From Pseudomonas sp. B21-040 (GTDB lineage: Bacteria > Pseudomonadota > Gammaproteobacteria > Pseudomonadales > Pseudomonadaceae): DNA of 64,000 nt. The translations under genes and the position numbers were made by a program. The notes beneath the pieces were generated by a model. The model was given only the letters and a program-made list of their open reading frames with translations. It was not told the origin of the DNA and did no database searches. Location of the stretch: contig NZ_CP087176.1 in the NCBI RefSeq assembly GCF_024748695.1, positions 2,659,501 to 2,723,500 of the forward strand, written 5' to 3'. This document shows, piece after piece, positions 1 through 64,000 of the stretch; position 1 is the first letter of the stretch; every line of letters begins with the position of its first letter.

Positions 1-2508
1 CCGGCCCAAGGCGTCGTAACGGTATTTGCGTTGACCGCCGTCAGGCAGGCTTTCTTCCAGCAGTTGTCCGAGGTTGTTCCAGCCCAGTTGATGGCGGCTG
101 CCATCGGGATGACGGATTTCCAGCAAGCGGCCTTGGCGGTCGTAGCTGTAGAGGGTGGCGTTGCCGTGCGGATCGATCTGCTGGGTTATGTCGCCCTGAT
201 TGTTGCGCTGATACTTCCACGTGGCTTTGCCGCGATGGACATCGCTCACGAACCCATTGCTGTATTCGTACGTGACCGGTTCATCTTCCGGAGGAATGAC
301 CGCCGTCATCAAGCCGTCTTCGTCGTACCGGTATTCGGTCACGGCGCCCAGCGGATCTTTTTCTGCGATCAACTGGCCCTTGTCGTCGTAGGCCTTGAGG
401 TGTTCCGCGCCATCGGGGTCGATCTTGCTGATCAACCGCGCTTTATCGTCGTGGGTATAAACCTCTTCGCTGCCATCGGCGTTGGTAACCGTGACGCTAC
501 CTTTATCGTCCCAGACGTAGTGCGCTTCCATCTGCGAGAAACTCGCCCAGTGATGGACGCAGCGCGCGAGCTTGCCTTCGTTCTCCCATTCCCAGAAGAA
601 ACTGGCGCCACCCGCCAATTGCCGTTCGAGAATCACGTGCTGATCGTTGTAGCGATAGTGCTCGGCTTCACCGGCCGCGTTCTTCGCTTCAATCAGGCGA
701 TGCTGCGCGTCATAGCTGTACGTGACCAGCGTCTGGACGGTGTTCCAGGCGTCTTCCAGAGTGTCCGCCGGAAGGAACTGTTGATAGTCGACGGCGACGA
801 TGTGCTTTCGGTCGTAGCGCAGGAGAAGGGCGCGACCGGCACCGTTATCGAGGCGTTTGATTCGCCCGTGAATATCACGGGTGATGTGCAACCGGTTGCC
901 ATAGCTGTCGCTGATGGCGATGAGGGTTGCGCCTTTGCTGTTGTAACGGAAGTGGTAGAAGGAAGGGCGACTGCCTGCCTGTGCCAGAACCAGTTCCGAA
1001 GGATCGTCGCCGATAAAAATCGCTGCGCGCGACAGGCTGTTGGTGATAGCGGGGCGTTGCTGGCTCGGAAGTGGAAACGGCGTGGCACGGTTTTCGTGGT
1101 CGGTCCAGATGACTTCGTCACCGTTGATCTCGACACGGTGCGCCAGCGCATGGCTCCAGCCGTAACCCAGGCCACAATCGATTTCCACGGCGCTGGTTCG
1201 ATACAGGCGCGTCCACTCAAAGGGCAGCAGGCCGTCGAGTTGACCATCGGTCAGCGTCAACAGCTCTTCACCGGTGACCATCGAAACGGGGCACTTGTCG
1301 GTGCAGGTTTTCGCGGCGGGTTCAGCGCTTTTGTCGGCGGGTGTCGTGGCTTGCCTGGAGACATCATCGCCGGTTTTGCCCTTGCCCAGTTTCGCGTTTT
1401 TCTTCCCGTCAAAACGCAACTGGGCCAAGCCATTCTTCATTTGTGCCGTCACACCACGCGCCGCAACGGCTGTGTATTTCGTGACGTACTCCATGAAGCC
1501 TTTGATGATCTTGAACACCGACTCCACAAAGCCAGTGACGGCCTTGATGATGATTTCGCCATACTTTTTCAACCGCGCGGCGAGGTAGATGACGCCCGTA
1601 CCTTCCGCGGCGATGGTCAGCACGATCGAGATGACGATGTCGATGGCGATACCCACGACCGCCGCCGTGGTCATTTTTGCCACATCGCCAGCCATCTTCA
1701 TCGGTGGCAAACCTGCCAGCCAGATGACGGCGCTGCGCACCATCAGGAACAGTGCGGCCTCATCGCTGGCCAGCAACATGGCCTTTTTCATGATGTCGGG
1801 CGCTTGTTTGGCCAGGTCAATCAGTTTCTGGGTACCTGCACCGAGGTCCTTCGCAAACTTGCCCGGGTCTTGCAGGATGTCGAGCACCAGACTGATGCCA
1901 TCCCAGACCCCTTTGATCGCTTCCCAGCCTCCTTCAAGGATGCCGTTGCCGACAGCCATGGCGGTGCCGGAGGCTGACACGTTGGACCATTGAGGTTTGA
2001 AGCCCGCCCATTCCTTGCGCAGGAAGCCTTCCAGGTCGGCGGTCAGGCCGCCATAGGAACTGAACAGCGTATCAATCTGCGCCGGTGTCACTTCATTGTG
2101 AACGCGGATCTTGTAGAACTTGCCCGGAACACCTTCTGTCCAGGCTGCTTTGCCTTGAGCATCCAGTTTGACTTTGCTGACCGCGCCGCCTTCCACCGCG
2201 ACGATTTCAACTTCGATATCGCCCAGCGGAATGTCGTAGACCGATTCGAATTTGCTTTCGATCAGCAATGGGCCTTTGAGTGGGCACTGAGCGACGTTTG
2301 AGGAGAAATCGCCGTCAGTCATGCTGACGGATTTGCTGGAGTTGCCGACCTTGATCACTCGCTCCATGCCGAGCAAAGAAGGCAAGTCTGCAGCGCGACT
2401 GCCTTTATCGGCGACCTCTGCATACCAGGTTTTGGTTTGTTCCTGGTACAGCTTCAGACTGTCCTTGAACGTACTCAGTTGGTTATCAACGTAGGCAACG
2501 CGATCCAT
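1..2508 (-). CDS. RHS-repeat type VI secretion effector, 3' end outside window
   Basis: The minus-strand frame is open from an ATG at 2508 to the left edge (836 codons, no stop), so the C-terminal toxin domain and any immunity gene are missing. Residues about 237-316 are hydrophobic and probably insert in membrane. CPVSM at about 406 opens the DUF6531-like start of the RHS shell. Tandem YD-type repeats follow, with motifs such as YSYDAQHRLIEA and YRYDALGR. The start overlaps the stop of the DUF4123 gene (TGATG), so the two are translationally coupled. From family knowledge, DUF4123 proteins load the effector next door onto VgrG, so this is the likely cargo. Toxin activity cannot be judged without the C-terminus. 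Confidence 0.9.
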   Translation of the reverse strand, partial: MDRVAYVDNQLSTFKDSLKLYQEQTKTWYAEVADKGSRAADLPSLLGMERVIKVGNSSKSVSMTDGDFSSNVAQCPLKGPLLIESKFESVYDIPLGDIEVEIVAVEGGAVSKVKLDAQGKAAWTEGVPGKFYKIRVHNEVTPAQIDTLFSSYGGLTADLEGFLRKEWAGFKPQWSNVSASGTAMAVGNGILEGGWEAIKGVWDGISLVLDILQDPGKFAKDLGAGTQKLIDLAKQAPDIMKKAMLLASDEAALFLMVRSAVIWLAGLPPMKMAGDVAKMTTAAVVGIAIDIVISIVLTIAAEGTGVIYLAARLKKYGEIIIKAVTGFVESVFKIIKGFMEYVTKYTAVAARGVTAQMKNGLAQLRFDGKKNAKLGKGKTGDDVSRQATTPADKSAEPAAKTCTDKCPVSMVTGEELLTLTDGQLDGLLPFEWTRLYRTSAVEIDCGLGYGWSHALAHRVEINGDEVIWTDHENRATPFPLPSQQRPAITNSLSRAAIFIGDDPSELVLAQAGSRPSFYHFRYNSKGATLIAISDSYGNRLHITRDIHGRIKRLDNGAGRALLLRYDRKHIVAVDYQQFLPADTLEDAWNTVQTLVTYSYDAQHRLIEAKNAAGEAEHYRYNDQHVILERQLAGGASFFWEWENEGKLARCVHHWASFSQMEAHYVWDDKGSVTVTNADGSEEVYTHDDKARLISKIDPDGAEHLKAYDDKGQLIAEKDPLGAVTEYRYDEDGLMTAVIPPEDEPVTYEYSNGFVSDVHRGKATWKYQRNNQGDITQQIDPHGNATLYSYDRQGRLLEIRHPDGSRHQLGWNNLGQLLEESLPDGGQRKYRYDALGR

Positions 2509-3245
2509 CAGCCTTGCTCCAGAATCAGGTGGTTTAACAGTGCTTCATTCAAGTTTTTCGGAGCATCGGGCCGACGCACGAAGCGTGCGATTTTCAGCTT
2601 CAGGTTGCTGTCGGGGTAAGCGGCGTAGATGTCTGGGCGTTCCTCTTCCAGCCATTGCATCAGGTTGCCGATCAAGGTCGACGGGGCTTGCTTGGCCAAG
2701 CCATCAAGCAACGTCTTTGGCACCTCCCACCAAGGCCAATCTTTCGCCACCGGCACCACGCGTGGCCCGATATCCAGCCGCTTGCCATTAATCAGATACC
2801 GATCAAACACCGGTAACACTTCACCCGCCGCCTCACCCAATCCCTCCAGAATCGGATAGATATGCCGCCCATCCCAGAACCGGAAAAACACCTCGGTTCC
2901 ATCGGGCATGCGCACTTGGGTCAGGCTGCGCAGGTGTTCAAAGACCAGCTCCGGCGTGCTGGTTGAAACCGCCAGCCATCCCCAGTCTTGCGCGTCCGTT
3001 TCGGCAATCCACGACAGAAAACCCGAGTTGGGCTTCAACTCGGTGAGGTAAGGCATTACTTGTTGCCAACTCGCGTAGGGTGTTCCGCCCCAGATCGGGG
3101 TGGCCTGGGTGGTGGGGTCATTCTGGTAAAGCGTCTTCAGCGCATCGGCATCACTGGCGGCACTGACGATCAGATACAGGTGTTCGCCCGTTTGCAACGG
3201 TCGTTCAGCCAACCACGCCTGAGGAGTCAAAAGATCAGCTCGCAC
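2508..3245 (-). CDS. DUF4123 type VI secretion effector adaptor
   Basis: A 245-residue soluble protein with the DUF4123 pattern: an N-terminal LLTPQAWLAERP segment, then LYLIVSAASDADALKTLY, and a central FRFWDGRHIYPILEGL motif. Members act as chaperone/adaptors (Tap/Tec type) that load an effector onto its cognate VgrG. I chose GTG 3245, which overlaps the vgrG stop by 11 bases and has AAGGCAGG upstream. An in-frame ATG at 3290 would give a longer form buried 56 bases inside vgrG. Its stop overlaps the RHS start. The order vgrG-adaptor-effector supports the role. Confidence 0.85.
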   Translation of the reverse strand: MRADLLTPQAWLAERPLQTGEHLYLIVSAASDADALKTLYQNDPTTQATPIWGGTPYASWQQVMPYLTELKPNSGFLSWIAETDAQDWGWLAVSTSTPELVFEHLRSLTQVRMPDGTEVFFRFWDGRHIYPILEGLGEAAGEVLPVFDRYLINGKRLDIGPRVVPVAKDWPWWEVPKTLLDGLAKQAPSTLIGNLMQWLEEERPDIYAAYPDSNLKLKIARFVRRPDAPKNLNEALLNHLILEQG

Positions 3246-5277
3246 AAACACCTGCCTTACATTTCTCGCACTCTTCACAAAACGGCGCATTACGCTTCAG
3301 CGTATTGACCTGCGCCGGTGTCAGTACCGCCCCAGCCTTGTCCGCATCCGCCTGTTTCAACACACCCGGCATCAACGGCGCAGCCCCGGTCCCGCTGCCC
3401 GGACTGCCCCCGGAGTTCATGTTGATCACCGGCCCGCTCATGGTCACGCCGCTGGCGTCGATCTTGATGAAGCTGCCGCCACCCTTGAGCGTCAGTTCGC
3501 TCCCGGCTTCGAGCACGACTTTCATGCCGCTGCTCAGGTGGATTTCCTGGCCGGCTTCAATGAACTGCCCGGTGCCAATCTTGATGTGCTGGTTTGCGCC
3601 CACGGTCAGGTGGTCGTTGGCGCGTGCTTCGACTTTGCGGTCGGCGTAAACCGTGTGGTGTTCTTCGGCTTTGAATTCGCTGTAGCTGTTTTGCTCGACG
3701 GTGTCGTGGCGTTCGTTGCCGACGCGGATTTTCTGGTCGTGCTCGACGTTTTCGTCCCAGTCGCGCTGGGCGTGCAGGAAGATTTGTTCCTGGCCCTTTT
3801 TGTCTTCGATGCGCAGTTCGTTGAAACCACCGCCCCCCGGTGAGCTCAGGGTTTTGAAAGTGCTGCGGGTCTTGTTCGCCGGCAGCGGGTACGGGACGAC
3901 GTTTTCCTTGTGGTAAAGGCAGCCGCTGATCAGCGGTTGGTCGGGGTCGCCTTCGAGGAAGGTGACGAGCACTTCCATGCCGATCCGCGGGATGGCGATG
4001 CCGCCGTAGTGGGCGCCGGCCCAGGCGGAGGAGACGCGCAGCCAGCAGCTGGTCTTGTCGTCGGCCTGGCCTTCGCGGTCCCAGTGGAATTGCACTTTGA
4101 CGCGGCCGTACTCGTCGCAATGAATTTCTTCACCCAGGGGCCCGGTGACCACGGCGCTTTGACTGCCGAGGATCCGTGGCTTGGGATGCTGCAGCGGCGG
4201 GCGATTCGGTACGTCCCACGGGGTGGCCTGGAAGCGGTTGCGGTAGCCCTGATGGAAGTCGTCCTTCAGGTTGGTGGTGTGGCTGGTCACCGATTCTTCC
4301 AGCACTTGCGGCTGTTTGCCTTCGTGGAGGATTTCGGTCAGCAGCCACAGGTCGTTCCATTTAGCCTTGGGGTGTTGGGTCAGGGCCAGGAAGTGGCCGC
4401 TGACCAGCAACGGCTGATCACTTTTGCCTTCGGCGAGCTGGAAGTCGCTGCGGTGGCGTTCGAGGGCGCGTTTGGCCAGGTGCTTGCCACGCTCGCGGTC
4501 GATGAAACGGCCGGGGTAGTCGTAGTCTTCGAGGTCGGGCAGGGCGTCGCCACGGTTTTCGCTTTCGAGGGTGATGCGCGGTTTTTCGAAGTCGTAGTCG
4601 CGGCGGGTGGTGCGGCTGGTGCGGGTTTCCAGGCGCAGATCGAAGCGCTTGATCACCGGGTCGTTGGCGACCATGCCGGAGTCTTGCTGATAGGCCACGG
4701 GCGCCAGTTTCGGGAACACCGTCTGGTCATCGCCGAACACCAGCTTGTGGGCCGAAGTGCTGTGCTGAAAGTGGTAGTGAATCCCTTCTTCCTCGCACAA
4801 GCGCTGGATGAATTGCAGGTCCGATTCATCGTACTGAACGCAGTAAATGCGCTTGGGATAAATCGCCCCGACTTTGAATTCGTAAGCGTTGCTTTGGATG
4901 CCGTGCTCTTCAAGGACCTTGCCGATGATTTTCGGCACGTTGAGGTTCTGGAAGATGCGTTGGTTGACGCGATGCGCCAGGTAGGACAGTTGCGGACGCA
5001 GGGTCACCGCGTAGCGGGTCAGGCGTTTGCCGGAATCACCCTGGGCGGCGCGGTAGATCTGGCCGTGGATGCCGCTGCCGTCAGGCGAGAGCTGCAAGAA
5101 GGCCGGTTTGTGCAGCAGGTTTTCGAGGTCCAGGGACGGCTGTTCACTGACCAGCTCCACCTCAAACACGAACGGTTGGCTGATCGCCTCCCGACCTTGC
5201 AAGGACAGCACCTGCAAATCGCTGGATAGGCCTTCGATGGTCAGGGCAAAGTGAGTCTGATTGGCCGGCGCGAACAT
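3235..5277 (-). CDS. vgrG: VgrG (TssI) type VI secretion spike
   Basis: A 680-residue VgrG. The N-terminal gp27-like part runs from FALTIEGLSSDLQVLSLQG through the YDESDLQFIQRLCEEEG region. The gp5 OB-fold part contains GRVKVQFHWDREG, ending with ISGCLYHKENVVPYPLP. A C-terminal beta-helix carries repeated hydrophilic strands (VGNERHDTVEQN and similar). It sits at the tip of the T6SS tube and carries the effector. Start 5277 is preceded by GAGGAACAAGGG; an upstream ATG at 5313 lacks such a site. The tail ends in a cysteine cluster (CEECEKCKAGVC) beyond the helix, which is unusual. It lies between hcp and the adaptor gene. Confidence 0.95.
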   Translation of the reverse strand: MFAPANQTHFALTIEGLSSDLQVLSLQGREAISQPFVFEVELVSEQPSLDLENLLHKPAFLQLSPDGSGIHGQIYRAAQGDSGKRLTRYAVTLRPQLSYLAHRVNQRIFQNLNVPKIIGKVLEEHGIQSNAYEFKVGAIYPKRIYCVQYDESDLQFIQRLCEEEGIHYHFQHSTSAHKLVFGDDQTVFPKLAPVAYQQDSGMVANDPVIKRFDLRLETRTSRTTRRDYDFEKPRITLESENRGDALPDLEDYDYPGRFIDRERGKHLAKRALERHRSDFQLAEGKSDQPLLVSGHFLALTQHPKAKWNDLWLLTEILHEGKQPQVLEESVTSHTTNLKDDFHQGYRNRFQATPWDVPNRPPLQHPKPRILGSQSAVVTGPLGEEIHCDEYGRVKVQFHWDREGQADDKTSCWLRVSSAWAGAHYGGIAIPRIGMEVLVTFLEGDPDQPLISGCLYHKENVVPYPLPANKTRSTFKTLSSPGGGGFNELRIEDKKGQEQIFLHAQRDWDENVEHDQKIRVGNERHDTVEQNSYSEFKAEEHHTVYADRKVEARANDHLTVGANQHIKIGTGQFIEAGQEIHLSSGMKVVLEAGSELTLKGGGSFIKIDASGVTMSGPVINMNSGGSPGSGTGAAPLMPGVLKQADADKAGAVLTPAQVNTLKRNAPFCEECEKCKAGVCAS

Positions 5278-5364
5278 CCCTTGTTCCTCGTGCAGTGCTG
5301 CGGCGTGCGCCAATGGCCAAAAAAGGCATCAGCCGACGCGAAAATTCTGGAAGAGCGAAAACAA

Positions 5365-5389
5365 CATCGACCAGCAGAGCTGGCCGATG
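5365..5389 (-). terminator. Hairpin downstream of hcp
   Basis: The 10-base arms at 5365-5374 and 5380-5389 pair with one G-T wobble around a 5-base loop. Read on the minus strand, the hairpin is followed by TTGTTTTCG. It lies just after the hcp stop and probably ends or attenuates the hcp transcript before vgrG. Confidence 0.5.
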
Positions 5390-5409
5390 CTTGAGACGGT
5401 CGGCCTGAT

Positions 5410-5925
5410 TTAGGCGACCGGCAGACGCCAGTCATCGGAACCCGAAGTACCGGATACTTCGTGGGTCCAGGTGATTTTGCGGTAGGTGAACTGCACTTCT
5501 TCCAGGTGCGTGAAGTGCGAGTTCGACGGGTCCTGGCAGTTGTGCATTTTGTTGTTGATGGCGACGATGATCGCGTCTTCCAGTTTGGTGGTGTAGTAGT
5601 GCTCTTGAGTACCTTGAGCCGAAGTGCGGTACCACTGGATAACGATTTCGCTCATGCGCTCGCCGGAAGTCAGGGCCGCTTGCAGCAGAGGCGAAGACTT
5701 GTCGTAGACCTTGGTGATCACGACTGGCTTGTGAACGCGCTGACCGGTAGGTTGGCCGGACTGTGGGTCACGCGGGATGATCACGTCGTGGCTGAAAGCC
5801 TGAACCATGACCTGGTCTTCGTGGCCTTCCTGGTAGGTGTTGCCAACCGAATCGGCGGTGAATGCGCCGGCGGTGATCAGACCTTGTTTTTCGCCAGTGA
5901 CGGACATGTACGCTGGTGTAGCCAT
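5410..5925 (-). CDS. hcp: Hcp type VI secretion tube protein
   Basis: A 171-residue Hcp family protein, the usual length. It starts MATPAYMSVTGEKQGLITAG and contains the conserved DVIIPRDPQSGQPTGQRVHKPVVITKVYDKSSP stretch (in shortened form PRDPQSGQPTG ... KVYDKSSP) and a C-terminal YRKITWTHEVSGTSGSDDW. Hexamers of Hcp form the inner tube and can also be an effector receptor. AAGGAG sits 7 bases before ATG 5925. It is followed by a hairpin, then vgrG, the adaptor and the RHS gene. No sheath or baseplate genes are present, so this is an orphan island using a T6SS encoded elsewhere. Confidence 0.95.
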   Translation of the reverse strand: MATPAYMSVTGEKQGLITAGAFTADSVGNTYQEGHEDQVMVQAFSHDVIIPRDPQSGQPTGQRVHKPVVITKVYDKSSPLLQAALTSGERMSEIVIQWYRTSAQGTQEHYYTTKLEDAIIVAINNKMHNCQDPSNSHFTHLEEVQFTYRKITWTHEVSGTSGSDDWRLPVA

Positions 5926-6339
5926 GGGTGTGCTCCTTGCTAAAAATTAAGGGTGCCCGGGAGGCGGTATCGCCCGGTGGGTGCCTGACTGTTATCAAGG
6001 TCCGTGCCATAAACGTTAAAAGCTATATAAAACAGTGTGTTGAGACTGTTTTTCAAGTTCCGGAAAGATTTCTACAGAAGAACACTGAGGAATGTGCGCA
6101 AGAACTTGCACAGCACTGCGCAACTTCTTGCGCACTCGGCTGGAGAGCCCGCCCGGCAGGGTGATCAGGGTCCCAAAAAGGCCTTTTCCAACGATGAGTG
6201 CGCAACTTCTTGCGCATAAGGGCTATGCGCCATCCATCAACGACACCTGATAGCCGGTGCAACGAATCGACTGGCAGCAGGGTCCATAAAAACACTGCCA
6301 TCGAGCATCCTGACAACCCTGAACCGGAGTGAGAGCGAC
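5926..6339. promoter_or_regulatory. Divergent promoter region of hcp and the PfpI-like gene
   Basis: A 414-base region without a gene between divergent starts. AT-rich sequence with TATATA near 6023-6030 is the likely hcp promoter. Two exact copies of an inverted repeat (TGCGCAA, 4-base CTTC spacer, TTGCGCA) lie at 6117-6134 and 6199-6216. A related imperfect palindrome lies at 6093-6112. Short ORFs across it have no ribosome sites that convince me. Confidence 0.6.
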
Positions 6340-7017
6340 ATGAAAATCCTGATGGTTTTAACGTCCCACGATCAATTGGGTAACACGGGGAAGAAAACCG
6401 GCTTCTGGCTGGAAGAGTTCGCCGCACCGTATTTCGCCTTCAAGGACGCCGGTGCTCAGTTGACCCTGGCCTCGCCCAAGGGTGGCCAGCCGCCGCTGGA
6501 CCCCAAGAGCGATGAGCCGGATGCGCAAACCGCCGCCACCGATCGGTTCAATAAAGACGCGGCGGCTAAATCCGCATTGGCCTCTACCGCGCTGCTCAAC
6601 AGTGTGAGAGCCGAGGATTACGATGCGGTTTTCTATCCGGGCGGCCATGGTCCGCTGTGGGATTTGGCTGAAGACAAGCAATCCATTGCGCTGATCGAAG
6701 CGTTTTACAAGGCGAATAAACCGGTCGCAGCGGTTTGCCATGCACCGGGTGTGCTGCGCCACGTCAAAGGCACGGACGGTCAGCCGCTGGTCAAGGGCAA
6801 GCGGGTCACGGGCTTCACCAACTCGGAGGAAGAGGCGGTGCAACTGACGAACGTCGTGCCGTTTCTGGTCGAAGACATGCTCAAGGAGAAGGGCGGGATT
6901 TATTCCAAGGGCGACGATTGGGCAAGCTATGTGCTGACTGACGGGTTGCTGATCACCGGTCAGAACCCGGCGTCGTCCGAGGCTGCGGCCGAGGCGTTGC
7001 TCGCCAAACTCCGCTAA
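6340..7017 (+). CDS. DJ-1/PfpI superfamily protein, Hsp31-like
   Basis: A 225-residue cytoplasmic protein of the class I glutamine amidotransferase-like fold. The nucleophile elbow is AVCHAPG (Cys133, His134). The acidic partner is in WLEE (Glu25/26), and GGHG lies at 101-104. Members are glyoxalase III/deglycase, chaperone or protease-like proteins, and the exact substrate cannot be read from sequence. GGAG occurs 10-14 bases before the ATG. It is monocistronic, divergent from hcp and convergent with hglS across a REPIN-type repeat. The TGCGCAA palindromes upstream may control it. Confidence 0.85.
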   Translation: MKILMVLTSHDQLGNTGKKTGFWLEEFAAPYFAFKDAGAQLTLASPKGGQPPLDPKSDEPDAQTAATDRFNKDAAAKSALASTALLNSVRAEDYDAVFYPGGHGPLWDLAEDKQSIALIEAFYKANKPVAAVCHAPGVLRHVKGTDGQPLVKGKRVTGFTNSEEEAVQLTNVVPFLVEDMLKEKGGIYSKGDDWASYVLTDGLLITGQNPASSEAAAEALLAKLR

Positions 7018-7024
7018 ACCCGAT

Positions 7025-7159
7025 CCTGTAGCAGCTGGCGCAGCCTGCGTCCGGCTGCGTAGCAGTCGTAATCCGGTAACCACGGTTTATCTGAAAAACC
7101 GCACCAGCCGATTTACGACTGCTTCGCAGCCGGACGCAGGCTTCGCCAGCTGCTACAGG
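7025..7159. repeat. REPIN-type inverted pair, family 1 (GTAGCAGCTGGCG)
   Basis: Two REP units face each other: CTGTAGCAGCTGGCGCAGCC at the left, and its near-complement ending in GCTGCTACAGG at the right. GCAGTCGTAA and TTACGACTGC form the inner arms. It separates two convergent genes and abuts the hglS stop codon. Confidence 0.85.
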
Positions 7160-8545
7160 TCAGATGGCGTGGCCCAGCGTCGCATAGCATTCCTCAATCG
7201 AACGCCGTTGCGTTTCGGCATACAACCCCAACTCATCAATCGTCGCTCGCCCCAGCGCTTGTTCAAATGCTTGCTGATTCGAATGCACGCCATAGTGGGT
7301 TTGCGCTGCATCCCCGAGGTTCGACTGGAAAATCCCCGCTGCGCTCACGGGCAGAAAATCCTCATAGACCAAAGGTTCAGCCCGCAGGTAACCGCCGCTG
7401 AGCAACGCCTCCAGCGACAACGATTTCAGTTCTTCGGCCGCTTGGCCTTTTTCCGTCACAAAGTAGCGAAAGTACGCCAGTTCCTGTTGGCGCATGCCTT
7501 CGTACGTGTCAGGAAATTCGCCAAAGTGCTGCGTCATTAGCGCGTTGTAGCGTGCGGCATTGGCCTCATTGGGGAAGTCTTTCAATTCATCTCGTGCCGC
7601 GTTGAGCAACCGGTCATACAGCGCCCGGCCTTTTGGCGTCAGCGCGGCACCCCGTTGTTCGATTTCACCGAAGCGGGCGCTGTGGCTGCCTTGGGTGGCG
7701 GTTTGATCGGTAAAGGCAACCGGTTCGTCCAGCGCCTTGAAACTGGTCTGGCGCAACAGAATCGGGCACTGGCGGCGAGGCGGGCCTTCGATCACTGCTT
7801 TGGGGGTGATGCCGTGGACCGGCATTTGCGCCTGGACGATGTCGATGTCCAGCGTGCGTGGCGTCAGGTGGTTGATGTGCGGGCCCTTGAAGGCCACGAC
7901 GTCGGCGATCAGGCGGTGCTGGGCGCTGAGTTTTTGGTACTGCTCGGCGGTGACGGTCGCGCTGTGATGCCAGCGGAAGGTTTCCAGCGCCTGCTCGACG
8001 AAGTCCTGGGCTTCTTGCTCGGTGAGGCCGCCTGCGGTTTCAGCGCGCTCGATCAAGGTCAGCGCTGCCGGGGTAAAGATCTGGCGCTTGTCCAGCACCG
8101 ACTGGGCGAAGGCGCGCAGTTCCAGGTCTTCGATCAGTTCAAGACGCAGCAACGAGGTGAACACGCGGAACGGACTGACTTGCAACGCTGCTTCGTGCAC
8201 GGCGCGGAATGCGGTGGAATGCACTGGCACGCCCGCCGGGGTCAGGTCGTAATAGCCCACCGGTTGCATGCCCATGACCTTAAACAAATGGGCGAGGGTG
8301 GTCAGTTCGGTGGCGGTACCGACGCGGATTGCACCGTGGCGTTCCAGGTCCAGGCGCTCGATTTCGCCGGTGCTGATCAACTGGCGGGCGATCTGCGGGT
8401 CGCTGTCCAGCACGTACTGATTGGTCTGTTCCACCAGTTCCATCAGCGCGCCGTACAGCGGCACTTCCTCGCGGTACATGTCGGACATCGCTTTGGAGAA
8501 GCGTTGACGGATCAGGTCAGGGCTGACGAAGTGTGCTTGGCTCAT
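7160..8545 (-). CDS. hglS: 2-oxoadipate dioxygenase/decarboxylase (DUF1338, HglS)
   Basis: A 461-residue DUF1338 protein. HglS is known in P. putida to convert 2-oxoadipate to D-2-hydroxyglutarate in lysine catabolism, using Fe(II) in a VOC-like fold. The ligands reported for that enzyme are at the same positions here: His70 and Arg74 (ERHGAIRVG), His226 (GPHINHLTP) and Glu294 (ARFGEIEQ). The match of residue numbers is my own count from the translation. ATG 8545 has AGGA upstream. It is monocistronic, flanked by REP repeats, with no other lysine-degradation gene nearby. Confidence 0.92.
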   Translation of the reverse strand: MSQAHFVSPDLIRQRFSKAMSDMYREEVPLYGALMELVEQTNQYVLDSDPQIARQLISTGEIERLDLERHGAIRVGTATELTTLAHLFKVMGMQPVGYYDLTPAGVPVHSTAFRAVHEAALQVSPFRVFTSLLRLELIEDLELRAFAQSVLDKRQIFTPAALTLIERAETAGGLTEQEAQDFVEQALETFRWHHSATVTAEQYQKLSAQHRLIADVVAFKGPHINHLTPRTLDIDIVQAQMPVHGITPKAVIEGPPRRQCPILLRQTSFKALDEPVAFTDQTATQGSHSARFGEIEQRGAALTPKGRALYDRLLNAARDELKDFPNEANAARYNALMTQHFGEFPDTYEGMRQQELAYFRYFVTEKGQAAEELKSLSLEALLSGGYLRAEPLVYEDFLPVSAAGIFQSNLGDAAQTHYGVHSNQQAFEQALGRATIDELGLYAETQRRSIEECYATLGHAI

Positions 8546-8664
8546 GAAGAATTCCTGGCGCGGTGACGTAAAGGATGTGCGAAAAGATCGCAGCCTTCAG
8601 CGGCGCCGACAAACGAAGAATCTTACGAACTTCATTCTGCCAAGGACTGCTTGAACAACAGGAC

Positions 8665-8813
8665 CTGTAGCCGCTGCCGAGCCTGCGAGGTTGCTTCCGG
8701 CGGCGGAGCCGTCGTAAACCCTGAAAACCCGGTTTAACTAAAAAACCGCAGAGCCTGATTCACGGCGGCTTCGCCACCGGACGCAGCCTCGCGCAGCTCG
8801 ACAGCTGCTACGG
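8665..8813. repeat. REPIN-type inverted pair, family 1, degenerate
   Basis: A diverged relative of the 7025 element: CTGTAGCCGCTGCCGAGCC at left, GCCACCGGACGCAGCC and CAGCTGCTACGGG at right. It occupies the intergenic space upstream of hglS and past the hydrolase stop. Nothing else is visible in 8546-8826. Confidence 0.7.
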
Positions 8814-8826
8814 GGCTCGGTGGTGG

Positions 8827-9774
8827 TTATAAGTGGGAACGGCTTTCGGTGCGCAGCGATCCCAGGAACTCCCGGTACAGCCTTGCGGTATCCGCCGGTT
8901 GCTCAACCATCGGCATGTGGCCGAGGTGATCCCAGATATGCACTCGCAGATCGACGATGGCCTTGCTCCAGACGGACACGCTGCTGACGTCGATCAAACG
9001 GTCCTTGTGACCCCACAACAACAGCGCCGGGCACTTGATGTCCGCCAGTATCGGCTCCATCGGCGGGCTGGCGCGAAAGTCGTTGAAAATCTCCTCCAGC
9101 TCATCGCGGCTTTGCTCGTAGCGCTGGGCCACGGCGTCCAGTACTACGCCGGGCACCCACGGCGGTTCGGCCATGGTCATGGCGTAGAAGCGTCGAAACT
9201 CCTCGCGCGAGTGAATCAGAAACGGGTTGTGCCCCTTGGCCAGGTGCCGCTCCAGATCACTGGCTTCGGGCGCGGTGACCCCGGCCGGATCGATCAGCGC
9301 GACGGAGGCTATCCGCTCCGGGTACGTGGCTGCCAGCCACGCTGCGATGTAGCCGCCCATTGAGTTGCCAATCACATGCACCTTCTCGACCCCGCAGACG
9401 TCGAGCAACTGGATGATCCGCTTGGCCTGCAAGGGGATGTCGTAGCCGCCACCGGCCTTGAACCCGGTTTCGCCATGACCGGCAATGTCCGGAATGATTA
9501 CCCGATAATTGCCGACAAAGTGCCGGGCAAATCGCAGCCAGAGGTTTTTGTCGGCACTGTAGCCGTGCAGCATCAGCACGCTACTCGACGCCTCATACGG
9601 GCCGCCTTGCCAGGTCGAGACGGTCATCTCGTGGATCGGTACGACGATCTTGTGCAGCCGATACAGCTTGGCTTCAATCGCCATGTTCCAGTCATAGAGC
9701 CAATAACCGATGGCCGGGTAGCTCAACCAGCTCCAGGCCACGATAACTGCAATAACGACAACCAAAAGAAGCAT
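8827..9774 (-). CDS. Alpha/beta hydrolase with N-terminal membrane anchor
   Basis: A 315-residue protein. Residues 1-27 are a hydrophobic anchor (LLLVVVIAVIVAWSW). The hydrolase domain follows, with the LHGYSADK oxyanion region at 69-76, nucleophile GNSMGG (Ser138), acid GHKD (Asp258) and LGHMP (His286). The catalytic triad is complete. It lies 22 bases after the flavin monooxygenase and is very probably co-transcribed. An esterase next to a Baeyer-Villiger monooxygenase is a known pairing, in which the ester formed is then hydrolysed; that role here is inference. The substrate is unknown. Confidence 0.85.
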   Translation of the reverse strand: MLLLVVVIAVIVAWSWLSYPAIGYWLYDWNMAIEAKLYRLHKIVVPIHEMTVSTWQGGPYEASSSVLMLHGYSADKNLWLRFARHFVGNYRVIIPDIAGHGETGFKAGGGYDIPLQAKRIIQLLDVCGVEKVHVIGNSMGGYIAAWLAATYPERIASVALIDPAGVTAPEASDLERHLAKGHNPFLIHSREEFRRFYAMTMAEPPWVPGVVLDAVAQRYEQSRDELEEIFNDFRASPPMEPILADIKCPALLLWGHKDRLIDVSSVSVWSKAIVDLRVHIWDHLGHMPMVEQPADTARLYREFLGSLRTESRSHL

Positions 9775-9796
9775 CGGATGACTTCCTCTAACGTGA

Positions 9797-11251
9797 TCAG
9801 GACAGGATGTGGTCGGCAGGTTTCAGCGCCCGGGTCAATCGGTGGTAGCTGAAACTAAACCCCGGAAACATGGCGATCACATGACCGCTCTTGCTTTGGT
9901 ACCAGCTATGGCACCCCCCGGACTTCCACACCGTGCGCTCCATTTCGCGATGGATCATTTCAGTGTAGGTACGTTCCGCTTCGGGGCGTACTTCAATGCT
10001 GCGTAAACCTTGGGCTTTTAACGTGCGGATGCAGTCGAGGATGTAATTCATCTGCGATTCGATGATGAACAGCGCCGAGGTGTGGCCAATGCCGGTGTTC
10101 GGGCCGGTGACGATAAACAGGTTCGGGAAGTCCGGCAGGCTGGTGCCCAGGTAGGCCCGCGGGTACTGCGCCCAGACGTCCTTGAGTTGCGTGCCGTGTT
10201 TGCCGGTGACCGGGTAGGAAATCACCCCGTCGGTGGCGTCGTAACCGGTGGACCAGACGATCAGATCGAGGTCGATGTGCTGGCCGTCCTGAGTGACGAT
10301 GCCGGTTTCGTCGATGGCGGCGATGCCTTGTTCGCGACTGTGCAACGTCACATTAGGCCGGCTCAGCGCCGGGTAGTAGGTGCTGGAGACCAGCACCCGC
10401 TTGCAGCCGATGGTGAAGTCCGGTGTCAGCTTTTGGCGTAATGCGGGGTCTGGCACCTGGCGTTTGAGAAAGCGCAGGGCGTGTTGCTGGACCATGTGGA
10501 TCGCCGGTTTCGAGTACTTGAAGGCGATCACCCGGGTTTCGAACTGCCAATAGATCATCCAGCGCAGGAGCTTGTAGGCCGGCTTCAGGCCCAGCAGCCA
10601 ACGCTGGAAAGGGCCAAACGCACGGTCAGCCCGTGGCAGTACCCAGTGTGGTGTGCGCTGGAACACATGCAGGTGCTCGACGTCCGGGGCAATCGCCGGG
10701 ATGACCTGGGCAGCGCTGGCACCACTGCCGACGACGGCCACGCGTTTTTTCCGGTAGTCGTAGGAATGGTCCCAGTTGTTGGTGTGGAAGGTCTTGCCCT
10801 GAAAGCGTTCCTGACCGACGAAGTGAGGAATGACCGGCTGGCTCAACGGCCCTGTCGCGTTAATCAGAAACTGTGCGTAATACGTGCCTTTGGTGGCGGT
10901 GTGCACGGCCCAGCGTTTGCTGGCGTCATCCCATTCGATGCGTTCGACATTGGCTTGCAGTTCAACCCGCTCGCGCAGGCCGAAGCGTTCCACCACGTAC
11001 TGGGTATAGCGGTGAAGCTCCGCTTGTTCGGCGAACATTTGCGTCCAGCGGTAGGGCGCAAAAGACAGCGAATACAGCGGCGAAGGTACGTCCACCGCTG
11101 CGCCGGGGTAGGTATTCTGGCACCAGGTGCCGCCGAAAAAATCCCGTCGTTCCAGCAAGCGAAAATCATCAATGCCGGCCTTGAGCAAATTGATCGCCGC
11201 GCACTGACCGCCAAAACCGCTGCCGATGATCAATACTTGAAAGGTCTGCAT
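9797..11251 (-). CDS. Flavin-containing (Baeyer-Villiger type) monooxygenase
   Basis: A 484-residue class B flavoprotein. The FAD-binding Rossmann motif GSGFGG is at 10-15 and the NADPH-binding GSGASA at 175-180. The Baeyer-Villiger fingerprint F-x-G-x3-H-x3-W is at 150-160. Such enzymes insert oxygen next to a ketone, or oxidise heteroatoms, using NADPH and O2. The C-terminus (GCHSWYQSKSGHVIAMFPGFSF) is typical of the steroid/ketone monooxygenase-like group. It is the first gene of a two-gene operon with the hydrolase. The physiological substrate cannot be assigned. Confidence 0.88.
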   Translation of the reverse strand: MQTFQVLIIGSGFGGQCAAINLLKAGIDDFRLLERRDFFGGTWCQNTYPGAAVDVPSPLYSLSFAPYRWTQMFAEQAELHRYTQYVVERFGLRERVELQANVERIEWDDASKRWAVHTATKGTYYAQFLINATGPLSQPVIPHFVGQERFQGKTFHTNNWDHSYDYRKKRVAVVGSGASAAQVIPAIAPDVEHLHVFQRTPHWVLPRADRAFGPFQRWLLGLKPAYKLLRWMIYWQFETRVIAFKYSKPAIHMVQQHALRFLKRQVPDPALRQKLTPDFTIGCKRVLVSSTYYPALSRPNVTLHSREQGIAAIDETGIVTQDGQHIDLDLIVWSTGYDATDGVISYPVTGKHGTQLKDVWAQYPRAYLGTSLPDFPNLFIVTGPNTGIGHTSALFIIESQMNYILDCIRTLKAQGLRSIEVRPEAERTYTEMIHREMERTVWKSGGCHSWYQSKSGHVIAMFPGFSFSYHRLTRALKPADHILS

Positions 11252-11444
11252 GGGCCTCCTTTTTTATCGTTGTTTATTGAACCCTTCTTTCATGTATAGC
11301 CAAACATTGAAGACTCGCCTCGCGGCAATACCACGGTATTCAGGCCGCTCGCCGGTGATGGCTATTTAACGTTGCCCTGATAGACTCCAATCGCACCTGT
11401 CACCCCGGTGTCATCAGGTTCCGTTCAGTGGTGCAGAGGCCCTT

Positions 11445-12515
11445 ATGGAAAAAGCGGGAGGAAAAGGACTTTCATTGGCCAGGAGGCTTTATACATCGCG
11501 TACCCTGGGTTTGGCCCTGGGATTGTTGTGCGTGAGCGCGGCGATGTATCCCCTCGACCCGGCGCCGTGGGTGTGGGGTTTGATGGTGTTCAACGGGGTG
11601 TTCTGGCCGCACGTTGCCTATCAGTGGGCGCGGCGGGCCAAGGTTCCGTTTCACGCCGAACACCGCAACATCCTGGTCGACGCCTTTCTCGGTGGTTTCT
11701 GGGTGGCGGCCATGCAATTCAATCCGCTGCCCAGTGTTGCAACGCTGTCGATGATGGCGATGAACAATGTCGCCATCGGTGGCTTGCGTTTTCTGCTGGT
11801 GGGCACCGTCGCGCAGATTCTCGGGATAGGCATTGGATGGCTGCTGTTTACGCCCGCGTTCATCCCGACAACCAGTCCATTGCAGATGTTTGCCTGCATG
11901 CCGCTGCTGATCCTGTACCCCTTGGCGTTGGGCTGGATCTGCTTTCGCCAGGCCACCACCCTGGGCCGGCAAAAGCGCGAACTGCTGGCCCTGAGCCGCA
12001 CCGACAGCCTGACCGGCCTGCTGAACCATGGCGCCTGGAAGGATCAACTGGAAATTGAATTCCAGCGTTGCCAACGCCAGCAGCAGGGCGGGGCGATTGC
12101 GCTGATCGACATTGACCATTTCAAGACCATCAATGACACCTACGGCCACGTCGCCGGGGACATTGTGTTGCGTCAGCTGAGCAAAATGCTCAAGCAGAAC
12201 CTGCGCGTTACCGATGTGGCGGGCCGCTACGGCGGGGACGAGTTCTGCGTGCTACTGCCGGATTTGCCCCTGGACAGCGCCGCCGCGGCCATGGATGCCT
12301 TGCGTGATCGCTTTGCCACATTGGGCTACGAGCAAAGTCCTGCGTTGAAAGTCAGCCTGAGCATCGGCCTGGCAGCCTTCAACCCGGCACACGCCGATGC
12401 CACGTTGTGGCTCAACGACGCCGATCAGGCGCTGTACGAAGCCAAGACCACTGGCCGTAATCGGGTGATTTGCGCCGACGGCAAGCTGCATCGGGCGTTG
12501 TTTGATTCGGTGTGA
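11445..12515 (+). CDS. MASE2-GGDEF diguanylate cyclase
   Basis: A 356-residue membrane protein. Residues 15-170 hold about five hydrophobic segments with the MASE2 pattern (FNGVFWPHVAYQWARR, HRNILVDAFLGGFW). A GGDEF domain follows from about 183. The active motif GGDEF is at 263-267 and the inhibitory I-site RVTD at 254-257, exactly five residues upstream. It should therefore make c-di-GMP and be product-inhibited. It has the same architecture as AdrA/DgcC of enterobacteria, which drives cellulose synthesis; no cellulose genes are in the window. It is monocistronic. Confidence 0.92.
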   Translation: MEKAGGKGLSLARRLYTSRTLGLALGLLCVSAAMYPLDPAPWVWGLMVFNGVFWPHVAYQWARRAKVPFHAEHRNILVDAFLGGFWVAAMQFNPLPSVATLSMMAMNNVAIGGLRFLLVGTVAQILGIGIGWLLFTPAFIPTTSPLQMFACMPLLILYPLALGWICFRQATTLGRQKRELLALSRTDSLTGLLNHGAWKDQLEIEFQRCQRQQQGGAIALIDIDHFKTINDTYGHVAGDIVLRQLSKMLKQNLRVTDVAGRYGGDEFCVLLPDLPLDSAAAAMDALRDRFATLGYEQSPALKVSLSIGLAAFNPAHADATLWLNDADQALYEAKTTGRNRVICADGKLHRALFDSV

Positions 12516-12882
12516 CTCTTTAGCAGCAACCCCTAAACCCCCTCACCACAGGGTTTTTGTGGGGGTTGAGCTGGCTCATTCAGTGGCGCACAACTTTCCA
12601 AGACGTTTCCTACAACGTACCCTGTTGCCGCGTTTCGGTATCGACCCCTATAGTTCGGGCTCGCGGAAAACTCCGCGAACGACCTTGGTCGGTCGGATAC
12701 AGGAACGTCCAGCTACCCGACACCGTTCAGGCGATTAGCGCCTGAAACATCGTGTTATGGCGGCTGTGCGTGGGACACCTTCGGGTGTGCCGGTTCCTGT
12801 ACCCGGTCGGCCAACCCGCGTACGGCTGCCACCTTCGTTTGGCCGCGAAACGGTGGTTGCTCCAATTACAGGAGTTACAACA
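12516..12882 (+). ncRNA. Structured 5' leader RNA upstream of a small protein gene
   Basis: This 367-base gap holds at least four clean hairpins: TCGCGGA/TCCGCGA (12661-12678), CGACC/GGTCG (12680-12691), TTCAGGCG/CGCCTGAA (12726-12746), and a UUCG-capped stem GGACACC/GGTGTGCC with one bulge (12773-12791). They run close together up to AGGAG before ATG 12883. This density suggests a conserved cis-acting RNA rather than chance. I do not recognise an Rfam family with certainty. From 12757 the leader is also open in frame with the gene below. Confidence 0.55.
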
Positions 12883-13185
12883 ATGCACGACCAAGTAATG
12901 CCGCGTTACCTCCCCATCGACACCTACGACCCCGAAAATCCGGTGCTCTTCGTCAATACCCACAAAGAACTCAGCGACCTCGCAGCCTGCGCGGCGCATC
13001 GCTTTACCGTGGTTCGTGATTTGGCGGACACCTTGTCCAGCCTTGGCCTCAAAGGCATTTCAGACTGTGATCTGACGCGTGTGACCGGGGCGGTGCATCT
13101 GCTGATGCGTGAAGGATGCGCGATTCTGGACGTGATCCGGGCGCGGGCGTTGCAGCGGGAGGAGGGGTTCAAGGCTGCAATCTAG
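12883..13185 (+). CDS. Small conserved Pseudomonas-type protein, unknown function (possibly DUF3077/DUF6124)
   Basis: A 100-residue soluble protein, MHDQVMPRYLPIDTYDPENP at the start, with a helical body (ELSDLAACAAHRFTVVRDLADTLSS) and a C-terminal helix. ATG 12883 has AGGAGTTACAAC just upstream and fits better than the in-frame 12757 start, which would translate the structured leader into a Pro/Arg-rich extension. It resembles the small multicopy DUF3077/DUF6124-type proteins of Pseudomonas, but I cannot confirm that. No catalytic motif is visible. Confidence 0.65.
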   Translation: MHDQVMPRYLPIDTYDPENPVLFVNTHKELSDLAACAAHRFTVVRDLADTLSSLGLKGISDCDLTRVTGAVHLLMREGCAILDVIRARALQREEGFKAAI

Positions 13186-13200
13186 CGGTGTTGCAACCGG

Positions 13201-13292
13201 CCCCTTCGCGGGCAAGTCGGATCGCCGCACCGCACGCTCCCACAGGGGAATGCGTTTCAACTGTGGGAGCATGGCTTGCCCGCGAAGGCGTC
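13201..13292. repeat. REPIN-type inverted pair, family 2 (GGGAGC..GCTTGCCCGCG)
   Basis: CCTTCGCGGGCAAGTCGG at left and GGCTTGCCCGCGAAGGCG at right are inverted. CGCTCCCACAG and CTGTGGGAGC form the inner arms. It lies between convergent genes. Confidence 0.8.
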
Positions 13293-13325
13293 AGCCCAGG
13301 CAATACAGCTAAACCGGTTAAACCC

Positions 13326-14195
13326 TTATTCTTTAACGCTCATGAATTCTTTCGCCCAGCGGATGTATTCCTCAGGCTGCGTGTAGGTGTGCGTCAGCTC
13401 CGTAGCGTTCAAATCCGACGCTTGGGTAAAGATCTGCCGCTGTTCGCGCAAGCTGTCGTACGTCGCCTTGATCGCCGCAAAGTAAGCGCCATGTCCGTCA
13501 ATCGTCACTCGCACGCCCAGTTCGGCCAGGCGCTTGTCATCGCGCAGCGCCGGGTTGCCGTAGGTGACCAGCATCAGCGGCACGCTCAGGTGCTCGGCGA
13601 TTTTTTCCAGTTGGTCGAAGTCCTGCACACCGACCATGCAGATCCCGTCCGCTCCGGCGGCTTGGTACTGCTGGGTGCGGCTGATGATTTCCTGGACGGG
13701 CAGGATGCCGGCGTTGGTGCGGGCGATGATCGCCATTTCTGAATCGACGCGGGCTTCCAGCGCTGCACGGATCTTGCCGACGCCTTCCGCGACGCCGATC
13801 AGGTCGGTGGATTTACGGCCGAATTGTGCCGGCAGCAAGGTGTCTTCGATGGTCAGCGCGGCCACGCCGGCGCGTTCGAGTTCGACGATGGTGCGCATCA
13901 CGTTGAGCGCGTTGCCGTAGCCATGGTCGGCGTCGGCGATGACCGGCAATTGCGCCACGCGGCCAATGCGGGTGGCCTGCTCGGCGAACTCGCTGAGGGT
14001 AATCAACGCAAAGTCGGGGGCGCCCAGCACCTGCAACGATGCGACCGAGCCACCCAGAATCCCCACTTCAAAACCCAGGTCAGCCGCAATGCGGGCCGAC
14101 ATCGGGTCGAAGACCGAAGCCGTGTGATAGCAGGTGTTGGAGGCGAACAGTTCGCGGAAGTTACGGCGCAAATCTTGATGGGAAAGCCTGGACAT
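13326..14195 (-). CDS. Oxaloacetate decarboxylase, PEP mutase/isocitrate lyase superfamily (PA4872-like)
   Basis: A 289-residue TIM-barrel enzyme. The metal-binding DADHGYG motif is at 88-94 and IED at 116-118. A GILGGS motif near 46-50 and IDGHGAY late in the chain match the PA4872 group, shown in P. aeruginosa to decarboxylate oxaloacetate. I took ATG 14195 (GGTGGAA upstream) rather than 14246, because the added 17 residues are not family-like. It is the last gene of the run rpiR-aruF-aruG on the same strand, 199 bases after aruG, with a partial REP unit between. Confidence 0.85.
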
Positions 14196-14340
14196 ACGAG
14201 TTCCACCACTGCAATTGGAATGGAAGGGCTTGAGCAAAAGTGTCAACGCCGAAGGAACAAAAGGCTATCACGCGGACGAACAGAAGATGATGACGAATTT
14301 ACAAAGTTGTTGTCTGCAATCCTCACAGTAACGCTAACCC

Positions 14341-14385
14341 CTGTAGCAGCTGCCGAAGGCTGCGTCCGAGTGCGCAGCACTCGCC
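14341..14385. repeat. Solitary family 1 REP unit
   Basis: CTGTAGCAGCTGCCGAAGGC followed by TGCGTCCGAG matches one arm of the 7025 and 32226 elements. There is no facing partner. Confidence 0.65.
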
Positions 14386-14394
14386 ATCAAGTGT

Positions 14395-15429
14395 TTACGC
14401 CGCTACAGCCTGCTGCTGTTGATTGAGCAATGGCACCGCACGCACGGAGTTGCCGGGCTGCAGTTGCAGCCGTTTGGCAGTGAGTCGGTCGACAATCAGG
14501 CTGTTGCCCACCATGCGTGCCTTGGCGGCGGTGATGCGGCAGTTTTCCAGGCGACGGTTGTGGATCAGCCAGACCGGGGCCTGTTCGTCGGGCGTGCCAA
14601 TGGTCAGCACCAGGGCCTGGCTGTCGCGCACGGTGCGGATTTCCGACACCGGTGCTTCAATCACCGGACCTGCGTCGAAAATATCGATGTAGCCCTTGTG
14701 GGAAAAACCCTCGGCGCTGAGGATCTTCAAGGCCGGTTCGGTGTTCGGGTGTGCCTTGCCGATCACGGCTTGGGCCTGTTCCGTCAGGAGGCAGGTGTAG
14801 AGCGGTTGGCGCGGCATCAATTCGGCGATGAACGATTTACTGCCCAACCCCGACAGGTGGTCGGCGTGGCTGAATTCCATCTTGAAGAAATGCCGGCCCA
14901 GGCTGTCCCAGAATGGTGAACAGCCATGCTCGTCGGCGCGGCCACGCAGTTCGGCAATGAGCTTGTCGCCGAACTGCTGGGGGAATTCTGCGACGAACAG
15001 CAGGCGCGCCAGCGACAGGAGCCGGCCATGGGTGCCATGGCGTTGGTCGTGGCGCAGAAAGAGCGAGCAGAGTTCCGATTGGCCAGTCATTTCGTTGTTC
15101 AGGAACAGGGTCGGAATCTGTCGTTGAATGCCCAGGTCCGGCGAAGCGCTGACAGTTAACCCGACCCGATAGTTGTACCAGGGTTCACGCAGGCCCACGG
15201 CGCCGGTCAAGGCACTTACGCCGACCACTTGCTGATCGTCATCCTCAAGCACAAACAGGTAATCGGCATCCGCACGCTCGACTTGTTCGGCGAATGTCCG
15301 CTGGGCCCAGCGCACCCGGTGCGCCAAGCGATCCTCGTTGGCCGGCAGGGTGGTGAACCCGGGGCCGGCCTGTTGCACCAGGTCCATCAAGGCGGGCAGG
15401 TCGGTGACGCGAACCGGGCGGACAATCAT
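14395..15429 (-). CDS. aruG: Arginine N-succinyltransferase, beta subunit-like
   Basis: A 344-residue AstA/AruG family acyltransferase. It starts MIVRPVRVTDLPALMDL and contains FTTLPANEDRL, GLREPWYNYRVGLTV and SPFWDSLGRHFFKMEF, all characteristic. With AruF it transfers succinyl from succinyl-CoA to arginine or ornithine, the first step of the AST pathway. AAGGAG lies before ATG 15429. It is 61 bases after aruF. The canonical neighbours aruC, aruD, aruB and aruE are absent, so this may be a second aruFG copy with a related substrate. Confidence 0.88.
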   Translation of the reverse strand: MIVRPVRVTDLPALMDLVQQAGPGFTTLPANEDRLAHRVRWAQRTFAEQVERADADYLFVLEDDDQQVVGVSALTGAVGLREPWYNYRVGLTVSASPDLGIQRQIPTLFLNNEMTGQSELCSLFLRHDQRHGTHGRLLSLARLLFVAEFPQQFGDKLIAELRGRADEHGCSPFWDSLGRHFFKMEFSHADHLSGLGSKSFIAELMPRQPLYTCLLTEQAQAVIGKAHPNTEPALKILSAEGFSHKGYIDIFDAGPVIEAPVSEIRTVRDSQALVLTIGTPDEQAPVWLIHNRRLENCRITAAKARMVGNSLIVDRLTAKRLQLQPGNSVRAVPLLNQQQQAVAA

Positions 15430-15490
15430 GATGCAGCTCCTTCTTCGCGCCTGTTCGGGCGCTGTCGTTGGCCACGGGGCCGAGTGATGC

Positions 15491-16507
15491 TCACAGGGCG
15501 ATCAACCGGATCGGGCTGCCATCGGTCACGTTCAGGGCCCTGCACATGTCGGCGCTCAACCCTACCGGGTGCCCGGCCTGGTAATCCAGTTCGGCGACGA
15601 TCGCGCGATAGCCCTTGAGTGCGTCATTGCTGACCAGATACCTGCCTCGTGCATCGATGGACGAAACGGCCTGCGCCGTTGCCTTCAGGCTTTGGGCGAT
15701 GGTGAGTACGTTCGAGGTGCGTGCATACAAGGTCGGGCCACCGTCGAACAGGTCGATGTAGCTGTTGGTTTCAAAGCCTTCGCGTTCAAGAATGTCGAAG
15801 GCCTCCTGGCCGTCGGGGTGAATCCGGCCGATGCAGTCCTGCGCAGCCTGGGGCAGCATGGGAACGTATATCGGGTACTGCGGCATCAGTTCGGCGAGAA
15901 AGGTCCGGCTTTCCAGCCCGCACAGGCGTTCGGCCTCGGTATAAGGCAGGTCGAAAAAGTGCTTGCCCACGGCATCCCAGAACGGCGATTGCCCCTCGTC
16001 GTTGCTGTAGCCGACGATTTCGGTGATTACAACGTCCGCAAATCGCTGCGAATGGGCCGCGATAAACAGCAGCCGTGCCCGTGACAGCAACTCCGAGAAC
16101 TCGGTGCGCACCAGGTCGTCGTCGATGTGAAAGCCGCGCAGCAGGGTGTGACCATTAAGGTCGTGGCATAAAGACAGTGCCGGCACGCCATGCTCGATGT
16201 TCAACTCCCGCGAGGCGCTGGTGAAGTGGCGGTTGCGCAGGCTGTAGAAGGGCTCGTTGAACCCGGCGGTGGCCAGGATTTCCGAGCAACCCACCAGGCG
16301 CCGGGCCGTCAGGTCCTCCAGCACGAAGAAGTAGTTCTCCGGGCCATGTTTCTCAACGCCTTTGTCCAGTGAGGCGCAGGACTCGAGAATTCTGCTGCGC
16401 AAGCGTTCGCTGTCATCGGGCAAAGACGTGACGCCCACCAGGCTGTCACGGGCCAGTTGCTGCAATTGGGGCAGGTCGGTTAACTCGACTGGGCGTAAGA
16501 CCAGCAT
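15491..16507 (-). CDS. aruF: Arginine N-succinyltransferase, alpha subunit-like
   Basis: A 338-residue partner of AruG with the alpha-subunit hallmarks: MLVLRPVELTDLPQLQQLA, VTSLPDDSERLRSRI, FFVLEDLTARRLVGCSEI and SPFWDAVGKHFFDLPYTEAE. Length equals that of P. aeruginosa AruF from memory. AGGAG precedes ATG 16507. A 9-bp hairpin (16529-16551) lies right upstream, possibly an attenuator. It follows the RpiR regulator gene on the same strand, so control by that regulator is plausible. Confidence 0.88.
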   Translation of the reverse strand: MLVLRPVELTDLPQLQQLARDSLVGVTSLPDDSERLRSRILESCASLDKGVEKHGPENYFFVLEDLTARRLVGCSEILATAGFNEPFYSLRNRHFTSASRELNIEHGVPALSLCHDLNGHTLLRGFHIDDDLVRTEFSELLSRARLLFIAAHSQRFADVVITEIVGYSNDEGQSPFWDAVGKHFFDLPYTEAERLCGLESRTFLAELMPQYPIYVPMLPQAAQDCIGRIHPDGQEAFDILEREGFETNSYIDLFDGGPTLYARTSNVLTIAQSLKATAQAVSSIDARGRYLVSNDALKGYRAIVAELDYQAGHPVGLSADMCRALNVTDGSPIRLIAL

Positions 16508-16528
16508 GGCTGCACTCCTGTATCAAAG

Positions 16529-16551
16529 GGTTCGGTGATTGGCACCGAACC
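16529..16551 (-). terminator. Hairpin in the aruF leader
   Basis: Perfect 9-base arms GGTTCGGTG and CACCGAACC with a 5-base loop. On the minus strand they are followed by CTTTTGAT-like sequence 20 bases before the aruF start. It may be a weak terminator or attenuator between rpiR and aruF. Confidence 0.4.
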
Positions 16552-16626
16552 TGACTATCACTGTCGGTTTCCACGCATGAAAGCAGCGCTCGCCTGATTT
16601 GTTGTCAGACGCCGCCCTTTTTTTTG

Positions 16627-16746
16627 TCAGTCGTTGCTCGGGTCGGCCAGCACCGTGTTGTACATGATCGCCGGTGCCCACAGTAACGCGGTGTGGTGGG
16701 CGATGAATGGCAGGTCCCGGGGTGAGCAATGGGGGAGCGTAAACAT
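16627..16746 (-). CDS. Candidate 39-residue protein coupled to the rpiR gene
   Basis: ATG 16746 lies two bases after the rpiR TAA. GGAGG and AAGG lie within 15 bases upstream, so translation is likely coupled. The peptide begins MFTLPHCSPRDLPFIAHHTA and has a short hydrophobic stretch (ALLWAPAIMY). Codon use looks like its neighbours. I recognise no family. It could be a small membrane-associated peptide or a leader for aruFG. Confidence 0.4.
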   Translation of the reverse strand: MFTLPHCSPRDLPFIAHHTALLWAPAIMYNTVLADPSND

Positions 16747-16748
16747 CC

Positions 16749-17603
16749 TTATTTATCCTCCAGCAGGTGGGTGTCGAATTCGCCGCGCAGGGCGTCGATG
16801 CCTTCCAGGCGATCGGCCAGGTCCGGGCTGCGCAACGTCAGGCAGGCAATCAACGCCTCGACCTGGGCCAGCGCCGGAACCATGGTGTCGAAGGCTGACA
16901 CCGATTCAACCGGCGCACTGATAATCAGGTCAGCCATCTCGCGTAGTGGGGAAGTGTAGATGTCAGTGAACAACACCACCCGTGCGTATCGGCTCTTGAC
17001 GGCGTTGGTCAACCGCAAGGTCCGCGACTGGTAGCGGCGGTAATCGAACACCAGCACCACGTCCTGGCGCTGCACATCGAACACTCGGTCCGGCAGTTGC
17101 GCGTTGTCTTCCAGGGCAAAACAGCCGGGGCGTAGCAGGCGCAGGTGGTTGAGCAAGTACTGGGCGAGGAAATTGCTGAAGCGCCCGCCAAAGCAGTGCA
17201 CCTGATGGCGAGTGTCGAGCAGCCATTCCACGAGGATCCGGATGTCTTCGGGCTGAGTCAGTGCGTGGGTATCCACCAACGCTCGATGGCTGCTCGCCAG
17301 ACAGTGGCTCCATGCATCGCCTTTGTGCAGATGGGAGCGCCGTTGCAACTGGGCACTGGGGGAACGCAAACGCTGGTCCATGTCGCTGAGCAGGGCATCC
17401 TGGAAATCAGCATAACCGTTGAACCCGAGTTTTTTCACCAGGCGCACAATGGTGGGATCGCTGACGCCGGCGTGTTCGGCCAAACGTGACATCGGGCCGA
17501 GGCCGTTACGCGGGTACTGATCCAGCAAGGCACGTATGACCTTGCGTTCCGACGGCGTCAGCTCCATGCCGGCGTCGGTGATCTGGTCTCTGAGAGAGGG
17601 CAT
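16749..17603 (-). CDS. MurR/RpiR-family transcriptional regulator
   Basis: A 284-residue regulator. The N-terminal HTH_6 domain (about 1-80) contains MSRLAEHAGVSDPTIVRLVKKLGFNGYADFQDAL. A C-terminal SIS domain (about 125-260) would bind a phosphorylated or small metabolite ligand. It is the first gene in the minus-strand run with the small ORF, aruF, aruG and the decarboxylase gene, so it probably regulates them. The effector is not predictable, though a link to amino-acid catabolism is likely. Confidence 0.88.
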   Translation of the reverse strand: MPSLRDQITDAGMELTPSERKVIRALLDQYPRNGLGPMSRLAEHAGVSDPTIVRLVKKLGFNGYADFQDALLSDMDQRLRSPSAQLQRRSHLHKGDAWSHCLASSHRALVDTHALTQPEDIRILVEWLLDTRHQVHCFGGRFSNFLAQYLLNHLRLLRPGCFALEDNAQLPDRVFDVQRQDVVLVFDYRRYQSRTLRLTNAVKSRYARVVLFTDIYTSPLREMADLIISAPVESVSAFDTMVPALAQVEALIACLTLRSPDLADRLEGIDALRGEFDTHLLEDK

Positions 17604-17942
17604 CCGGGCTCCTGCTGGATGGGTGTTGGTTTCATTTCATAAATTGCTAAAACAGTATTTATGTAGCGGACTCCACAAGTCTAGTGAATTTTTCGGCGGT
17701 TTTTTCGAGCCCCAAAATGGGGCGAAACCCGCGTGCTAAGGGGGCTACATGGAAATCGACAGCGCTTGTAGGTAATCGCCCATAACCGTGTGGGACATTG
17801 CCGAATTTCATCGACCCTGGCGTTCGGCACGCGGTGCGTGACCGGTGAAACGAAACGCCCTGAACCGGGCTTCTTGGGGCACAATTGGGCAAGTTTTTGC
17901 GGCGCGTTGCCGTTTTCGATGGTTTCGACAGGTGGATAATTC
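17604..17942. promoter_or_regulatory. Divergent intergenic region, rpiR / phosphatase-cobF
   Basis: A 339-base gap with AT-rich sequence near 17630-17665 that probably carries the rpiR promoter. The short ORFs on the minus strand here have no convincing start sites. I looked for a cobalamin riboswitch ahead of cobF and did not find its conserved boxes. No gene is seen. Confidence 0.4.
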
Positions 17943-18515
17943 GTGCAGGCAACCCGTTTGACTCTGATTTGTCACGCTCGAACCGTCGCACAGAAATTGG
18001 CGTATTTTCCTACGAACGAGCCACTGGAAATGGATTGGCAATTGGCGAAAGGCTCGCGCCGCAGCCAGTTCAAAGGGACGCCCCGTTTACTGTGCGGTCC
18101 GGAGATGCGTACCCGGCAAACCGCGGCCTTGTTCGGCGATGATGTTGAAGTCGTCGCGGCATTGAGCGAATGCGACTTCGGACAGTGGCACGGCGTACAC
18201 ATCGATGCCTTGCAAACGTCACAAGCGTCGGCGCTCCAGGCCTGGCTCGATGATCCGGCATCGGCGCCGCATGGCGGTGAGTCGGTGGTGCAGTTGCGCC
18301 AGCGCGTGGCGCAGTGGCTTCAAACGCTTGAAAGCGCACCGGGGCATATCGTTGCCATCACCCACCCCTTCGTCATACGGGCGGCGTTGATGGAAGTGGT
18401 GCAGGGCGCGGCCTTCAATCAGATCGACGTTGAGCCGTTGTCAGCCATCGAATTGCGCTTCACCGGCCGCTGGCGTCTGCGCTTGCTCGGCACCGACGCC
18501 GAAGGAGTGTCGTGA
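17943..18515 (+). CDS. Histidine phosphatase superfamily protein next to cobF
   Basis: A 190-residue phosphoglycerate-mutase-like protein. The phosphate-pocket motif normally reads RHG but here is CHART (LICHARTVAQ, residues 8-17). The His is kept, while the preceding Arg is Cys. The later GPEMRTRQTA, PHGGES and ITHPF (second His) motifs are present. GTG start, with AGGTGG upstream. Its stop overlaps the cobF start (TGATG). CobC-like phosphatases act in cobamide synthesis, so the coupling suggests a B12 role, but the changed motif makes normal activity uncertain. Confidence 0.8.
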   Translation: MQATRLTLICHARTVAQKLAYFPTNEPLEMDWQLAKGSRRSQFKGTPRLLCGPEMRTRQTAALFGDDVEVVAALSECDFGQWHGVHIDALQTSQASALQAWLDDPASAPHGGESVVQLRQRVAQWLQTLESAPGHIVAITHPFVIRAALMEVVQGAAFNQIDVEPLSAIELRFTGRWRLRLLGTDAEGVS

Positions 18516-19270
18516 TGAAAAAACTGCTGGTCATCGGCATTGGCGCCGGCAACCCCGACTACGTCACGATGCAGGCTGTGAAGGCGCTGAACCGTGTCGA
18601 TGTGTTTTTCCTGATGGACAAGGGCCAGAGCAAAGACTCGTTGATCGACCTGCGTCGCGAGATCTGCGAGCGCTACATCACCGATCGCGACTACCGCTTC
18701 GTCGAAGCCCACAGCCCCGAGCGCGAGCGCGGTGATGTGGACTACACGAACAGTGTCGAAGACCTCAACCTTGCCAAGCAATTGACCTTCGAGCGCTTGA
18801 TCAATGAGCACCTGAGCGATGATCAGTGCGCCGGTTTCCTGGTGTGGGGCGATCCGGCGTTGTACGACAGCACGATCAGGATTTTGCAGGCGATTCTGGC
18901 CTCGGGGCGCTGTGTGTTCGAGTTCGAGGTCATCCCCGGTATTACCAGCGTCCAGGCCTTGGCGGCGCAGCATAAAGTGCCGCTCAATGAGATTGGCCGC
19001 TCGATTGAAATCACCACAGGGCGACGGCTGGCGGCGGGGCAGGTGAGTGATGCGGACAGCGTGGTGGTGATGCTGGACGCGCAGGATGCCTACCATCAGG
19101 TGGCGGATCAGGAGACCGAGATTTACTGGGGCGCCTATTTAGGCACGCCGGATGAAATCCTGATCAGCGGCAAACTCAAGGATGTAGGTGATGAAATTGA
19201 GCGGGTGCGCAAGGCAGCTCGATTGGCCAATGGGTGGATCATGGATACCTATCTGTTGCGTAAGCCTTGA
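18515..19270 (+). CDS. cobF: Precorrin-6A synthase (deacetylating)
   Basis: A 251-residue CobF, S-adenosylmethionine methyltransferase of the tetrapyrrole methylase fold. It methylates C-1 of precorrin-5 with loss of acetate in aerobic cobalamin synthesis. Characteristic segments are LVIGIGAGNPDYVTMQAV at the N-terminus, GFLVWGDPALYDSTIRI and FEVIPGITSVQALAA. Start ATG 18515 overlaps the upstream stop and has GAAGGAG before it. No other cob genes are in the window, although in many pseudomonads cobF stands apart from the main cluster. Confidence 0.92.
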   Translation: MKKLLVIGIGAGNPDYVTMQAVKALNRVDVFFLMDKGQSKDSLIDLRREICERYITDRDYRFVEAHSPERERGDVDYTNSVEDLNLAKQLTFERLINEHLSDDQCAGFLVWGDPALYDSTIRILQAILASGRCVFEFEVIPGITSVQALAAQHKVPLNEIGRSIEITTGRRLAAGQVSDADSVVVMLDAQDAYHQVADQETEIYWGAYLGTPDEILISGKLKDVGDEIERVRKAARLANGWIMDTYLLRKP

Positions 19271-19290
19271 GTTAACTCGTGTCCGGGATG

Positions 19291-19407
19291 GCCTCATCGC
19301 GGGCAAGTCGAATCGTCGTACCGCCGCTCCCACAGTGATAGGTGTCTGCCACCGATGCTGTGTACGCCCGCAAACCTGTGGGAGCGGGCTTGCCCGCGAT
19401 GGCGTCC
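19291..19407. repeat. REPIN-type inverted pair, family 2
   Basis: CATCGCGGGCAAGTCGAATC faces GAGCGGGCTTGCCCGCGATG. CGCTCCCACAG and CCTGTGGGAGCG form the second pair of arms. It separates the convergent cobF and ftrA genes. Confidence 0.8.
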
Positions 19408-19418
19408 TCAAACACACC

Positions 19419-20393
19419 TTAAATGATCGCACTGCCCCCACGCCCGAACCGCTCCCGATACACTGACGGCGGTACACCCACAATGCCCCGAAACGCCACC
19501 CGAAAACTCTCCACCGATCGATACCCACACCGCTCGGCAATCTGATCGGTGTTGTGGTCGGTGCTTTCCAGCAATTCCCGCGCTCGCGCCAGTCGCTCAT
19601 GTTGTAACCACGCTTTGGGCGGCATCCCGGTGGCCTCAGTGAACCGACGCAGGAACGTCCGTTCACTCATGGCCGCCTCGCTGGCCAATTCGCGCACCTC
19701 CAGCGGTTCGTGCAAGCGCTCGCGCGCCCATTGCATGACGCGTGACACATCGCTGCGCGGCGTCGGGCTGACCGGTGCCGGAATAAATTGCGCCTGGCCG
19801 CCGGTGCGTTGCGGCGACATCACCAGCCGTCGCGCCACCGAATTCGCCACGTGCGTACCGAAATCCCGAGCCACCAGGTGCAGGCACGCATCGATACCCG
19901 CTGCGCTGCCGGCCGAGGTTATCAGTTGACCTGAGTCGACGTAGAGCACGTCCGGGTTGACCTGGATATGCGCAAAGCGCTCGGCCAGTTCGGTGGTGTA
20001 GCGCCAATGAGTGGTGGCACCGTGGCCATCGAGCAAACCAGTCGCCGCCAGCACAAATACGCCGGAACAGATCGACAGCAACCGCGCGCCCCGCGCATGG
20101 GCCTTTCGCAGGGCGTCGAGCAAGTGCTCGGGCACTGGGGAATGACGGTCGCGCCAGCCGGGAATGATGATGGTACGGGCGTCTTCGAGCAGCTCCATGC
20201 CGCCATCGGCCAGCACTTGAATACCGCCCATGGCGCGCATCGGGCCCTGATCCACGGCGACGATCCGGTGTTCATACCAAGGAAAGTCGAACTCTGGCCG
20301 CGCCAGGCCGAAGATCTCCACGGCGATGCCGAATTCGAAGGTACAGAGGCCGTCGTAGGCCAGGATCGCGACCAATCCAGGGTTAGGCTGCAT
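19419..20393 (-). CDS. ftrA: GlxA/FtrA-type AraC-family transcriptional regulator
   Basis: A 324-residue regulator. The N-terminal DJ-1/PfpI-like domain (about 1-190) includes LLSICSGVFVLA and FEFGIAVEIFG. A C-terminal AraC double HTH (about 220-320) includes ELASEAAMSERTFLRRFTEATG and IAERCGYRSVESFRVAFRGI. Start MQPNPG at 20393 is preferred over 20441, whose extension is not family-like. It is divergent from a rhodanese gene, the standard FtrA neighbourhood, so it probably controls that gene. Confidence 0.88.
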   Translation of the reverse strand: MQPNPGLVAILAYDGLCTFEFGIAVEIFGLARPEFDFPWYEHRIVAVDQGPMRAMGGIQVLADGGMELLEDARTIIIPGWRDRHSPVPEHLLDALRKAHARGARLLSICSGVFVLAATGLLDGHGATTHWRYTTELAERFAHIQVNPDVLYVDSGQLITSAGSAAGIDACLHLVARDFGTHVANSVARRLVMSPQRTGGQAQFIPAPVSPTPRSDVSRVMQWARERLHEPLEVRELASEAAMSERTFLRRFTEATGMPPKAWLQHERLARARELLESTDHNTDQIAERCGYRSVESFRVAFRGIVGVPPSVYRERFGRGGSAII

Positions 20394-20494
20394 TTGGCGG
20401 AAAGTTCCCGGTGAGTGTCTTGTGCGCCACTGTAGCGCCAAGCATCGGGCGGATAAAGTCTTCTCACACCCACCCTGACTTTGGAGTACTGCCC

Positions 20495-20929
20495 ATGACC
20501 AGCCTGGTCCGCGAAATTCCCGCAGCCCCTTCGGCCATCGCCCTGATGCATTTCAGCAACCGTCTGACATTCGAAACAGACTGTTCCGACGTCCACGGCA
20601 GTCAACAGGCCGGCGAGGTGGATTTCGTGTTGGTCGACGTGCGCGGCCCGCTGGCGTTCGAGCGGGGGCATGTGCCGGGCGCGATCAATATTCCGGGGCG
20701 ATTGCTGAATGCTGAAGGGTTGGCGGCGTACCCGAAAAGCAGCTTGTTCGTGGTGTATTGCGCCGGTCCGCACTGCAACGGCGCCAACAAGGCAGCGGTG
20801 AAGCTCGCGGCGCTGGGTTACCCGGTCAAGGAAATGATAGGCGGTGTGACCGGGTGGCTGGATGAAGGGTTTGAATTGAGTACGCCGGTACAGCGTCCGG
20901 CCAGTGCTGCCATTGGTTGCGAATGCTGA
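20495..20929 (+). CDS. Rhodanese-like sulfurtransferase
   Basis: A 144-residue single-domain rhodanese. LVDVRGPLAFERGHVPGAINIP is the conserved early motif. The active-site loop CAGPHCNG (Cys89) and the C-terminal IGGVTGWLDEGF follow. The protein has persulfide transfer activity in the cytoplasm. ATG 20495 has GGAG about 11-14 bases upstream. An upstream ATG at 20411 would overlap the ftrA promoter. It is divergent from ftrA. It ends in a CEC tail. Confidence 0.88.
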   Translation: MTSLVREIPAAPSAIALMHFSNRLTFETDCSDVHGSQQAGEVDFVLVDVRGPLAFERGHVPGAINIPGRLLNAEGLAAYPKSSLFVVYCAGPHCNGANKAAVKLAALGYPVKEMIGGVTGWLDEGFELSTPVQRPASAAIGCEC

Positions 20930-20951
20930 CGTTCAAGTAACACAAAAAGCC

Positions 20952-20965
20952 CGTCAGTCCTGACG
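20952..20965 (-). terminator. Terminator of the amidotransferase gene
   Basis: CGTCA/TGACG arms with a 4-base loop. Read on the minus strand, it is followed by GGGCTTTTTG. It lies one base past the amidotransferase stop. Confidence 0.5.
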
Positions 20966-20966
20966 T

Positions 20967-21608
20967 TCAGCGAGTGGACGCAGCCGCCCACCACGCATCC
21001 AGCGTCGCCTGCAGCCAGTCATAAACGGCGGCGTAGGCGGCGCTGTCCGGTTCAGCCCGAGGCAATGGTGATTCCTCGGCAAAGTGTTCATTCAGTATCG
21101 CCACCGATTCGGCATTCCACTCCGGATGGAACTGCAGTCCCACCCGCGTTGGCCCCACGCGATACATCTGCTGTTCGCATTGATCGCTGCTGGCCAGCAA
21201 TTGCGCCTTTGGCGGCAGGCCGATCGCGTCTTCGTGCCACTCCAGCACGTTCAGCCTTTGCCCATCGATGAATGTCACCGACGTCCAGCCGGTTTCCGTG
21301 CGCGCCATCCGCCGCACCGTTCCGCCCAGGCTCAACGCCAGCAATTGCGCGCCCAGGCAAATCGCGAACACCGCGACGCCTTTATCCAGACCGCCCGCCA
21401 GCCACTGTCGCTCGGCCTCAAGCCATGTCGGTCCGGCATTGGATTCATATGGCCCGCCCAACACAATCACCGGTGCTGCGCTCACGGGCGGCAATTGGCC
21501 GAGATCGGCACGAAACACCTTCAGCGTCAGCCCTCGGGACGAGGCCCAGTCAGCAATGGCACCAGGGCCTTCGGCGGGGTGGTGCTGGATCAGATTCAAG
21601 GTAGGCAT
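20967..21608 (-). CDS. Class I glutamine amidotransferase domain protein
   Basis: A 213-residue stand-alone GATase1 protein. The nucleophile is Cys84 in FAICLGAQ and the other triad members are His161 and Glu163 in QFHPEW. GGPYES near 51-56 forms the oxyanion region. It should release ammonia from glutamine or hydrolyse a gamma-glutamyl bond. No synthetase partner is adjacent. I chose ATG 21608; GTG 21611 directly precedes it. It is divergent from the binding-protein gene and convergent with the rhodanese. Confidence 0.85.
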   Translation of the reverse strand: MPTLNLIQHHPAEGPGAIADWASSRGLTLKVFRADLGQLPPVSAAPVIVLGGPYESNAGPTWLEAERQWLAGGLDKGVAVFAICLGAQLLALSLGGTVRRMARTETGWTSVTFIDGQRLNVLEWHEDAIGLPPKAQLLASSDQCEQQMYRVGPTRVGLQFHPEWNAESVAILNEHFAEESPLPRAEPDSAAYAAVYDWLQATLDAWWAAASTR

Positions 21609-21854
21609 CACGGCTCTCGGGTAAGTTTTGTTTGTCAGATTTGTCCGAAAAAAGGACTTGTCCTACAGTCTGTGCACCGCCTTGGCGCACGCATCAAGCC
21701 GCTCTGTTGTAGCAGCCACTTTTCTATAAGTATTTGTCGCTTAAACACAATTTGCCCATTTGAAGCCACTCTAGACTGCCGGCCACTTCGGTTTTCACCG
21801 GCCGAAAGCCAATCTTAAGCTGCCAATAAAAGCCTCCGCACACAGGAGTTATAA

Positions 21855-22634
21855 ATGAAGAAGCTAGTGATGTTCGGTGCCCTGGCACTGTCGATGTTGT
21901 CCCTGACCGCTGTGGCCGAAGACGCCAAGCCGATCCGCATCGGTATCGAAGCCGGTTACCCGCCATTCTCGATGAAAACCCCTGACGGCAAACTCACCGG
22001 TTTCGACGTGGACATCGGCGATGCACTGTGTGAACAGATGAAAGTGAAGTGTACGTGGGTCGAGCAAGAATTCGACGGCCTGATCCCGGCACTGAAAGTG
22101 AAGAAAATCGACGCCATCCTGTCGTCCATGACCATCACCGACGACCGTAAAAAGAACGTCGATTTCACCATCAAGTACTACCACACCCCGGCGCGCTTTG
22201 TGATGAAGGCTGGCACCGACGTCAAGGATCCGCTGACCGATCTCAAAGGCAAGAAAGTCGGTGTGCTGCGCGCCAGTACCCACGACCGTTTCGCCACTGA
22301 AGTGCTGGTGCCGGCCGGGATCGAGCTGGTGCGTTACGGTTCCCAGCAGGAAGCCAACCTCGACATGGTCTCTGGCCGCATCGACGCGCTGCTGGCCGAC
22401 TCGGTCAACCTGGACGACGGTTTCCTGAAAACCGACGCCGGTAAAGGTTTCGCGTTCGTGGGTCCTGAGTACAACGATCCGAAGTACTTCGGTGGCGGCG
22501 CTGGCATTGCCGTGCGCAAGGGCGATACCGAGCTGGCTGATAAATTCAACACCGCTATCACCGAAATCCGCGCCAACGGCAAGTACAAGCAAGTGCAGGA
22601 CAAGTACTTCAAGTTTGACGTTTACGGCGAGTAA
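21855..22634 (+). CDS. Periplasmic basic amino acid-binding protein of an ABC transporter
   Basis: A 259-residue family 3 solute-binding protein. The signal peptide ends at about TAVA-ED (residue 22). Typical motifs are [36 protein letters not shown] and [19 protein letters not shown], closest in feel to lysine/arginine/ornithine (ArgT/AotJ) proteins. CAGGAG precedes the ATG. A strong terminator follows, and no permease or ATPase genes are adjacent. It must therefore use a transporter encoded elsewhere. Confidence 0.9.
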
Positions 22635-22652
22635 TCATCTCGTTTAAAAAAG

Positions 22653-22684
22653 TGGCAACCGTTGACGCGGTTGCCATTTTTTTT
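22653..22684 (+). terminator. Rho-independent terminator of the binding-protein gene
   Basis: A 9-bp stem TGGCAACCG/CGGTTGCCA with a 6-base loop, followed by eight T residues. It begins 18 bases after the stop codon. Confidence 0.92.
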
Positions 22685-22710
22685 GTGCATTCTCTTTAGC
22701 AGCAGAGAAC

Positions 22711-22804
22711 CCTGTGGGAGCGAGCTTGCTCGCGATAGCGGAGGGTCAGGCAACAATGACTTGACTGTCAGACTGCTATCGCGAGCAAGCTCGCTCCCAC
22801 AGGG
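22711..22804. repeat. REPIN-type inverted pair, family 2
   Basis: CTGTGGGAGCGAGCTTGCTC at left and its exact inverse at right frame a 94-base element. GCGATAGC/GCTATCGC extends the arms. Confidence 0.9.
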
Positions 22805-22836
22805 GATCTCACCGTTCAGATTTCAGGAGTTTATCC

Positions 22837-23949
22837 ATGCAACGTATCGAACATTCACTGCCCTGGAGCCACCTGGGCACCGAACGTACCCTCAGCGTGT
22901 TTCGTTACGGCGCGGGCACGCGCAAGGTCTACATCCAGGCCAGCCTGCATGCGGATGAACTGCCAGGCATGCGTACGGCATGGGAGCTGAAAAAGCGCCT
23001 GGCTGAACTCGAAACCCAGGGGCAGTTGCAGGGCGTGATCGAACTGGTGCCGGTGGCCAATCCGATTGGCCTGGACCAGCACCTGCAAGGCAGCCATATG
23101 GGCCGTTTTGAACTGGGCAGCGGCAAAAATTTCAACCGTTCGTTCGTGGAACTCAGCGCACCCGTGGCTGAGCTGATCGGCGACCGGTTGGGCAACGATG
23201 CGCAAGCCAACATCGCGCTGATTCGCCAGGCCATGGGCCAGGTGCTCGACGGTTTGCCAGCACCCGCCTCGCAGCTGGAAGCCATGCATCGCTTGCTGTT
23301 GCGCCATGCGTGCGATGCCGACATCACCCTCGATCTGCATTGCGATTTCGATGCGGCGATTCATATTTATGCGTTGCCGCAGCACTGGCCGCAGTGGCAA
23401 TCCCTGGCGGCACGGTTGAAGGCCGGCGTGGCATTGTTGTGTGAAGATTCCGGCGGCAGCTCGTTCGATGAATCGTGTTCGTCGCCGTGGTTGCGCCTGG
23501 CGCGAGCGTTTCCTGAGGCGGCGATTCCACCGGCCAATCTGGCGACCACGCTGGAGCTGGGCAGCATGGGCGACACCCGCGTCGATCAGGCTCAAGCCAA
23601 TTGCGAGGCCATCTTGGGTTTCCTCGCCGAGCAGGGCTTCATCAAAGGCGAATGGCCGGCAGCACCGGACGAGTGCTGTGAAGGCATGCCGTTCGAGGGC
23701 ACCCAATACCTGTTTGCGCCGCATCACGGGGTGGTCAGTTTCCTGCGCGAGGCCGGTGAGTGGGTGGCGCAGGGCGATGCCCTGTTTGAAGTGGTTGATC
23801 CACTGCAAGACAAGGTCACGACGGTGCATGCCGGAACCAGCGGTGTGTTGTTTGCGATTGATCGCGGGCGCTATACCCAGCCGGGCACGTGGCAGGCGAA
23901 AGTGGCGGGACGGGAACCGATTCGGGTTGGGAAACTGATTAACGACTGA
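22837..23949 (+). CDS. Succinylglutamate desuccinylase/aspartoacylase family zinc carboxypeptidase
   Basis: A 370-residue M14-like enzyme. Zinc ligands appear as His38 and Glu41 (ASLHADELPG) and His168 (TLDLHCD). The general base is probably in TTLELGS at about 234-240. A C-terminal beta-barrel (about 285-370) is typical of the AstE/AspA group. It would cleave an N-acyl amino acid. It is not the ordinary aruE context, but lies after a basic amino acid-binding protein and a few kb from aruFG. CAGGAG precedes the ATG. Confidence 0.85.
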   Translation: MQRIEHSLPWSHLGTERTLSVFRYGAGTRKVYIQASLHADELPGMRTAWELKKRLAELETQGQLQGVIELVPVANPIGLDQHLQGSHMGRFELGSGKNFNRSFVELSAPVAELIGDRLGNDAQANIALIRQAMGQVLDGLPAPASQLEAMHRLLLRHACDADITLDLHCDFDAAIHIYALPQHWPQWQSLAARLKAGVALLCEDSGGSSFDESCSSPWLRLARAFPEAAIPPANLATTLELGSMGDTRVDQAQANCEAILGFLAEQGFIKGEWPAAPDECCEGMPFEGTQYLFAPHHGVVSFLREAGEWVAQGDALFEVVDPLQDKVTTVHAGTSGVLFAIDRGRYTQPGTWQAKVAGREPIRVGKLIND

Positions 23950-23970
23950 GGTCTTTCGTTGTGCTTGAGG

Positions 23971-24075
23971 GCCTCATCGCGAGCAAGCTCGGCTCCTACC
24001 GAGGATGGGTGTTGTACACACCTTTGTGTTGCAACAAAGACATCTGTGGGAGCCGGGCTTGCCCGCGATGGGGCC
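23971..24075. repeat. REPIN-type inverted pair, family 2, diverged
   Basis: CATCGCGAGCAAGCTCGGCT at left and AGCCGGGCTTGCCCGCGATG at right. The arms have several mismatches. Confidence 0.7.
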
Positions 24076-24153
24076 ATCAGCAACACCTGATCTATCAGGT
24101 GGCCGCAGTGCTACGCTTACCCCGGAAACCCTGCACCCTCTGGAGGTAGGCTT

Positions 24154-24870
24154 ATGTTGAAATTTCTCGCCCTGTTGGCGCTGCTGGCATCCGCCACGGT
24201 CCATGCACAAACCACGCTGCAAACCGATCTGCCGCTCAACTACCAGGAACAGACCACCGCGGATTCAAGCCATCAGCCACTGGTGATTTTCATCCACGGT
24301 TACGGCAGTAACGAGCAGGACCTGTTCGGCATCAAGGATGATCTGCCTGCCACCTACACTTACCTGTCGGTGCGTGCGCCAATGACGTTGGAAGAGGGCA
24401 GTTACCAGTGGTTTCGCCAGAAGGGCGAGGGCGCTTATAACGGCCATACCGACGACTTGAAAACCGCCCGCCAGATCCTGCTGGATTTCATCGCACGCGC
24501 CGCAAAAAAATATCACACCGAACCGCAGAAGGTGTACCTGGTGGGTTTTAGCCAGGGCGCGATCATGTCTTACGAGGTGGGGTTGCGTCATCCCGAAGCA
24601 GTCGGCGGGATTGCGGCGTTGAGCGGACGGATTTTGCCGGTGCTCGAATCCGAACTGAAACCCGATGAAAAACTCCAGAAACTGGCCATTTTCATTACTC
24701 ATGGCACTGAGGATGACATCCTGCCGTACAAGGATGGCACTGACGCCGAGAGCCTGTTGCAGAAACTCTCACTCAAGCCCGAGTTTCATGCCTACGAAGG
24801 GCTCGGCCACACCATCAGTGCGGCCGAGATCGAGGATTTGAACGCCTGGTTGCAGCGCCTCAACCCTTGA
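24154..24870 (+). CDS. Secreted alpha/beta hydrolase (phospholipase/carboxylesterase family)
   Basis: A 238-residue protein with a signal peptide cleaved after about TVHA (residue 18). FIHGYGSNEQD at 47-57 is the oxyanion loop. Nucleophile GFSQGA (Ser133), acid HGTEDD (Asp187/188) and GLGHT (His219) complete the triad. It resembles bacterial carboxylesterases of the acyl-protein thioesterase family, but is exported. GGAGG lies before the ATG. It is monocistronic and convergent with the next gene, with only three bases between the stops. Confidence 0.85.
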   Translation: MLKFLALLALLASATVHAQTTLQTDLPLNYQEQTTADSSHQPLVIFIHGYGSNEQDLFGIKDDLPATYTYLSVRAPMTLEEGSYQWFRQKGEGAYNGHTDDLKTARQILLDFIARAAKKYHTEPQKVYLVGFSQGAIMSYEVGLRHPEAVGGIAALSGRILPVLESELKPDEKLQKLAIFITHGTEDDILPYKDGTDAESLLQKLSLKPEFHAYEGLGHTISAAEIEDLNAWLQRLNP

Positions 24871-24873
24871 CGC

Positions 24874-25443
24874 TTACTTGCTGACGATCTGTTTGATCAA
24901 CGTCTCATGCGCGGCCATGTCGCCCGGACGGGAAATGACCTGAACCACGGCCATGCGGTTGCCGGACGCGGCCATCAGTGTGGTGTTGAGGGTCATGCCA
25001 CCGCCCTGTGTGGCCGTGCTGTCAACCTGGCGAAGCCCCAGCCCGGTACCTCTTTGCGTCAGGCTTTTTTCGCTGAGCTTGTTGAAGTCCGGCAGGGCGT
25101 TGCGTTGTGATGCGTCGAAATCGGCGACCGTACCGTCGAGAAACGCACCGTCGTTGTCGGTGACGCTGACGTCTTTCGGCAGGTTGTTTTCAGCGGTGAT
25201 CACCACGGTTTTGGTGGTTTCGTTGGTGTACATGGTGCCGCTCGCGCCGGTCGGGCTGGACGGCAGGGTGTTGGCGGTAAAGCCTTTGGGCAGGGTGAAG
25301 GTGAACTTGCCGCCCAGCATCGAGACTTTCTGAGCCGGCTCGTTATTGCTGGCAGGGGCCTTGGCCGCCTGTGCATGCAACGCGCCCAGACTGGCAACCG
25401 CGGTCAGCAACAGGACAGCGGTTTTTTTACTCAACAGTGACAT
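24874..25443 (-). CDS. Exported DcrB-like protein of unknown function
   Basis: A 189-residue protein with a signal peptide (cleavage near LHAQA, about residue 26) and a compact domain starting KVSMLGGKFTFTLPKGFTAN. This pattern, and the alternating beta-strand character, recall the DcrB/DUF1795 fold, but I hold that loosely. No enzyme motif is visible. GGAG precedes ATG 25443. A perfect 11-bp hairpin sits directly upstream of the ribosome site. Confidence 0.65.
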   Translation of the reverse strand: MSLLSKKTAVLLLTAVASLGALHAQAAKAPASNNEPAQKVSMLGGKFTFTLPKGFTANTLPSSPTGASGTMYTNETTKTVVITAENNLPKDVSVTDNDGAFLDGTVADFDASQRNALPDFNKLSEKSLTQRGTGLGLRQVDSTATQGGGMTLNTTLMAASGNRMAVVQVISRPGDMAAHETLIKQIVSK

Positions 25444-25455
25444 GCAAAAACTCCA

Positions 25456-25486
25456 GGGATGATCGCGCTTTGACGGCGATCATCCC
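25456..25486 (-). promoter_or_regulatory. Perfect 11-bp hairpin before the DcrB-like gene
   Basis: GGGATGATCGC and GCGATCATCCC pair fully around a 9-base loop. On the minus strand it is followed by TGGAGTTTTTG, which contains the ribosome site of the downstream gene. It could end the monooxygenase transcript or control translation. Confidence 0.5.
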
Positions 25487-25521
25487 ATGGACGTTGTAAA
25501 GCATTCCAGCGCGGTGTCGGT

Positions 25522-25848
25522 TTACACCTCGCGGCGCGACGGATAGCTGCGGATCACTTCCAGAAACTCGATCCGACGCTCCTTGGCCAACAAGTCCGGC
25601 AATAGCTTTTCGTATTCCTCGCGATACGGTTTGCTCAGGTGACGCGCGATGAAGTCTTCCTTGCTGCAGTTCCAGGTTTCGTAGAGCACCAGAGTGTTTG
25701 GTTCGTCCTGCAACTGGTGGACCCAGGTGTTGACGAAGTCTGGCTCGGCGGACATCTGGTGCACCACCTCCAACAGCCGCTCTTTGGTTTCGGTGAACCG
25801 TTCGGGTTTGGCCGGCAGGTAAACGATAAACGCGACGTGATCACTCAT
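25522..25848 (-). CDS. Antibiotic biosynthesis monooxygenase (ABM) domain protein
   Basis: A 108-residue ferredoxin-like alpha/beta protein: VAFIVYLPAKPERFTETKERL, then NTWVHQLQDEPNTLVLYETW and a C-terminal helix-strand. These dimers are cofactor-free quinol monooxygenases (YgiN-like) or detoxification enzymes. It lies 31 bases after the GST gene and may be co-transcribed. Confidence 0.8.
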   Translation of the reverse strand: MSDHVAFIVYLPAKPERFTETKERLLEVVHQMSAEPDFVNTWVHQLQDEPNTLVLYETWNCSKEDFIARHLSKPYREEYEKLLPDLLAKERRIEFLEVIRSYPSRREV

Positions 25849-25879
25849 TTCATCACCCTCGAATGCCGTAATTGGTGGA

Positions 25880-26551
25880 TTAAGCCTGGTTCTGCGGGAA
25901 CAGGTTGCGACGGGTTTCTTCGTCGAACTCAGCCTTCAATACCAGTTTTTCTTTCAGGCCGTGGGCTCGCTGCGCGGCCGGGCGGGCACTGATTTCATCG
26001 AACAGGCGCTTGACGTTCGGGTATGCCGCCAGGCCGTTCTCGCCAAGGATGTACGGTGCGTAATTGGCCCAACCCCAGAGCGCCATGTCGGCGATGCTGT
26101 AAGTGTCGCCGGCCAGGTATTGATGATCGGCCAGACGCTGGTCGAGTACGCGGTAGTGACGCTCGACTTCTTTCAAGTAGCGGTTCTTGGCATAAGGCAG
26201 GTCTTCGGGGGCGTGGTGCAGGAAGTGCACGGCTTGCCCCGAGAATGGCGACAGGCCGGTGGCGATAAACATCAGCCACGACAGCAGTTCGGCATTGCCA
26301 GCCGCGGTGGTCGGCAGGAAGCGTTGATATTTTTGCGCCAGGTGCAACAGGATCGCCTGGGAGTCGAATACAGTGGCGTCGCCGTCAACCAGTGCGGGCA
26401 CCTTGGCGTTCGGGTTGATCGCCAAAAAGGCTGGCAGGTGTTGTTCGCCTTTGAAGGTGTCGACGCCGATCAATTCATAAGGCGTTTGCAACTCTTCGAG
26501 CAGCAGGGCCACTTTCATCGGGTTAGGCGAAGGGTGGAAAAAGAATTTCAT
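25880..26551 (-). CDS. Glutathione S-transferase family protein
   Basis: A 223-residue GST. The N-terminal thioredoxin-like domain begins MKFFFHPSPNPMKVALLLEEL. It keeps the cis-Pro region NAKVPALVD and the glutathione gamma-glutamyl contact FDSQAIL. The C-terminal helical domain holds YSIADMALWGW, the usual N-capping box. It resembles the YfcG/YghU (Nu) group. Role: thiol-dependent reduction or conjugation in the cytoplasm. Confidence 0.88.
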   Translation of the reverse strand: MKFFFHPSPNPMKVALLLEELQTPYELIGVDTFKGEQHLPAFLAINPNAKVPALVDGDATVFDSQAILLHLAQKYQRFLPTTAAGNAELLSWLMFIATGLSPFSGQAVHFLHHAPEDLPYAKNRYLKEVERHYRVLDQRLADHQYLAGDTYSIADMALWGWANYAPYILGENGLAAYPNVKRLFDEISARPAAQRAHGLKEKLVLKAEFDEETRRNLFPQNQA

Positions 26552-26635
26552 GGTGTAGGCCTCAGTCAGTGATGGGGGGTGAACTGAGGTTGATGTTGCG
26601 GGAAACCTGTTCGATTGACGTGCGAGGTTGTTGCT

Positions 26636-27553
26636 CTACTCGTGCGAAGTGATCGAACGTGTTGCAGGGCTTTTGTCGGTGGCTTGCCACGTGGCAATCA
26701 CCGCCCCGGCAATAATCAGCAGCGCCGGAATGATCAGGGTCGGCCCGGCATAACCATGGCCAACGACGATCAGCAGCAGGGTCGACATCAATGGCGCCAG
26801 ATAGGACAAGGCCCCCAGCGTCGCCAGGTGGCCGTGTTTGGTGGCGTGGTCCCAGGCAAAAAACGCCAGGCCTGCCGGTCCCAGGCCGAGGACAATAATG
26901 GCGACCCATTGCGCCGAGTCGGGCCTCACGGTGGTTTCGAAGGCCAGGTGACAAACCAGCCCCGCAGCCGCGGACATGCCACAGATGCCGCCGATAATGC
27001 TGCTCGGGACTTCACTGAAGCGGCGGTTGAACACCGAGTATCCAGCCCAGATCAACGCACAACCGAACGCCGCCAGATACCCGGCCAAGGGCATTGCGCC
27101 AGCGGTGTGCGTCGCGCGTTGCTGCATGATGAACGCCGTGCCCGCCAGGCCCAGCAAGGCGCCGAGCACTTGGCGCTTGTGCAGCTTTTCTCCGGCGGCG
27201 AACGCCGACAGCAGCACCAGCAACAGCGGCCACAGGTAGTTGATCAGGCTGGCTTCGGCCGCCGGTGCGACCTTGAGCGCAAAAAAATACAGCGCGTGAT
27301 AAACGAAAATCCCGACGAAGCCAGAGGCCCATACCGCCCAGGGTTGGCGCCAGCTATTGAAACCGGCCACCCCGCGGCGCCCCAGAATGATCAGGCTCGC
27401 GGCAAACGCGACGCCGAAACTCAGGGTCAGCAGTTCAAAGGGTGGAATGCCTTCGGTCAGGGTGGTCAGCAGCGCAAGACAAGACCAGAGGAAGATCGCA
27501 ATCACGCCGACGGCCGTCGCCGGTCCGGCATTGCGCACGCGAGACTGAGTCAT
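26636..27553 (-). CDS. EamA/DMT-family exporter, YddG-like
   Basis: A 305-residue inner-membrane protein with about ten hydrophobic helices and two EamA repeats. FLWSCLALLTTLTEGIPPFELL and FVYHALYFFALKVAPAAEASLINYLWPLL resemble the aromatic amino acid exporter YddG. Substrate is uncertain: amino acids or related metabolites. It is on the same strand as the GST but separated by 84 bases. Confidence 0.85.
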   Translation of the reverse strand: MTQSRVRNAGPATAVGVIAIFLWSCLALLTTLTEGIPPFELLTLSFGVAFAASLIILGRRGVAGFNSWRQPWAVWASGFVGIFVYHALYFFALKVAPAAEASLINYLWPLLLVLLSAFAAGEKLHKRQVLGALLGLAGTAFIMQQRATHTAGAMPLAGYLAAFGCALIWAGYSVFNRRFSEVPSSIIGGICGMSAAAGLVCHLAFETTVRPDSAQWVAIIVLGLGPAGLAFFAWDHATKHGHLATLGALSYLAPLMSTLLLIVVGHGYAGPTLIIPALLIIAGAVIATWQATDKSPATRSITSHE

Positions 27554-27611
27554 GTCTGTTCCTTCAGCGCATAGGGGCGGGCAACATCCTTGCCCGATGA
27601 CTCGTTGGAGC

Positions 27612-28406
27612 TTAGTCCTTGATCGCTGTTCGTCCAGCGCCCGACGTCGCGCCGACCGGCCGCGCCAGCAAGCGTTTGGTCACGGCCAGCATGGCGACCG
27701 ACACGGCAACGCCCAGCACAAAAGCGTTGAGCCCCATGTGCGGCAACGCCAACGACAACACCAGGCAAAACGCCGCGAACGAATACATGCCCGTGGCCGT
27801 CGCTCGCAGCAACGCCGCTGTGAACGCCGGGCCTCGGGTTTGCTGGGAAAACACCGCCATCACGCTGCCCAATACCGGGAAAACCGCGAGCAGGCCGCTC
27901 CAGCGGTCACCGACGGTGCTGGCCAGGAAGGTGACGATCAAGGTGAGCAGGGCGCCGGCAATCATCCGCAGGATCAGTTTGTCGGACTTGGGTGCCGGGC
28001 CGCTGGTCAAGGGCTTCACGGTCGGGAACAGGTACGGTGCGGCGAGCAGCGCGGTCGCGGCGGCGCACACGGAGAACAGCAGGGACGCAGGGATCAGCGC
28101 CAGTACCATCGCCACCCCCATCCAGACTGACAGTGAAACCGTCAACGCCAACGGCCATCCGGTCCGTTGGGCGACCTGGGCATAGGTCACGCAGAAGGCA
28201 ATCATCGCGAACATCGCCGACAACGCCGCCGTGGCCGATTGCGCGGCGAACGCTTCACCTTGTTCGAGGGCGAGGAACAGCAGAATGGGCCCGACCACCA
28301 CCGGCAATCCCGACAGCCAACCGGCCACGCTTGGCCCCCAGCGTTTACCGGCCAGTGAAATCAGCAGCAGAAATCCCGGGATCACCAGCAGTTTGAGGAT
28401 CAACAC
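27612..28406 (-). CDS. Polytopic inner-membrane protein of unknown function
   Basis: About 264 residues with eight or so hydrophobic segments (LLVIPGFLLLISLAGKRWGP, SVAGWLSGLPVVVGPILLFLAL, and others). I chose GTG 28406 because GGAG lies at the right distance. An in-frame ATG at 28451 would overlap the promoter of the divergent gene and add a hydrophilic stub. I do not recognise a family with confidence. It may be an exporter-like protein in the same run as the DMT transporter. Confidence 0.7.
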   Translation of the reverse strand: MLILKLLVIPGFLLLISLAGKRWGPSVAGWLSGLPVVVGPILLFLALEQGEAFAAQSATAALSAMFAMIAFCVTYAQVAQRTGWPLALTVSLSVWMGVAMVLALIPASLLFSVCAAATALLAAPYLFPTVKPLTSGPAPKSDKLILRMIAGALLTLIVTFLASTVGDRWSGLLAVFPVLGSVMAVFSQQTRGPAFTAALLRATATGMYSFAAFCLVLSLALPHMGLNAFVLGVAVSVAMLAVTKRLLARPVGATSGAGRTAIKD

Positions 28407-28479
28407 GCGCACATCTCCGATCAGGGTGAGGTGGCAACGGTAACATTGCATGCAGTAGATTGCGCTACGGATAGGGTGA

Positions 28480-28493
28480 TTTTGTATACAAAA
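28480..28493. promoter_or_regulatory. Palindromic operator-like site TTTTGTATACAAAA
   Basis: A perfect 14-base palindrome between divergent genes, containing a TATACA hexamer that could be a -10 box. The TTGTATACAA core is of the kind bound by GntR-family repressors. No GntR gene is nearby. Confidence 0.5.
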
Positions 28494-28574
28494 ATAAGAG
28501 CACCGAAAATTGTACGAAACCCGCTTTTACACATACGTTTTATCAAGGCATTCCTCGAGGGGGGCGAGCTCAGC

Positions 28575-29105
28575 ATGAACCGCCAACAATCATCACTGCG
28601 CCATGGTCTTTGGCTGCTGGCACTGCTCGGTTGCCAGGCGCTGGCTAATTGGCAGGAGGCGTTACCCGGTGCGCAGCTCATTGGCAGCGGCGAGTTTCGC
28701 AAGTACGGTTTTGACGTCTACAGTGCGCGGCTCTGGAGCGTGGAGCGACCGTTCTCCAGTGATAAGCCGTTTGCCCTTGAGCTGATTTACCAGCGCTCGA
28801 TCTCCCGCGAGCAGTTGGTGCAAGCGACCGTCAAGGAAATCAAGCGAGTCTGCGGCGATACGGTCAGTGCCGAGCAGTTGGCGGCGTGGCAGGCACTGAT
28901 GCAGCAGTCGTTCATCGATGTGCAGCCCGGCACGCGATTGACCGGCGTCTATCTGCCAGGGCAGGGCGCGCGTTTTTTTGTCGGTCAGCAATTGTTGCGT
29001 GAAGTGAACGACCCGCAATTCGCCCGGGCGTTTTTCGCGATCTGGTTCGACCCGCACACGAGCAATCCCGAGTTGCGCCAGCAGTTGCTGGGCGTTGTCC
29101 CGTAA
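28575..29105 (+). CDS. Chalcone isomerase-like family protein, exported
   Basis: A 176-residue protein with an N-terminal signal (LWLLALLGCQALA, cleaved near residue 25). The chalcone-isomerase-like pattern includes LIGSGEFRKYGFDVYSARLW, FALELIYQRSISREQLVQAT and GVYLPGQGARFFVG. Bacterial members sit in the periplasm and their reaction is not established. I chose ATG 28575 because the signal peptide starts there; an upstream in-frame ATG at 28431 would hide it. Confidence 0.82.
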   Translation: MNRQQSSLRHGLWLLALLGCQALANWQEALPGAQLIGSGEFRKYGFDVYSARLWSVERPFSSDKPFALELIYQRSISREQLVQATVKEIKRVCGDTVSAEQLAAWQALMQQSFIDVQPGTRLTGVYLPGQGARFFVGQQLLREVNDPQFARAFFAIWFDPHTSNPELRQQLLGVVP

Positions 29106-29150
29106 AGTTTGCGATGATCTGCGCGCGACCCCGCGCCTTACCACCTGTTG

Positions 29151-30483
29151 ATGGATCATCGTGTGAAATTCAGTTTGCCGAAAACCGCTACTGCGCCGTT
29201 TTGCCCGCCAGAGGTGGCGGGCTCCGTCCCGGTCGACCCTCGTGCGTCATTCTTCAAACGTGTGTTGCGCTTTGCCGGCCCAGGCTTGCTGGTGTCCATC
29301 GGTTACATGGACCCCGGCAATTGGGCGACCGCCATCGAAGCCGGTTCGCGGTTTGGTTACAGCCTGTTGTTTGTGGTGCTGCTGGCGAGCCTGGCCGGGA
29401 TGGCGGTGCAGTGTTTGTGTTCGCGGCTGGGCATTGCCACCGGGCGCGACCTGGCGCAGTTGTCCCGTGAGCGCTACAGCACCCGTACTGCGCGAACTCA
29501 ATGGGTGTTGGCGGAAATCTCTATCATCGCCACCGACCTCGCTGAAGTGCTCGGCTGCGCGCTGGCGTTCCATCTGTTGCTGGGGTGTTCGCTGACGTTT
29601 GGCATCGCACTGACCGCGTTCGACACGCTGCTGGTGCTGGCCCTGCAAAACCGTGGTTTCCGTCGACTGGAAGCGATCATGCTGGTGCTGGTGAGCACCA
29701 TCGGCGTGTGTTTTTTTTGTCGAACTGTTGCTGATCAAACCCTACTGGCCGGAAGTCGCCCGAGGGTTCACACCGTCACTGTCCGCCATCAGCGAGGCCG
29801 CGCCGCTGTATTTGGCGATCGGTATTCTCGGGGCCACGGTGATGCCGCATAACCTGTATTTGCACACATCCATCGTACAAACCCGGTTGATTGGCAAGGA
29901 CCTGGCCAGCAAGCAGGATGCGGTGAAACTGGCGCGCATCGACACCATCGGCTCGCTGGCGTTGGCGTTGCTGGTCAACGCGGCGATCCTGATTCTCGCG
30001 GCGGCCGCATTCCACAAGACCGGGCATACCGATGTCGTGGACATTCAGGATGCCTATCACCTGCTGGACCCGTTGGTCGGCGGGGCGATGGCCAGTGTAC
30101 TGTTCGGCGTGGCGTTGCTGGCATCGGGGCAGAGTTCGACCTTTACCGGGACCATCGCCGGGCAGGTGATCATGGAAGGCTTTCTGAACCTGCGGATTCC
30201 GTGCTGGCAACGACGCTTGATCACCCGTGGGCTGGCGTTGATCCCGGCGTTCATCGGGGTCTGGCTGATGGGGGATGATGCGATCGGCAAGCTGCTGGTG
30301 TTGAGCCAGGTGGTGTTGAGTTTGCAATTGCCATTTGCGTTGTACCCGCTGATTCGCATGACCAGTGATCACAAATTGATGGGGCCGTTTGTGAATCGGT
30401 GGCCGACGCGGGTGTTGGTGTGGGGGCTGTTTGCGGTGATCAGTGGGGCGAATAGCTGGTTGATCTTCCAGTTTCTGGCCTGA
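29151..30483 (+). pseudogene. mntH: MntH Nramp manganese transporter, frameshifted
   Basis: The region codes for a full-length Nramp protein (about 445 codons) but in two frames. Frame one carries residues through TM5, including the TM1 metal motif GYMDPGNWAT. Frame two resumes at VELLLIKPYWPEVARG and carries the TM6 motif MPHNLYLH to the end. The break is an eight-T run at 29711-29718; seven T would restore GVCFFVELLLIKP. Either the gene is inactive, the run is a sequencing error, or slippage at the run restores protein. Both halves otherwise look intact and conserved. It was a proton-coupled Mn(II)/Fe(II) importer. Confidence 0.88.
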
Positions 30484-30484
30484 C

Positions 30485-30602
30485 GCTGATCGTTCCCACG
30501 CTCTGCGTGGGAATACCTCTACGGACGCTCCGCGTTCGGCTCTGGATGGGACGCGGAGCGTCCCGGGCTGCATTCCCACGCAGAGCGTGGGAATGATCAG
30601 CG
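30485..30602. repeat. REPIN-type inverted pair, family 3 (TTCCCACGCTCTGCGTGGGAA)
   Basis: CTGATCGTTCCCACGCTCTG at left and CAGAGCGTGGGAATGATCAG at right. GGACGCTCCGCG and CGCGGAGCGTCC form inner arms. It separates convergent genes. Confidence 0.85.
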
Positions 30603-30606
30603 TGGA

Positions 30607-31500
30607 TTATTTCTGGAATGCGCCTACCACAAAATCAATAAACACTCGGGTCTTGGCCGGCATCAGCGTTCGGCTCGGGTAATACAGCGAAATCGGCCCC
30701 GCGTCCGCGTGCCAGTGGGGCAGCAAGCGCACCAGTTCGCCGCGCTGGAGGTTGGCGATCACGTCCGGCAACACCAGCAGCGTCACACCCAGACCGAGTA
30801 TCGCGGCTTCGCGCATGGCCGCCGGGTCATTGAGCACGATGTTTTCACTCAGATCCGCCGACGCTTCACGGCCCGCACCGTCCTGCATCACCCAATGACG
30901 AATCCGCCCGGTGCGGCTGCCGCGCATCACGATGCCGCTGTGCCTGGACAAGTCCGCCGGATGCGCGGGCTCCGGGTGCACGGCCAGATAGGCCGGGGAA
31001 GCAACCGCCACCACGTGCGCCGACGCCAACGTCCGCGACACCACACCGGGCGTCAATTCGAAGCCGCCACCGATGGCCGCGTCATAGCCTTCGGCAATCA
31101 GATCCACGGGGCGGTTTTCGAAGTGCCATTCCGGTCGGATCAATGGGTATTGCTCAAGGAATGCTGGCAACAGCGGCAAGATATGACCGATGCCAAAGGT
31201 CGGTGCGAGGCTGACTTTAAGCACCCCGGCGGGCTCACCCCGATCACTGTTCACCGCGCTGATTGCCGCCTGCAACGCCTCAAGATTGCCGCCGATGCTC
31301 GCCAGAAAACGCTCGCCGGCCTCGGTCAGTGAGAGCTTGCGGGTCGAGCGTTGGAACAGCCGCACACCGAGGTTGCGTTCAAGCATCGCCACGTTGCGGC
31401 TGACGGCTGCCGGTGTCAGGGCCAGCAATCGCGCGGCTGCCGAAAAACTGCCGGTTTCGGCGCTGCGGGCAAAGCACTCGAGGTTGGCAAGGGTTTCCAT
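30607..31500 (-). CDS. LysR-family transcriptional regulator
   Basis: A 297-residue LysR protein: wHTH at 1-60 (FARSAETGSFSAAARLLALTPAAVSRNVAMLE) and a periplasmic-binding-like effector domain from about 90. It is of the YafC/DmlR-like subgroup. It is divergent from the small NAD(P)-binding oxidoreductase at 31614 with 113 bases between, so it likely controls that gene and itself. Confidence 0.9.
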   Translation of the reverse strand: METLANLECFARSAETGSFSAAARLLALTPAAVSRNVAMLERNLGVRLFQRSTRKLSLTEAGERFLASIGGNLEALQAAISAVNSDRGEPAGVLKVSLAPTFGIGHILPLLPAFLEQYPLIRPEWHFENRPVDLIAEGYDAAIGGGFELTPGVVSRTLASAHVVAVASPAYLAVHPEPAHPADLSRHSGIVMRGSRTGRIRHWVMQDGAGREASADLSENIVLNDPAAMREAAILGLGVTLLVLPDVIANLQRGELVRLLPHWHADAGPISLYYPSRTLMPAKTRVFIDFVVGAFQK

Positions 31501-31613
31501 GTCGGTTGCCTGATAGCAATGCTTGAAGATGATTCAAGGCATTACCGGCTAATCACGCGCTAATGGCAAGGGCAGTATTCATCCCACCGTTAATCACTTG
31601 AGAGGAATACACC

Positions 31614-32216
31614 ATGAGCACTATCGGAATCATTGGCGCTGGGGCCATCGGCGCAGCATTTGCCAGAGCCCTGTCGCGCAAAGGCATTGAAGTAGTTATC
31701 GCCAACAGTCGCGGGCCGCAAACCCTCGCGTCACTGGTGGCAGAGCTGGGGCCGACGGCGCGTGCCGGCACCCGTGAAGAAGCCGCCGCCCAACCCATCG
31801 TACTGGTGGCGGTGAACTGGTCGAAATTGCCAGCGGCGTTGGCGGGGCTGTCGGATTTCGGCGGGCGGATCGTGATCGATGCCAACAACTCGATTGAGGC
31901 GCCATCGTTCAAGGCTGTGGACTTGCACGGACGCATGTCCAGCGAAGTGTTTGCCGAATGGGTACCGGGGGCGCGGGTGGTGAAGGCGTTCAATCACCTT
32001 CAGGCGCGGTTGCTTGAAAGCGACCCAGGCGCGGAGGGTGGTCGCAGAGTGCTGTTCATGTCGGGGGATGATGTCGAGGCCAAAGCCCGGGTGGCGGCGC
32101 TGATCGATCGGTTGGGATTCTTCGGCATCGATCTCGGGGCGTTGAGCATCGGTGCGCGGCTGGTGCAGTTTCCAGGCGGGCCGTTGCCAGCACTGAACCT
32201 GGTGAAATTCGCCTGA
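31614..32216 (+). CDS. NAD(P)-binding oxidoreductase, F420-reductase-like
   Basis: A 200-residue Rossmann protein: IGIIGAGAIGAAFARAL at 3-19, ANSRGPQTLASLVAEL as the phosphate-binding continuation, and IDANNSIE near the nicotinamide site. It belongs to the NADPH-dependent F420 reductase-like family, whose proteobacterial members do not use F420 (no F420 genes seen here). GAGAGGA precedes the ATG. It is divergent from LysR. Confidence 0.82.
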   Translation: MSTIGIIGAGAIGAAFARALSRKGIEVVIANSRGPQTLASLVAELGPTARAGTREEAAAQPIVLVAVNWSKLPAALAGLSDFGGRIVIDANNSIEAPSFKAVDLHGRMSSEVFAEWVPGARVVKAFNHLQARLLESDPGAEGGRRVLFMSGDDVEAKARVAALIDRLGFFGIDLGALSIGARLVQFPGGPLPALNLVKFA

Positions 32217-32225
32217 GCGCACGAT

Positions 32226-32384
32226 CTGTAGCAGCTGGCGTAGCCTGCGTCCGGCTGCGAAGCAGTCGTAAAACCCGAACACTCGGTCTTCCTGATGCAC
32301 CGCATTGCCTGACTTTACGACTGCTTCGCAGCCGGACGCAGGCTTCGCCAGCTGCTACACAAGGTTATGTGCCAGCTGCTACAA
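32226..32384. repeat. REPIN-type inverted pair, family 1, plus extra arm
   Basis: CTGTAGCAGCTGGCGTAGCC at left and GGCTTCGCCAGCTGCTACA at right, nearly identical to the 7025 element. A further half arm GCCAGCTGCTACA lies at 32371-32383. Confidence 0.85.
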
Positions 32385-32480
32385 GGTATGCGGTAGAACC
32401 CGGTGCGAGGTGAATCGCACCGGGGGTGTTACCAGACTGCGACGGATCTTCGTGGGTCCCCGCGCAGTCTGTTGAACGCT

Positions 32481-33662
32481 TTACGCTCGTTCGATTGCCA
32501 AGGCCACGCCCTGACCACCGCCGATGCACAAGGTGGCGAGGCCTTTCTTGGCGTCACGCTTGATCATTTCATGCAGCAAGGTCACCAGCACGCGGCAGCC
32601 CGATGCACCGATCGGATGACCCAATGCGATGGCGCCGCCGTTGACGTTGACTTTGTTCAAGTCCCATTCCAGGTCCTTGGCCACTGCCAGCGATTGAGCG
32701 GCGAACGCTTCGTTGGCTTCGATCAGGTCCAGTTGGTCGATGGACCAGCCGGCCTTGCTCAGGCAACGACGGGTGGCGGACACCGGGCCGATGCCCATGA
32801 TCGCCGGGTCTACGCCAGCGTTGGCATAAGCGGCGATTTTCGCCAGCACCGGCAGGCCAAGGGCCTTGGCTTTGTCGGCGCTCATCAGGATCACGGCAGC
32901 AGCACCGTCGTTCAGCGACGAAGCGTTGCCAGCCGTCACCGAACCGTCCTTTTTGAACGCTGCTTTCAGCTTGCCCAGCGCTTCAGCGGTGGTACCGGCG
33001 CGTGGCTGCTCGTCGGTGGCAAAGGACAGCGGGTCGCCCTTGCGCTGAGGAATCAGGATCGGCGTGATCTCATCGGCAAAACGCCCGGCTTCAATGGCTG
33101 CCGTGGCTTTTTGCTGGGAGGCGGCGGCAAAAGCGTCCTGCTGCTCGCGGGTCAGGTTGTACTTTTCAGCCAGGTTTTCGGCAGTGATGCCCATGTGGTA
33201 ATCGTTGAACGCATCCCACAAGCCGTCGCTGATCATGGTGTCGACGATTTGCGCGTGACCCATGCGCAAGCCAGTGCGAGCGCCCGGCATCACGTAGTTG
33301 GACAGGCTCATGTTTTCCTGGCCGCCGGCAATGATCACCTCGGCATCGCCGCAGCGAATCGCCTGGGTCGCCAGGTGCAAGGCCTTGAGGCCCGAGCCGC
33401 AGACCTTGTTCAGGGTCATGGCCGGTACGGTGAACGGCAGGCCGGCCTTGATCGCGGACTGGCGCGCAGGGTTTTGCCCGGCACCAGCGGTCAGGACCTG
33501 GCCCATGATTACTTCATCGACTTCCGCCGGGTTCAGGCCGGTTTGCGCCAGCAACTGACGGATCACCGCCGCACCGAGGTCAACCGCGGACACGCCCGCC
33601 AGGGAACCCTGGAAGCTGCCGATGGCAGTGCGGGTGGCGGCAACAATTACGACGTCTTGCAT
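32481..33662 (-). CDS. atoB: Acetyl-CoA C-acetyltransferase (thiolase)
   Basis: A 393-residue thiolase. Nucleophile Cys88 in [10 protein letters not shown], His in [15 protein letters not shown] and second Cys in LCIGGGQG. It cleaves acetoacetyl-CoA to two acetyl-CoA. ATG 33662 ([15 protein letters not shown]) fits the family; 33677 would overlap dhcB. It is the third gene of the dhcA-dhcB-atoB operon, which matches PA1999-PA2001 in P. aeruginosa. Confidence 0.93.
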
Positions 33663-33673
33663 GGAAGGATTCC

Positions 33674-34339
33674 TCACTGGGCAGCGAACTGCATTTCCGG
33701 GACGTGATCGGGAACAATCAGTTTACCCGCCGTCTTGGCAACGATCTCCTCGACGCTGACGCCCGGCGCACGTTCTTTGAGAATGAACGCGCCGTTTTCG
33801 ATTTCCAGATACGCCAGGTCAGTCAGCACGCGCTTGATGCAACCGGCGCCGGTCAGCGGCAGGCTGCAATGGTCCAGCAGCTTGGACTCACCGTCCTTGG
33901 ACGCGTGGGTCATGATGACGATGATGTTGTCTGCGCCGGCGACCAGGTCCATGGCGCCGCCCATGCCCTTGACCAGCTTGCCCGGGATCATCCACGAGGC
34001 AATGTTGCCTTGTACGTCTACTTCAAAGGCGCCCAGCACGGTCAGGTCGACATGGCCACCGCGGATCATTGCGAAGGACTCGGCCGACGAAAAGATCGAA
34101 GCGCCGGTACGTGCGGTCACGGTTTGTTTGCCGGCGTTGATCATGTCGGCATCGATGGTTTCTTCAGTAGGAAAAGGACCCATGCCGAGCAGGCCGTTTT
34201 CCGACTGCAGCATGACTTCCATGCCTTCGGGGATGTAGTTGGCAACCAAGGTCGGGATGCCGATGCCCAGGTTCACGTAAAAGCCGTCCTGCATTTCGCG
34301 GGCGACGCGTTGAGCCATTTGTTCGCGGGAAAGTGCCAT
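33674..34339 (-). CDS. dhcB: 3-oxoacid CoA-transferase beta subunit (dehydrocarnitine CoA-transferase type)
   Basis: A 221-residue family I CoA-transferase subunit B. The catalytic Glu47 lies in QSENGLLG, and [13 protein letters not shown] precedes it. With the alpha subunit it moves CoA from succinyl- or acetyl-CoA to a 3-oxo acid. The gene order with atoB and a divergent LysR equals the dhcAB-atoB/dhcR locus of P. aeruginosa carnitine catabolism, so I name it by synteny; acetoacetate could also be a substrate. Confidence 0.85.
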
Positions 34340-34375
34340 TGTCGTTATTCCTTCATTCGGTCCGGGGGCAGGGGA

Positions 34376-35074
34376 TCACTTACGCACGGTGCGCTGTTCG
34401 ATGCGCTTCTCGAACGTGCCGCAAATGACCCGGTCGACGTAGATGCCTGGGGTGTGGATCTGCGCCGGGTCCAGCTCGCCGGGTTCAACGATTTCTTCGA
34501 CTTCAACCACGGTGATCTTGCCGGCGGTGGCGGCCAGCGGGTTGAAGTTCTGGGCGGTGTGGCGATAGATCACGTTACCGAAATGGTCGGCTTTCCAGCC
34601 TTTGACGATGGCGAAGTCGCCGGTGATGGATTCTTCCATCAGGTACTGGCGGCCATGGAATTCGCGCACTTCCTTGCCATCAGCGACCGGAGTGCCGACG
34701 CCAGTGGCGGTGAAGAAGGCCGGGATGCCGGCGCCGCCAGCGCGCATTTTTTCGGCGAGGGTGCCTTGCGGGGTCAGGACCACTTCGATGGCGCCGCTGA
34801 GCAGCTGCTCTTCGAACATCTTGTTCTCGCCCACGTACGAGGCCACAACTTTGCTGATCTGCCGGTCTTCCAGCAGCACGCCGAGGCCGAAACCGTCCAC
34901 GCCGCAGTTGTTGGAAACCACCGTGAGGTCGCGAGTGCCTTTGCGCTTGATCTCGTTGATCAGGTTTTCCGGGATCCCGCACAGGCCGAAGCCGCCAGCG
35001 ATCACGGTCATGCCGTCTTCAAGACCGGCCATGGCTTCCTCGTAGGAACTCACGCGCTTGTCGAAACCTGCCAT
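34376..35074 (-). CDS. dhcA: 3-oxoacid CoA-transferase alpha subunit (dehydrocarnitine CoA-transferase type)
   Basis: A 232-residue subunit [19 protein letters not shown] with the glycine-rich CoA loop, then [16 protein letters not shown] and [25 protein letters not shown]. The start is ATG 35074 (MAGFDKRV) with AGAGGTG upstream. A longer frame to 35188 runs through the promoter and is unlikely. First gene of the operon. Function as for its partner. Confidence 0.87.
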
Positions 35075-35168
35075 ATGCACCTCTTTTATTCTTTGTGGGC
35101 GGCTGGCTAGCCGTATGCGATGAAGTGTCGCGTCACTGCATTCATTTGTTAAGTTGATTTTTAAGGTT

Positions 35169-35197
35169 GATTGATAGATAAAACTCACTAATCAATC
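35169..35197. promoter_or_regulatory. Inverted repeat in the dhcA/LysR divergent promoter
   Basis: GATTGAT (35169-35175) and ATCAATC (35191-35197) are exact inverses 15 bases apart, in the gap between dhcA and the divergent LysR gene. Position suits a LysR recognition site. Confidence 0.4.
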
Positions 35198-35224
35198 GCC
35201 CGTAATACGTTGGAGCCACCGGTC

Positions 35225-36124
35225 ATGACAGTCAAGCAGATCCGCGCCTTCCTGGCTGTGGCCCAGAGTCTGAGTTTTGCCGTGGCGTGCGAGCGCTTGC
35301 ACCTGTCGCAATCGGCGTTGAGCCTGACGATCAAGGCGCTGGAAGACGGGCTGGGCGGGCGCCTGTTCACCCGCAACACGCGCAACGTGGCGCTGACCGC
35401 CGAGGGCGAGTCGCTGGTGCCACTGGCTCGCCGGTTGATTGCTGACTGGGACAACGCCGAGGATGAGCTGCGCCAGCGCTTTACCCTGCAGCGTGGCCGC
35501 GTGACGCTGGCGGCCATGCCGTCGTTTGCCGGCAACCTGCTGCCGCCGATTCTCAAGACGTTCCGTGCGCGTTATCCGAAGGTCAACGTCACGGTCAATG
35601 ACGTGATCAACGAGCAGGTGCTGGAAATGGTCCGCGACCGCCAAGTGGAGCTGGGCGTGGCGTTTGAGCCGACGCAGAGTTCGTCGCTGGCGTTCACGCC
35701 GTTGTACATGGACCGCTTCGTGGCCATCGTGCCCAAGGACTCGCCGCTGGTCGAGCTCGATGCCATCGACTGGCAAACGCTGCTCAAGGAGCCGTTCATC
35801 ACCTTGCAGCGACCCTCTACGGTGCGGGTGATGCTGGAAGAACATTTGCAGGCGCGGGGCATGAAATTGCCGGTGGAGTTTGAAAGTCATCAGTTGGCGA
35901 CCGTCGGGCGGATGGTCGCCAGCGGCTTGGGCGTAAGCGCGGTACCGGCGTTGTGCGCCGGGCAGATGCAAGAGCTCGGCGCACACTGCATTACCTTGCG
36001 TGATCCGGTGGTGGAACGGGCGATTGGCGTGCTGACCAAGCCAGGGGTAGAACTGTCGGCGGCGGCGCAGGCGTTGTTCGATATCCTCAAAGAAGGACTC
36101 GGCCAACAAATCTCCCTGCACTGA
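35225..36124 (+). CDS. dhcR: LysR-family regulator divergent from the CoA-transferase operon
   Basis: A 299-residue LysR protein: wHTH (AVACERLHLSQSALSLTIKALEDGLGGRLF) and effector domain. ATG 35225 (MTVKQIRAFLAVAQ) is preferred to the in-frame 35210. Shared promoter space of 150 bases with dhcA. By synteny it is the probable activator of dhcAB-atoB in response to a carnitine breakdown product; the inducer itself is inferred. Confidence 0.82.
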   Translation: MTVKQIRAFLAVAQSLSFAVACERLHLSQSALSLTIKALEDGLGGRLFTRNTRNVALTAEGESLVPLARRLIADWDNAEDELRQRFTLQRGRVTLAAMPSFAGNLLPPILKTFRARYPKVNVTVNDVINEQVLEMVRDRQVELGVAFEPTQSSSLAFTPLYMDRFVAIVPKDSPLVELDAIDWQTLLKEPFITLQRPSTVRVMLEEHLQARGMKLPVEFESHQLATVGRMVASGLGVSAVPALCAGQMQELGAHCITLRDPVVERAIGVLTKPGVELSAAAQALFDILKEGLGQQISLH

Positions 36125-36163
36125 TCACAATCCCCTTGTAGGAGTGGGGGGCTTCAGTGATGA

Positions 36164-36197
36164 AGATCGTTCCCACGCAGAGCGTGGGATCGATCAG
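36164..36197. repeat. Solitary family 3 REP hairpin
   Basis: TCCCACGC/GCGTGGGA stem with a 3-base loop, flanked by GATCG and CGATC. It lies between the convergent LysR and sirtuin genes and may act as a terminator. Confidence 0.7.
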
Positions 36198-36208
36198 TAT
36201 GGGTTTCG

Positions 36209-37051
36209 TCAGGTGGACAGTTTTTGGGCCAGCAGGGGCAGGAGTTTCTCGCAGGACCCTTCAATTTTCAGATCCAGAATGTCATCTGCCCGAGTCTTCC
36301 CCAGGTTCATCGCAATCAACGGTTTGCCTTGATCCGCCACCGCCCGACACAACCGAAATGCCGAATACGCCATCAACGACGACCCGACCACCAACAACCC
36401 CGCTGCCTTTTCAACCGCCGCCATGGCCTTGGCCGCCGTCGCCTGCGCCACGTTCTCGCCAAAAAACACCACATCCGGTTTCATTCGCTCGCCTGCGCAA
36501 TGCGGGCAGTGCGGTACTTGAAACCGAGCCTCAAACGCGGCGTCCAGCAAAGTGTCGCCATCCGGCGCTAGTACCGCATCGACACCCGCCAGGTAGGGGT
36601 TCTGCGCCTCCATCAACCGTTGAATGGAATCGCGTTCGCTACGTTCGCCACAATCCAGGCACAGCACCCGGTGCAGGCTGCCATGCAGCTCAATCACATC
36701 GTGACTGCCGGCCTGGTCGTGCAAGGTGTCGACGTTCTGCGTGATCAGCCCACTGATGTGCTGCGCGCTTTGCAAACTGGCCAACGCCTCGTGCGCCACA
36801 TTTGGCTGCGCCAGGCGTACGCGCGGCCAACCGAGCATCGCCCGGGCCCAGTAGCGTCGACGCGATTGCGGGGCCGAGAGAAACTCCTGATACATCATCG
36901 GTTGCCGGCCGCGTCGCACGCCCTGGTTATCGCGGTAGTCCGGAATGCCCGACGGGGTGCTGATGCCGGCGCCAGTCAGGACCACGAACGGCTGCTCGGC
37001 CATCATTTGGCGAAGCTGTTCGAGTTGTTCGCGCAGGAATCTGTCGAGCAT
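36209..37051 (-). CDS. NAD-dependent protein deacylase, Sir2 family
   Basis: A 280-residue sirtuin. NAD motif GAGISTPSGIPDYR at 27-40, catalytic TQNVDTLHDQAG, and two zinc CxxC pairs (CLDC and CPHC). The last domain reads VVGSSLMAYSAFRLC. Class II-like by the GIPDYR and long zinc insert. Start 37051 has CCGGAG upstream. A start at 37075 is possible. Monocistronic; targets unknown. Confidence 0.9.
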   Translation of the reverse strand: MLDRFLREQLEQLRQMMAEQPFVVLTGAGISTPSGIPDYRDNQGVRRGRQPMMYQEFLSAPQSRRRYWARAMLGWPRVRLAQPNVAHEALASLQSAQHISGLITQNVDTLHDQAGSHDVIELHGSLHRVLCLDCGERSERDSIQRLMEAQNPYLAGVDAVLAPDGDTLLDAAFEARFQVPHCPHCAGERMKPDVVFFGENVAQATAAKAMAAVEKAAGLLVVGSSLMAYSAFRLCRAVADQGKPLIAMNLGKTRADDILDLKIEGSCEKLLPLLAQKLST

Positions 37052-37139
37052 GTTCAACACTCCGGAGAGAGCCATGAGTGCTTGCAGCGTAGCAGACCGG
37101 GCACCCGGACAGCTCGTCTGTCCGGGTGCGGATCGACGG

Positions 37140-38186
37140 CTATTTACGCGCCTCCAGAATCAGGTTGAACGGTGTTTCCGTCGCCCGCCGGAACGTCTTG
37201 AACCCGGCCTCGGTGAAGACCTTGCGCAAGCGCGCTTCACCGGCCTGGGCGCCGAGCCCGAGGCCGACTTCCTGGGACAGCGAATTGGGCGTGCAGATAA
37301 AGGTCGAAGCGGCGTAGAACAGGCGTCCCACGGGTGTGATGTTGTCGTCGAGGGAGTCATTGGCGAACGGCTCGACCAGCAACACCGTGCCGTCCGGTTT
37401 CAACGATTCATAGGCATGTTTGGCCGCGCCCACCGGGTCGCCCATGTCGTGCAGGCAGTCGAAGTAGCAGACCAGGTCATAGTCGTCGCCGGGATAACTC
37501 TTGGCCGTACCCTGGAAAAACCGGGCGCGTCCGGCCACGCCGCCTTCTTCGGCACGCTGGGTGGCGACGGTGACGGAGGGTGCGTGATAGTCGAAACCGA
37601 CAAACCGCGAATCCGGAAACGCCTGGGCCATGATCACTGTCGAGGCGCCATGGCCACAGCCGATGTCCGCGACTTTCGCCCCAGCCTCCAGTTTCGCCAC
37701 CACGCCCTCAAGGGCCGGCAACCATTCGCTGATCAGGTGCGCCTTGTAGCCGGGCCGGAAAAACCGCTCGGTGCCGCTGAACATGCACGGGTGGTGATCG
37801 CCCCAAGGCAGGCCGCCATCGCCGCGCATGGCCTTGACCAGTTTGTCCTTGTCATGGAAAAACGAGGCGACCACGCCGATACCGCCGGCCACATACACCG
37901 GCGAATCTTCGTTGGCCAACGCCAGGGCCTGTTCTTCGGGCAGGCGGAACTGGCCGTCGCGGTGTTCCATGTAGCCGGAGGCTGCGTGGGCGCTGAGCCA
38001 TTCGCGCACCAGTCGGGGGTTGCAGCCGGTTTTCCCGGCGAGTGTTTCAGGGCTGATGGGCTGGCTGTCGGCCATCGCCCGATACAGGCCAAGTTCCTCG
38101 CCGAGGATGACGTTGGCGAGCATCGCCGCGCCGCCCATGTCATTTACCAGTTTGCCCATGAAATCATTGAGTCTGGCCTCGTCCAT
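37140..38186 (-). CDS. Class I SAM-dependent methyltransferase with N-terminal winged helix
   Basis: A 348-residue protein. The N-terminal part (about 1-90) looks like a winged helix (ETLAGKTGCNPRLVREWLSAHAASGYM). The Rossmann methyltransferase domain starts near 165 (AKVADIGCGHGAS, motif I). CYFDCLHDMGDP and LLVEPFA follow. It belongs with the O-methyltransferase/Rv2258c-like group. ATG 38186 with AAGGAG upstream is chosen over a 467-codon frame that crosses the next promoter. The substrate is unknown. Confidence 0.85.
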   Translation of the reverse strand: MDEARLNDFMGKLVNDMGGAAMLANVILGEELGLYRAMADSQPISPETLAGKTGCNPRLVREWLSAHAASGYMEHRDGQFRLPEEQALALANEDSPVYVAGGIGVVASFFHDKDKLVKAMRGDGGLPWGDHHPCMFSGTERFFRPGYKAHLISEWLPALEGVVAKLEAGAKVADIGCGHGASTVIMAQAFPDSRFVGFDYHAPSVTVATQRAEEGGVAGRARFFQGTAKSYPGDDYDLVCYFDCLHDMGDPVGAAKHAYESLKPDGTVLLVEPFANDSLDDNITPVGRLFYAASTFICTPNSLSQEVGLGLGAQAGEARLRKVFTEAGFKTFRRATETPFNLILEARK

Positions 38187-38604
38187 CACGTGTGCTCCTT
38201 CAGCAGGATCACGGTCCGGAGGCCTGTTTTTCGAGGCATTTGCCCCTGGACAGTGGTCGTTGGAATGAACAGGACGCCAAGCGCGTCCTGGGTGCATTAA
38301 GTTTAGTCCGGGCCTCGAGCGTCGTGGTCTGCAGCGACGAAAGCCCCATTTCCCAGCCTGACACCGAACCCTTGTGGGAGCGGCGGTGCCTTGGGGGATT
38401 GGTGCTGTGTATCGCACTGTATCTAACCGCTGTCCCGATACATTCCACTTCATTCCCGACCATTGCCGAACACAGCCCGGATACAAACTTGCGATGAACT
38501 GTGAAGACCGTCCAGCGCCTGAAACCCGGATCTGCCTGGGCACTTTTCATGGTCGTCGCAACAGGCGGCCGTCTTCGCTTCTGACTCCGTTATGGGAACC
38601 CCCA
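38187..38604 (+). promoter_or_regulatory. Promoter region of the acetamidase-like gene with GTATC/GATAC element (copy A)
   Basis: A 418-base gap. GTATC at 38409 and 38419, GATAC at 38437 and 38480, with GAACACAGCCC just before the last and CGATGAACTGTGA 12 bases after its start. The GATAC pair, the CACAGCCC and the AACTGTGA blocks recur with the same spacing in front of the DUF692 gene. Long frames read through the region but have no supported starts. Confidence 0.6.
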
Positions 38605-39927
38605 ATGACAACGCTCCTGTCTGAATCCAAGCCTGTCGACCGCTTGCGCGTCGACCATTACACCCAAGGCATCATCGGCCCAAGCCAGCCCATGCTCGGG
38701 CCGCTGGCCGACGGCGGTACGCTGATCACCGGCACCCCGCCGGGCTGCTGGGGGCCGATGATTACGCCGGCCTTCGAGGGGGGCCACGAAGTGACGCAAC
38801 CGGTGGCCATCGCTGGCGCGGAAGTCGGCGATGCGGTGGCCATCAAGATCAAAAGCATGCGCGTGACGTCGCTGGCGACGTCGTCCGGGGTCATGAGTTT
38901 TGTCGAGGGGCGCTACAACGGCGATCCGTTCGTCTCCAAATTCTGCTCCAGGTGCGGCACCGATCACCCGGCCAGCCACGTCGAAGGCATCGGTGAAGAC
39001 TCGATTCGTTGCAACAACTGCGGCGCCGAAGTCAGCGCGTTTCGTTTCAGCCACGGTTACGTGATCGTGTTTGATGCGCAAAATCAGGTCAGCCTGACCG
39101 TCAATCAGGACGTTGCCAATCGACTGGCCGGCAACGCCTCCGAGATGTCGGCACTGCCGGAATTCGCCGCCCAGCACTCGATCCTGTCGCTGGCCCGCGC
39201 CGACATCCCCGGCGTCGCCGCGCACATGCGCCCGTTCCTCGGCAATATTGGCACCACGCCGTCCCGTGACTTGCCGGACTCGCACAACTGCGCCGATTTC
39301 GGCCAGTACCTGATCAACGCGCCACACCGTTTCGGCATGACCCGCGAAGAACTGCACGCGGCGAAGACCGACGGCCACATGGACACCAATTCGATCCGCG
39401 AAGGCTGCGTGCTGATCTGTCCGGTGAAAGTGCCGGGCGCCGGCGTGTACATGGGCGACATGCATGCCCAGCAGGGCAACGGCGAGATCGCCGGGCATGC
39501 CACCGATTGCTCCGGGGAAACCGAAGTGCAGGTGGAAGTGATCAAGCACCTGACGCTGGAAGGGCCGATTCTCCTGCAAAACCTTGACGACCTGCCGCCC
39601 ATGGCGCGCCCGATGACAGCCGAACAGCGGCAGAAAGTCCGCGAACTGGGCGAACGCTGGGGGCAGCACGAGATCGAACAGAGTGGCCCGATCACGTTCA
39701 TCGGCAGCGGCGAGAACCTCAACGTCGCGGTCGAAAACGGTCTGAAGCGCGCCGCTTCGGTCACCGGCCTGCCGTATGACGAAGTGCTTAACCGCGCGAC
39801 CATTACCGGCTCGATCGACATTAGCCGCTTGCCCGGCACCGTGCGCGTGACCTTCCTGTGCCCGATGACCGTGCTGGATCGCATCGGCATCGGCCACTTG
39901 GTGCGTGAAAAATACGACCTGGCATAA
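38605..39927 (+). CDS. Acetamidase/formamidase family protein with CxxC pairs
   Basis: A 440-residue protein: GTLITGTPPGCWGPMITPAFEGG at the start, DSHNCADFGQ, GAGVYMGDMHAQQGNGEIAGHATDCSGE in the centre, all FmdA/AmdA-like. It would hydrolyse a short amide. An insert at 114-139 holds two CxxC pairs (FCSRC and CNNC), like a small zinc ribbon, which the basic family does not need. ATG 38605 with GGAA before it. It is preceded by the same promoter element as the DUF692 gene downstream. Substrate unknown. Confidence 0.8.
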   Translation: MTTLLSESKPVDRLRVDHYTQGIIGPSQPMLGPLADGGTLITGTPPGCWGPMITPAFEGGHEVTQPVAIAGAEVGDAVAIKIKSMRVTSLATSSGVMSFVEGRYNGDPFVSKFCSRCGTDHPASHVEGIGEDSIRCNNCGAEVSAFRFSHGYVIVFDAQNQVSLTVNQDVANRLAGNASEMSALPEFAAQHSILSLARADIPGVAAHMRPFLGNIGTTPSRDLPDSHNCADFGQYLINAPHRFGMTREELHAAKTDGHMDTNSIREGCVLICPVKVPGAGVYMGDMHAQQGNGEIAGHATDCSGETEVQVEVIKHLTLEGPILLQNLDDLPPMARPMTAEQRQKVRELGERWGQHEIEQSGPITFIGSGENLNVAVENGLKRAASVTGLPYDEVLNRATITGSIDISRLPGTVRVTFLCPMTVLDRIGIGHLVREKYDLA

Positions 39928-39936
39928 CGCCCAACA

Positions 39937-39968
39937 ACGGGTCTGTACCCAAGTGTGTACAGACCCGT
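39937..39968 (+). terminator. Perfect 12-bp hairpin after the acetamidase-like gene
   Basis: ACGGGTCTGTAC and GTACAGACCCGT pair fully around an 8-base loop, 10 bases past the stop. There is no T run after it, so it may be a 3' end stabiliser rather than a classical terminator. Confidence 0.5.
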
Positions 39969-39972
39969 CGCT

Positions 39973-40043
39973 GATACATCCCACCCGATTTTCTGCCGCA
40001 ACCGAACACAGCCCCGATACAGCGCTTCGATTAACTGTGATTC
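39973..40043 (+). promoter_or_regulatory. GATAC element upstream of the DUF692 gene (copy B)
   Basis: GATAC at 39973 and 40016 (43 bases apart, as in copy A), GAACACAGCCC before the second and CGATTAACTGTGA 12 bases after its start. The upstream GTATC pair of copy A is not kept; a hairpin occupies that place. Confidence 0.6.
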
Positions 40044-40071
40044 CGTTTCGGCAATCATTGAGATCGACACC

Positions 40072-40911
40072 ATGCAGACCTCATCCACATCAACCAGGGC
40101 CACCGTCGGGCTCGGCCTGCGTCGCGGCCTGATGAAAGACCTTCAAGCCGCCCGTACCGGTGATTTCGACTTCCTGGAAGTCGCGCCGGAAAACTGGATT
40201 GGCATCGGCGGTGCCCATGGCCATGCATTTCGCACCCTGGCCGAGCGATTTCCGTTGTCTTGTCACGGCTTGTCCCTGTCATTGGGTGGCCCGGCGCCAC
40301 TGGATGTCGGGTTCCTGCAGGAAGTGCGGGTGTTCCTCGATCAATACAACGTGCCGCTGTACAGCGAACACCTGAGCTATTGCAGCGATGACGGTCACCT
40401 TTACGACTTGCTGCCGCTGCCCTTTACCGAAGAAGCCGTGCATCACGTGGCGGCGCGGATTCGCCAGGCTCAGGACATTCTTGGCCGGCGCCTGGCGGTG
40501 GAAAACGTTTCCTACTACGCCGCGCCACAGCAGGACATGGACGAAGTGGCATTCACCAACGCGGTGTTGCGCGAGGCCGATTGCGACCTGCTGCTGGACG
40601 TCAACAACGTGTACGTCAACTCGATCAATCACGGATTTGATCCGCAGTTGTTTCTGGCCGGCATCGATTCAGGCCGGGTGGTGGCCATGCACGTGGCCGG
40701 GCACTTCGATGAGTCCGACACTTTGAAAATCGACACCCACGGAGCCTCGGTGAAACCGGCGGTCTGGTCGTTGCTGGCGCAGGCCTATGGCCGATTCGGC
40801 GCGCAACCGACACTGCTGGAGCGGGATTTCAACTTCCCGGCATTCTCTGAGTTGGTCGCGGAGTTGCAGAGCATTCGCCGATTGCAAACCGAGGGGATTC
40901 ACCATGGATAA
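40072..40911 (+). CDS. DUF692 multinuclear non-heme iron oxygenase (MNIO/BufB-like)
   Basis: A 279-residue TIM-barrel. Likely metal ligands: His65 (SCHGLS), Glu99-His100 (YSEHLSYC), Glu144-Asn145 (VENVSYY), Asp176 and Asn178/179 (LDVNNVYVN), His207 and His211 (HVAGH), Glu250 and Asp252 (LERDFNFP). MNIOs modify cysteines of small peptides, in bufferin loci with a DUF2063 partner. ATG 40072; its stop overlaps the DUF2063 start by 8 bases. No DUF2282 precursor is adjacent. Confidence 0.9.
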
Positions 40912-41659
40912 GCCGAGCCTGTTCGAACAACAAACCCACCTGGGCCGCTACTTGCGCAATCCTGATCACTGCGCACCACCCGGCGAAATGAATGCCGCAC
41001 GAGCCCAGGTGTATCGCGACCTGATTTTCGCCAACCTGTCGACGTTGCTCAGCGGGACATTTCCAGTGCTGATCAAGATTCTTGGTGATGAGCAGTGGCG
41101 CGCACTGGTACGGATCTTCCTGCGGGACTACCGCGCGCGTACGCCGAAATTCGGCGAGATCGCCCAGGAGTTTGTCGAGTTCATTGCGGCTCAACCGCCA
41201 GCATTGAACGAGGGCGCATGGCCGCCGTTCATGGTCGAACTGGCGCATTACGAGTGGGTCGAGATGGCATTGCAGCAGTCTGATGCCGAGCCCTTGCCGG
41301 CAAGCGATGCCGGGCAGTTGCAGGATCGACCGTTGCAGGTCTCGGCGCTGGCCTGGCCGCTGGCGTATGCCTGGCCGGTGCAGTGGGTGGGGCCGGACTA
41401 CCAGCCAGAAACGCCACCGGCTCAGCCGACGTTGCTGCTGGTGCGCCGGGCCGAGGACTGGAGCGTGAAGTTTTCGGAGCTGAGCCCGTTGGCGTGGCGG
41501 TTGTTGCAGCGGATCGAGCAGTTTCCTGAACTGGAGGGGCGTGCTCAGTTGGAAGGGCTGGCGCTGGAGGCCGGAGCAACCGGGTCGGCGGAGTTTATGG
41601 CCAGTGGTGCAGCGTTGTTGCGCCAGATGCACGGCGAAGGCGTTTTGGGACTGGCATGA
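40904..41659 (+). CDS. DUF2063 putative DNA-binding/partner protein (BufC-like)
   Basis: A 251-residue protein with the DUF2063 N-terminal domain (about 1-115): [25 protein letters not shown] and [31 protein letters not shown] winged-helix-like C-terminal part follows. In bufferin operons the partner binds the precursor for the MNIO. ATG 40904 is inside the DUF692 3' end, so the two are coupled. A longer frame from 40787 is a read-through and is rejected. Confidence 0.87.
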
Positions 41660-41766
41660 TCGTTCCCACGCTCTGCGTGGGAAAGTCTCACCGGACGCTC
41701 CGCGTCGGCTTCAGGGACGCGGAGCGTCCAGGGCTGCATTCCCACGCGGAGCGTGGGAACGATCAT
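41657..41766. repeat. REPIN-type inverted pair, family 3
   Basis: ATGATCGTTCCCACGCTCTG at left and GGAGCGTGGGAACGATCAT at right, with GGACGCTCCGCG/CGCGGAGCGTCC inside. It separates convergent genes. Confidence 0.85.
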
Positions 41767-41778
41767 CGGTGGTGCGGG

Positions 41779-42723
41779 TTACGCGGAGAAAAAATACCGC
41801 GTCAGGTGAAAGAAGATCGGCGCCGCAAAGCAGATCGAATCCATCCGGTCCAGCATGCCGCCATGTCCTTTGATCATGGTCCCCCAGTCTTTTGCACTGA
41901 GGCTGCGTTTGATCGCCGACATGACCAGCCCACCCAGAAACCCCATCACCACAATCACCAACGACATCAGCAGCGACTGCCAGAAACTGAAAGGCGTCAT
42001 CCAGAACATGCAGCCACCGATCAGCGTTGCCGATAAGCCGCCACCCACCAGTCCTTCCACGGTTTTCGATGGACTCACCAGCGGCGCGACCTTGTGTTTG
42101 CCAAAGAGCTTGCCGAACACGTACTGCAACACGTCACTCAACTGAACGACAAACACGAGATAGAACAGCAGCAATGCGTTCTGTCCTTTGAAGCCTTCCA
42201 GATCCAGCAGCAACAGGGCCGGCGCGTGGCTGATGCAGTAGATGCAAATCATCACCCCCCACTGGATCTTGGCGGCACGCTCCAGAAAGCTGTCGGTGTC
42301 CTGACTCAGCACTGCAATCGCCGGCAGCAGCAGGAAGGCGTACACCGGAATCAGCAGTGTGAACAGCGAATACCAGTGCGTACCGATCAGCACGTATTGC
42401 AGCGGGATCAAAATGAAAAACGCTGAAAACAGTGCGTTATGGTCGCCGGGGCGTGTCGGCGTCAGGGTAATGAACTCCCTGAGCGCAAACAGTGAGATGA
42501 AGCCGAACAGGATGACCGTCGCATTCCCGCCCAGCAGGTAGGAGACGAAGAATATGATCACCATCCCCCACCAGGCATTCACTCGCTGATTGAGGTTTTC
42601 GATGGTCGAGATCGAGCCCTCGGTTTTCGCCCGCTTGGCCAGCACGTGGCCGATGATCGAAGCCACCGCCAGCAAGCAGGCGATGGCGCCAAAGAACCAC
42701 AAGAATTTTTGTTCAAGCGTCAT
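41779..42723 (-). CDS. Phosphatidate cytidylyltransferase (CdsA/YnbB-like)
   Basis: A 314-residue inner-membrane protein with about eight hydrophobic helices. The C-terminal CdsA signature is present as VSPSKTVEGLVGGG and KRSLSAKDWGTMIKGHGGMLDRMDS. It makes CDP-diacylglycerol from phosphatidate and CTP. Its start overlaps the acyltransferase stop by four bases. It is the last gene of a three-gene set equal in content to E. coli ynbABC, an accessory phospholipid pathway next to the housekeeping cdsA. Confidence 0.88.
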   Translation of the reverse strand: MTLEQKFLWFFGAIACLLAVASIIGHVLAKRAKTEGSISTIENLNQRVNAWWGMVIIFFVSYLLGGNATVILFGFISLFALREFITLTPTRPGDHNALFSAFFILIPLQYVLIGTHWYSLFTLLIPVYAFLLLPAIAVLSQDTDSFLERAAKIQWGVMICIYCISHAPALLLLDLEGFKGQNALLLFYLVFVVQLSDVLQYVFGKLFGKHKVAPLVSPSKTVEGLVGGGLSATLIGGCMFWMTPFSFWQSLLMSLVIVVMGFLGGLVMSAIKRSLSAKDWGTMIKGHGGMLDRMDSICFAAPIFFHLTRYFFSA

Positions 42724-43319
42724 GCCGACAACCTCACGATGGCGTCACGCGCCCGTTGCAGAAACACCTGTTTTTCCTCATCGGCAACCCGTTGCATCGG
42801 GTCGCCGATACGGATCGTGCAGATGATGGGCAACGGCACGTGTTTGCCTTTGGGCATGGAGCGGTGCAGGTTTTCCAGGTAGATGGGCACCAGATCAACC
42901 TCGGGGAACGCCTCGGCGAGCCGGTACAGGCCGGATTTGAACTCTCCCGGTAATGCCTGGCTGGAACGCGTGCCTTCCGGAAAGATGATGATCGAATGTC
43001 CGGACCGCACCACATCGAAAATAGGCTCAAGCACGTTGGTGCCGGGTGTCGGGTTGCGCTCAATCAACACGGCATTCAAGCCTTTCTGCGAGATGTAGCG
43101 CAGGAAACGGTTCTTGCCCCAGTAGTCGGCGGCGGCCACCGGTTTCACATTGACCCGGGCTTCAGGGGGCAGGGCGGCAATAATTGCCAGCGTGTCCATG
43201 TGGCTGGTGTGATTGGCAAAATAGATACGCTGGCGGGTCAGGTCCGGCGGGCTTTCCCAGCGGGCCGTAACACCGATCAGGAAACGCAGTACGGAAATCA
43301 GCGCATTACTGATCCACAT
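42720..43319 (-). CDS. 1-acyl-glycerol-3-phosphate acyltransferase (PlsC-like)
   Basis: A 199-residue PlsC-family protein: HX4D motif in NHTSHMD, FPEGTRSS as the phosphate-binding motif, and an N-terminal hydrophobic helix. It makes phosphatidate or acylates a related lysolipid. Overlaps both neighbours (14 bases with the upstream gene, 4 with the downstream). It provides substrate for the CdsA-like enzyme. Confidence 0.88.
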   Translation of the reverse strand: MWISNALISVLRFLIGVTARWESPPDLTRQRIYFANHTSHMDTLAIIAALPPEARVNVKPVAAADYWGKNRFLRYISQKGLNAVLIERNPTPGTNVLEPIFDVVRSGHSIIIFPEGTRSSQALPGEFKSGLYRLAEAFPEVDLVPIYLENLHRSMPKGKHVPLPIICTIRIGDPMQRVADEEKQVFLQRARDAIVRLSA

Positions 43320-43938
43320 GGAGATTCCCCTTTAGCTGACGCGAAATGGCCAAGGTTCGCGTGACGCAGGTTGCGGCGGATCCGACAGCAATGATCAGCA
43401 GCGCGATCAACAGCACGTAGTGAGTGCCATACACCGTTGTTTCGACTGCATTGAGCAACAGCCCGGCGGTCATCACCGCCATTCGATGCTGCTTGGCCAT
43501 GGGGCCCATGAACGTCTGCTTGAGGCCCAGCGAACCGCCAAAGACGCGAACATAAGCCGTCAGCGCCGCGGCCAACGCCGCGAACCATCCGAGGTCGGCG
43601 TGCCCGATGGCATACCCGAGCCCGATGATCAGCAGGCTGTCGGCAATACGGTCGGGGAATTCGTTGTAGAGGCTGCCGATGTCGGACTGCTTGCCACCTT
43701 CGATGGCCACCATGCCGTCGAACAGATTGCACAGCAGGCGCAGTTGAATGCCGACGGCGCAGAGGAGTGAGCCAATGAGGCCGTTATCAATATTTAGCGC
43801 CAGCGCCCCGGCGAGTGCGAAGGCGATGCTGGCGACGGAAATCTGATTGGGGGAAATGTCGCGTTTCACCAGCCGGTCGGTGATACGTTTCGCCCAACCC
43901 GCCGAGCGCGTCTTGATGGGCCTTCTGTTGTCATCCAT
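43306..43938 (-). CDS. CDP-alcohol phosphatidyltransferase family protein (YnbA-like)
   Basis: A 210-residue membrane enzyme with about five helices. The catalytic motif is present as LFDGMVAIEGGKQSDIGSLYNEFPDR, with the acidic residues kept but the usual AR after DG replaced by VA. It moves a phosphatidyl group from CDP-diacylglycerol to an alcohol; the acceptor is unknown. It follows the sensor kinase gene by 106 bases on the same strand, so the phospholipid genes may be read from the two-component promoter. Confidence 0.85.
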   Translation of the reverse strand: MDDNRRPIKTRSAGWAKRITDRLVKRDISPNQISVASIAFALAGALALNIDNGLIGSLLCAVGIQLRLLCNLFDGMVAIEGGKQSDIGSLYNEFPDRIADSLLIIGLGYAIGHADLGWFAALAAALTAYVRVFGGSLGLKQTFMGPMAKQHRMAVMTAGLLLNAVETTVYGTHYVLLIALLIIAVGSAATCVTRTLAISRQLKGNLHVDQ

Positions 43939-44044
43939 TTGCCAATGTCCATATTAGTGATGAGGCGTTGCCAGTTGCGCCGCAGGGACGAGCCGACCGG
44001 CAGCGTCCGACAATATAAAGGCTTTCCCTGGCCCTTGCGTTTAT

Positions 44045-45355
44045 TTACTGACTGACAGGTCGAACCGGCAATTTCAGCTCCGCACACAACCCACCCCCCT
44101 CGCGATTGCTCAGCGTCAACGAGCCACCGATGGCGATCGCCAATTGCTGCGCAATCGCCAGGCCCAGCCCGGTCCCGCCGGTGCTGCGGTTACGCGAGTT
44201 TTCGACGCGGTAGAACGGTTCCATCACGTGCGCCAGTTCTTCCTCGGAGATGCCCGGCCCGCGATCCATGACTTTCACCGACAGGTTGCCGTTTTTGCTT
44301 TCAACCCAGAGTTCGGCGGCTCCGGCGAACTTCAGCGCGTTGTCGGTGAGGTTCACCAACACTCGACGTAACGCATGGGGACGGGTGTCGATCACCGTGG
44401 CACTTTTGCCTTCCAGCGATACGTCTTTGCCCATGTCCTGATAGTCGAACACCAGGCTGTCGAGGAACGAGTCCAGGTCGGTGCGCCGGCTTTCTTCGGT
44501 AGCACCATGGACGCTGCGGGCATACGCCACGCCTTCGCGTACCAGATGCTCCATCTCGCCGAGGTCGTTCCACAGTTTGTCTTTCTCGCTGGAGTCGTCC
44601 ATGAATTCGGCGCGCAGTTTCATGCGGGTGATCGGGGTTTGCAGGTCGTGGGAAATGGCCGCCAGCAGTTGCATGCGTTCTTTGAGGTACGCGGCGATGC
44701 GCGCCTGCATGGCATTGAACGCCTTCGCGGCGTGGGCAACTTCGGTCGGGCCTTTTTCGTCCAGGTGCACGGGGTGGGCGTTCGGGTCCAGGGTGTCCAC
44801 GGCTTGCGCGAGGCGCGTGAGGGGGCGGATGGCGATTCTGACGGCCAGCCAGGTGCAGGCAATCATCAACGCCAATTGGCCGAGCAGGACGAACGGCAGC
44901 CACGGCGACAGCGGCACCATCGATGGGCGCACGTCGATGGTAACCGGGCTGCCATCGGCCAGTTTCAGATGAACCTGGAAGTGTTTGATCGGGCCGGGAA
45001 TGTCGGTCACGGTCATTGGGTAGTCCTTGCCGATGGCGTCCTTGATCGAGGTCACCGCAATCGGCGTGTCACTCATGGCCGTGCCCGGCGAACCTTCGTC
45101 CAGCAAATAGCGGTAATTGCGCCGCTCCAGTTGTTGCAACCAGCTTGCCCGTTCCGCGGCGGGCAAGCGGTCGAGGATGGCGATGGACGTCGAGACATCG
45201 GTCTCCAGGTTGCCGAGCATGGTGTTTTTCGCGGTTTCGTAACGCTCGTAGTACTGCGCGCCGAAGGACAGCGCTTGCGCCAGGATCAAGCCAATCAGGA
45301 AGATCAACGACAGGCGTGAGGCGAGGGTGCGCGGCCAACGAATCGTGACGTTCAT
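44045..45355 (-). CDS. Sensor histidine kinase
   Basis: A 436-residue EnvZ-type kinase. Two membrane helices (about 15-34 and 153-172) flank a periplasmic domain of about 120 residues. HAMP at 172-225. Phosphoacceptor His236 in AISHDLQTPITR; N box LTDNALKF; G boxes DRGPGI and GTGLGLAIA. No recognisable ligand pocket in the sensor domain. Start overlaps the response regulator stop by four bases. It is the partner of the gene at 45352. Confidence 0.93.
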   Translation of the reverse strand: MNVTIRWPRTLASRLSLIFLIGLILAQALSFGAQYYERYETAKNTMLGNLETDVSTSIAILDRLPAAERASWLQQLERRNYRYLLDEGSPGTAMSDTPIAVTSIKDAIGKDYPMTVTDIPGPIKHFQVHLKLADGSPVTIDVRPSMVPLSPWLPFVLLGQLALMIACTWLAVRIAIRPLTRLAQAVDTLDPNAHPVHLDEKGPTEVAHAAKAFNAMQARIAAYLKERMQLLAAISHDLQTPITRMKLRAEFMDDSSEKDKLWNDLGEMEHLVREGVAYARSVHGATEESRRTDLDSFLDSLVFDYQDMGKDVSLEGKSATVIDTRPHALRRVLVNLTDNALKFAGAAELWVESKNGNLSVKVMDRGPGISEEELAHVMEPFYRVENSRNRSTGGTGLGLAIAQQLAIAIGGSLTLSNREGGGLCAELKLPVRPVSQ

Positions 45356-46092
45356 GAGGGCGCCCCGAGTACTTCCACCGCCAACGAAAACACATAGCCC
45401 TCGCTGCGCACGGTTTTGATGTAGGCCGGTTCGCGGGCATCGTCCAGCAAGCGCTGGCGCAAGCGGCTGACCAGCAAGTCGATGGAGCGGTCAAACAGAT
45501 CGGCGTCGCGGCCCTGGGTCAGGTTCAGCAGTTGATCGCGATTGAGCACCCGCTGCGGGTGATCGAGAAACACTCGCAGCAGGCGATATTCGGCACCGCT
45601 CAGCGCCACCATGGTGCCGTCTTCGTCCAGCAGGTGCCGGGCCGAGGTGTCCAGGCGCCAACGACCGAACGCCAGCAGGCGACCGCTCTCGGTCACCACC
45701 AGGTTCGGCGGCAGCATGCGCGTGCGGCGCAGCACGGCGTTGATGCGGGCGAGCAACTCGCGGGCGGCGAAGGGTTTTACCAGGTAATCGTCGGCGCCCA
45801 TTTCCAGGCCGATGATGCGGTCGGTTTCGTCGTTGCGCGCGGTGAGCATCAACACCGGCGTGGCCTTGTGTTTGCCGGCGCGCAATTCACGGCAGAGCAT
45901 CAGGCCGTCGTCGCCGGGCATCATAATGTCGAGCACGATCAGGTCCACCGGCGTGGTTTCGAGGAAGGTGCGCATTTGGCGCCCGTCGGCGACCACGGTG
46001 GTGCGCAGGCCGTTCTTCTTCAGGTAGTTGCCTACCAGCTCCCGGATCTCGCGGTCATCGTCGACGATGAGAATGTGATCGACGTGTTCCAT
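45352..46092 (-). CDS. OmpR-family response regulator
   Basis: A 246-residue regulator: receiver domain with acidic DDD at 11-13, phosphoacceptor Asp55 (VLDIMMPG) and Lys106 (LVKPF); C-terminal winged helix (FDRSIDLLVSRLRQRL). First gene of an operon with its kinase and probably the three lipid genes. The intergenic region in front of it holds paired GTATC sites 10 bases apart, the spacing expected for OmpR-type tandem dimers, so autoregulation is likely. Confidence 0.93.
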   Translation of the reverse strand: MEHVDHILIVDDDREIRELVGNYLKKNGLRTTVVADGRQMRTFLETTPVDLIVLDIMMPGDDGLMLCRELRAGKHKATPVLMLTARNDETDRIIGLEMGADDYLVKPFAARELLARINAVLRRTRMLPPNLVVTESGRLLAFGRWRLDTSARHLLDEDGTMVALSGAEYRLLRVFLDHPQRVLNRDQLLNLTQGRDADLFDRSIDLLVSRLRQRLLDDAREPAYIKTVRSEGYVFSLAVEVLGAPS

Positions 46093-46399
46093 GGGGCCTT
46101 GCCTCTGTCAGTAGGGGAATGCTGCCCAGTCTATCGAGCCTTGGCCCGCTCGCCTTCCGCGCTTTGTATTGCAGTGTATCTGGCTTGGCGGCGGATACAC
46201 GCAGACGCAAAAACACGGTTTTTCAGGGGTTTTGTATCGCTGTGTATCAGAGGGCGGCTTTGATACGTACCGATTTATACGCGTCTGTTCTCGACACAGA
46301 CCAGATACCTCACGGGCTTCTAATAGGTTCCAACGAGGCAAACCACACCGCCTCGGCTCAATTGAACGACCTACCCATTGAAGCCTTGAGGAAACCGCC
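46093..46399. promoter_or_regulatory. Divergent promoter with two GTATC/GATAC modules (copy C)
   Basis: Module one: GTATT 46166, GTATC 46176, GATAC 46194. Module two: GTATC 46234, GTATC 46244, GATAC 46262 and GATAC 46304, the last preceded by GACACAGACC. The spacings 10 and 18 are the same in both modules and in copy A at 38409. A 307-base gap without a credible gene. Confidence 0.65.
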
Positions 46400-46663
46400 A
46401 TGAACACTAAAGCCATCTACGCCGCTTGCCTGTTTGCTGCCCTGAACATCTGCACCTTGTCGGCCCGTGCCGAAGCAGACGTTACCGCCAAAACCTACAC
46501 CTACGGCACTCACCTGGACATCAGAAAGGTCGTGTCGCTGAAACAAGACGCGACCCCGGTCTGCGGCGTGGTGGATGCGCAACTGACTTACCTGGATTCG
46601 CAGAACAAAACCCAGGTTCTTGACTACCGAAAAGTGGCTGACAACTGCAACTCGGACAACTGA
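46400..46663 (+). CDS. Small periplasmic DUF2790 protein
   Basis: An 87-residue protein with a signal peptide (cleaved near SARA-EA, residue 24). The mature domain of about 63 residues contains YTYGTHLDIRKVVSLKQD and PVCGVVDAQLTYLDS, the DUF2790 pattern. Two cysteines (55 and 83) could form a disulfide. Function of the family is unknown; several copies per Pseudomonas genome are usual. It lies directly behind the copy C element, divergent from the response regulator. Confidence 0.85.
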   Translation: MNTKAIYAACLFAALNICTLSARAEADVTAKTYTYGTHLDIRKVVSLKQDATPVCGVVDAQLTYLDSQNKTQVLDYRKVADNCNSDN

Positions 46664-46711
46664 TTGCTGCGATCACCCATTGCCCACCCCCTTCGAAACA
46701 GGAAGACCCTC

Positions 46712-46966
46712 ATGAACAACGTAAGCCGCTACCTGACCGCCATTGCCTTCTCCGTCGCCGGTGCCGCCGCCCATGCCAATGCCGCTGTTGAACAGAGCAG
46801 TTGTGGCAGCGCCACCTGCTTCCAGCTGACGCCAGTGGCGCACAAGGATTCCACCGCATTTCTGGCCGAGGACGGTTATAGCCGGACGCCGCAGGGGCAG
46901 ATGGTGGCAGAGAACGGCGCAAGCCGGACTCCCCAGGGGCAGCAACTGGATAGCCAGACTGCCTGA
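46712..46966 (+). CDS. Small exported protein with CGSATC motif and SRTPQGQ repeats
   Basis: An 84-residue protein. Signal peptide to about residue 24 (GAAAHANA). Cys31 and Cys36 form a C-x4-C motif. The C-terminal half has two copies of SRTPQGQ at 58-64 and 72-78, 14 residues apart. ATG 46712 has GGAAG upstream; the in-frame 46664 start would mask the signal. I know no family. It follows the DUF2790 gene by 48 bases and is probably co-transcribed. Confidence 0.75.
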   Translation: MNNVSRYLTAIAFSVAGAAAHANAAVEQSSCGSATCFQLTPVAHKDSTAFLAEDGYSRTPQGQMVAENGASRTPQGQQLDSQTA

Positions 46967-47000
46967 TGCCAGACACAACTTATCCAACCACCACCACCCA

Positions 47001-47094
47001 CTGTGGGAGCGAGCTTGCTCGCGATGGCTGAGTGTCAGTCGACATCCATGTTGGGTGTACTGACCTCATCGCGAGCAAGCTCGCTCCCACAGGG
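47001..47094. repeat. REPIN-type inverted pair, family 2
   Basis: CTGTGGGAGCGAGCTTGCTC at left and its inverse ending GCTCCCACAGG at right, nearly identical to the 22711 element. Confidence 0.9.
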
Positions 47095-47134
47095 ATTTTC
47101 AGTGTGCCGCGCTCTTTATTTCAAAGGTGATCCC

Positions 47135-48343
47135 ATGTTCCTCATCGCTTTCCTGGGCGGCATATTGACCGTCCTCAGTCCTTGCATCCTGCCGGTCGTA
47201 CCGTTCCTGTTCGCCGGGGTCAAACGTACACGTTCCTCCATTCTGCTGACCCTCGGCGGCATGGTCCTGACCTTCGCCCTGATTTCCAGCCTGGCCGTGG
47301 TCAGCAGCGAGTGGGTGGTGCAGGCCAACAACACCGGTCGCCATGTGGCCCTGATCGTGATGGGGCTGTTTGCCTTGTCGTTGATCTCTGCCCGGGTCGG
47401 AGACTGGCTGGCCCGTCCGTTTGTGGCGTTGGGCAACCGTCTGGATCCGGATTCGCGCAAAATCTCCGGCCCGTTGAGTTCGGTCATGATCGGTGTGGCC
47501 ACCGGCCTGCTGTGGGCACCCTGCGCCGGGCCGATCCTCGGGGTCATCCTCACCGGCGCCATGCTGCAAGGCGCCAATGCGCAAACCAGCCTGTTGCTGG
47601 TGGCATACGGCCTGGGCAGTGCGTTGTCGCTGGGGGTATTGATTTTCGCCGGTCGCGGCCTGGTCAATCGCTTGAAAGCGTCGATCCCGGTCACTGGATG
47701 GCTGCGTCGTGGTGCCGGTGTCGCGGTGCTGGCTGCCGCCGCGGTGATTTCCACCGGCGCGGACAAAACCTTGCTGGCCAGTACATCGTCCGAAGGCGTC
47801 AGCAGCCTGGAGAAAGGTGTGCTGGAAAACGTGCCGAAGGTCGTCGATTACTTTGTCAGCAAAGTCAAAGCCGACCCGATGGACAACGCCCAAGGCGCGA
47901 TGCCCTCACTGAACGGCGCCGTCGAATGGATCAACTCACCGGCCCTGACCCGCGAATCGCTGAAAGGCAAAGTGGTACTGGTGGATTTCTGGACCTTCGA
48001 CTGCATCAACTGCCAGCACACGCTGCCGTATGTGAAGGACTGGGCAAAGAAATACGAGAAGGAAGGCCTGGTAGTGATTGGCGTGCACACCCCGGAATAC
48101 GGTTTCGAGCGCATCATCGACAACGTCAAGGATCAGGTGAAAAAACTCGGCATCACCTACCCGGTGGCGATCGACAACAACTACACGATCTGGCGTGCAT
48201 TCGATAACCAATACTGGCCGGCGCATTACCTGATCGACGCCAAGGGTCAGGTGCGTTACACCCACTTCGGTGAAGGCAGCTACGAGACGCAGGAGAAGAT
48301 GATTCAACAACTGCTGGAAGAAGCCAAAGCGCCTGCGGCGTAA
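47135..48343 (+). CDS. dipZ: DipZ-type membrane thiol-disulfide protein (CcdA plus thioredoxin domain)
   Basis: A 402-residue protein. Residues 1-205 form a CcdA/DsbD-like six-helix domain with Cys17 (LSPCILP) and Cys130 (WAPCAGP). The C-terminal part (about 255-402) is a TlpA-like thioredoxin domain with Cys290 and Cys293 (FDCINC). It carries electrons from the cytoplasm to periplasmic thiols. ATG 47135 after AAAGGTG; the longer frame starts inside the REP element. Neighbouring Cys-pair proteins could be its targets (inference). Confidence 0.9.
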   Translation: MFLIAFLGGILTVLSPCILPVVPFLFAGVKRTRSSILLTLGGMVLTFALISSLAVVSSEWVVQANNTGRHVALIVMGLFALSLISARVGDWLARPFVALGNRLDPDSRKISGPLSSVMIGVATGLLWAPCAGPILGVILTGAMLQGANAQTSLLLVAYGLGSALSLGVLIFAGRGLVNRLKASIPVTGWLRRGAGVAVLAAAAVISTGADKTLLASTSSEGVSSLEKGVLENVPKVVDYFVSKVKADPMDNAQGAMPSLNGAVEWINSPALTRESLKGKVVLVDFWTFDCINCQHTLPYVKDWAKKYEKEGLVVIGVHTPEYGFERIIDNVKDQVKKLGITYPVAIDNNYTIWRAFDNQYWPAHYLIDAKGQVRYTHFGEGSYETQEKMIQQLLEEAKAPAA

Positions 48344-48350
48344 CCCTCCA

Positions 48351-48394
48351 AATCAATGGCCCACAGGCTCCGCGCCGTGGGCCATTGATTTTTT
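48351..48394 (+). terminator. Strong terminator of dipZ overlapping the end of the AraC-type gene
   Basis: A 14-bp perfect stem (48351-48364 with 48377-48390), a 12-base loop, and T residues to 48394. It lies inside the last codons of the convergent AraC-family gene, whose C-terminus it encodes. Confidence 0.9.
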
Positions 48395-49345
48395 CTCCTG
48401 ATTACGCCGCCACGCAGCGGGTGGCGTACCGAACTCGCGGCGAAAGGCCCGGCTGAACGCCGTATCGGTCTGGTAACCCACCTCTTCGGCGATGCGTATC
48501 AAGGAGCTGTTACTGCTGCGTAACAGGTTGGCCGCCAGCAACATCCGCCATTGCGTCAGGTACTGCATGGGCGAGCTCCCCACCAATTGCTGAAAGCGCT
48601 CGGCCAATACCGATCTTGACGTCCCGGCCGTGCGCGCCAGTTCATCCACGGTCCAGGCGTGACAGGGCTTTTTGTGCAGGGCATTCAACGCGGCGCCGAC
48701 AATCCGGTCGCCGACACCCGCCAGCCACCCGGTTTGCCCTTCGCCCTGTTCTTGCATGTACAGGCGCAGCACTTCGATGAACAACACCTCGGCCAGTTTG
48801 GCCAGCACGCCTTCGCCGCCAGGCCTGGGCGAGCGGGCTTCGGCCAGCGCATAACGCACTGAAGACTCCAGCCAGATCCCGGCATTCGAGCCGCGCACGT
48901 TGACCCGGACCACCGCCGGCAGGCCCGTCAGCAACATGCCCGCCAATCGCGTATCGCACGCCAGATAGCCGCACACCAACCGCGTGACCGCGCCGCCCCC
49001 GCCATAACTCAATTGCCGTGGACGCCGCGCCAGCACGACGTCCAGCCGCGCACCCGTGGCGGGCGGCAGTCCGGGTTTAGAGCTCATGCGATGGGCATGC
49101 CCCTGCGGAAACACCACCACATCGCCAGCCGTCAGCTGCAGCGGCGGATCATCACCGAGTTCGACGTAACACTCGCCTTCGGTGATCAGGTGGAAAATCA
49201 CCACGCGCTCGGCACCGGGTTCCAGAAACGGTGCCGCCGTGTCGGCGCTCGGCGACTGATAGCACCAGGGCGCGGTGAACCGGGCATTGATAAAAATCGC
49301 GCCGACCAGGCGCACGACACGCAAGGTTTGGGAGAGGGCGTCCAT
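48353..49345 (-). CDS. AraC-family transcriptional regulator with cupin sensor
   Basis: A 330-residue regulator. The N-terminal cupin_6-type domain (about 1-200) contains VIFHLITEGECYVELGDDPPLQLTAGDVVVFPQG. AraC HTH at 230-320: ELARTAGTSRSVLAERFQQLVG and IAEEVGYQTDTAFSRAFRREFG. Start 49345 (MDALSQTLRV) with GGAGG-like sequence upstream; 49423 is an unsupported extension. It is divergent from the DUF4242/methyltransferase pair and may regulate it. Confidence 0.87.
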   Translation of the reverse strand: MDALSQTLRVVRLVGAIFINARFTAPWCYQSPSADTAAPFLEPGAERVVIFHLITEGECYVELGDDPPLQLTAGDVVVFPQGHAHRMSSKPGLPPATGARLDVVLARRPRQLSYGGGGAVTRLVCGYLACDTRLAGMLLTGLPAVVRVNVRGSNAGIWLESSVRYALAEARSPRPGGEGVLAKLAEVLFIEVLRLYMQEQGEGQTGWLAGVGDRIVGAALNALHKKPCHAWTVDELARTAGTSRSVLAERFQQLVGSSPMQYLTQWRMLLAANLLRSSNSSLIRIAEEVGYQTDTAFSRAFRREFGTPPAAWRRNQEKKSMAHGAEPVGH

Positions 49346-49526
49346 GGAGGTTTCCCCGTGTACGAATGGTGTTGATTGTGAGCCTGTCACCGCGCTGCGC
49401 CAAACCTCCGGACGATCGGACAAGGTTGGCCGACGATCGGGCAGGACGCGGGCGTGCGCCGGGGCGATAGTTTGCCTACAGGTTCACTACCGACCCTGTC
49501 ATCAATAACAAGAATGAGAGGTTGCC

Positions 49527-49796
49527 ATGCCGAAGTTCGTCATAGAACGCGATATCCCGGGCGCTGGAACACTGTCAGAACGGGATTTGAAAGCCGCCGC
49601 GCTAAAGTCCTGCAGCGTGTTGCGCGAATTGCCAGAGGTGCAGTGGCTTCAGAGTTACGTCACCGGTGACAAGCTCTACTGCGTGTACATCTCACCCAGC
49701 GAAGCACTCATCAAAGAACACGCGACCCGTAGTGGTTTCCCGGCCAGTCGTATTTCCCAAGTGGCAAGCATCATCGATCCCACCACGGCGGAATAG
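49527..49796 (+). CDS. DUF4242 (nickel-binding-like) small protein
   Basis: An 89-residue ferredoxin-like protein: MPKFVIERDIPGAGTLSERDLKAAA and VQWLQSYVTGDKLYCVYISPSEALIKEHA, the DUF4242 pattern. Reported structures bind nickel; biological role unclear. GAGAGG precedes the ATG. It lies 36 bases before the methyltransferase gene and probably shares its transcript. Confidence 0.82.
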   Translation: MPKFVIERDIPGAGTLSERDLKAAALKSCSVLRELPEVQWLQSYVTGDKLYCVYISPSEALIKEHATRSGFPASRISQVASIIDPTTAE

Positions 49797-49832
49797 GCCG
49801 CGGTCGGTTGCCATCCGTACGGAGCAGACTTC

Positions 49833-50645
49833 ATGAGTACACCGATTGATCTAACTGCCCTGAAAAACCGTCAGATGGCCTCTTGGGCCAGTGGCGACTA
49901 CACCGTTATCGGGACCACTTTGCAGATTGTCGGTGAACAACTTGCCGAAGCCTGTGACCTGCTCTGTGACGAGCGGGTGCTGGACGTGGCCGCCGGTAAC
50001 GGCAATGCAACACTCGCCGCCGCACGCCGAGGCTGCGCTGTCACCTCGACCGATTACGTCGGCGCGTTGCTGGAGCGTGGCGAAGAACGGGCCAGGGCCG
50101 AGCGTTTGCCAGTGACCTTCCAGGTGGCCGACGCCGAGGCGCTACCGTTCGAGGACGCGAGCTTCGATGCCGTGCTGTCGACCTTCGGCGTGATGTTTAC
50201 GCCGGACCAACCCAAAGCGGCCGCAGAACTGGCGCGAGTGTGCCGCCCCGGTGGCCGGATCGGCCTGGCCAACTGGACGCCGGAAGGTTTTGTCGGCCAG
50301 GTGTTCAAGACCCTGGGCCAGCACCTGCCGCCACCGCTGGGGGCACAACCGCCGTCCAACTGGGGCACCGAGGCCTGGCTGCATTCACACTTTGACGAAC
50401 ACGACTTCCTGGTCCAGGTGACGCGTCGTGCCTTCAATTTCCGCTATCGCTCGCCGGCGCACTTCATCGACGTCTTCCGCAACTGGTACGGGCCGATCCA
50501 TAAAGCCTTCGCCGTGCTGCCTCCCGAGGGCGCCGAGGCCTTTGAACAGGACCTGACCGAGCTGTTGAACCGGATGAACCGGGCGGGGGAGAAGTCGCTG
50601 GTGGTGCCGAGTGAATACCTCGAAGCCGTCATCACAAGACGCTGA
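49833..50645 (+). CDS. Class I SAM-dependent methyltransferase (UbiE/Methyltransf_11 type)
   Basis: A 270-residue methyltransferase. Motif I is LDVAAGNGNATLAAARRG (about 50-67), then ADAEALPFEDASFDAVLSTFGVMF (motifs II-III) and RVCRPGGRIGLANWTPEG. GGAG precedes the ATG. The acceptor is unknown; association with DUF4242 and an AraC regulator recurs here. Confidence 0.85.
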   Translation: MSTPIDLTALKNRQMASWASGDYTVIGTTLQIVGEQLAEACDLLCDERVLDVAAGNGNATLAAARRGCAVTSTDYVGALLERGEERARAERLPVTFQVADAEALPFEDASFDAVLSTFGVMFTPDQPKAAAELARVCRPGGRIGLANWTPEGFVGQVFKTLGQHLPPPLGAQPPSNWGTEAWLHSHFDEHDFLVQVTRRAFNFRYRSPAHFIDVFRNWYGPIHKAFAVLPPEGAEAFEQDLTELLNRMNRAGEKSLVVPSEYLEAVITRR

Positions 50646-50661
50646 CCCGGCGTAGATCTAA

Positions 50662-50758
50662 CTGTAGGAGCCGAGCTTGCTCGCGATGGCGGCGTATCGA
50701 TCGATATTTATGCTGTCTGACACACCGCCATCGCGAGCAAGCTCAGCTCCGACAGGGG
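50662..50758. repeat. REPIN-type inverted pair, family 2
   Basis: CTGTAGGAGCCGAGCTTGCT at left and GAGCAAGCTCAGCTCCGACAG at right (shown as two abutting arms), with GCGATGGCGG/CCGCCATCGC inside. Confidence 0.8.
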
Positions 50759-50777
50759 ATTTTGTATGCTTTGGAGG

Positions 50778-51164
50778 TTACACGATGCTGGCGCCTCGGG
50801 CCGCCAGCAGTTCGCGCAACACCGAGCGGTGACAGTGCGCCTCTTCCTCGCAATAACAACCCACGGCCAGCGAAGTGTGATGGGAGAGGGCGGCCAACAG
50901 GTCCAGTAACTGGCTTGGCGCGGGTTGGTTCATTTCTACCTTGAACTTGCGTCTGAAGGCCTCCCAGGCCTTGTCGTCCGTGGCCGCTTTGGCTTCAGCC
51001 ACCAATTCGGCACTCGGCGACAGCAACGGCTGCCACACGTCGTAAAAATCACGGCGGGCAAACTCAGCCTTCGGTACGCCACGGGGTGGACGGCGCACGG
51101 TGCCCAGGCGCAAGCCTTCATCAGGGGAGCGCGGCGAGCCGAGGCGGACGATATGAATGGCCAT
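50778..51164 (-). CDS. DUF488 family protein
   Basis: A 128-residue protein, MAIHIVRLGSPRSPDEGLRLG at the start, with the DUF488 segments RPPRGVPKAEFARRDFYDVWQPLLSPS and a C-terminal VGCYCEEEAHCHRSVLRELL motif with Cys and His residues. Function unknown; related to YeaO-like proteins. ATG 51164 is preferred to 51191, which overlaps the pcs gene. It follows pcs by four bases and is probably co-transcribed. Confidence 0.83.
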   Translation of the reverse strand: MAIHIVRLGSPRSPDEGLRLGTVRRPPRGVPKAEFARRDFYDVWQPLLSPSAELVAEAKAATDDKAWEAFRRKFKVEMNQPAPSQLLDLLAALSHHTSLAVGCYCEEEAHCHRSVLRELLAARGASIV

Positions 51165-51168
51165 GGCG

Positions 51169-51891
51169 TTACGGGTGCCGCGAGCCGTCATGCCACTCCA
51201 GCGCCGTGCGCCAGAGGCAGATCCCCAGGAAATACGACGACATCAGCAACCAAAGCCCCATCACCATCGGATTGATGACGGGATGGTTGATCACCAGCGA
51301 CAAACTGCACAGCAGCCAAATGGCCGTCACCGCAATGTTGATCGGCATGAACTTGCGCACGCGAAACGGGTGCAGGAACTTCATCCGCGTCACGGTCAAC
51401 AAGGCCAGGCCAATGACGGTGAGCAAGGTGATCCATGGCGTCGGCGCGATGATGTACAGGCACAGCGCAACCACATTCCACGCGGCCGGAAAGCCCTGAA
51501 AGTAGTTGTCTTTGCTCTTCATGTTGACGTTGCAGAAGCAGAACAGCGACGACACCAGAATCAGCGACACGCTCAGCAGCAGCGTGTAGTCCGGCAGCGG
51601 GATGTAGCGATAGATGAACAGCGCCGGGATAAACACATAGGTCAGGTAGTCGATCACCAGGTCCAGAATCGAGCCATCGAAACTGGGCAGCACCGATTGC
51701 ACATTGACCTTGCGCGCCAGCGCGCCATCCAGCCCGTCGACGATCAGCGCGACGCCCAGCCACAGCAGGCACTGAGTCGGCTGGTTATCCAGCAATGCCA
51801 GGGTGGCGAGGAAGGCAGTCACCACGCCGGTGGCGGTAAAACCATGGGCGCCCCAAGCTTTGAGCCTGGCAATGTGTACGGTCGAAATCAC
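51169..51891 (-). CDS. pcs: Phosphatidylcholine synthase
   Basis: A 240-residue membrane enzyme with about eight helices. The CDP-alcohol phosphatidyltransferase motif is complete: DGLDGALAR followed by FDGSILDLVIDY. N-terminal STVHIARLKAWGAHGFTATG is Pcs-like. It condenses choline with CDP-diacylglycerol. I chose GTG 51891 (GGAGAA upstream), which matches the usual length of about 238; an in-frame ATG lies at 51954. Confidence 0.88.
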   Translation of the reverse strand: MISTVHIARLKAWGAHGFTATGVVTAFLATLALLDNQPTQCLLWLGVALIVDGLDGALARKVNVQSVLPSFDGSILDLVIDYLTYVFIPALFIYRYIPLPDYTLLLSVSLILVSSLFCFCNVNMKSKDNYFQGFPAAWNVVALCLYIIAPTPWITLLTVIGLALLTVTRMKFLHPFRVRKFMPINIAVTAIWLLCSLSLVINHPVINPMVMGLWLLMSSYFLGICLWRTALEWHDGSRHP

Positions 51892-52177
51892 GGGGGCGTT
51901 CTCCAGTAAATGAAGCAAGCCTGTTATCACCCCTTCAAGTGGGGGTGTCGGCAAACCGGGTCGGTTGCAGGTATCGACCGGGAATCCGGGGATAAGGTTC
52001 AGCGTCTGTAAATCTTAGCTGCATGGCAAGAAAATACCCCGGATAAACGCCGGGCGTTCGAGGAAACGCCGACGCTGGCGCACCGTCTGATTTCAGCAGC
52101 CCAATGGTCGTGGCGCATTTGTCGGTGAGGACTATCGTTGCCTGACCGGATCAACTTCTCTTGAAGAGGACAGCGTC

Positions 52178-52903
52178 ATGAACACCAGCGATCTGCTCGA
52201 ACAATTGCTGCGGGCCGGCCAGGGCTCGATGGGTCAACAGGGCGGCGGTGGCGCGTCGTCTCAAGATCCGCTGGGCGGACTCGGTGGCTTGCTGGGTGGC
52301 CTGGTGGGCGGAGGGGGCGGTTCAAGCAGTGGCGGTGGCGGCCTGGGTGGATTGCTCGGCGGTTTGCTCGGCGGTGGTTCAGCGACGGGTGGTTCGACCC
52401 AGAGTCGCTCCGGTGGCGGCACCAATTACGCGGCCCTGGCGTCGTTGGGAATGATGGCATTCCAGGCGTATCAGAGCTGGCAGCGCAGTCAGGCTTCGGC
52501 ACCCCGACAGCCGCCGCGCACGGCTGATCTATTGTCGGGGCCGGAAATAGAAGACCACAGTCATGCCGTGTTGCGTGCATTGATTGCGGCGGCGAAAGCC
52601 GATGGCCGCATTGATGCGGCCGAGAAGCAGCTAATCAGCGCTGAAATCGGCAAGCACACCGATGACCCAGACCTTCAGCAATGGCTGGATGAAGAGGTGG
52701 CCCGGCCGCTGGATGCCGTCGATGTGGCGGTGTCGGCAACGGACCCGGCGATTGCGGCGGAAATGTACCTGGCGAGCGTGATGCTGGTGAACGATCAGGG
52801 GGACGCCGAGCGGACCTATCTCGACGAACTGGCAGCGGCGCTGGAGATTGATCCTGAACTGCAAGTGCATCTGGAGCAGCAGGCCAAGGGAGGCGCGGCC
52901 TGA
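52178..52903 (+). CDS. DUF533/TerB-like protein with Gly-rich N-terminus
   Basis: A 241-residue protein. Residues 18-85 are Gly/Ser-rich with repeated GGLGGLLGG-like units. A short hydrophobic helix (ALASLGMMAFQAYQSW) follows, then an all-helical TerB-like/DUF533 domain from about 120 (VLRALIAAAKADGRIDAAEKQLI). YebE relatives are inner-membrane proteins induced by envelope stress. AGAGGA precedes the ATG. Monocistronic. Confidence 0.85.
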   Translation: MNTSDLLEQLLRAGQGSMGQQGGGGASSQDPLGGLGGLLGGLVGGGGGSSSGGGGLGGLLGGLLGGGSATGGSTQSRSGGGTNYAALASLGMMAFQAYQSWQRSQASAPRQPPRTADLLSGPEIEDHSHAVLRALIAAAKADGRIDAAEKQLISAEIGKHTDDPDLQQWLDEEVARPLDAVDVAVSATDPAIAAEMYLASVMLVNDQGDAERTYLDELAAALEIDPELQVHLEQQAKGGAA

Positions 52904-52919
52904 GCGGCTGTTACGGACG

Positions 52920-53351
52920 CTACAGCAGAAACGTAACGCCATGCGCCGCGGCGATCTCAAGGATCCGCGGCAAATCCTCCGGCACCCGCAGCCGATCCAC
53001 CGCCGCAAAGAACTGCCCGCCCCTTGGATCGGAGACCACACCAATCATTTTCGCGGTCGGGCTGAGGTTCTTGTAAGCATGGATCGCCCCACCGGGAATA
53101 TGCACGTAGCCCCCGGCTGACACCGTGGTGGACGTGCCCGCTACCGTCACTTCGACCTCGCCGTCGACCACATAGAACGCTTCATCCCACGGATGAAAGT
53201 GCGGCGGCGGCCCGCCACCTTGCACGCCTTCCTGAATGTGCATTTCAAAAGGCTTGCTCAGATCGCCGCCGGCGAGAATCGTGATCGCCTCGCCGACGAC
53301 ATTCACCGGTGTCGGCGTTTGGGCTTGCTCGATGATGTGAACCGTTCGCAT
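52920..53351 (-). CDS. Cupin-domain protein
   Basis: A 143-residue single cupin: FHPWDEAFYVVDGEVEVTV is motif 1 with the metal His/Glu set, and HIPGGAIHAYKN is motif 2. Enzyme or storage role unclear. ATG 53351 (MRTVHIIEQ) with GGAG upstream is chosen over 53396. Convergent with the DUF533 gene. Confidence 0.82.
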   Translation of the reverse strand: MRTVHIIEQAQTPTPVNVVGEAITILAGGDLSKPFEMHIQEGVQGGGPPPHFHPWDEAFYVVDGEVEVTVAGTSTTVSAGGYVHIPGGAIHAYKNLSPTAKMIGVVSDPRGGQFFAAVDRLRVPEDLPRILEIAAAHGVTFLL

Positions 53352-53530
53352 GATTGCTCTCCGCAGGATGAATCCGCACTGGCTGAGTATATTCACCCGC
53401 GAGCCGTCGGGTGCCGCGCCTGAGGCCCGTTTGTCCGGGTGGTTTGAATGCCGATGGAATTTTTATCTGGCCCGGTTGCTCTGCTGATTAGAGACGCCTT
53501 CATGACGGCGGCATCGGCAGCAGGTATGCC

Positions 53531-56092
53531 ATGAACAAGACCCTGGATGACTACAACCGCTTGCGCGATTTTTCGGCGACCTCAGAGCCCGTCGCGACCA
53601 AACGCCTGGCCAAAAAAAACGCGAAAGACCACGCGTTGCAGTTCTGCATTCAGAAGCATGACGCCTCACGTCTGCATTACGATTTTCGCCTGGAACTTGA
53701 GGGGGCGCTGAAAAGCTGGGCGGTGCCTAAAGGCCCGTCCCTGGACCCCAAGGTCAAGCGTCTGGCGGTTCACGTCGAAGACCATCCGCTCGATTACGCG
53801 ACGTTTGAGGGCAGCATTCCCGAAGGGCATTACGGCGCGGGCGATGTGATCGTGTGGGACCGCGGTGTGTGGATTGCGCAGGAGGATCCGGTCAAGGCCT
53901 ACGCCAAGGGCAAGCTCAAGTTCGAACTGCAAGGCGAGAAGCTTGGTGGTCTATGGAGCCTGGTGCGCACGCACATGCCGGGCAAACAGGAGCAATGGTT
54001 TCTGATCAAGCATCAGGACAGCGCGGCCAAGCCCGAGAGCGATTACGATGTGGTCACCGCCGAGCCCGACAGCGTGCTCAGTGATCGGACCCTCCTGGCC
54101 AAACAATCGAAGTCGACGGTTAAACCCAAACCCGTCAAGCAACCGGCACGCAAAGTGGCGACTAAAGAGACATCGGCGCCACTCACCGGCGCTCGCAAAG
54201 CCAAACTGCCAGAGCAGCTCAAACCCGAACTGGCCACGTTGGTGGAGAAGGCTCCGGACGGTCAGTGGCTTTACGAGATCAAGTTCGACGGTTACCGGAT
54301 CATGGCCCGCATCGACCACAGCGACGTCAGGCTCTTCACCCGTAACGGTCACGACTGGACCCACAAACTGCCCAGACAGGCCGAAGCCTTGGCGGCATTG
54401 GGCCTCGAATCAGCCTGGCTTGACGGTGAAATGGTGGTGGCCAACGAGCAGGGCGTACCGGACTTTCAGGCGCTGCAAAATGCCTTCGACGCCGGTGCCA
54501 GCGCCAACATCGTGTACTACTTGTTCGACCTGCCTTATCTCAACGGCGTGGACCTGCGCGAGGTGCCGGTCGAAGAACGCAGGGTGGCGCTGTCGACCGT
54601 GCTCAAGCTCAATCATGACCCGCTGCTGCGCTTCTCGGATTCATTCGCTGAAGCACCAGACGCCTTGCTCAACAGCGCCTGCCAAATGCAGATGGAAGGG
54701 TTGATCGGCAAGCGCATGGGCTCACCTTATGTGTCACGACGCAGCAGCGACTGGATCAAGCTCAAGTGCAAACATCGGCAGGAATTCGTGGTGGTCGGCT
54801 ACACCGATCCGAAAGGGTCGCGTCATGCATTCGGTGCCTTATTGCTCGGGTTGCACGACCGTGACAGCGCTCAATTGCGTTACGCCGGGAAGGTTGGCAC
54901 CGGATTCAACGAGACGACGCTCAAGCGCATCTTCGAACAGCTCAAACCCTGGCAGACGAAGAAGCCGTCGGTGGTCAACCCACCGAGCGGTTTCGAGGCC
55001 AAGGGTGTGCACTGGCTCAAGCCCACGCTGCTGGCCGAAGTGGCGTTTGCTGAAATGACCAAGGAGGGCTCGGTGCGCCATGCGGTGTTCCATGGCCTGC
55101 GCGAAGACAAACCCGCCAAAGGCATCACTGAGGAGCGTCCCCACGTGGTGAAGACCCCAGAGAAAAAAACCGCCGGTGCGCAACCTGCACCGTCGCAGGC
55201 TGGCCTGGTCAAGGGCGAGGTGCGCATCACCCACCCCTACCGGGTGATCGACGCCACCACCGGGACCACCAAAGTTCAGTTGGCCGAGTATTACGCCAGC
55301 GTTGCGCAGTGGATTTTGCCCGAGCTCAAGGACAGGCCCGTGGCACTGGTTCGTGCACCGGAGGGGATCGCTGGTGAGTTGTTTTTCCAGAAAAATGCCG
55401 AGCACTTGGCCATTCCAGGCATCACCACGCTGGACAAGGCACTCACCGGCCAACCGGTGATGATCATCAACAACGCCCAAGCGCTGATTGGCGCCGTGCA
55501 AATGAGTACCGTGGAGCTGCACACCTGGAATGCCACCGCCGATAATCTCGAGCGGCCCGATCGTTTCGTGCTCGACCTTGATCCGGACCCGGCGCTGCCC
55601 TGGAAAAGCATGGTCGAGGCGACTCAGCTAACGCTGTCGGTGCTCGATGAACTGGGGCTCAAGGCCTTCCTCAAAACCAGCGGCGGCAAGGGTATTCACC
55701 TGGTGGTGCCGCTGACCCGCAAGCAGGGTTGGGACGAGGTGAAGGACTTCAGCCATGCGATTGTCAGCCACATGGCGAAGCTGTTGCCGGAACGCTTTTC
55801 TGCCGTCTCGGGGCCGAAGAATCGGGTCGGGCGGATCTTCATCGATTACCTGCGCAACGGTCTGGGTGCCACCACCATTTGCGCCTACGCCGTGCGTACT
55901 CGTGAAGGTTTACCGGTGTCGGTGCCAATCTTTCGCGAGGAAGTGGCCGAGCTCAAAGGGGGGAACCAATGGAACGTGCACAATGTGCATGAGCGTCTGG
56001 CCGAGGTGGGTGAGGGGCCTTGGGCGGGCATGAGGAAAACCCGGCAGACGATTACGGCTGAGATGGGGCGACGGGTGGGGATGAAAAAGTAA
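53531..56092 (+). CDS. ligD: ATP-dependent DNA ligase D (LigD)
   Basis: An 853-residue three-domain enzyme for nonhomologous end joining. Order: phosphoesterase (about 30-190; HDASRLHYDFRLELEG and PEGHYGAGDV), ligase (about 220-520; adenylated Lys251 in EIKFDGYR), and primase-polymerase (about 570-850; DLDPDP and SGGKGIHLVVPL). The order is the Pseudomonas type. Its usual partner ku is not within the window. Monocistronic. Confidence 0.95.
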   Translation: MNKTLDDYNRLRDFSATSEPVATKRLAKKNAKDHALQFCIQKHDASRLHYDFRLELEGALKSWAVPKGPSLDPKVKRLAVHVEDHPLDYATFEGSIPEGHYGAGDVIVWDRGVWIAQEDPVKAYAKGKLKFELQGEKLGGLWSLVRTHMPGKQEQWFLIKHQDSAAKPESDYDVVTAEPDSVLSDRTLLAKQSKSTVKPKPVKQPARKVATKETSAPLTGARKAKLPEQLKPELATLVEKAPDGQWLYEIKFDGYRIMARIDHSDVRLFTRNGHDWTHKLPRQAEALAALGLESAWLDGEMVVANEQGVPDFQALQNAFDAGASANIVYYLFDLPYLNGVDLREVPVEERRVALSTVLKLNHDPLLRFSDSFAEAPDALLNSACQMQMEGLIGKRMGSPYVSRRSSDWIKLKCKHRQEFVVVGYTDPKGSRHAFGALLLGLHDRDSAQLRYAGKVGTGFNETTLKRIFEQLKPWQTKKPSVVNPPSGFEAKGVHWLKPTLLAEVAFAEMTKEGSVRHAVFHGLREDKPAKGITEERPHVVKTPEKKTAGAQPAPSQAGLVKGEVRITHPYRVIDATTGTTKVQLAEYYASVAQWILPELKDRPVALVRAPEGIAGELFFQKNAEHLAIPGITTLDKALTGQPVMIINNAQALIGAVQMSTVELHTWNATADNLERPDRFVLDLDPDPALPWKSMVEATQLTLSVLDELGLKAFLKTSGGKGIHLVVPLTRKQGWDEVKDFSHAIVSHMAKLLPERFSAVSGPKNRVGRIFIDYLRNGLGATTICAYAVRTREGLPVSVPIFREEVAELKGGNQWNVHNVHERLAEVGEGPWAGMRKTRQTITAEMGRRVGMKK

Positions 56093-56109
56093 TCGGCAGT
56101 GAGGATGCC

Positions 56110-56131
56110 GGCGCCCCTTCAACAGGGCGCC
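56110..56131 (+). terminator. Hairpin between convergent ligD and the DUF3313 gene
   Basis: GGCGCCC/GGGCGCC stem with an 8-base loop, followed on the plus strand by a short CTCTTTG run. Probable weak bidirectional terminator. Confidence 0.4.
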
Positions 56132-56146
56132 AGCCGGCGCTCTTTG

Positions 56147-56821
56147 TTACTTGATGAATTGCAGGAGGTCGGAGTTCAGCTTGTCGATGGCCGCTTTAAA
56201 ATCCTTGGCAGTGACGTTCTGGCTTTCGTTTTCCAGGGTGGTACCAAAGACCTTGCGCACGACTCTGCCCACGGTCTGGTTGGTTCTGGCATCGACGAAT
56301 TCAGCTTCGATATACAGTTCGGTGTCCTGGTCACGATGACCGGTGGCTGCCTGTGTCGCCCCGACAACGGCAGCGATCGGCACCACTTCATACCACTTCA
56401 TGCCTTCGTTCGAGGCGCTGACCCCGGTGATCGCCGCACGCAAGATCAAGGTTCTGGAGCCGGCCGGTGCTGACGCCGAGTTGGTCACAACCCGGTATTT
56501 GGTGCCCAGCGTGGCTTTGGCTTTGCTGGTCATGTAGCTCTGAATATCGGCCAGCGTCTGCTGATTCACCCGCTCGTTGGGTTTCGGCGCCGGGTAGAAT
56601 TCCAGCTTGTTGAACGCCACGGTGTCATACGCATTCGGGTTCCACGATGGGCTCACCCAACGCATTGCCGTACCACCGCTGGGCGTTTCGACTTCCTGCA
56701 GGTTGTTGTAGCTCGACAGGTAACCGGAATATTGTTCCTTTTCCGTGACCTTCGAAGTACAACCGCCAAGCAAGACGCCGGTCAGTGCAGCACCGATGAG
56801 CAAGTTTCGTGACAGATTCAT
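56147..56821 (-). CDS. DUF3313 lipoprotein
   Basis: A 224-residue lipoprotein: lipobox LGGC with Cys21. The mature domain has YSGYLSSYNNLQEVETPSGG and VVPIAAVVGATQAATG, the DUF3313 pattern. Function unknown; likely outer-membrane anchored. It lies 47 bases after the FadL-like gene and is the third gene of the sulfatase operon. Start 56821 has GGAG; the longer frame to 57142 overlaps its neighbour out of phase. Confidence 0.85.
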   Translation of the reverse strand: MNLSRNLLIGAALTGVLLGGCTSKVTEKEQYSGYLSSYNNLQEVETPSGGTAMRWVSPSWNPNAYDTVAFNKLEFYPAPKPNERVNQQTLADIQSYMTSKAKATLGTKYRVVTNSASAPAGSRTLILRAAITGVSASNEGMKWYEVVPIAAVVGATQAATGHRDQDTELYIEAEFVDARTNQTVGRVVRKVFGTTLENESQNVTAKDFKAAIDKLNSDLLQFIK

Positions 56822-56868
56822 AGTGGTGTTTACTCCATGGTTTGAGTCGTGTTGTTCATTGCAGTGCA

Positions 56869-58137
56869 TCAAAAACGCCAAGTCATGTTGCCGGTCAGGG
56901 CTTGAATCCAGGCTTTGTCGAATTGACCGGAAATTCGATCGCCTGACACGGCCTTGGTCTGGTTGTCGGGCATGTCGTCGAGCCAGATCATGGCCCAGCT
57001 GACATTCACGTCGGTGTCCTTGTTCAGAGCATAGGTGGCTCCTGTGGCAATGCGCCAAGATTCGTTCATCGGCAAGATAACGGAGCGATTGCTGTCCGAG
57101 ACCGCGCTGCTGTCGTAGGCCATACCGACGTTCCACAACCATTGTTCGGTGGCCTGGTATTGCGCGCCCAGCGAAAGGTGCCAGGTGTCCTTGAACCCGG
57201 CGTCGACCGTTTTCGATTGAGCCCCCAACGCGCTGGTATCGACCTCCACCCCGATCTCACCGAACTCAGACCAGTCCTGCCAGTTGGCCGAGGCCAGCAA
57301 GGCCCATTGGCGGTCGAGTTGCTGGTACAGGCTCAGGGTCACGGTCTGCGGCACTGATGTGTCGATTTTAGTGTTGGTGTTGTTGATGCGATCCAGCAGG
57401 CGGCCGTCGCCTTTCACATCCAGCCGATCCTCGAAGTCCAGATCGACTTTGCTGGTGTAGGTCAGGCCGATGCGCGTACCGGGTTGTGGTGCGTAGATGA
57501 CCCCAACGTTGGCGCCATAGCCCCAGGTGCCATCCTTGTATTTGAACTGGCCATCTGCGCGGTCGGTGAAGCCGAAGGGAGAGCGGTCAATGGCGGTATC
57601 TGCCTTCAATATGCCGTACATGGCTTTGATGCCCACGCCCACCGACCACTGCTCATTGAAGCGGTAGGCCACGCTCGGCACCAGGGACAAACCGAGCAGG
57701 CTGACGTTCTGTGCGAAGTACCGCCCGGACCAATCGTTGTCGTAATTGAGTGCCAGCCCGAAGTCGCCGTACTGGCCGAAACCGACGCTCCAGTGATCGT
57801 CGAGTTCATGCGTGACAAAGAAGCTGGCGCCGGGAATCGGATCGAGGGCATTGCCACTGTTACTGCCTGAAACGTTGGTGCCGGAGTCTCGATCGAAACT
57901 CAAGTCGCCATAAAGCACCTGCAAGCCTGCGGTGATTTGCGTGCCGGGCAGGTAACTCATACCCGCCGGATTGCTGGCGATGGTCGAGGGGCCTTGAGCG
58001 CGCGCAGCGGCACCGGCGTTGGCCAGGCCGGCGTTATCGGTGCCGATTTCGTAGAGCATGATTCCGCCAGCCCAGGCTTGCTGGCAGCAGAGCGCAAGAA
58101 GGGTGAATGTGGGTAGAGCAACTGTTCTTGTTCGCAT
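56869..58137 (-). CDS. OmpP1/FadL-family outer-membrane channel
   Basis: A 422-residue beta-barrel protein. Signal peptide to about residue 23 (QQAWA-GG). The FadL hallmark N-terminal plug segment GLANAGAAARAQGPSTIASNPAGMSYLPG follows, and the chain ends in aromatic residue Phe (MTWRF). The family imports hydrophobic compounds. It is between the sulfatase and DUF3313 genes, suggesting uptake of a hydrophobic sulfate ester or its product (inference). Confidence 0.9.
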   Translation of the reverse strand: MRTRTVALPTFTLLALCCQQAWAGGIMLYEIGTDNAGLANAGAAARAQGPSTIASNPAGMSYLPGTQITAGLQVLYGDLSFDRDSGTNVSGSNSGNALDPIPGASFFVTHELDDHWSVGFGQYGDFGLALNYDNDWSGRYFAQNVSLLGLSLVPSVAYRFNEQWSVGVGIKAMYGILKADTAIDRSPFGFTDRADGQFKYKDGTWGYGANVGVIYAPQPGTRIGLTYTSKVDLDFEDRLDVKGDGRLLDRINNTNTKIDTSVPQTVTLSLYQQLDRQWALLASANWQDWSEFGEIGVEVDTSALGAQSKTVDAGFKDTWHLSLGAQYQATEQWLWNVGMAYDSSAVSDSNRSVILPMNESWRIATGATYALNKDTDVNVSWAMIWLDDMPDNQTKAVSGDRISGQFDKAWIQALTGNMTWRF

Positions 58138-58205
58138 GGTTTCCCCCCAGGAAATGTCCCTTCAAACAAGGGTGGCTGGCGCCAGCCACCCTTGGATTCT
58201 GCTGG

Positions 58206-59822
58206 TTACTTGGCCATGGCTGCCCGGGCCGCTTCGATCTTGGCCTTGACCGAGTCGAGGTTGAAGCTCGCGCCTTTTTGCATCGGCGGGAACTCGATGG
58301 CGGTTTCAGCCAGTTTGGCGACCTGTTGCTGGACAAACACAAAACGCCAGAACTGATACTTGAACCAGTCAAAGTATTGCGTCGAACCTTGCGCGGCCCC
58401 ATTGTCCGCCCAGCCCATGCGTTCGAACGGGTCGAGCCGCAGGTTGGTCAGGTACGGCACGTCCACCGCAACCTTAGCTCCCAACCAGGCACTTGGCTGG
58501 TCAATGAAACGATATTTGTAGTCATCGATGCGCACTGCACCGAGGGTGCTCTCTCCAAAGTAGAAGATCTCGTGGCGGTTCGACGGACCCTTTCCGGTAA
58601 TCATCGGCGTCTGGTCGTAACCGTCGAGGTGCACTTTGTAGGTGGTATCGCCCAGTTGTTTACCCTTGAGCAGTTCGGCGGTGATGTTCGGGTTACCCGC
58701 TGCCGCGACCAGGGTCGGGAACCAGTCCATGCCCGACATGATGCCGTTGGCGACCTGGTTGGCCGGTACTTTGCCCGGCCAGCGAATAATCGCCGGTACC
58801 CGGAAGCCGCCTTCCATAATGGTGCCTTTGCCCATGGCAAACGGGGTGGTGCCGCCATCCGGCCAAGTGAAGTTCTCCGCGCCATTGTCGGTAGTGAAAA
58901 TGACGATGGTGTTATCGGCCAGCCCGTCTTTCTTCAGCTTGGCCATGACATCGCCAACGACGTCGTCAAGTTGCGCCATGCCGGCTTCCTGTTCCGACCA
59001 GCCGTTTTCCGAGTTGCGCATGGCTTCGTATTTATCGGACAGGTGGGTAACGATGTGCATGCGAGTTGGATTGAGCCAGACGAAGAAGGGTTTGTTGTCC
59101 TGCTTGGCCTTGTCGATGAAGGTAAAGGTCTTGTCGCGGATCTCCTCGTCGACGGTTTTCATCCGCTCTGGATACAGCGTGCCGGCGTCTTCGATTTTCT
59201 GTTTGCCGACCTTGCCCCAACGCGGCATCACGGTGCTGTCATCGGTGGTGGTGGCCCAACTGTGGACCATGTTGCGTGGGCCGACAGTCGCTAGCAGGTC
59301 TTGCGGATAGTTGGGGTGCGCCGGGTCTTCCATGGCGTCGAGGTGATAGAGGTAGCCAAAGAATTCGTCGAAGCCGTGCACCGTCGGCAGGAACTCGTTC
59401 AAGTCGCCCAAGTGATTCTTGCCGAACTGGCCGGTGGCGTAACCCATGGCCTTGAGTGCGGTGGCAATGGTGACCGCTTCAGCAGGAATGCCGACAGGCG
59501 AGCCGGCCTGGCCGACCGTGGTCATCCCGGTGCGGATCGGCAGTTCACCGGTGATGAAATTGGCGCGCCCGGCCGTGCAACTGGCCTCGGCGTAATAATC
59601 GGTGAAGCGCATGCCTTCGGCCGCGAGCTGGTCGAGGTTGGGGGTGCGGCCGGCCATCATGCCCTGGTTGTAGACACCGATATTCGACCAGCCGATATCG
59701 TCGCCCATGATCACCAGGATATTAGGGGCCGATTTGTCTGCTGCCTGGGAGATGCCGGGTAGAGCCATTGCAGACAACAGCACCGATGCGGCGAAGAGCC
59801 TGGAAAGCTTTGTCTGGTTCAT
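58206..59822 (-). CDS. Exported arylsulfatase (Cys-type)
   Basis: A 538-residue sulfatase with a signal peptide (cleaved near SQAA, residue 28). Metal site VIMGDDIGWSNIG; formylglycine site CTAGR with Cys82; later HIVTH and FTTDNGAEN motifs. It hydrolyses sulfate esters after Cys is converted to formylglycine; no maturase gene is in the window. AGGAGTT precedes ATG 59822. First gene of the operon with the FadL-like and DUF3313 genes, suited to sulfur or carbon scavenging from sulfated organics. Confidence 0.92.
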   Translation of the reverse strand: MNQTKLSRLFAASVLLSAMALPGISQAADKSAPNILVIMGDDIGWSNIGVYNQGMMAGRTPNLDQLAAEGMRFTDYYAEASCTAGRANFITGELPIRTGMTTVGQAGSPVGIPAEAVTIATALKAMGYATGQFGKNHLGDLNEFLPTVHGFDEFFGYLYHLDAMEDPAHPNYPQDLLATVGPRNMVHSWATTTDDSTVMPRWGKVGKQKIEDAGTLYPERMKTVDEEIRDKTFTFIDKAKQDNKPFFVWLNPTRMHIVTHLSDKYEAMRNSENGWSEQEAGMAQLDDVVGDVMAKLKKDGLADNTIVIFTTDNGAENFTWPDGGTTPFAMGKGTIMEGGFRVPAIIRWPGKVPANQVANGIMSGMDWFPTLVAAAGNPNITAELLKGKQLGDTTYKVHLDGYDQTPMITGKGPSNRHEIFYFGESTLGAVRIDDYKYRFIDQPSAWLGAKVAVDVPYLTNLRLDPFERMGWADNGAAQGSTQYFDWFKYQFWRFVFVQQQVAKLAETAIEFPPMQKGASFNLDSVKAKIEAARAAMAK

Positions 59823-60128
59823 TTGGAACTCCTGCTTGCGGGAATGGGGTGTCGAAACAGGTCCCCCGACCGGTAGTGAAAATGGCTTTCCCCCGCAAGA
59901 GCGTAGTACGACCTGCGAAATATTCAGCAGCAATTGGCCGAAAAAGTGCCGTTGTCGCTCAGGCAATCAGTTTTTTTTCTTATTTGATGATGATTTTCAT
60001 CGGGTGGAGGTGGCCGGGCTTGCACGCAGTGGTCATGGGCAATGGCGTGATGATCGGAAAATATCCTGTCTGGTTCCGGGGCATTGCTAGACTTTAGTGC
60101 TCCAACAGATCTCGGTGGAGAGCAAACG
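59823..60128. promoter_or_regulatory. Divergent promoter region, sulfatase / DUF2092, with Fur-like site
   Basis: A 306-base gap. TGATGATGATTTTCA at 59985-59999 agrees with the 7-1-7 Fur core TGATAATNATTATCA at 12 of 14 defined positions. A run of eight T lies at 59971-59978. No gene is seen in the gap. Confidence 0.5.
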
Positions 60129-60959
60129 ATGCCGTCTTTCCCAACGCAGGCCCGATTGTTCTTCTTTGGCTGGCTGGTTTACTTGTTTGCCTGTACTTTG
60201 CACGCGGCACAACCCGCTGTTGAGGCGGCGCCAGCCATGCAACTGGAACCCAAGGCGCTGGACGTTCTCAAGGCCATGAGTGCCAAGCTGATGAGCACCT
60301 CAGGCATGAGTTTCAAAGCCATTACCACTTACGAAAAACCCAGCCGGCTGGGGCCGCCGTTGGCCTACAACACCGTGGCGTTAGTGACCGTGCAACGGCC
60401 AGATCACCTGCGCGTTTTAACCTCGGGTGACGGCCCGGCGACCGAGTTTTACTACGACGGTAAACAGGCCTATGCCTACGCACCGAAGGAAAACCTGCTG
60501 GCCCAGGCGGACGCGCCACCCACTATCGATGCGACGCTCGAGGCCGCGTACCAGCGAGCCGCGATCTACTTTCCCTTTACCGATGTGATCGTCGCCGACC
60601 CCTACAAGGATTTGTCGAAGGACCTGCGCCTGGCGTTTTACATCGGTCAGTCCACGGTGGTTGGCGACACCACCACCGACGTCATTGCCTACGCCAGCGA
60701 TACCGTGTTTGTGCAAGCGTGGGTCGGTACGCAGGACAAGTTGCCGCGCATGCTGCGTGCCGTGTTCCGGGATGATCCGACGCAATCGCGGCATCAGGTT
60801 GCGTTCAGCGACTGGAAGCTCGAATCGGCGATGCCTGAGCAGTTCTTCAAGCCACAGAACAGTGAGAAGGCGCAACGCATTCAGTTTGCCCCGCCACCGG
60901 GCATGCGCGCCCCTGCAGGGGTTAAAGAACCGGTGGCAAAACCGCAAAAAACCGAGTGA
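60129..60959 (+). CDS. Exported DUF2092 protein
   Basis: A 276-residue protein with a signal peptide (LFFFGWLVYLFACTLHA, cleaved near residue 26) and a DUF2092 domain: AMSAKLMSTSGMSFKAITTYEK, VQRPDHLRVLTSGDGPATEFYYDGKQAYAY. The fold is LolA/LolB-like, so it may bind a lipid; role unknown. GGAGAG precedes ATG 60129. Divergent from the sulfatase operon and 12 bases before the next gene. Confidence 0.83.
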   Translation: MPSFPTQARLFFFGWLVYLFACTLHAAQPAVEAAPAMQLEPKALDVLKAMSAKLMSTSGMSFKAITTYEKPSRLGPPLAYNTVALVTVQRPDHLRVLTSGDGPATEFYYDGKQAYAYAPKENLLAQADAPPTIDATLEAAYQRAAIYFPFTDVIVADPYKDLSKDLRLAFYIGQSTVVGDTTTDVIAYASDTVFVQAWVGTQDKLPRMLRAVFRDDPTQSRHQVAFSDWKLESAMPEQFFKPQNSEKAQRIQFAPPPGMRAPAGVKEPVAKPQKTE

Positions 60960-60971
60960 GGTGACTGAGCC

Positions 60972-61724
60972 ATGAGTCGATCAATCTTGACGCTTGCCGG
61001 GGTGTTGATTGCGCTACTGAGCTGCAACCAGGCGGCGGCCTGGTCGCATGCCGGAAGTTTCGGTCGTTCGTGGGGGGGCGGGGGAGACTGGAACCGCTCC
61101 GGCGCGTTCGGCTCTGCCTCGGGTGGAGATGGCAGCTGGAGTGGAGAGACTAATCGCGGCGGGTCGGCTTCGGGCGGTGACGGCAGCTGGAACGCGTCGG
61201 GTTTTCGAGGAGGCTCGGCATCGGGCAACGATGGTAACTGGAGCGCCAGAGACGAGAATGGCGGGACGGCCTGGGGGAGCGATGGCTCGTGGCGCGCCCA
61301 GGGTGAAAATGGCGGCACTGCCGCCGGTTATCGCGCAGACGGCTATGGCACCTCGGTATACCATCCGGCCACCTATGGAACCGGTTATTACCATCCGCCA
61401 ACGGCAGTCATTGGCAGCAGCGGTTGTTACAACTGTGGCTACGCCCCGGCAGCCGTGGCCGCTGCAGGAGCGGTGTCGGGCGCGGCTGTCGCCAGCGTCG
61501 TTGAAAACAATGCCGATAATGATGCCTATAGCGCCGGTTATAACGCTGGAATGGTCGCTACTGCCCCCGAGACGCTGCCCATGGGGTCGACCTTTGCCAC
61601 GCTTCCTTCCGGCTGCGGGTTGATAGCCGGCCCAGCTGGCACGTTTTATCAGTGCGGGAATTCTTGGGTGCGCCCTGCCTATGGTGCCAACGGTGTCTAC
61701 TACACCGTGGTGCCAACGCCATGA
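60972..61724 (+). CDS. Exported Gly/Ser-rich protein with 17-residue repeats
   Basis: A 250-residue protein: signal peptide to about residue 23, then four tandem 17-residue units at 47-114. Unit one is GSASGGDGSWSGETNRG and unit two GSASGGDGSWNASGFRG, with DG-x-W conserved in all four. A Tyr/His/Pro segment and a C-terminal domain with paired cysteines (GCYNC; SGCG..YQCG) follow. Such terminal domains recur beside DUF2092 proteins in pseudomonads, as I recall. GAGGTG precedes the ATG; co-transcribed with the gene before it. Confidence 0.8.
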   Translation: MSRSILTLAGVLIALLSCNQAAAWSHAGSFGRSWGGGGDWNRSGAFGSASGGDGSWSGETNRGGSASGGDGSWNASGFRGGSASGNDGNWSARDENGGTAWGSDGSWRAQGENGGTAAGYRADGYGTSVYHPATYGTGYYHPPTAVIGSSGCYNCGYAPAAVAAAGAVSGAAVASVVENNADNDAYSAGYNAGMVATAPETLPMGSTFATLPSGCGLIAGPAGTFYQCGNSWVRPAYGANGVYYTVVPTP

Positions 61725-61738
61725 TCCATTGAGCGGTT

Positions 61739-62278
61739 TTACCAGCGAAACATCGGCAATGGCTTGAGCGGGGAGCGCAGGAACTGCCGCGCCGTGAGCC
61801 TGATCAGCATCCTGTGAAAGCCATGATTGGGAAACGTCGCCTTCACCGTTTTGATGTAAGCCCTTGGCAGGCCGAACGTCATCAACCCCAGGGACACATC
61901 GATCACATCGGCTCGCCGGAAAGGCTCGACGCTGAGTGCATGGGCGGCGCGGTAAGGCCGCACTTTGTGGTGTTCCAGGATAAGCGCCGTCACTTCGTCG
62001 CCAAGGTCCGTCAACTGCCGACTGGCGAGGTACTCCATGGCCTGCTGGACCGACGGTTCCAGGTAGTCGATGGTCCCGTCAGTCCAGATGCCCAGGTCAT
62101 GAAACGCCGCCGCAATCTGCACCGCCTCCGATGGCAGTGAGTCAGTGCCGCTGATCGCGACATAGAAGTTCAGCATCCGATAAATATGATTGCGGTACGC
62201 CGTTAGATCAGCACCGATGGCCAGGGCGTAGGACGTCAGTATGTCGTCGGTGACGGGGAACTCCATCACGAGATTCAT
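61739..62278 (-). CDS. HD-domain protein
   Basis: A 179-residue protein with the HD phosphohydrolase pattern: HIYRMLNFY, AAAFHDLGIW (HD pair) and ILEHHKVRPY. Probable metal-dependent phosphohydrolase; substrate unknown. GAGGG precedes the ATG. It is 11 bases after the small Cys protein gene and likely in the same transcript. Confidence 0.78.
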   Translation of the reverse strand: MNLVMEFPVTDDILTSYALAIGADLTAYRNHIYRMLNFYVAISGTDSLPSEAVQIAAAFHDLGIWTDGTIDYLEPSVQQAMEYLASRQLTDLGDEVTALILEHHKVRPYRAAHALSVEPFRRADVIDVSLGLMTFGLPRAYIKTVKATFPNHGFHRMLIRLTARQFLRSPLKPLPMFRW

Positions 62279-62289
62279 CGTTACTGCCC

Positions 62290-62691
62290 TCAGGCATCAC
62301 GCAACAGGTCGTTGGCGTTGAGGATGTCATAAGCGATTTCCGGGCGATTCTCCAGGCCTCGGCGAATCGCGGCCGGGATTGACTGGCGGGTTTTTCGGCA
62401 CAGCCCGGGCTGTTCGCCGAGGGTGATGCCGATGCCGCGCATGGTGCGTACTTCGTTGAAGCTGGGGACGATCTCGACGCGGATGCCCAGTTGCTCGTAC
62501 ATGCGGTTTTGCAGGCGTTCGAGGTCGGCCAGGCTCTGCAGGTTTTCCAGTCGATCGAGCAGGCGTTTTTCTTCCTGGCGGGTCAGAAACAGGATGCGCA
62601 CGTCCGCGCCCGGTGTTTCCAGCAGCGGGTCACGCCCGCAGGTGCAGGCGCCGGGCGGGCAGGGTGAGCGGATCGGAGCGGAGGTCGTCAT
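62290..62691 (-). CDS. Unknown protein with N-terminal CPPGACTC motif
   Basis: A 133-residue protein. Cys11, Cys16 and Cys18 form a compact cluster (CPPGACTCGRD) that could bind a metal. The rest is mainly helical with charged residues (FLTRQEEKRLLDRLENLQSLADLERL). I do not recognise the family. ATG 62691 is preferred to the in-frame TTG 62700; the ribosome site is weak. Downstream of the Rrf2 gene on the same strand. Confidence 0.7.
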   Translation of the reverse strand: MTTSAPIRSPCPPGACTCGRDPLLETPGADVRILFLTRQEEKRLLDRLENLQSLADLERLQNRMYEQLGIRVEIVPSFNEVRTMRGIGITLGEQPGLCRKTRQSIPAAIRRGLENRPEIAYDILNANDLLRDA

Positions 62692-62740
62692 GGGGTTCAA
62701 TCATAGAGCGCTCTAATCCGGTTTGCCCATAGGTGATTGG

Positions 62741-63310
62741 TCAGTCGGAAATATCGGTCGTCGGAATGATTTGCTCATCCTCGACCGGTGCACTGATGGC
62801 GGTTTTCTTTTCCCGCCGATCATTCATCCAGTTGTTCAGTTGGGCACCGAATTCGGCAGGCGCTTTGCGCCCGACCCTTCTGGCCAAATCGAGAATGGTT
62901 TGCTGGGCGAGCGCTTCTTCCATGCGCTTTTGCGCGGTCATCATGACCGCGTGCACCGCGCAATTACCGTCCAGGGCCCACTCTGGCGGGGAGCCGTCGA
63001 ACAGGGCGCAGCGCCCACGGATTTCGCGGCAATCGAAGATCCGCTTCTGGCCGTCGATGGCGTTGACGATGTCCAGCACGCTGATTTCGTCCGCCGGGCG
63101 CGCCAGTTTGAACCCGCCGCGCACACCTTCGGTGGCGATGACCAGTTTGGCCTTGGCCAGTTTGGTGAAGATCTTGGCCAGGTAATCCAGCGGCACGCCT
63201 TGCAGTTCGGCGAGGTCGCGCACGCTCGCCTCACGGCTATCGCCGTAATCGCCTACCAGAAAAATCAGGCAATGAATGCCGTATTCAACGCCCGCGCTGT
63301 AAAGAGACAT
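62741..63310 (-). CDS. Rrf2-family transcriptional regulator
   Basis: A 189-residue Rrf2 protein. Winged helix at 1-75 (SVRDLAELQGVPLDYLAKIFTKLAKAKLV, wing EGVRGGFKLAR). Cys94, Cys101 and Cys117 may bind an Fe-S cluster as in NsrR/IscR, though spacing (6 and 15 residues between) differs from IscR. GGAG before the ATG. Divergent from the FAD oxidoreductase gene, which it probably represses. Confidence 0.9.
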   Translation of the reverse strand: MSLYSAGVEYGIHCLIFLVGDYGDSREASVRDLAELQGVPLDYLAKIFTKLAKAKLVIATEGVRGGFKLARPADEISVLDIVNAIDGQKRIFDCREIRGRCALFDGSPPEWALDGNCAVHAVMMTAQKRMEEALAQQTILDLARRVGRKAPAEFGAQLNNWMNDRREKKTAISAPVEDEQIIPTTDISD

Positions 63311-63557
63311 TGATATCTCCGACTGAATGAGTCGCCAATGTTATCAGTCGACGGATAGGGAAGCAACGAGCCGTCGACACCCCTAATTAGCCTGAGCGGT
63401 CGATGGATGAGAGCTGTTGGCCGGGTTGTCGAGGTATCAGGGCAGGTGATGGTAACGATCGATGGAAGGTCGTTGCGTGTTTTAACTCGGATCACTATAG
63501 TCGCCGTTGTCAGCTCAACAACGAGCAGAGTCTTTGGTCTTCCCCGGAGTTAAAACG

Positions 63558-64000
63558 ATGAAACAGCACATTCTGGTAATCGGCGCAGGTTTCGGCGGCA
63601 TGTGGACGGCGTTGAGCGCCACGCGCCTGTTCGACCTTCATGATCATGACGGCGTAGAGGTCACGGTACTGGCGCCTCAGGCCGAGCTGCGTGTGCGTCC
63701 GCGCTTCTACGAACCGAATGCTCATCAACTCGCCGCACCGATTGGTGAGCTGTTCGATGCCGTCGGTGTGAAGTTCATCAAGGGCTCCGCAGAGACCATC
63801 GATGTGCAGCAAAAACGTGTCGGTTACACCGATGCTTCGGGCACTGCGCAGACGTGCAGCTACGACAAACTCGTTCTGGCCACCGGCAGCCGCCTGGCCC
63901 TGCCGGACACCCCGGGTGTGGCCGAACATGCCTTTGATGTGGATCAGATCGAACAAGCCGTGCGTCTGGAAAACCACCTCAAATCCCTGGTCAACCTGCC
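63558..64000 (+). CDS. NAD(P)/FAD-dependent oxidoreductase (type II NADH dehydrogenase-like), 5' part
   Basis: The first 147 codons up to the right edge. FAD-binding Rossmann motif ILVIGAGFGGMWTAL at 5-19, then RVRPRFYEPN and KLVLATGSRLALP, as in Ndh-type pyridine nucleotide-disulfide oxidoreductases. GGAG lies before ATG 63558. Divergent from Rrf2. The C-terminal membrane-anchoring part, which would separate Ndh from a soluble relative, is out of the window. Confidence 0.85.
   Translation, partial: MKQHILVIGAGFGGMWTALSATRLFDLHDHDGVEVTVLAPQAELRVRPRFYEPNAHQLAAPIGELFDAVGVKFIKGSAETIDVQQKRVGYTDASGTAQTCSYDKLVLATGSRLALPDTPGVAEHAFDVDQIEQAVRLENHLKSLVNL

Follow-up and report, generated by a model that had tools for sequence, protein, structure and literature searches.

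A conserved GTATC/GATAC promoter element in Pseudomonas, probably the operator of the BfmR regulon, as candidate link between an HvfB/HvfC maturase and a distant HvfA precursor

The repeated GTATC/GATAC promoter element of the window, i.e. the whole analysed stretch of 64,000 nucleotides from Pseudomonas sp. B21-040, is real, exceeds chance by far and is larger than first described. Judged from sequence, it is very probably the operator-promoter of the BfmR regulon. With an assurance only a little above even we further favour a joint reading, in which the shared three-site operator, not gene linkage, unites a RiPP pathway, so that an EF-hand HvfA whose gene lies 3 Mb away would be matured by HvfB/HvfC of the window, and in which the regulon would constitute an envelope metal/redox defence module that gained the acetamidase by insertion between operator and hvfB. 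Such a module may comprise a peptide metallophore, DipZ, DUF2790, a cupin and secreted hydrolases as well as, in some species, an OsmC-family protein. For P. aeruginosa the regulator and its box have been described before, as has its control of efhP-hvfBC; what appears to be new is the fixed geometry of three sites, the larger extent of the regulon and the operator link between the HvfB/HvfC maturase and a distant HvfA. In the literature searched, which includes few subscription journals, we found no paper on this geometry or on a link across separated loci.

Architecture of the element

In its full form the element consists of a distal tandem, TGTATC-N4-TGTATC, located ~72 bp upstream of the half GACACA-N5-GATAC-N10-TtAAAT, which is the promoter site and overlaps the -35 region (Table 1). 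It is complete in copies A and C; of copy B the promoter half is kept, its distal part being degenerate within a hairpin. The first-pass annotation had described half-sites at fixed steps in all three copies. This is borne out for copy A, where GTATC at 38409 and 38419 (10 bases apart) is followed by GATAC at 38437 (18 bases on) and 38480 (43 on), and for copy C, with GTATC at 46234 and 46244 and GATAC at 46262 (18 on) and 46304 (42 on), but not for copy B, which has GATAC at 39973 and 40016, 43 bases apart, and no GTATC pair, only the degenerate TGTACCCAAGTGTGTA at the expected place (39944-39959). Copy C contains an extra, regulator-proximal tandem at 46165-46180. In copy A the -10-like TGAACT (38495-38500) lies 15 bases from the start of GATAC. 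For the hairpin, which is located 3' of the acetamidase gene and is not followed by a T run, a role as terminator is only possible.

Two further identities described earlier were found as stated: ACACAGNCC stands before the last GATAC of all three copies, and CGATKAACTGTGA, common to A and B, begins 12 bases past the start of that GATAC. As the latter extends beyond the half-sites, A and B might be recent duplicates of one promoter that resemble C by chance; however, the half-sites, the spacing and the -10 element recur in 65 genomes before unlike genes, which makes this explanation hardly credible.

Table 1. Positions of the element's parts and of neighbouring genes in the window
Feature	Position	Strand	Basis
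Copy A distal tandem TGTATC-N4-TGTATC	38408..38423	+	Sequence; composite match G000:C1:2697908-2697984; minus-strand reading GATACA-N4-GATACA
Copy A middle GATAC	38437..38441	+	13 bases past second GTATC
Copy A promoter half GAACACAGCCCGGATAC over -35 region	38468..38500	+	Geometry agrees with the logo from 152 composites
Acetamidase/formamidase-family gene (amdA-like)	38605..39927	+	Pfam PF03069, 148.7 bits vs cut-off 27
Hairpin holding the degenerate distal tandem of copy B (39944-39959)	39939..39966	+	Fold -22.2 kcal/mol, z -4.54
Copy B middle GATAC	39973..39977	+	Sequence
Copy B promoter half GAACACAGCCCCGATAC, -10-like TTAACT (40031-40036)	40004..40036	+	Sequence
hvfB-like MNIO (DUF692) RiPP maturase	40072..40911	+	NCBIfam NF003818, 421 bits vs cut-off 360
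hvfC-like partner (DUF2063)	40904..41659	+	NCBIfam NF050145, 262.5 bits vs cut-off 142; start picked by eye within ORF 40787-41659
Three lipid-type genes: CTP_transf_1, acyltransferase, CDP-alcohol-phosphatidyltransferase-like	41779..43938	-	Profile searches
Sensor kinase, EnvZ-like	44045..45355	-	Pfam HATPase_c, HAMP; NCBIfam EnvZ 185.5 bits, below cut-off 415
OmpR-family response regulator, BfmR-type	45352..46092	-	89% identity to P0148
Copy C1 regulator-proximal operator GTATC-N13-GATACACTGCAATACA	46165..46198	-	Kept before most regulator orthologues listed
Copy C2 distal tandem of DUF2790 promoter	46233..46248	+	Sequence, composite match
Copy C middle GATAC	46262..46266	+	Sequence
Copy C3 promoter half GACACAGACCAGATAC, -10-like TCTAAT (46319-46324)	46293..46324	+	Sequence, logo
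DUF2790 small secreted protein	46400..46663	+	Pfam PF10976, 59.5 bits vs cut-off 27
Small secreted protein, two cysteines, SRTPQGQ repeats	46712..46966	+	Start picked by eye; no family in Pfam or NCBIfam
DipZ-like fusion, DsbD-type membrane part and redoxin	47003..48343	+	Pfam Redoxin, AhpC-TSA; DsbD_2 above cut-off

The pair GTATC-N5-GTATC is found twice in the window, in A and C only, and in none of 100 shuffles. In the whole genome of 6.75 Mb GTATC-N13-GATAC occurs at three places, all within A and C, and ACACAGNNCNGATAC matches three times with zero mismatches, i.e. at A, B and C. Taken alone, ACACA-N5-GATAC is weaker, with three matches at one mismatch or less in the window vs 1.74 expected. 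One-mismatch scans for half-sites gave mostly noise (62 matches vs 28 in the reversed control; 18 vs 16 in another scan), and the isolated sites at 249137, 3587430, 1666450 and 4243412, which lie outside any composite, were dropped.

The regulator and the recurrence of the composite

For P. aeruginosa BfmR, a passage of PMC4148453 reports three footprints on its own promoter, each with GATACAnnGC. This box occurs six times in the window, five of these in A, B and C, with 1.03 expected and none of 100 shuffles reaching six; on the minus strand it is found in copy A at 38404 and 38414 and before the bfmR-type gene of the window at 46171 and 46239. Published motifs for BfmR differ, though: that from ChIP-seq in P. 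aeruginosa is given in part of PMC8025907 as TACAA-N3-GATACA, the top peaks being located at bfmR, pa4103 and efhP-pa4106-pa4105, with efhP as the most activated gene, and an excerpt of an HT-SELEX-based study names another motif, CGTAC(N0,5)CGTAC, and proposes osmotic stress as signal (PMC10924945).

Over 244 residues the regulator of the window shares 89% identity with P0148, a protein whose source names it BfmR [Pseudomonas aeruginosa]; the comparison with BfmR rests on this source name, as the 80 named loci listed include neither P. aeruginosa nor P. syringae. PDB and NCBIfam searches with the regulator returned the general OmpR family only. By its position, the kinase would be of the BfmS type. 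Elsewhere the genome encodes a second copy of the regulator (G000:C1:2825472-2826209) that has 86% identity to the named BfmR and could bind the same sites; the next-best relative has 55% identity. Being 89% identical to the regulator of the window and preceded by the same composite, this paralogue might even be the main regulator of the sites, but in this genome no kinase gene adjoins it and many genomes with the motif carry a single regulator copy, rendering such a role unlikely.

For genome-wide searches the composite was defined as the distal tandem TGTATC-N4-TGTATC, 45-46 bases and ACACA-N5-GATAC, the opposite-strand pattern being GTATCNNNNNTGTN{46,49}GANACNNNNNRANACA. The strict composite is present five times in this genome, vs zero for the reversed control, namely at copy A, at copy C, before the second regulator copy (G000:C1:2826264), before a secreted cupin (3960096) and before a small secreted protein (5703688), the latter being an orphan EF-hand HvfA precursor 3 Mb from the window. 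Among 119 genomes of the genus, which are related, so that counts are not independent, 65 contain 135 composites at spacings 46-49, and the reversed pattern none. Spacings of 16-45 yielded two sites and spacings of 50-79 one (reversed pattern zero in each), so that 135 of 138 sites fall on four adjacent spacings; the single composite with long spacing precedes the regulator of genome G051. The half-sites are kept in relatives, and the poor conservation that had been named as speaking against a common regulon is absent. A logo of 152 distinct composites reads GACACA-N5-GATAC-N10-TtAAAT-G, in which position +20 is T in 99% and position +18 is A in 91%; its -10 element lies at a fixed distance, which places the last GATAC by a -35 region. 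By eye, the promoter halves of A, B and C and the promoters of the distant hvfA and the cupin fit this logo.

Composite and regulator occur together. At a threshold of at least 84% identity, 82 regulator orthologues are found in 66 of the 119 genomes; 63 genomes have motif and regulator, two the motif only, three the regulator only and 51 neither, again as counts from related genomes that are not independent; as 61 of the 135 composites moreover lie at the regulator gene, a Fisher value on these counts should not be read literally. Of the regulator-only genomes, G009 and G086 are without the strict composite, and in G051 the regulator is preceded by the long-spacing composite mentioned above. 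Both genomes with the motif alone seem to have decayed: G011 has a disrupted HvfA frame and yielded no HvfB, and in G022 an apparent start of a hydrolase gene stands alone after the operator.

The half-sites are also those of RhpR from P. syringae, a system that resembles the one described here in its GTATC/GATAC half-sites, its self-regulation and its homologous kinase, and the sites might thus belong to RhpR or a spacing variant of its motif. The published RhpR site is the inverted repeat GTATC-N6-GATAC, whereas the half-sites here, identical in sequence, are inverted with N13. An exact copy of the N6 repeat is absent from the window, A, B and C included; its two one-mismatch matches (0.42 expected), at 21095 and 25612, lie outside the three copies. 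Moreover, the conserved order is one of direct repeats plus an inverted half-site at N12-N13. RhpR being judged by its described motif, we regard this assignment as improbable, if slightly less so than a leading role of the paralogue. A passage of PMC4148453 calls RhpS a BfmS homologue in P. syringae, and RhpR may simply be the BfmR orthologue.

Genes behind the operator and a maturase apart from its presumed precursor

Of the 135 composites, 61 are located at the regulator gene itself and 74 elsewhere. The first gene behind each of these 74 was judged by tblastn and by eye; Pfam was used to check representatives (DUF2282, DoxX behind the short HvfA, two hydrolases, OsmC), and the rest was assigned by likeness. 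The first gene is an EF-hand HvfA at 27 sites, a secreted alpha/beta hydrolase at 12, another hydrolase at two, HvfB-HvfC directly at nine, DUF2790 and/or DipZ at eight and acetamidase, then HvfB, at seven; a cupin, a DUF2282 (BufA1-like) precursor and an OsmC-family protein follow at two sites each, and a short HvfA, a repeat-rich secreted protein and a relic at one each. Taken together, MNIO-pathway genes lie behind 46 of the 74 composites away from a regulator. EGKCG is present in all 27 HvfA frames, two of which (L161, L199) are disrupted.

In all seven fetched loci with acetamidase and then HvfB, the window's included, the acetamidase is preceded by the full composite and a promoter half lies between the two genes, and in nine loci without acetamidase, five of them read in sequence, the full composite directly precedes HvfB. 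In the simplest reading the acetamidase gene would thus have been inserted between operator and hvfB, and copy B would be a worn second copy.

Among the ORFs of at least 30 aa from 39900 to 44100 there is no EGKCG precursor beside hvfB-hvfC of the window. The precursor that shares the operator 3 Mb away contains EGKCGEGKCG and EF hands; it passes NF050137 (24.8 vs cut-off 19.5) and fails the HvfA equivalog NF050188 (23.5 vs 95). Its make-up is the same as that of EfhP, described in a passage of PMC12452194 as Buf_EGKCG|EF-hand fusion, and EGKCG peptides from other species carry 5-thiooxazoles and bind copper, as stated in part of PMC13097082. DUF2282 was rejected as precursor for the maturase of the window, as its sole copy in the genome adjoins another MNIO.

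HvfB of this clade (at least 64% identity) occurs in 45 of the 119 genomes, all 45 of which have the regulator, and matches to EF-hand HvfA (E <=1e-12) also occur in 45 genomes, 44 of these with HvfB. HvfA and HvfB are adjacent in 15 genomes; 29 were first classed as split, but three of these (G033, G034, G098) have both genes within ~2 kb. In 25 of the 26 genomes with HvfA and HvfB apart the composite is present at HvfA. This holds for 13 of the 13 genomes in which both genes lie on one contig, ~200 kb or more apart, and for 12 of the 13 (not G025) in which they lie on different contigs, so that separation is less certain. The strict composite was found at HvfA in none of the 15 genomes with HvfA adjoining HvfB. 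Five loci of the adjacent type were read, one of them (G077) outside the 15: three have a tandem GTATC pair and a variant promoter half, and two are without any such box.

The lipid genes are an accessory sub-clade insert without an operator of their own. In relatives they were found behind the kinase in four (G005, G049, G088, G002) of ten kinase-hvfC intervals, which were chosen partly since a larger regulator-hvfB distance hinted at an insert; they are present in none of the 16 loci L038-L053 nor among the 80 named loci listed, and no composite precedes 41779..43938. As they follow the kinase on the same strand co-transcription is possible, and as they have no own operator and occur in a sub-clade only they would be controlled at most by read-through. 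Thus, of the single regulon that the first-pass annotation had placed under the regulator beside copy C, the acetamidase, the DUF692/DUF2063 pair and the secreted proteins probably remain, in line with the co-occurrence in 63 genomes and the 89% identity to BfmR, and the lipid genes drop out as direct targets.

A possible mechanism and its relation to known systems

We suggest that phosphorylated BfmR (45352-46092) binds direct repeats of the GATACA half-site, 10-11 bp apart, as dimers. One dimer would occupy GACACA-N5-GATAC across the -35 region, with the -10 element beginning 15 bp past the GATAC start, and might stand in for a good -35 hexamer in recruiting RNA polymerase, as in class II activation. 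The distal tandem, ~72 bp or about seven helical turns away, would be bound by a second dimer, which may increase occupancy or close a loop. Local targets would be the regulator's own operon, the genes for DUF2790, the secreted protein and DipZ, the acetamidase and hvfB-hvfC; targets outside the window would be the secreted cupin, the second bfmR copy and the orphan EF-hand HvfA precursor. The operator may thereby keep HvfB/HvfC and their presumed substrate in one circuit despite a distance of 3 Mb, with maturation of HvfA by this pair being presumed.

Like BfmRS of P. aeruginosa (PA4101-PA4102), the system described here has an OmpR-type regulator, 89% identical to the named BfmR, with an EnvZ-like kinase behind it and GATACAnnGC boxes before the regulator's own gene. 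In P. aeruginosa BfmRS controls the EF-hand HvfA/HvfB/HvfC set PA4107-PA4106-PA4105, and the operators preceding acetamidase-hvfB and the distant HvfA may be the counterpart here. Unlike there, HvfA lies 3 Mb from HvfB/HvfC and the operator is also found at the acetamidase, DUF2790-DipZ, the cupin and the second regulator, and the published passages on BfmRS do not state the fixed three-site geometry. With HvfABC/oxazolin-captophorin and EfhP (Buf_EGKCG|EF-hand) the system shares HvfB and HvfC above curated cut-offs and a precursor with EGKCGEGKCG and EF hand, but its precursor is away from the maturase and tied to it by the common operator.

The specificity of the composite appears sufficient for naming core BfmR targets in any Pseudomonas whose genome sequence is available. 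Across the genus the composite would connect a peptide-metallophore pathway with a two-component system linked to biofilm and virulence. Through shared operators, orphan RiPP precursors and orphan maturases might be matched to each other, and the debated signal of BfmS becomes testable via a reporter of the hvfA promoter. Outside Pseudomonas the regulator is present in all 16 loci listed, and by eye about three of these (L238, L246, L252) have a tandem-like GATAC box.

Regulator gene, its secreted hydrolase neighbour and a second bfmR copy

Outside Pseudomonas, the regulator gene lies directly 3' of a gene for a secreted alpha/beta hydrolase at 12 of the 80 named loci listed (L230, L232-L237, L239, L240, L248, L249 and L268; hosts: Rhizobiales and Lelliottia), and this is the same hydrolase that in Pseudomonas is preceded by the BfmR composite, i.e. 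the predicted operator.

The genome containing the window harbours a second bfmR copy, which is without an adjoining kinase gene, SBP_bac_3 being the next gene, and its counterpart in genome G049 (L035) has retained a kinase that is 77% identical to the window kinase. The second copy is possibly an orphan regulator, with the window kinase serving as its partner.

Features and their coordinates
Feature	Locus	Position
Second bfmR copy	L034, G000:C1:2818000-2834000	7467-8210 (in locus)
Sixth GATACAnnGC box	window	11541-11550
Second small protein	window	46712-46966
Gene for AEGGSDRL-repeat protein	L169, G039:C13:118765-123840	
MNIO maturase	G000	C1:6682611-6683393
MNIO maturase	G000	1322686-1323474

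Other genes and boxes

Composites also precede an OsmC-family gene in G059 (L210) and G048 (L219), and at both loci a second composite is located about 4 kb from the first. This arrangement hints that the BfmR regulon has a branch for oxidative stress. At L169 a composite lies 5' of the gene for a small secreted protein built from AEGGSDRL repeats, which matched no Pfam family; short repeats are likewise present in the window's second small protein. The sixth BfmR-type box of the window lies outside promoter copies A, B and C.

HvfA frames and further maturases

The HvfA frame under the operator is broken in G046 (L161) and G011 (L199), in contrast to the undamaged copies in the remaining genomes read. 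G000 encodes two further MNIO maturases, one of which is adjoined by a DUF2282 precursor.
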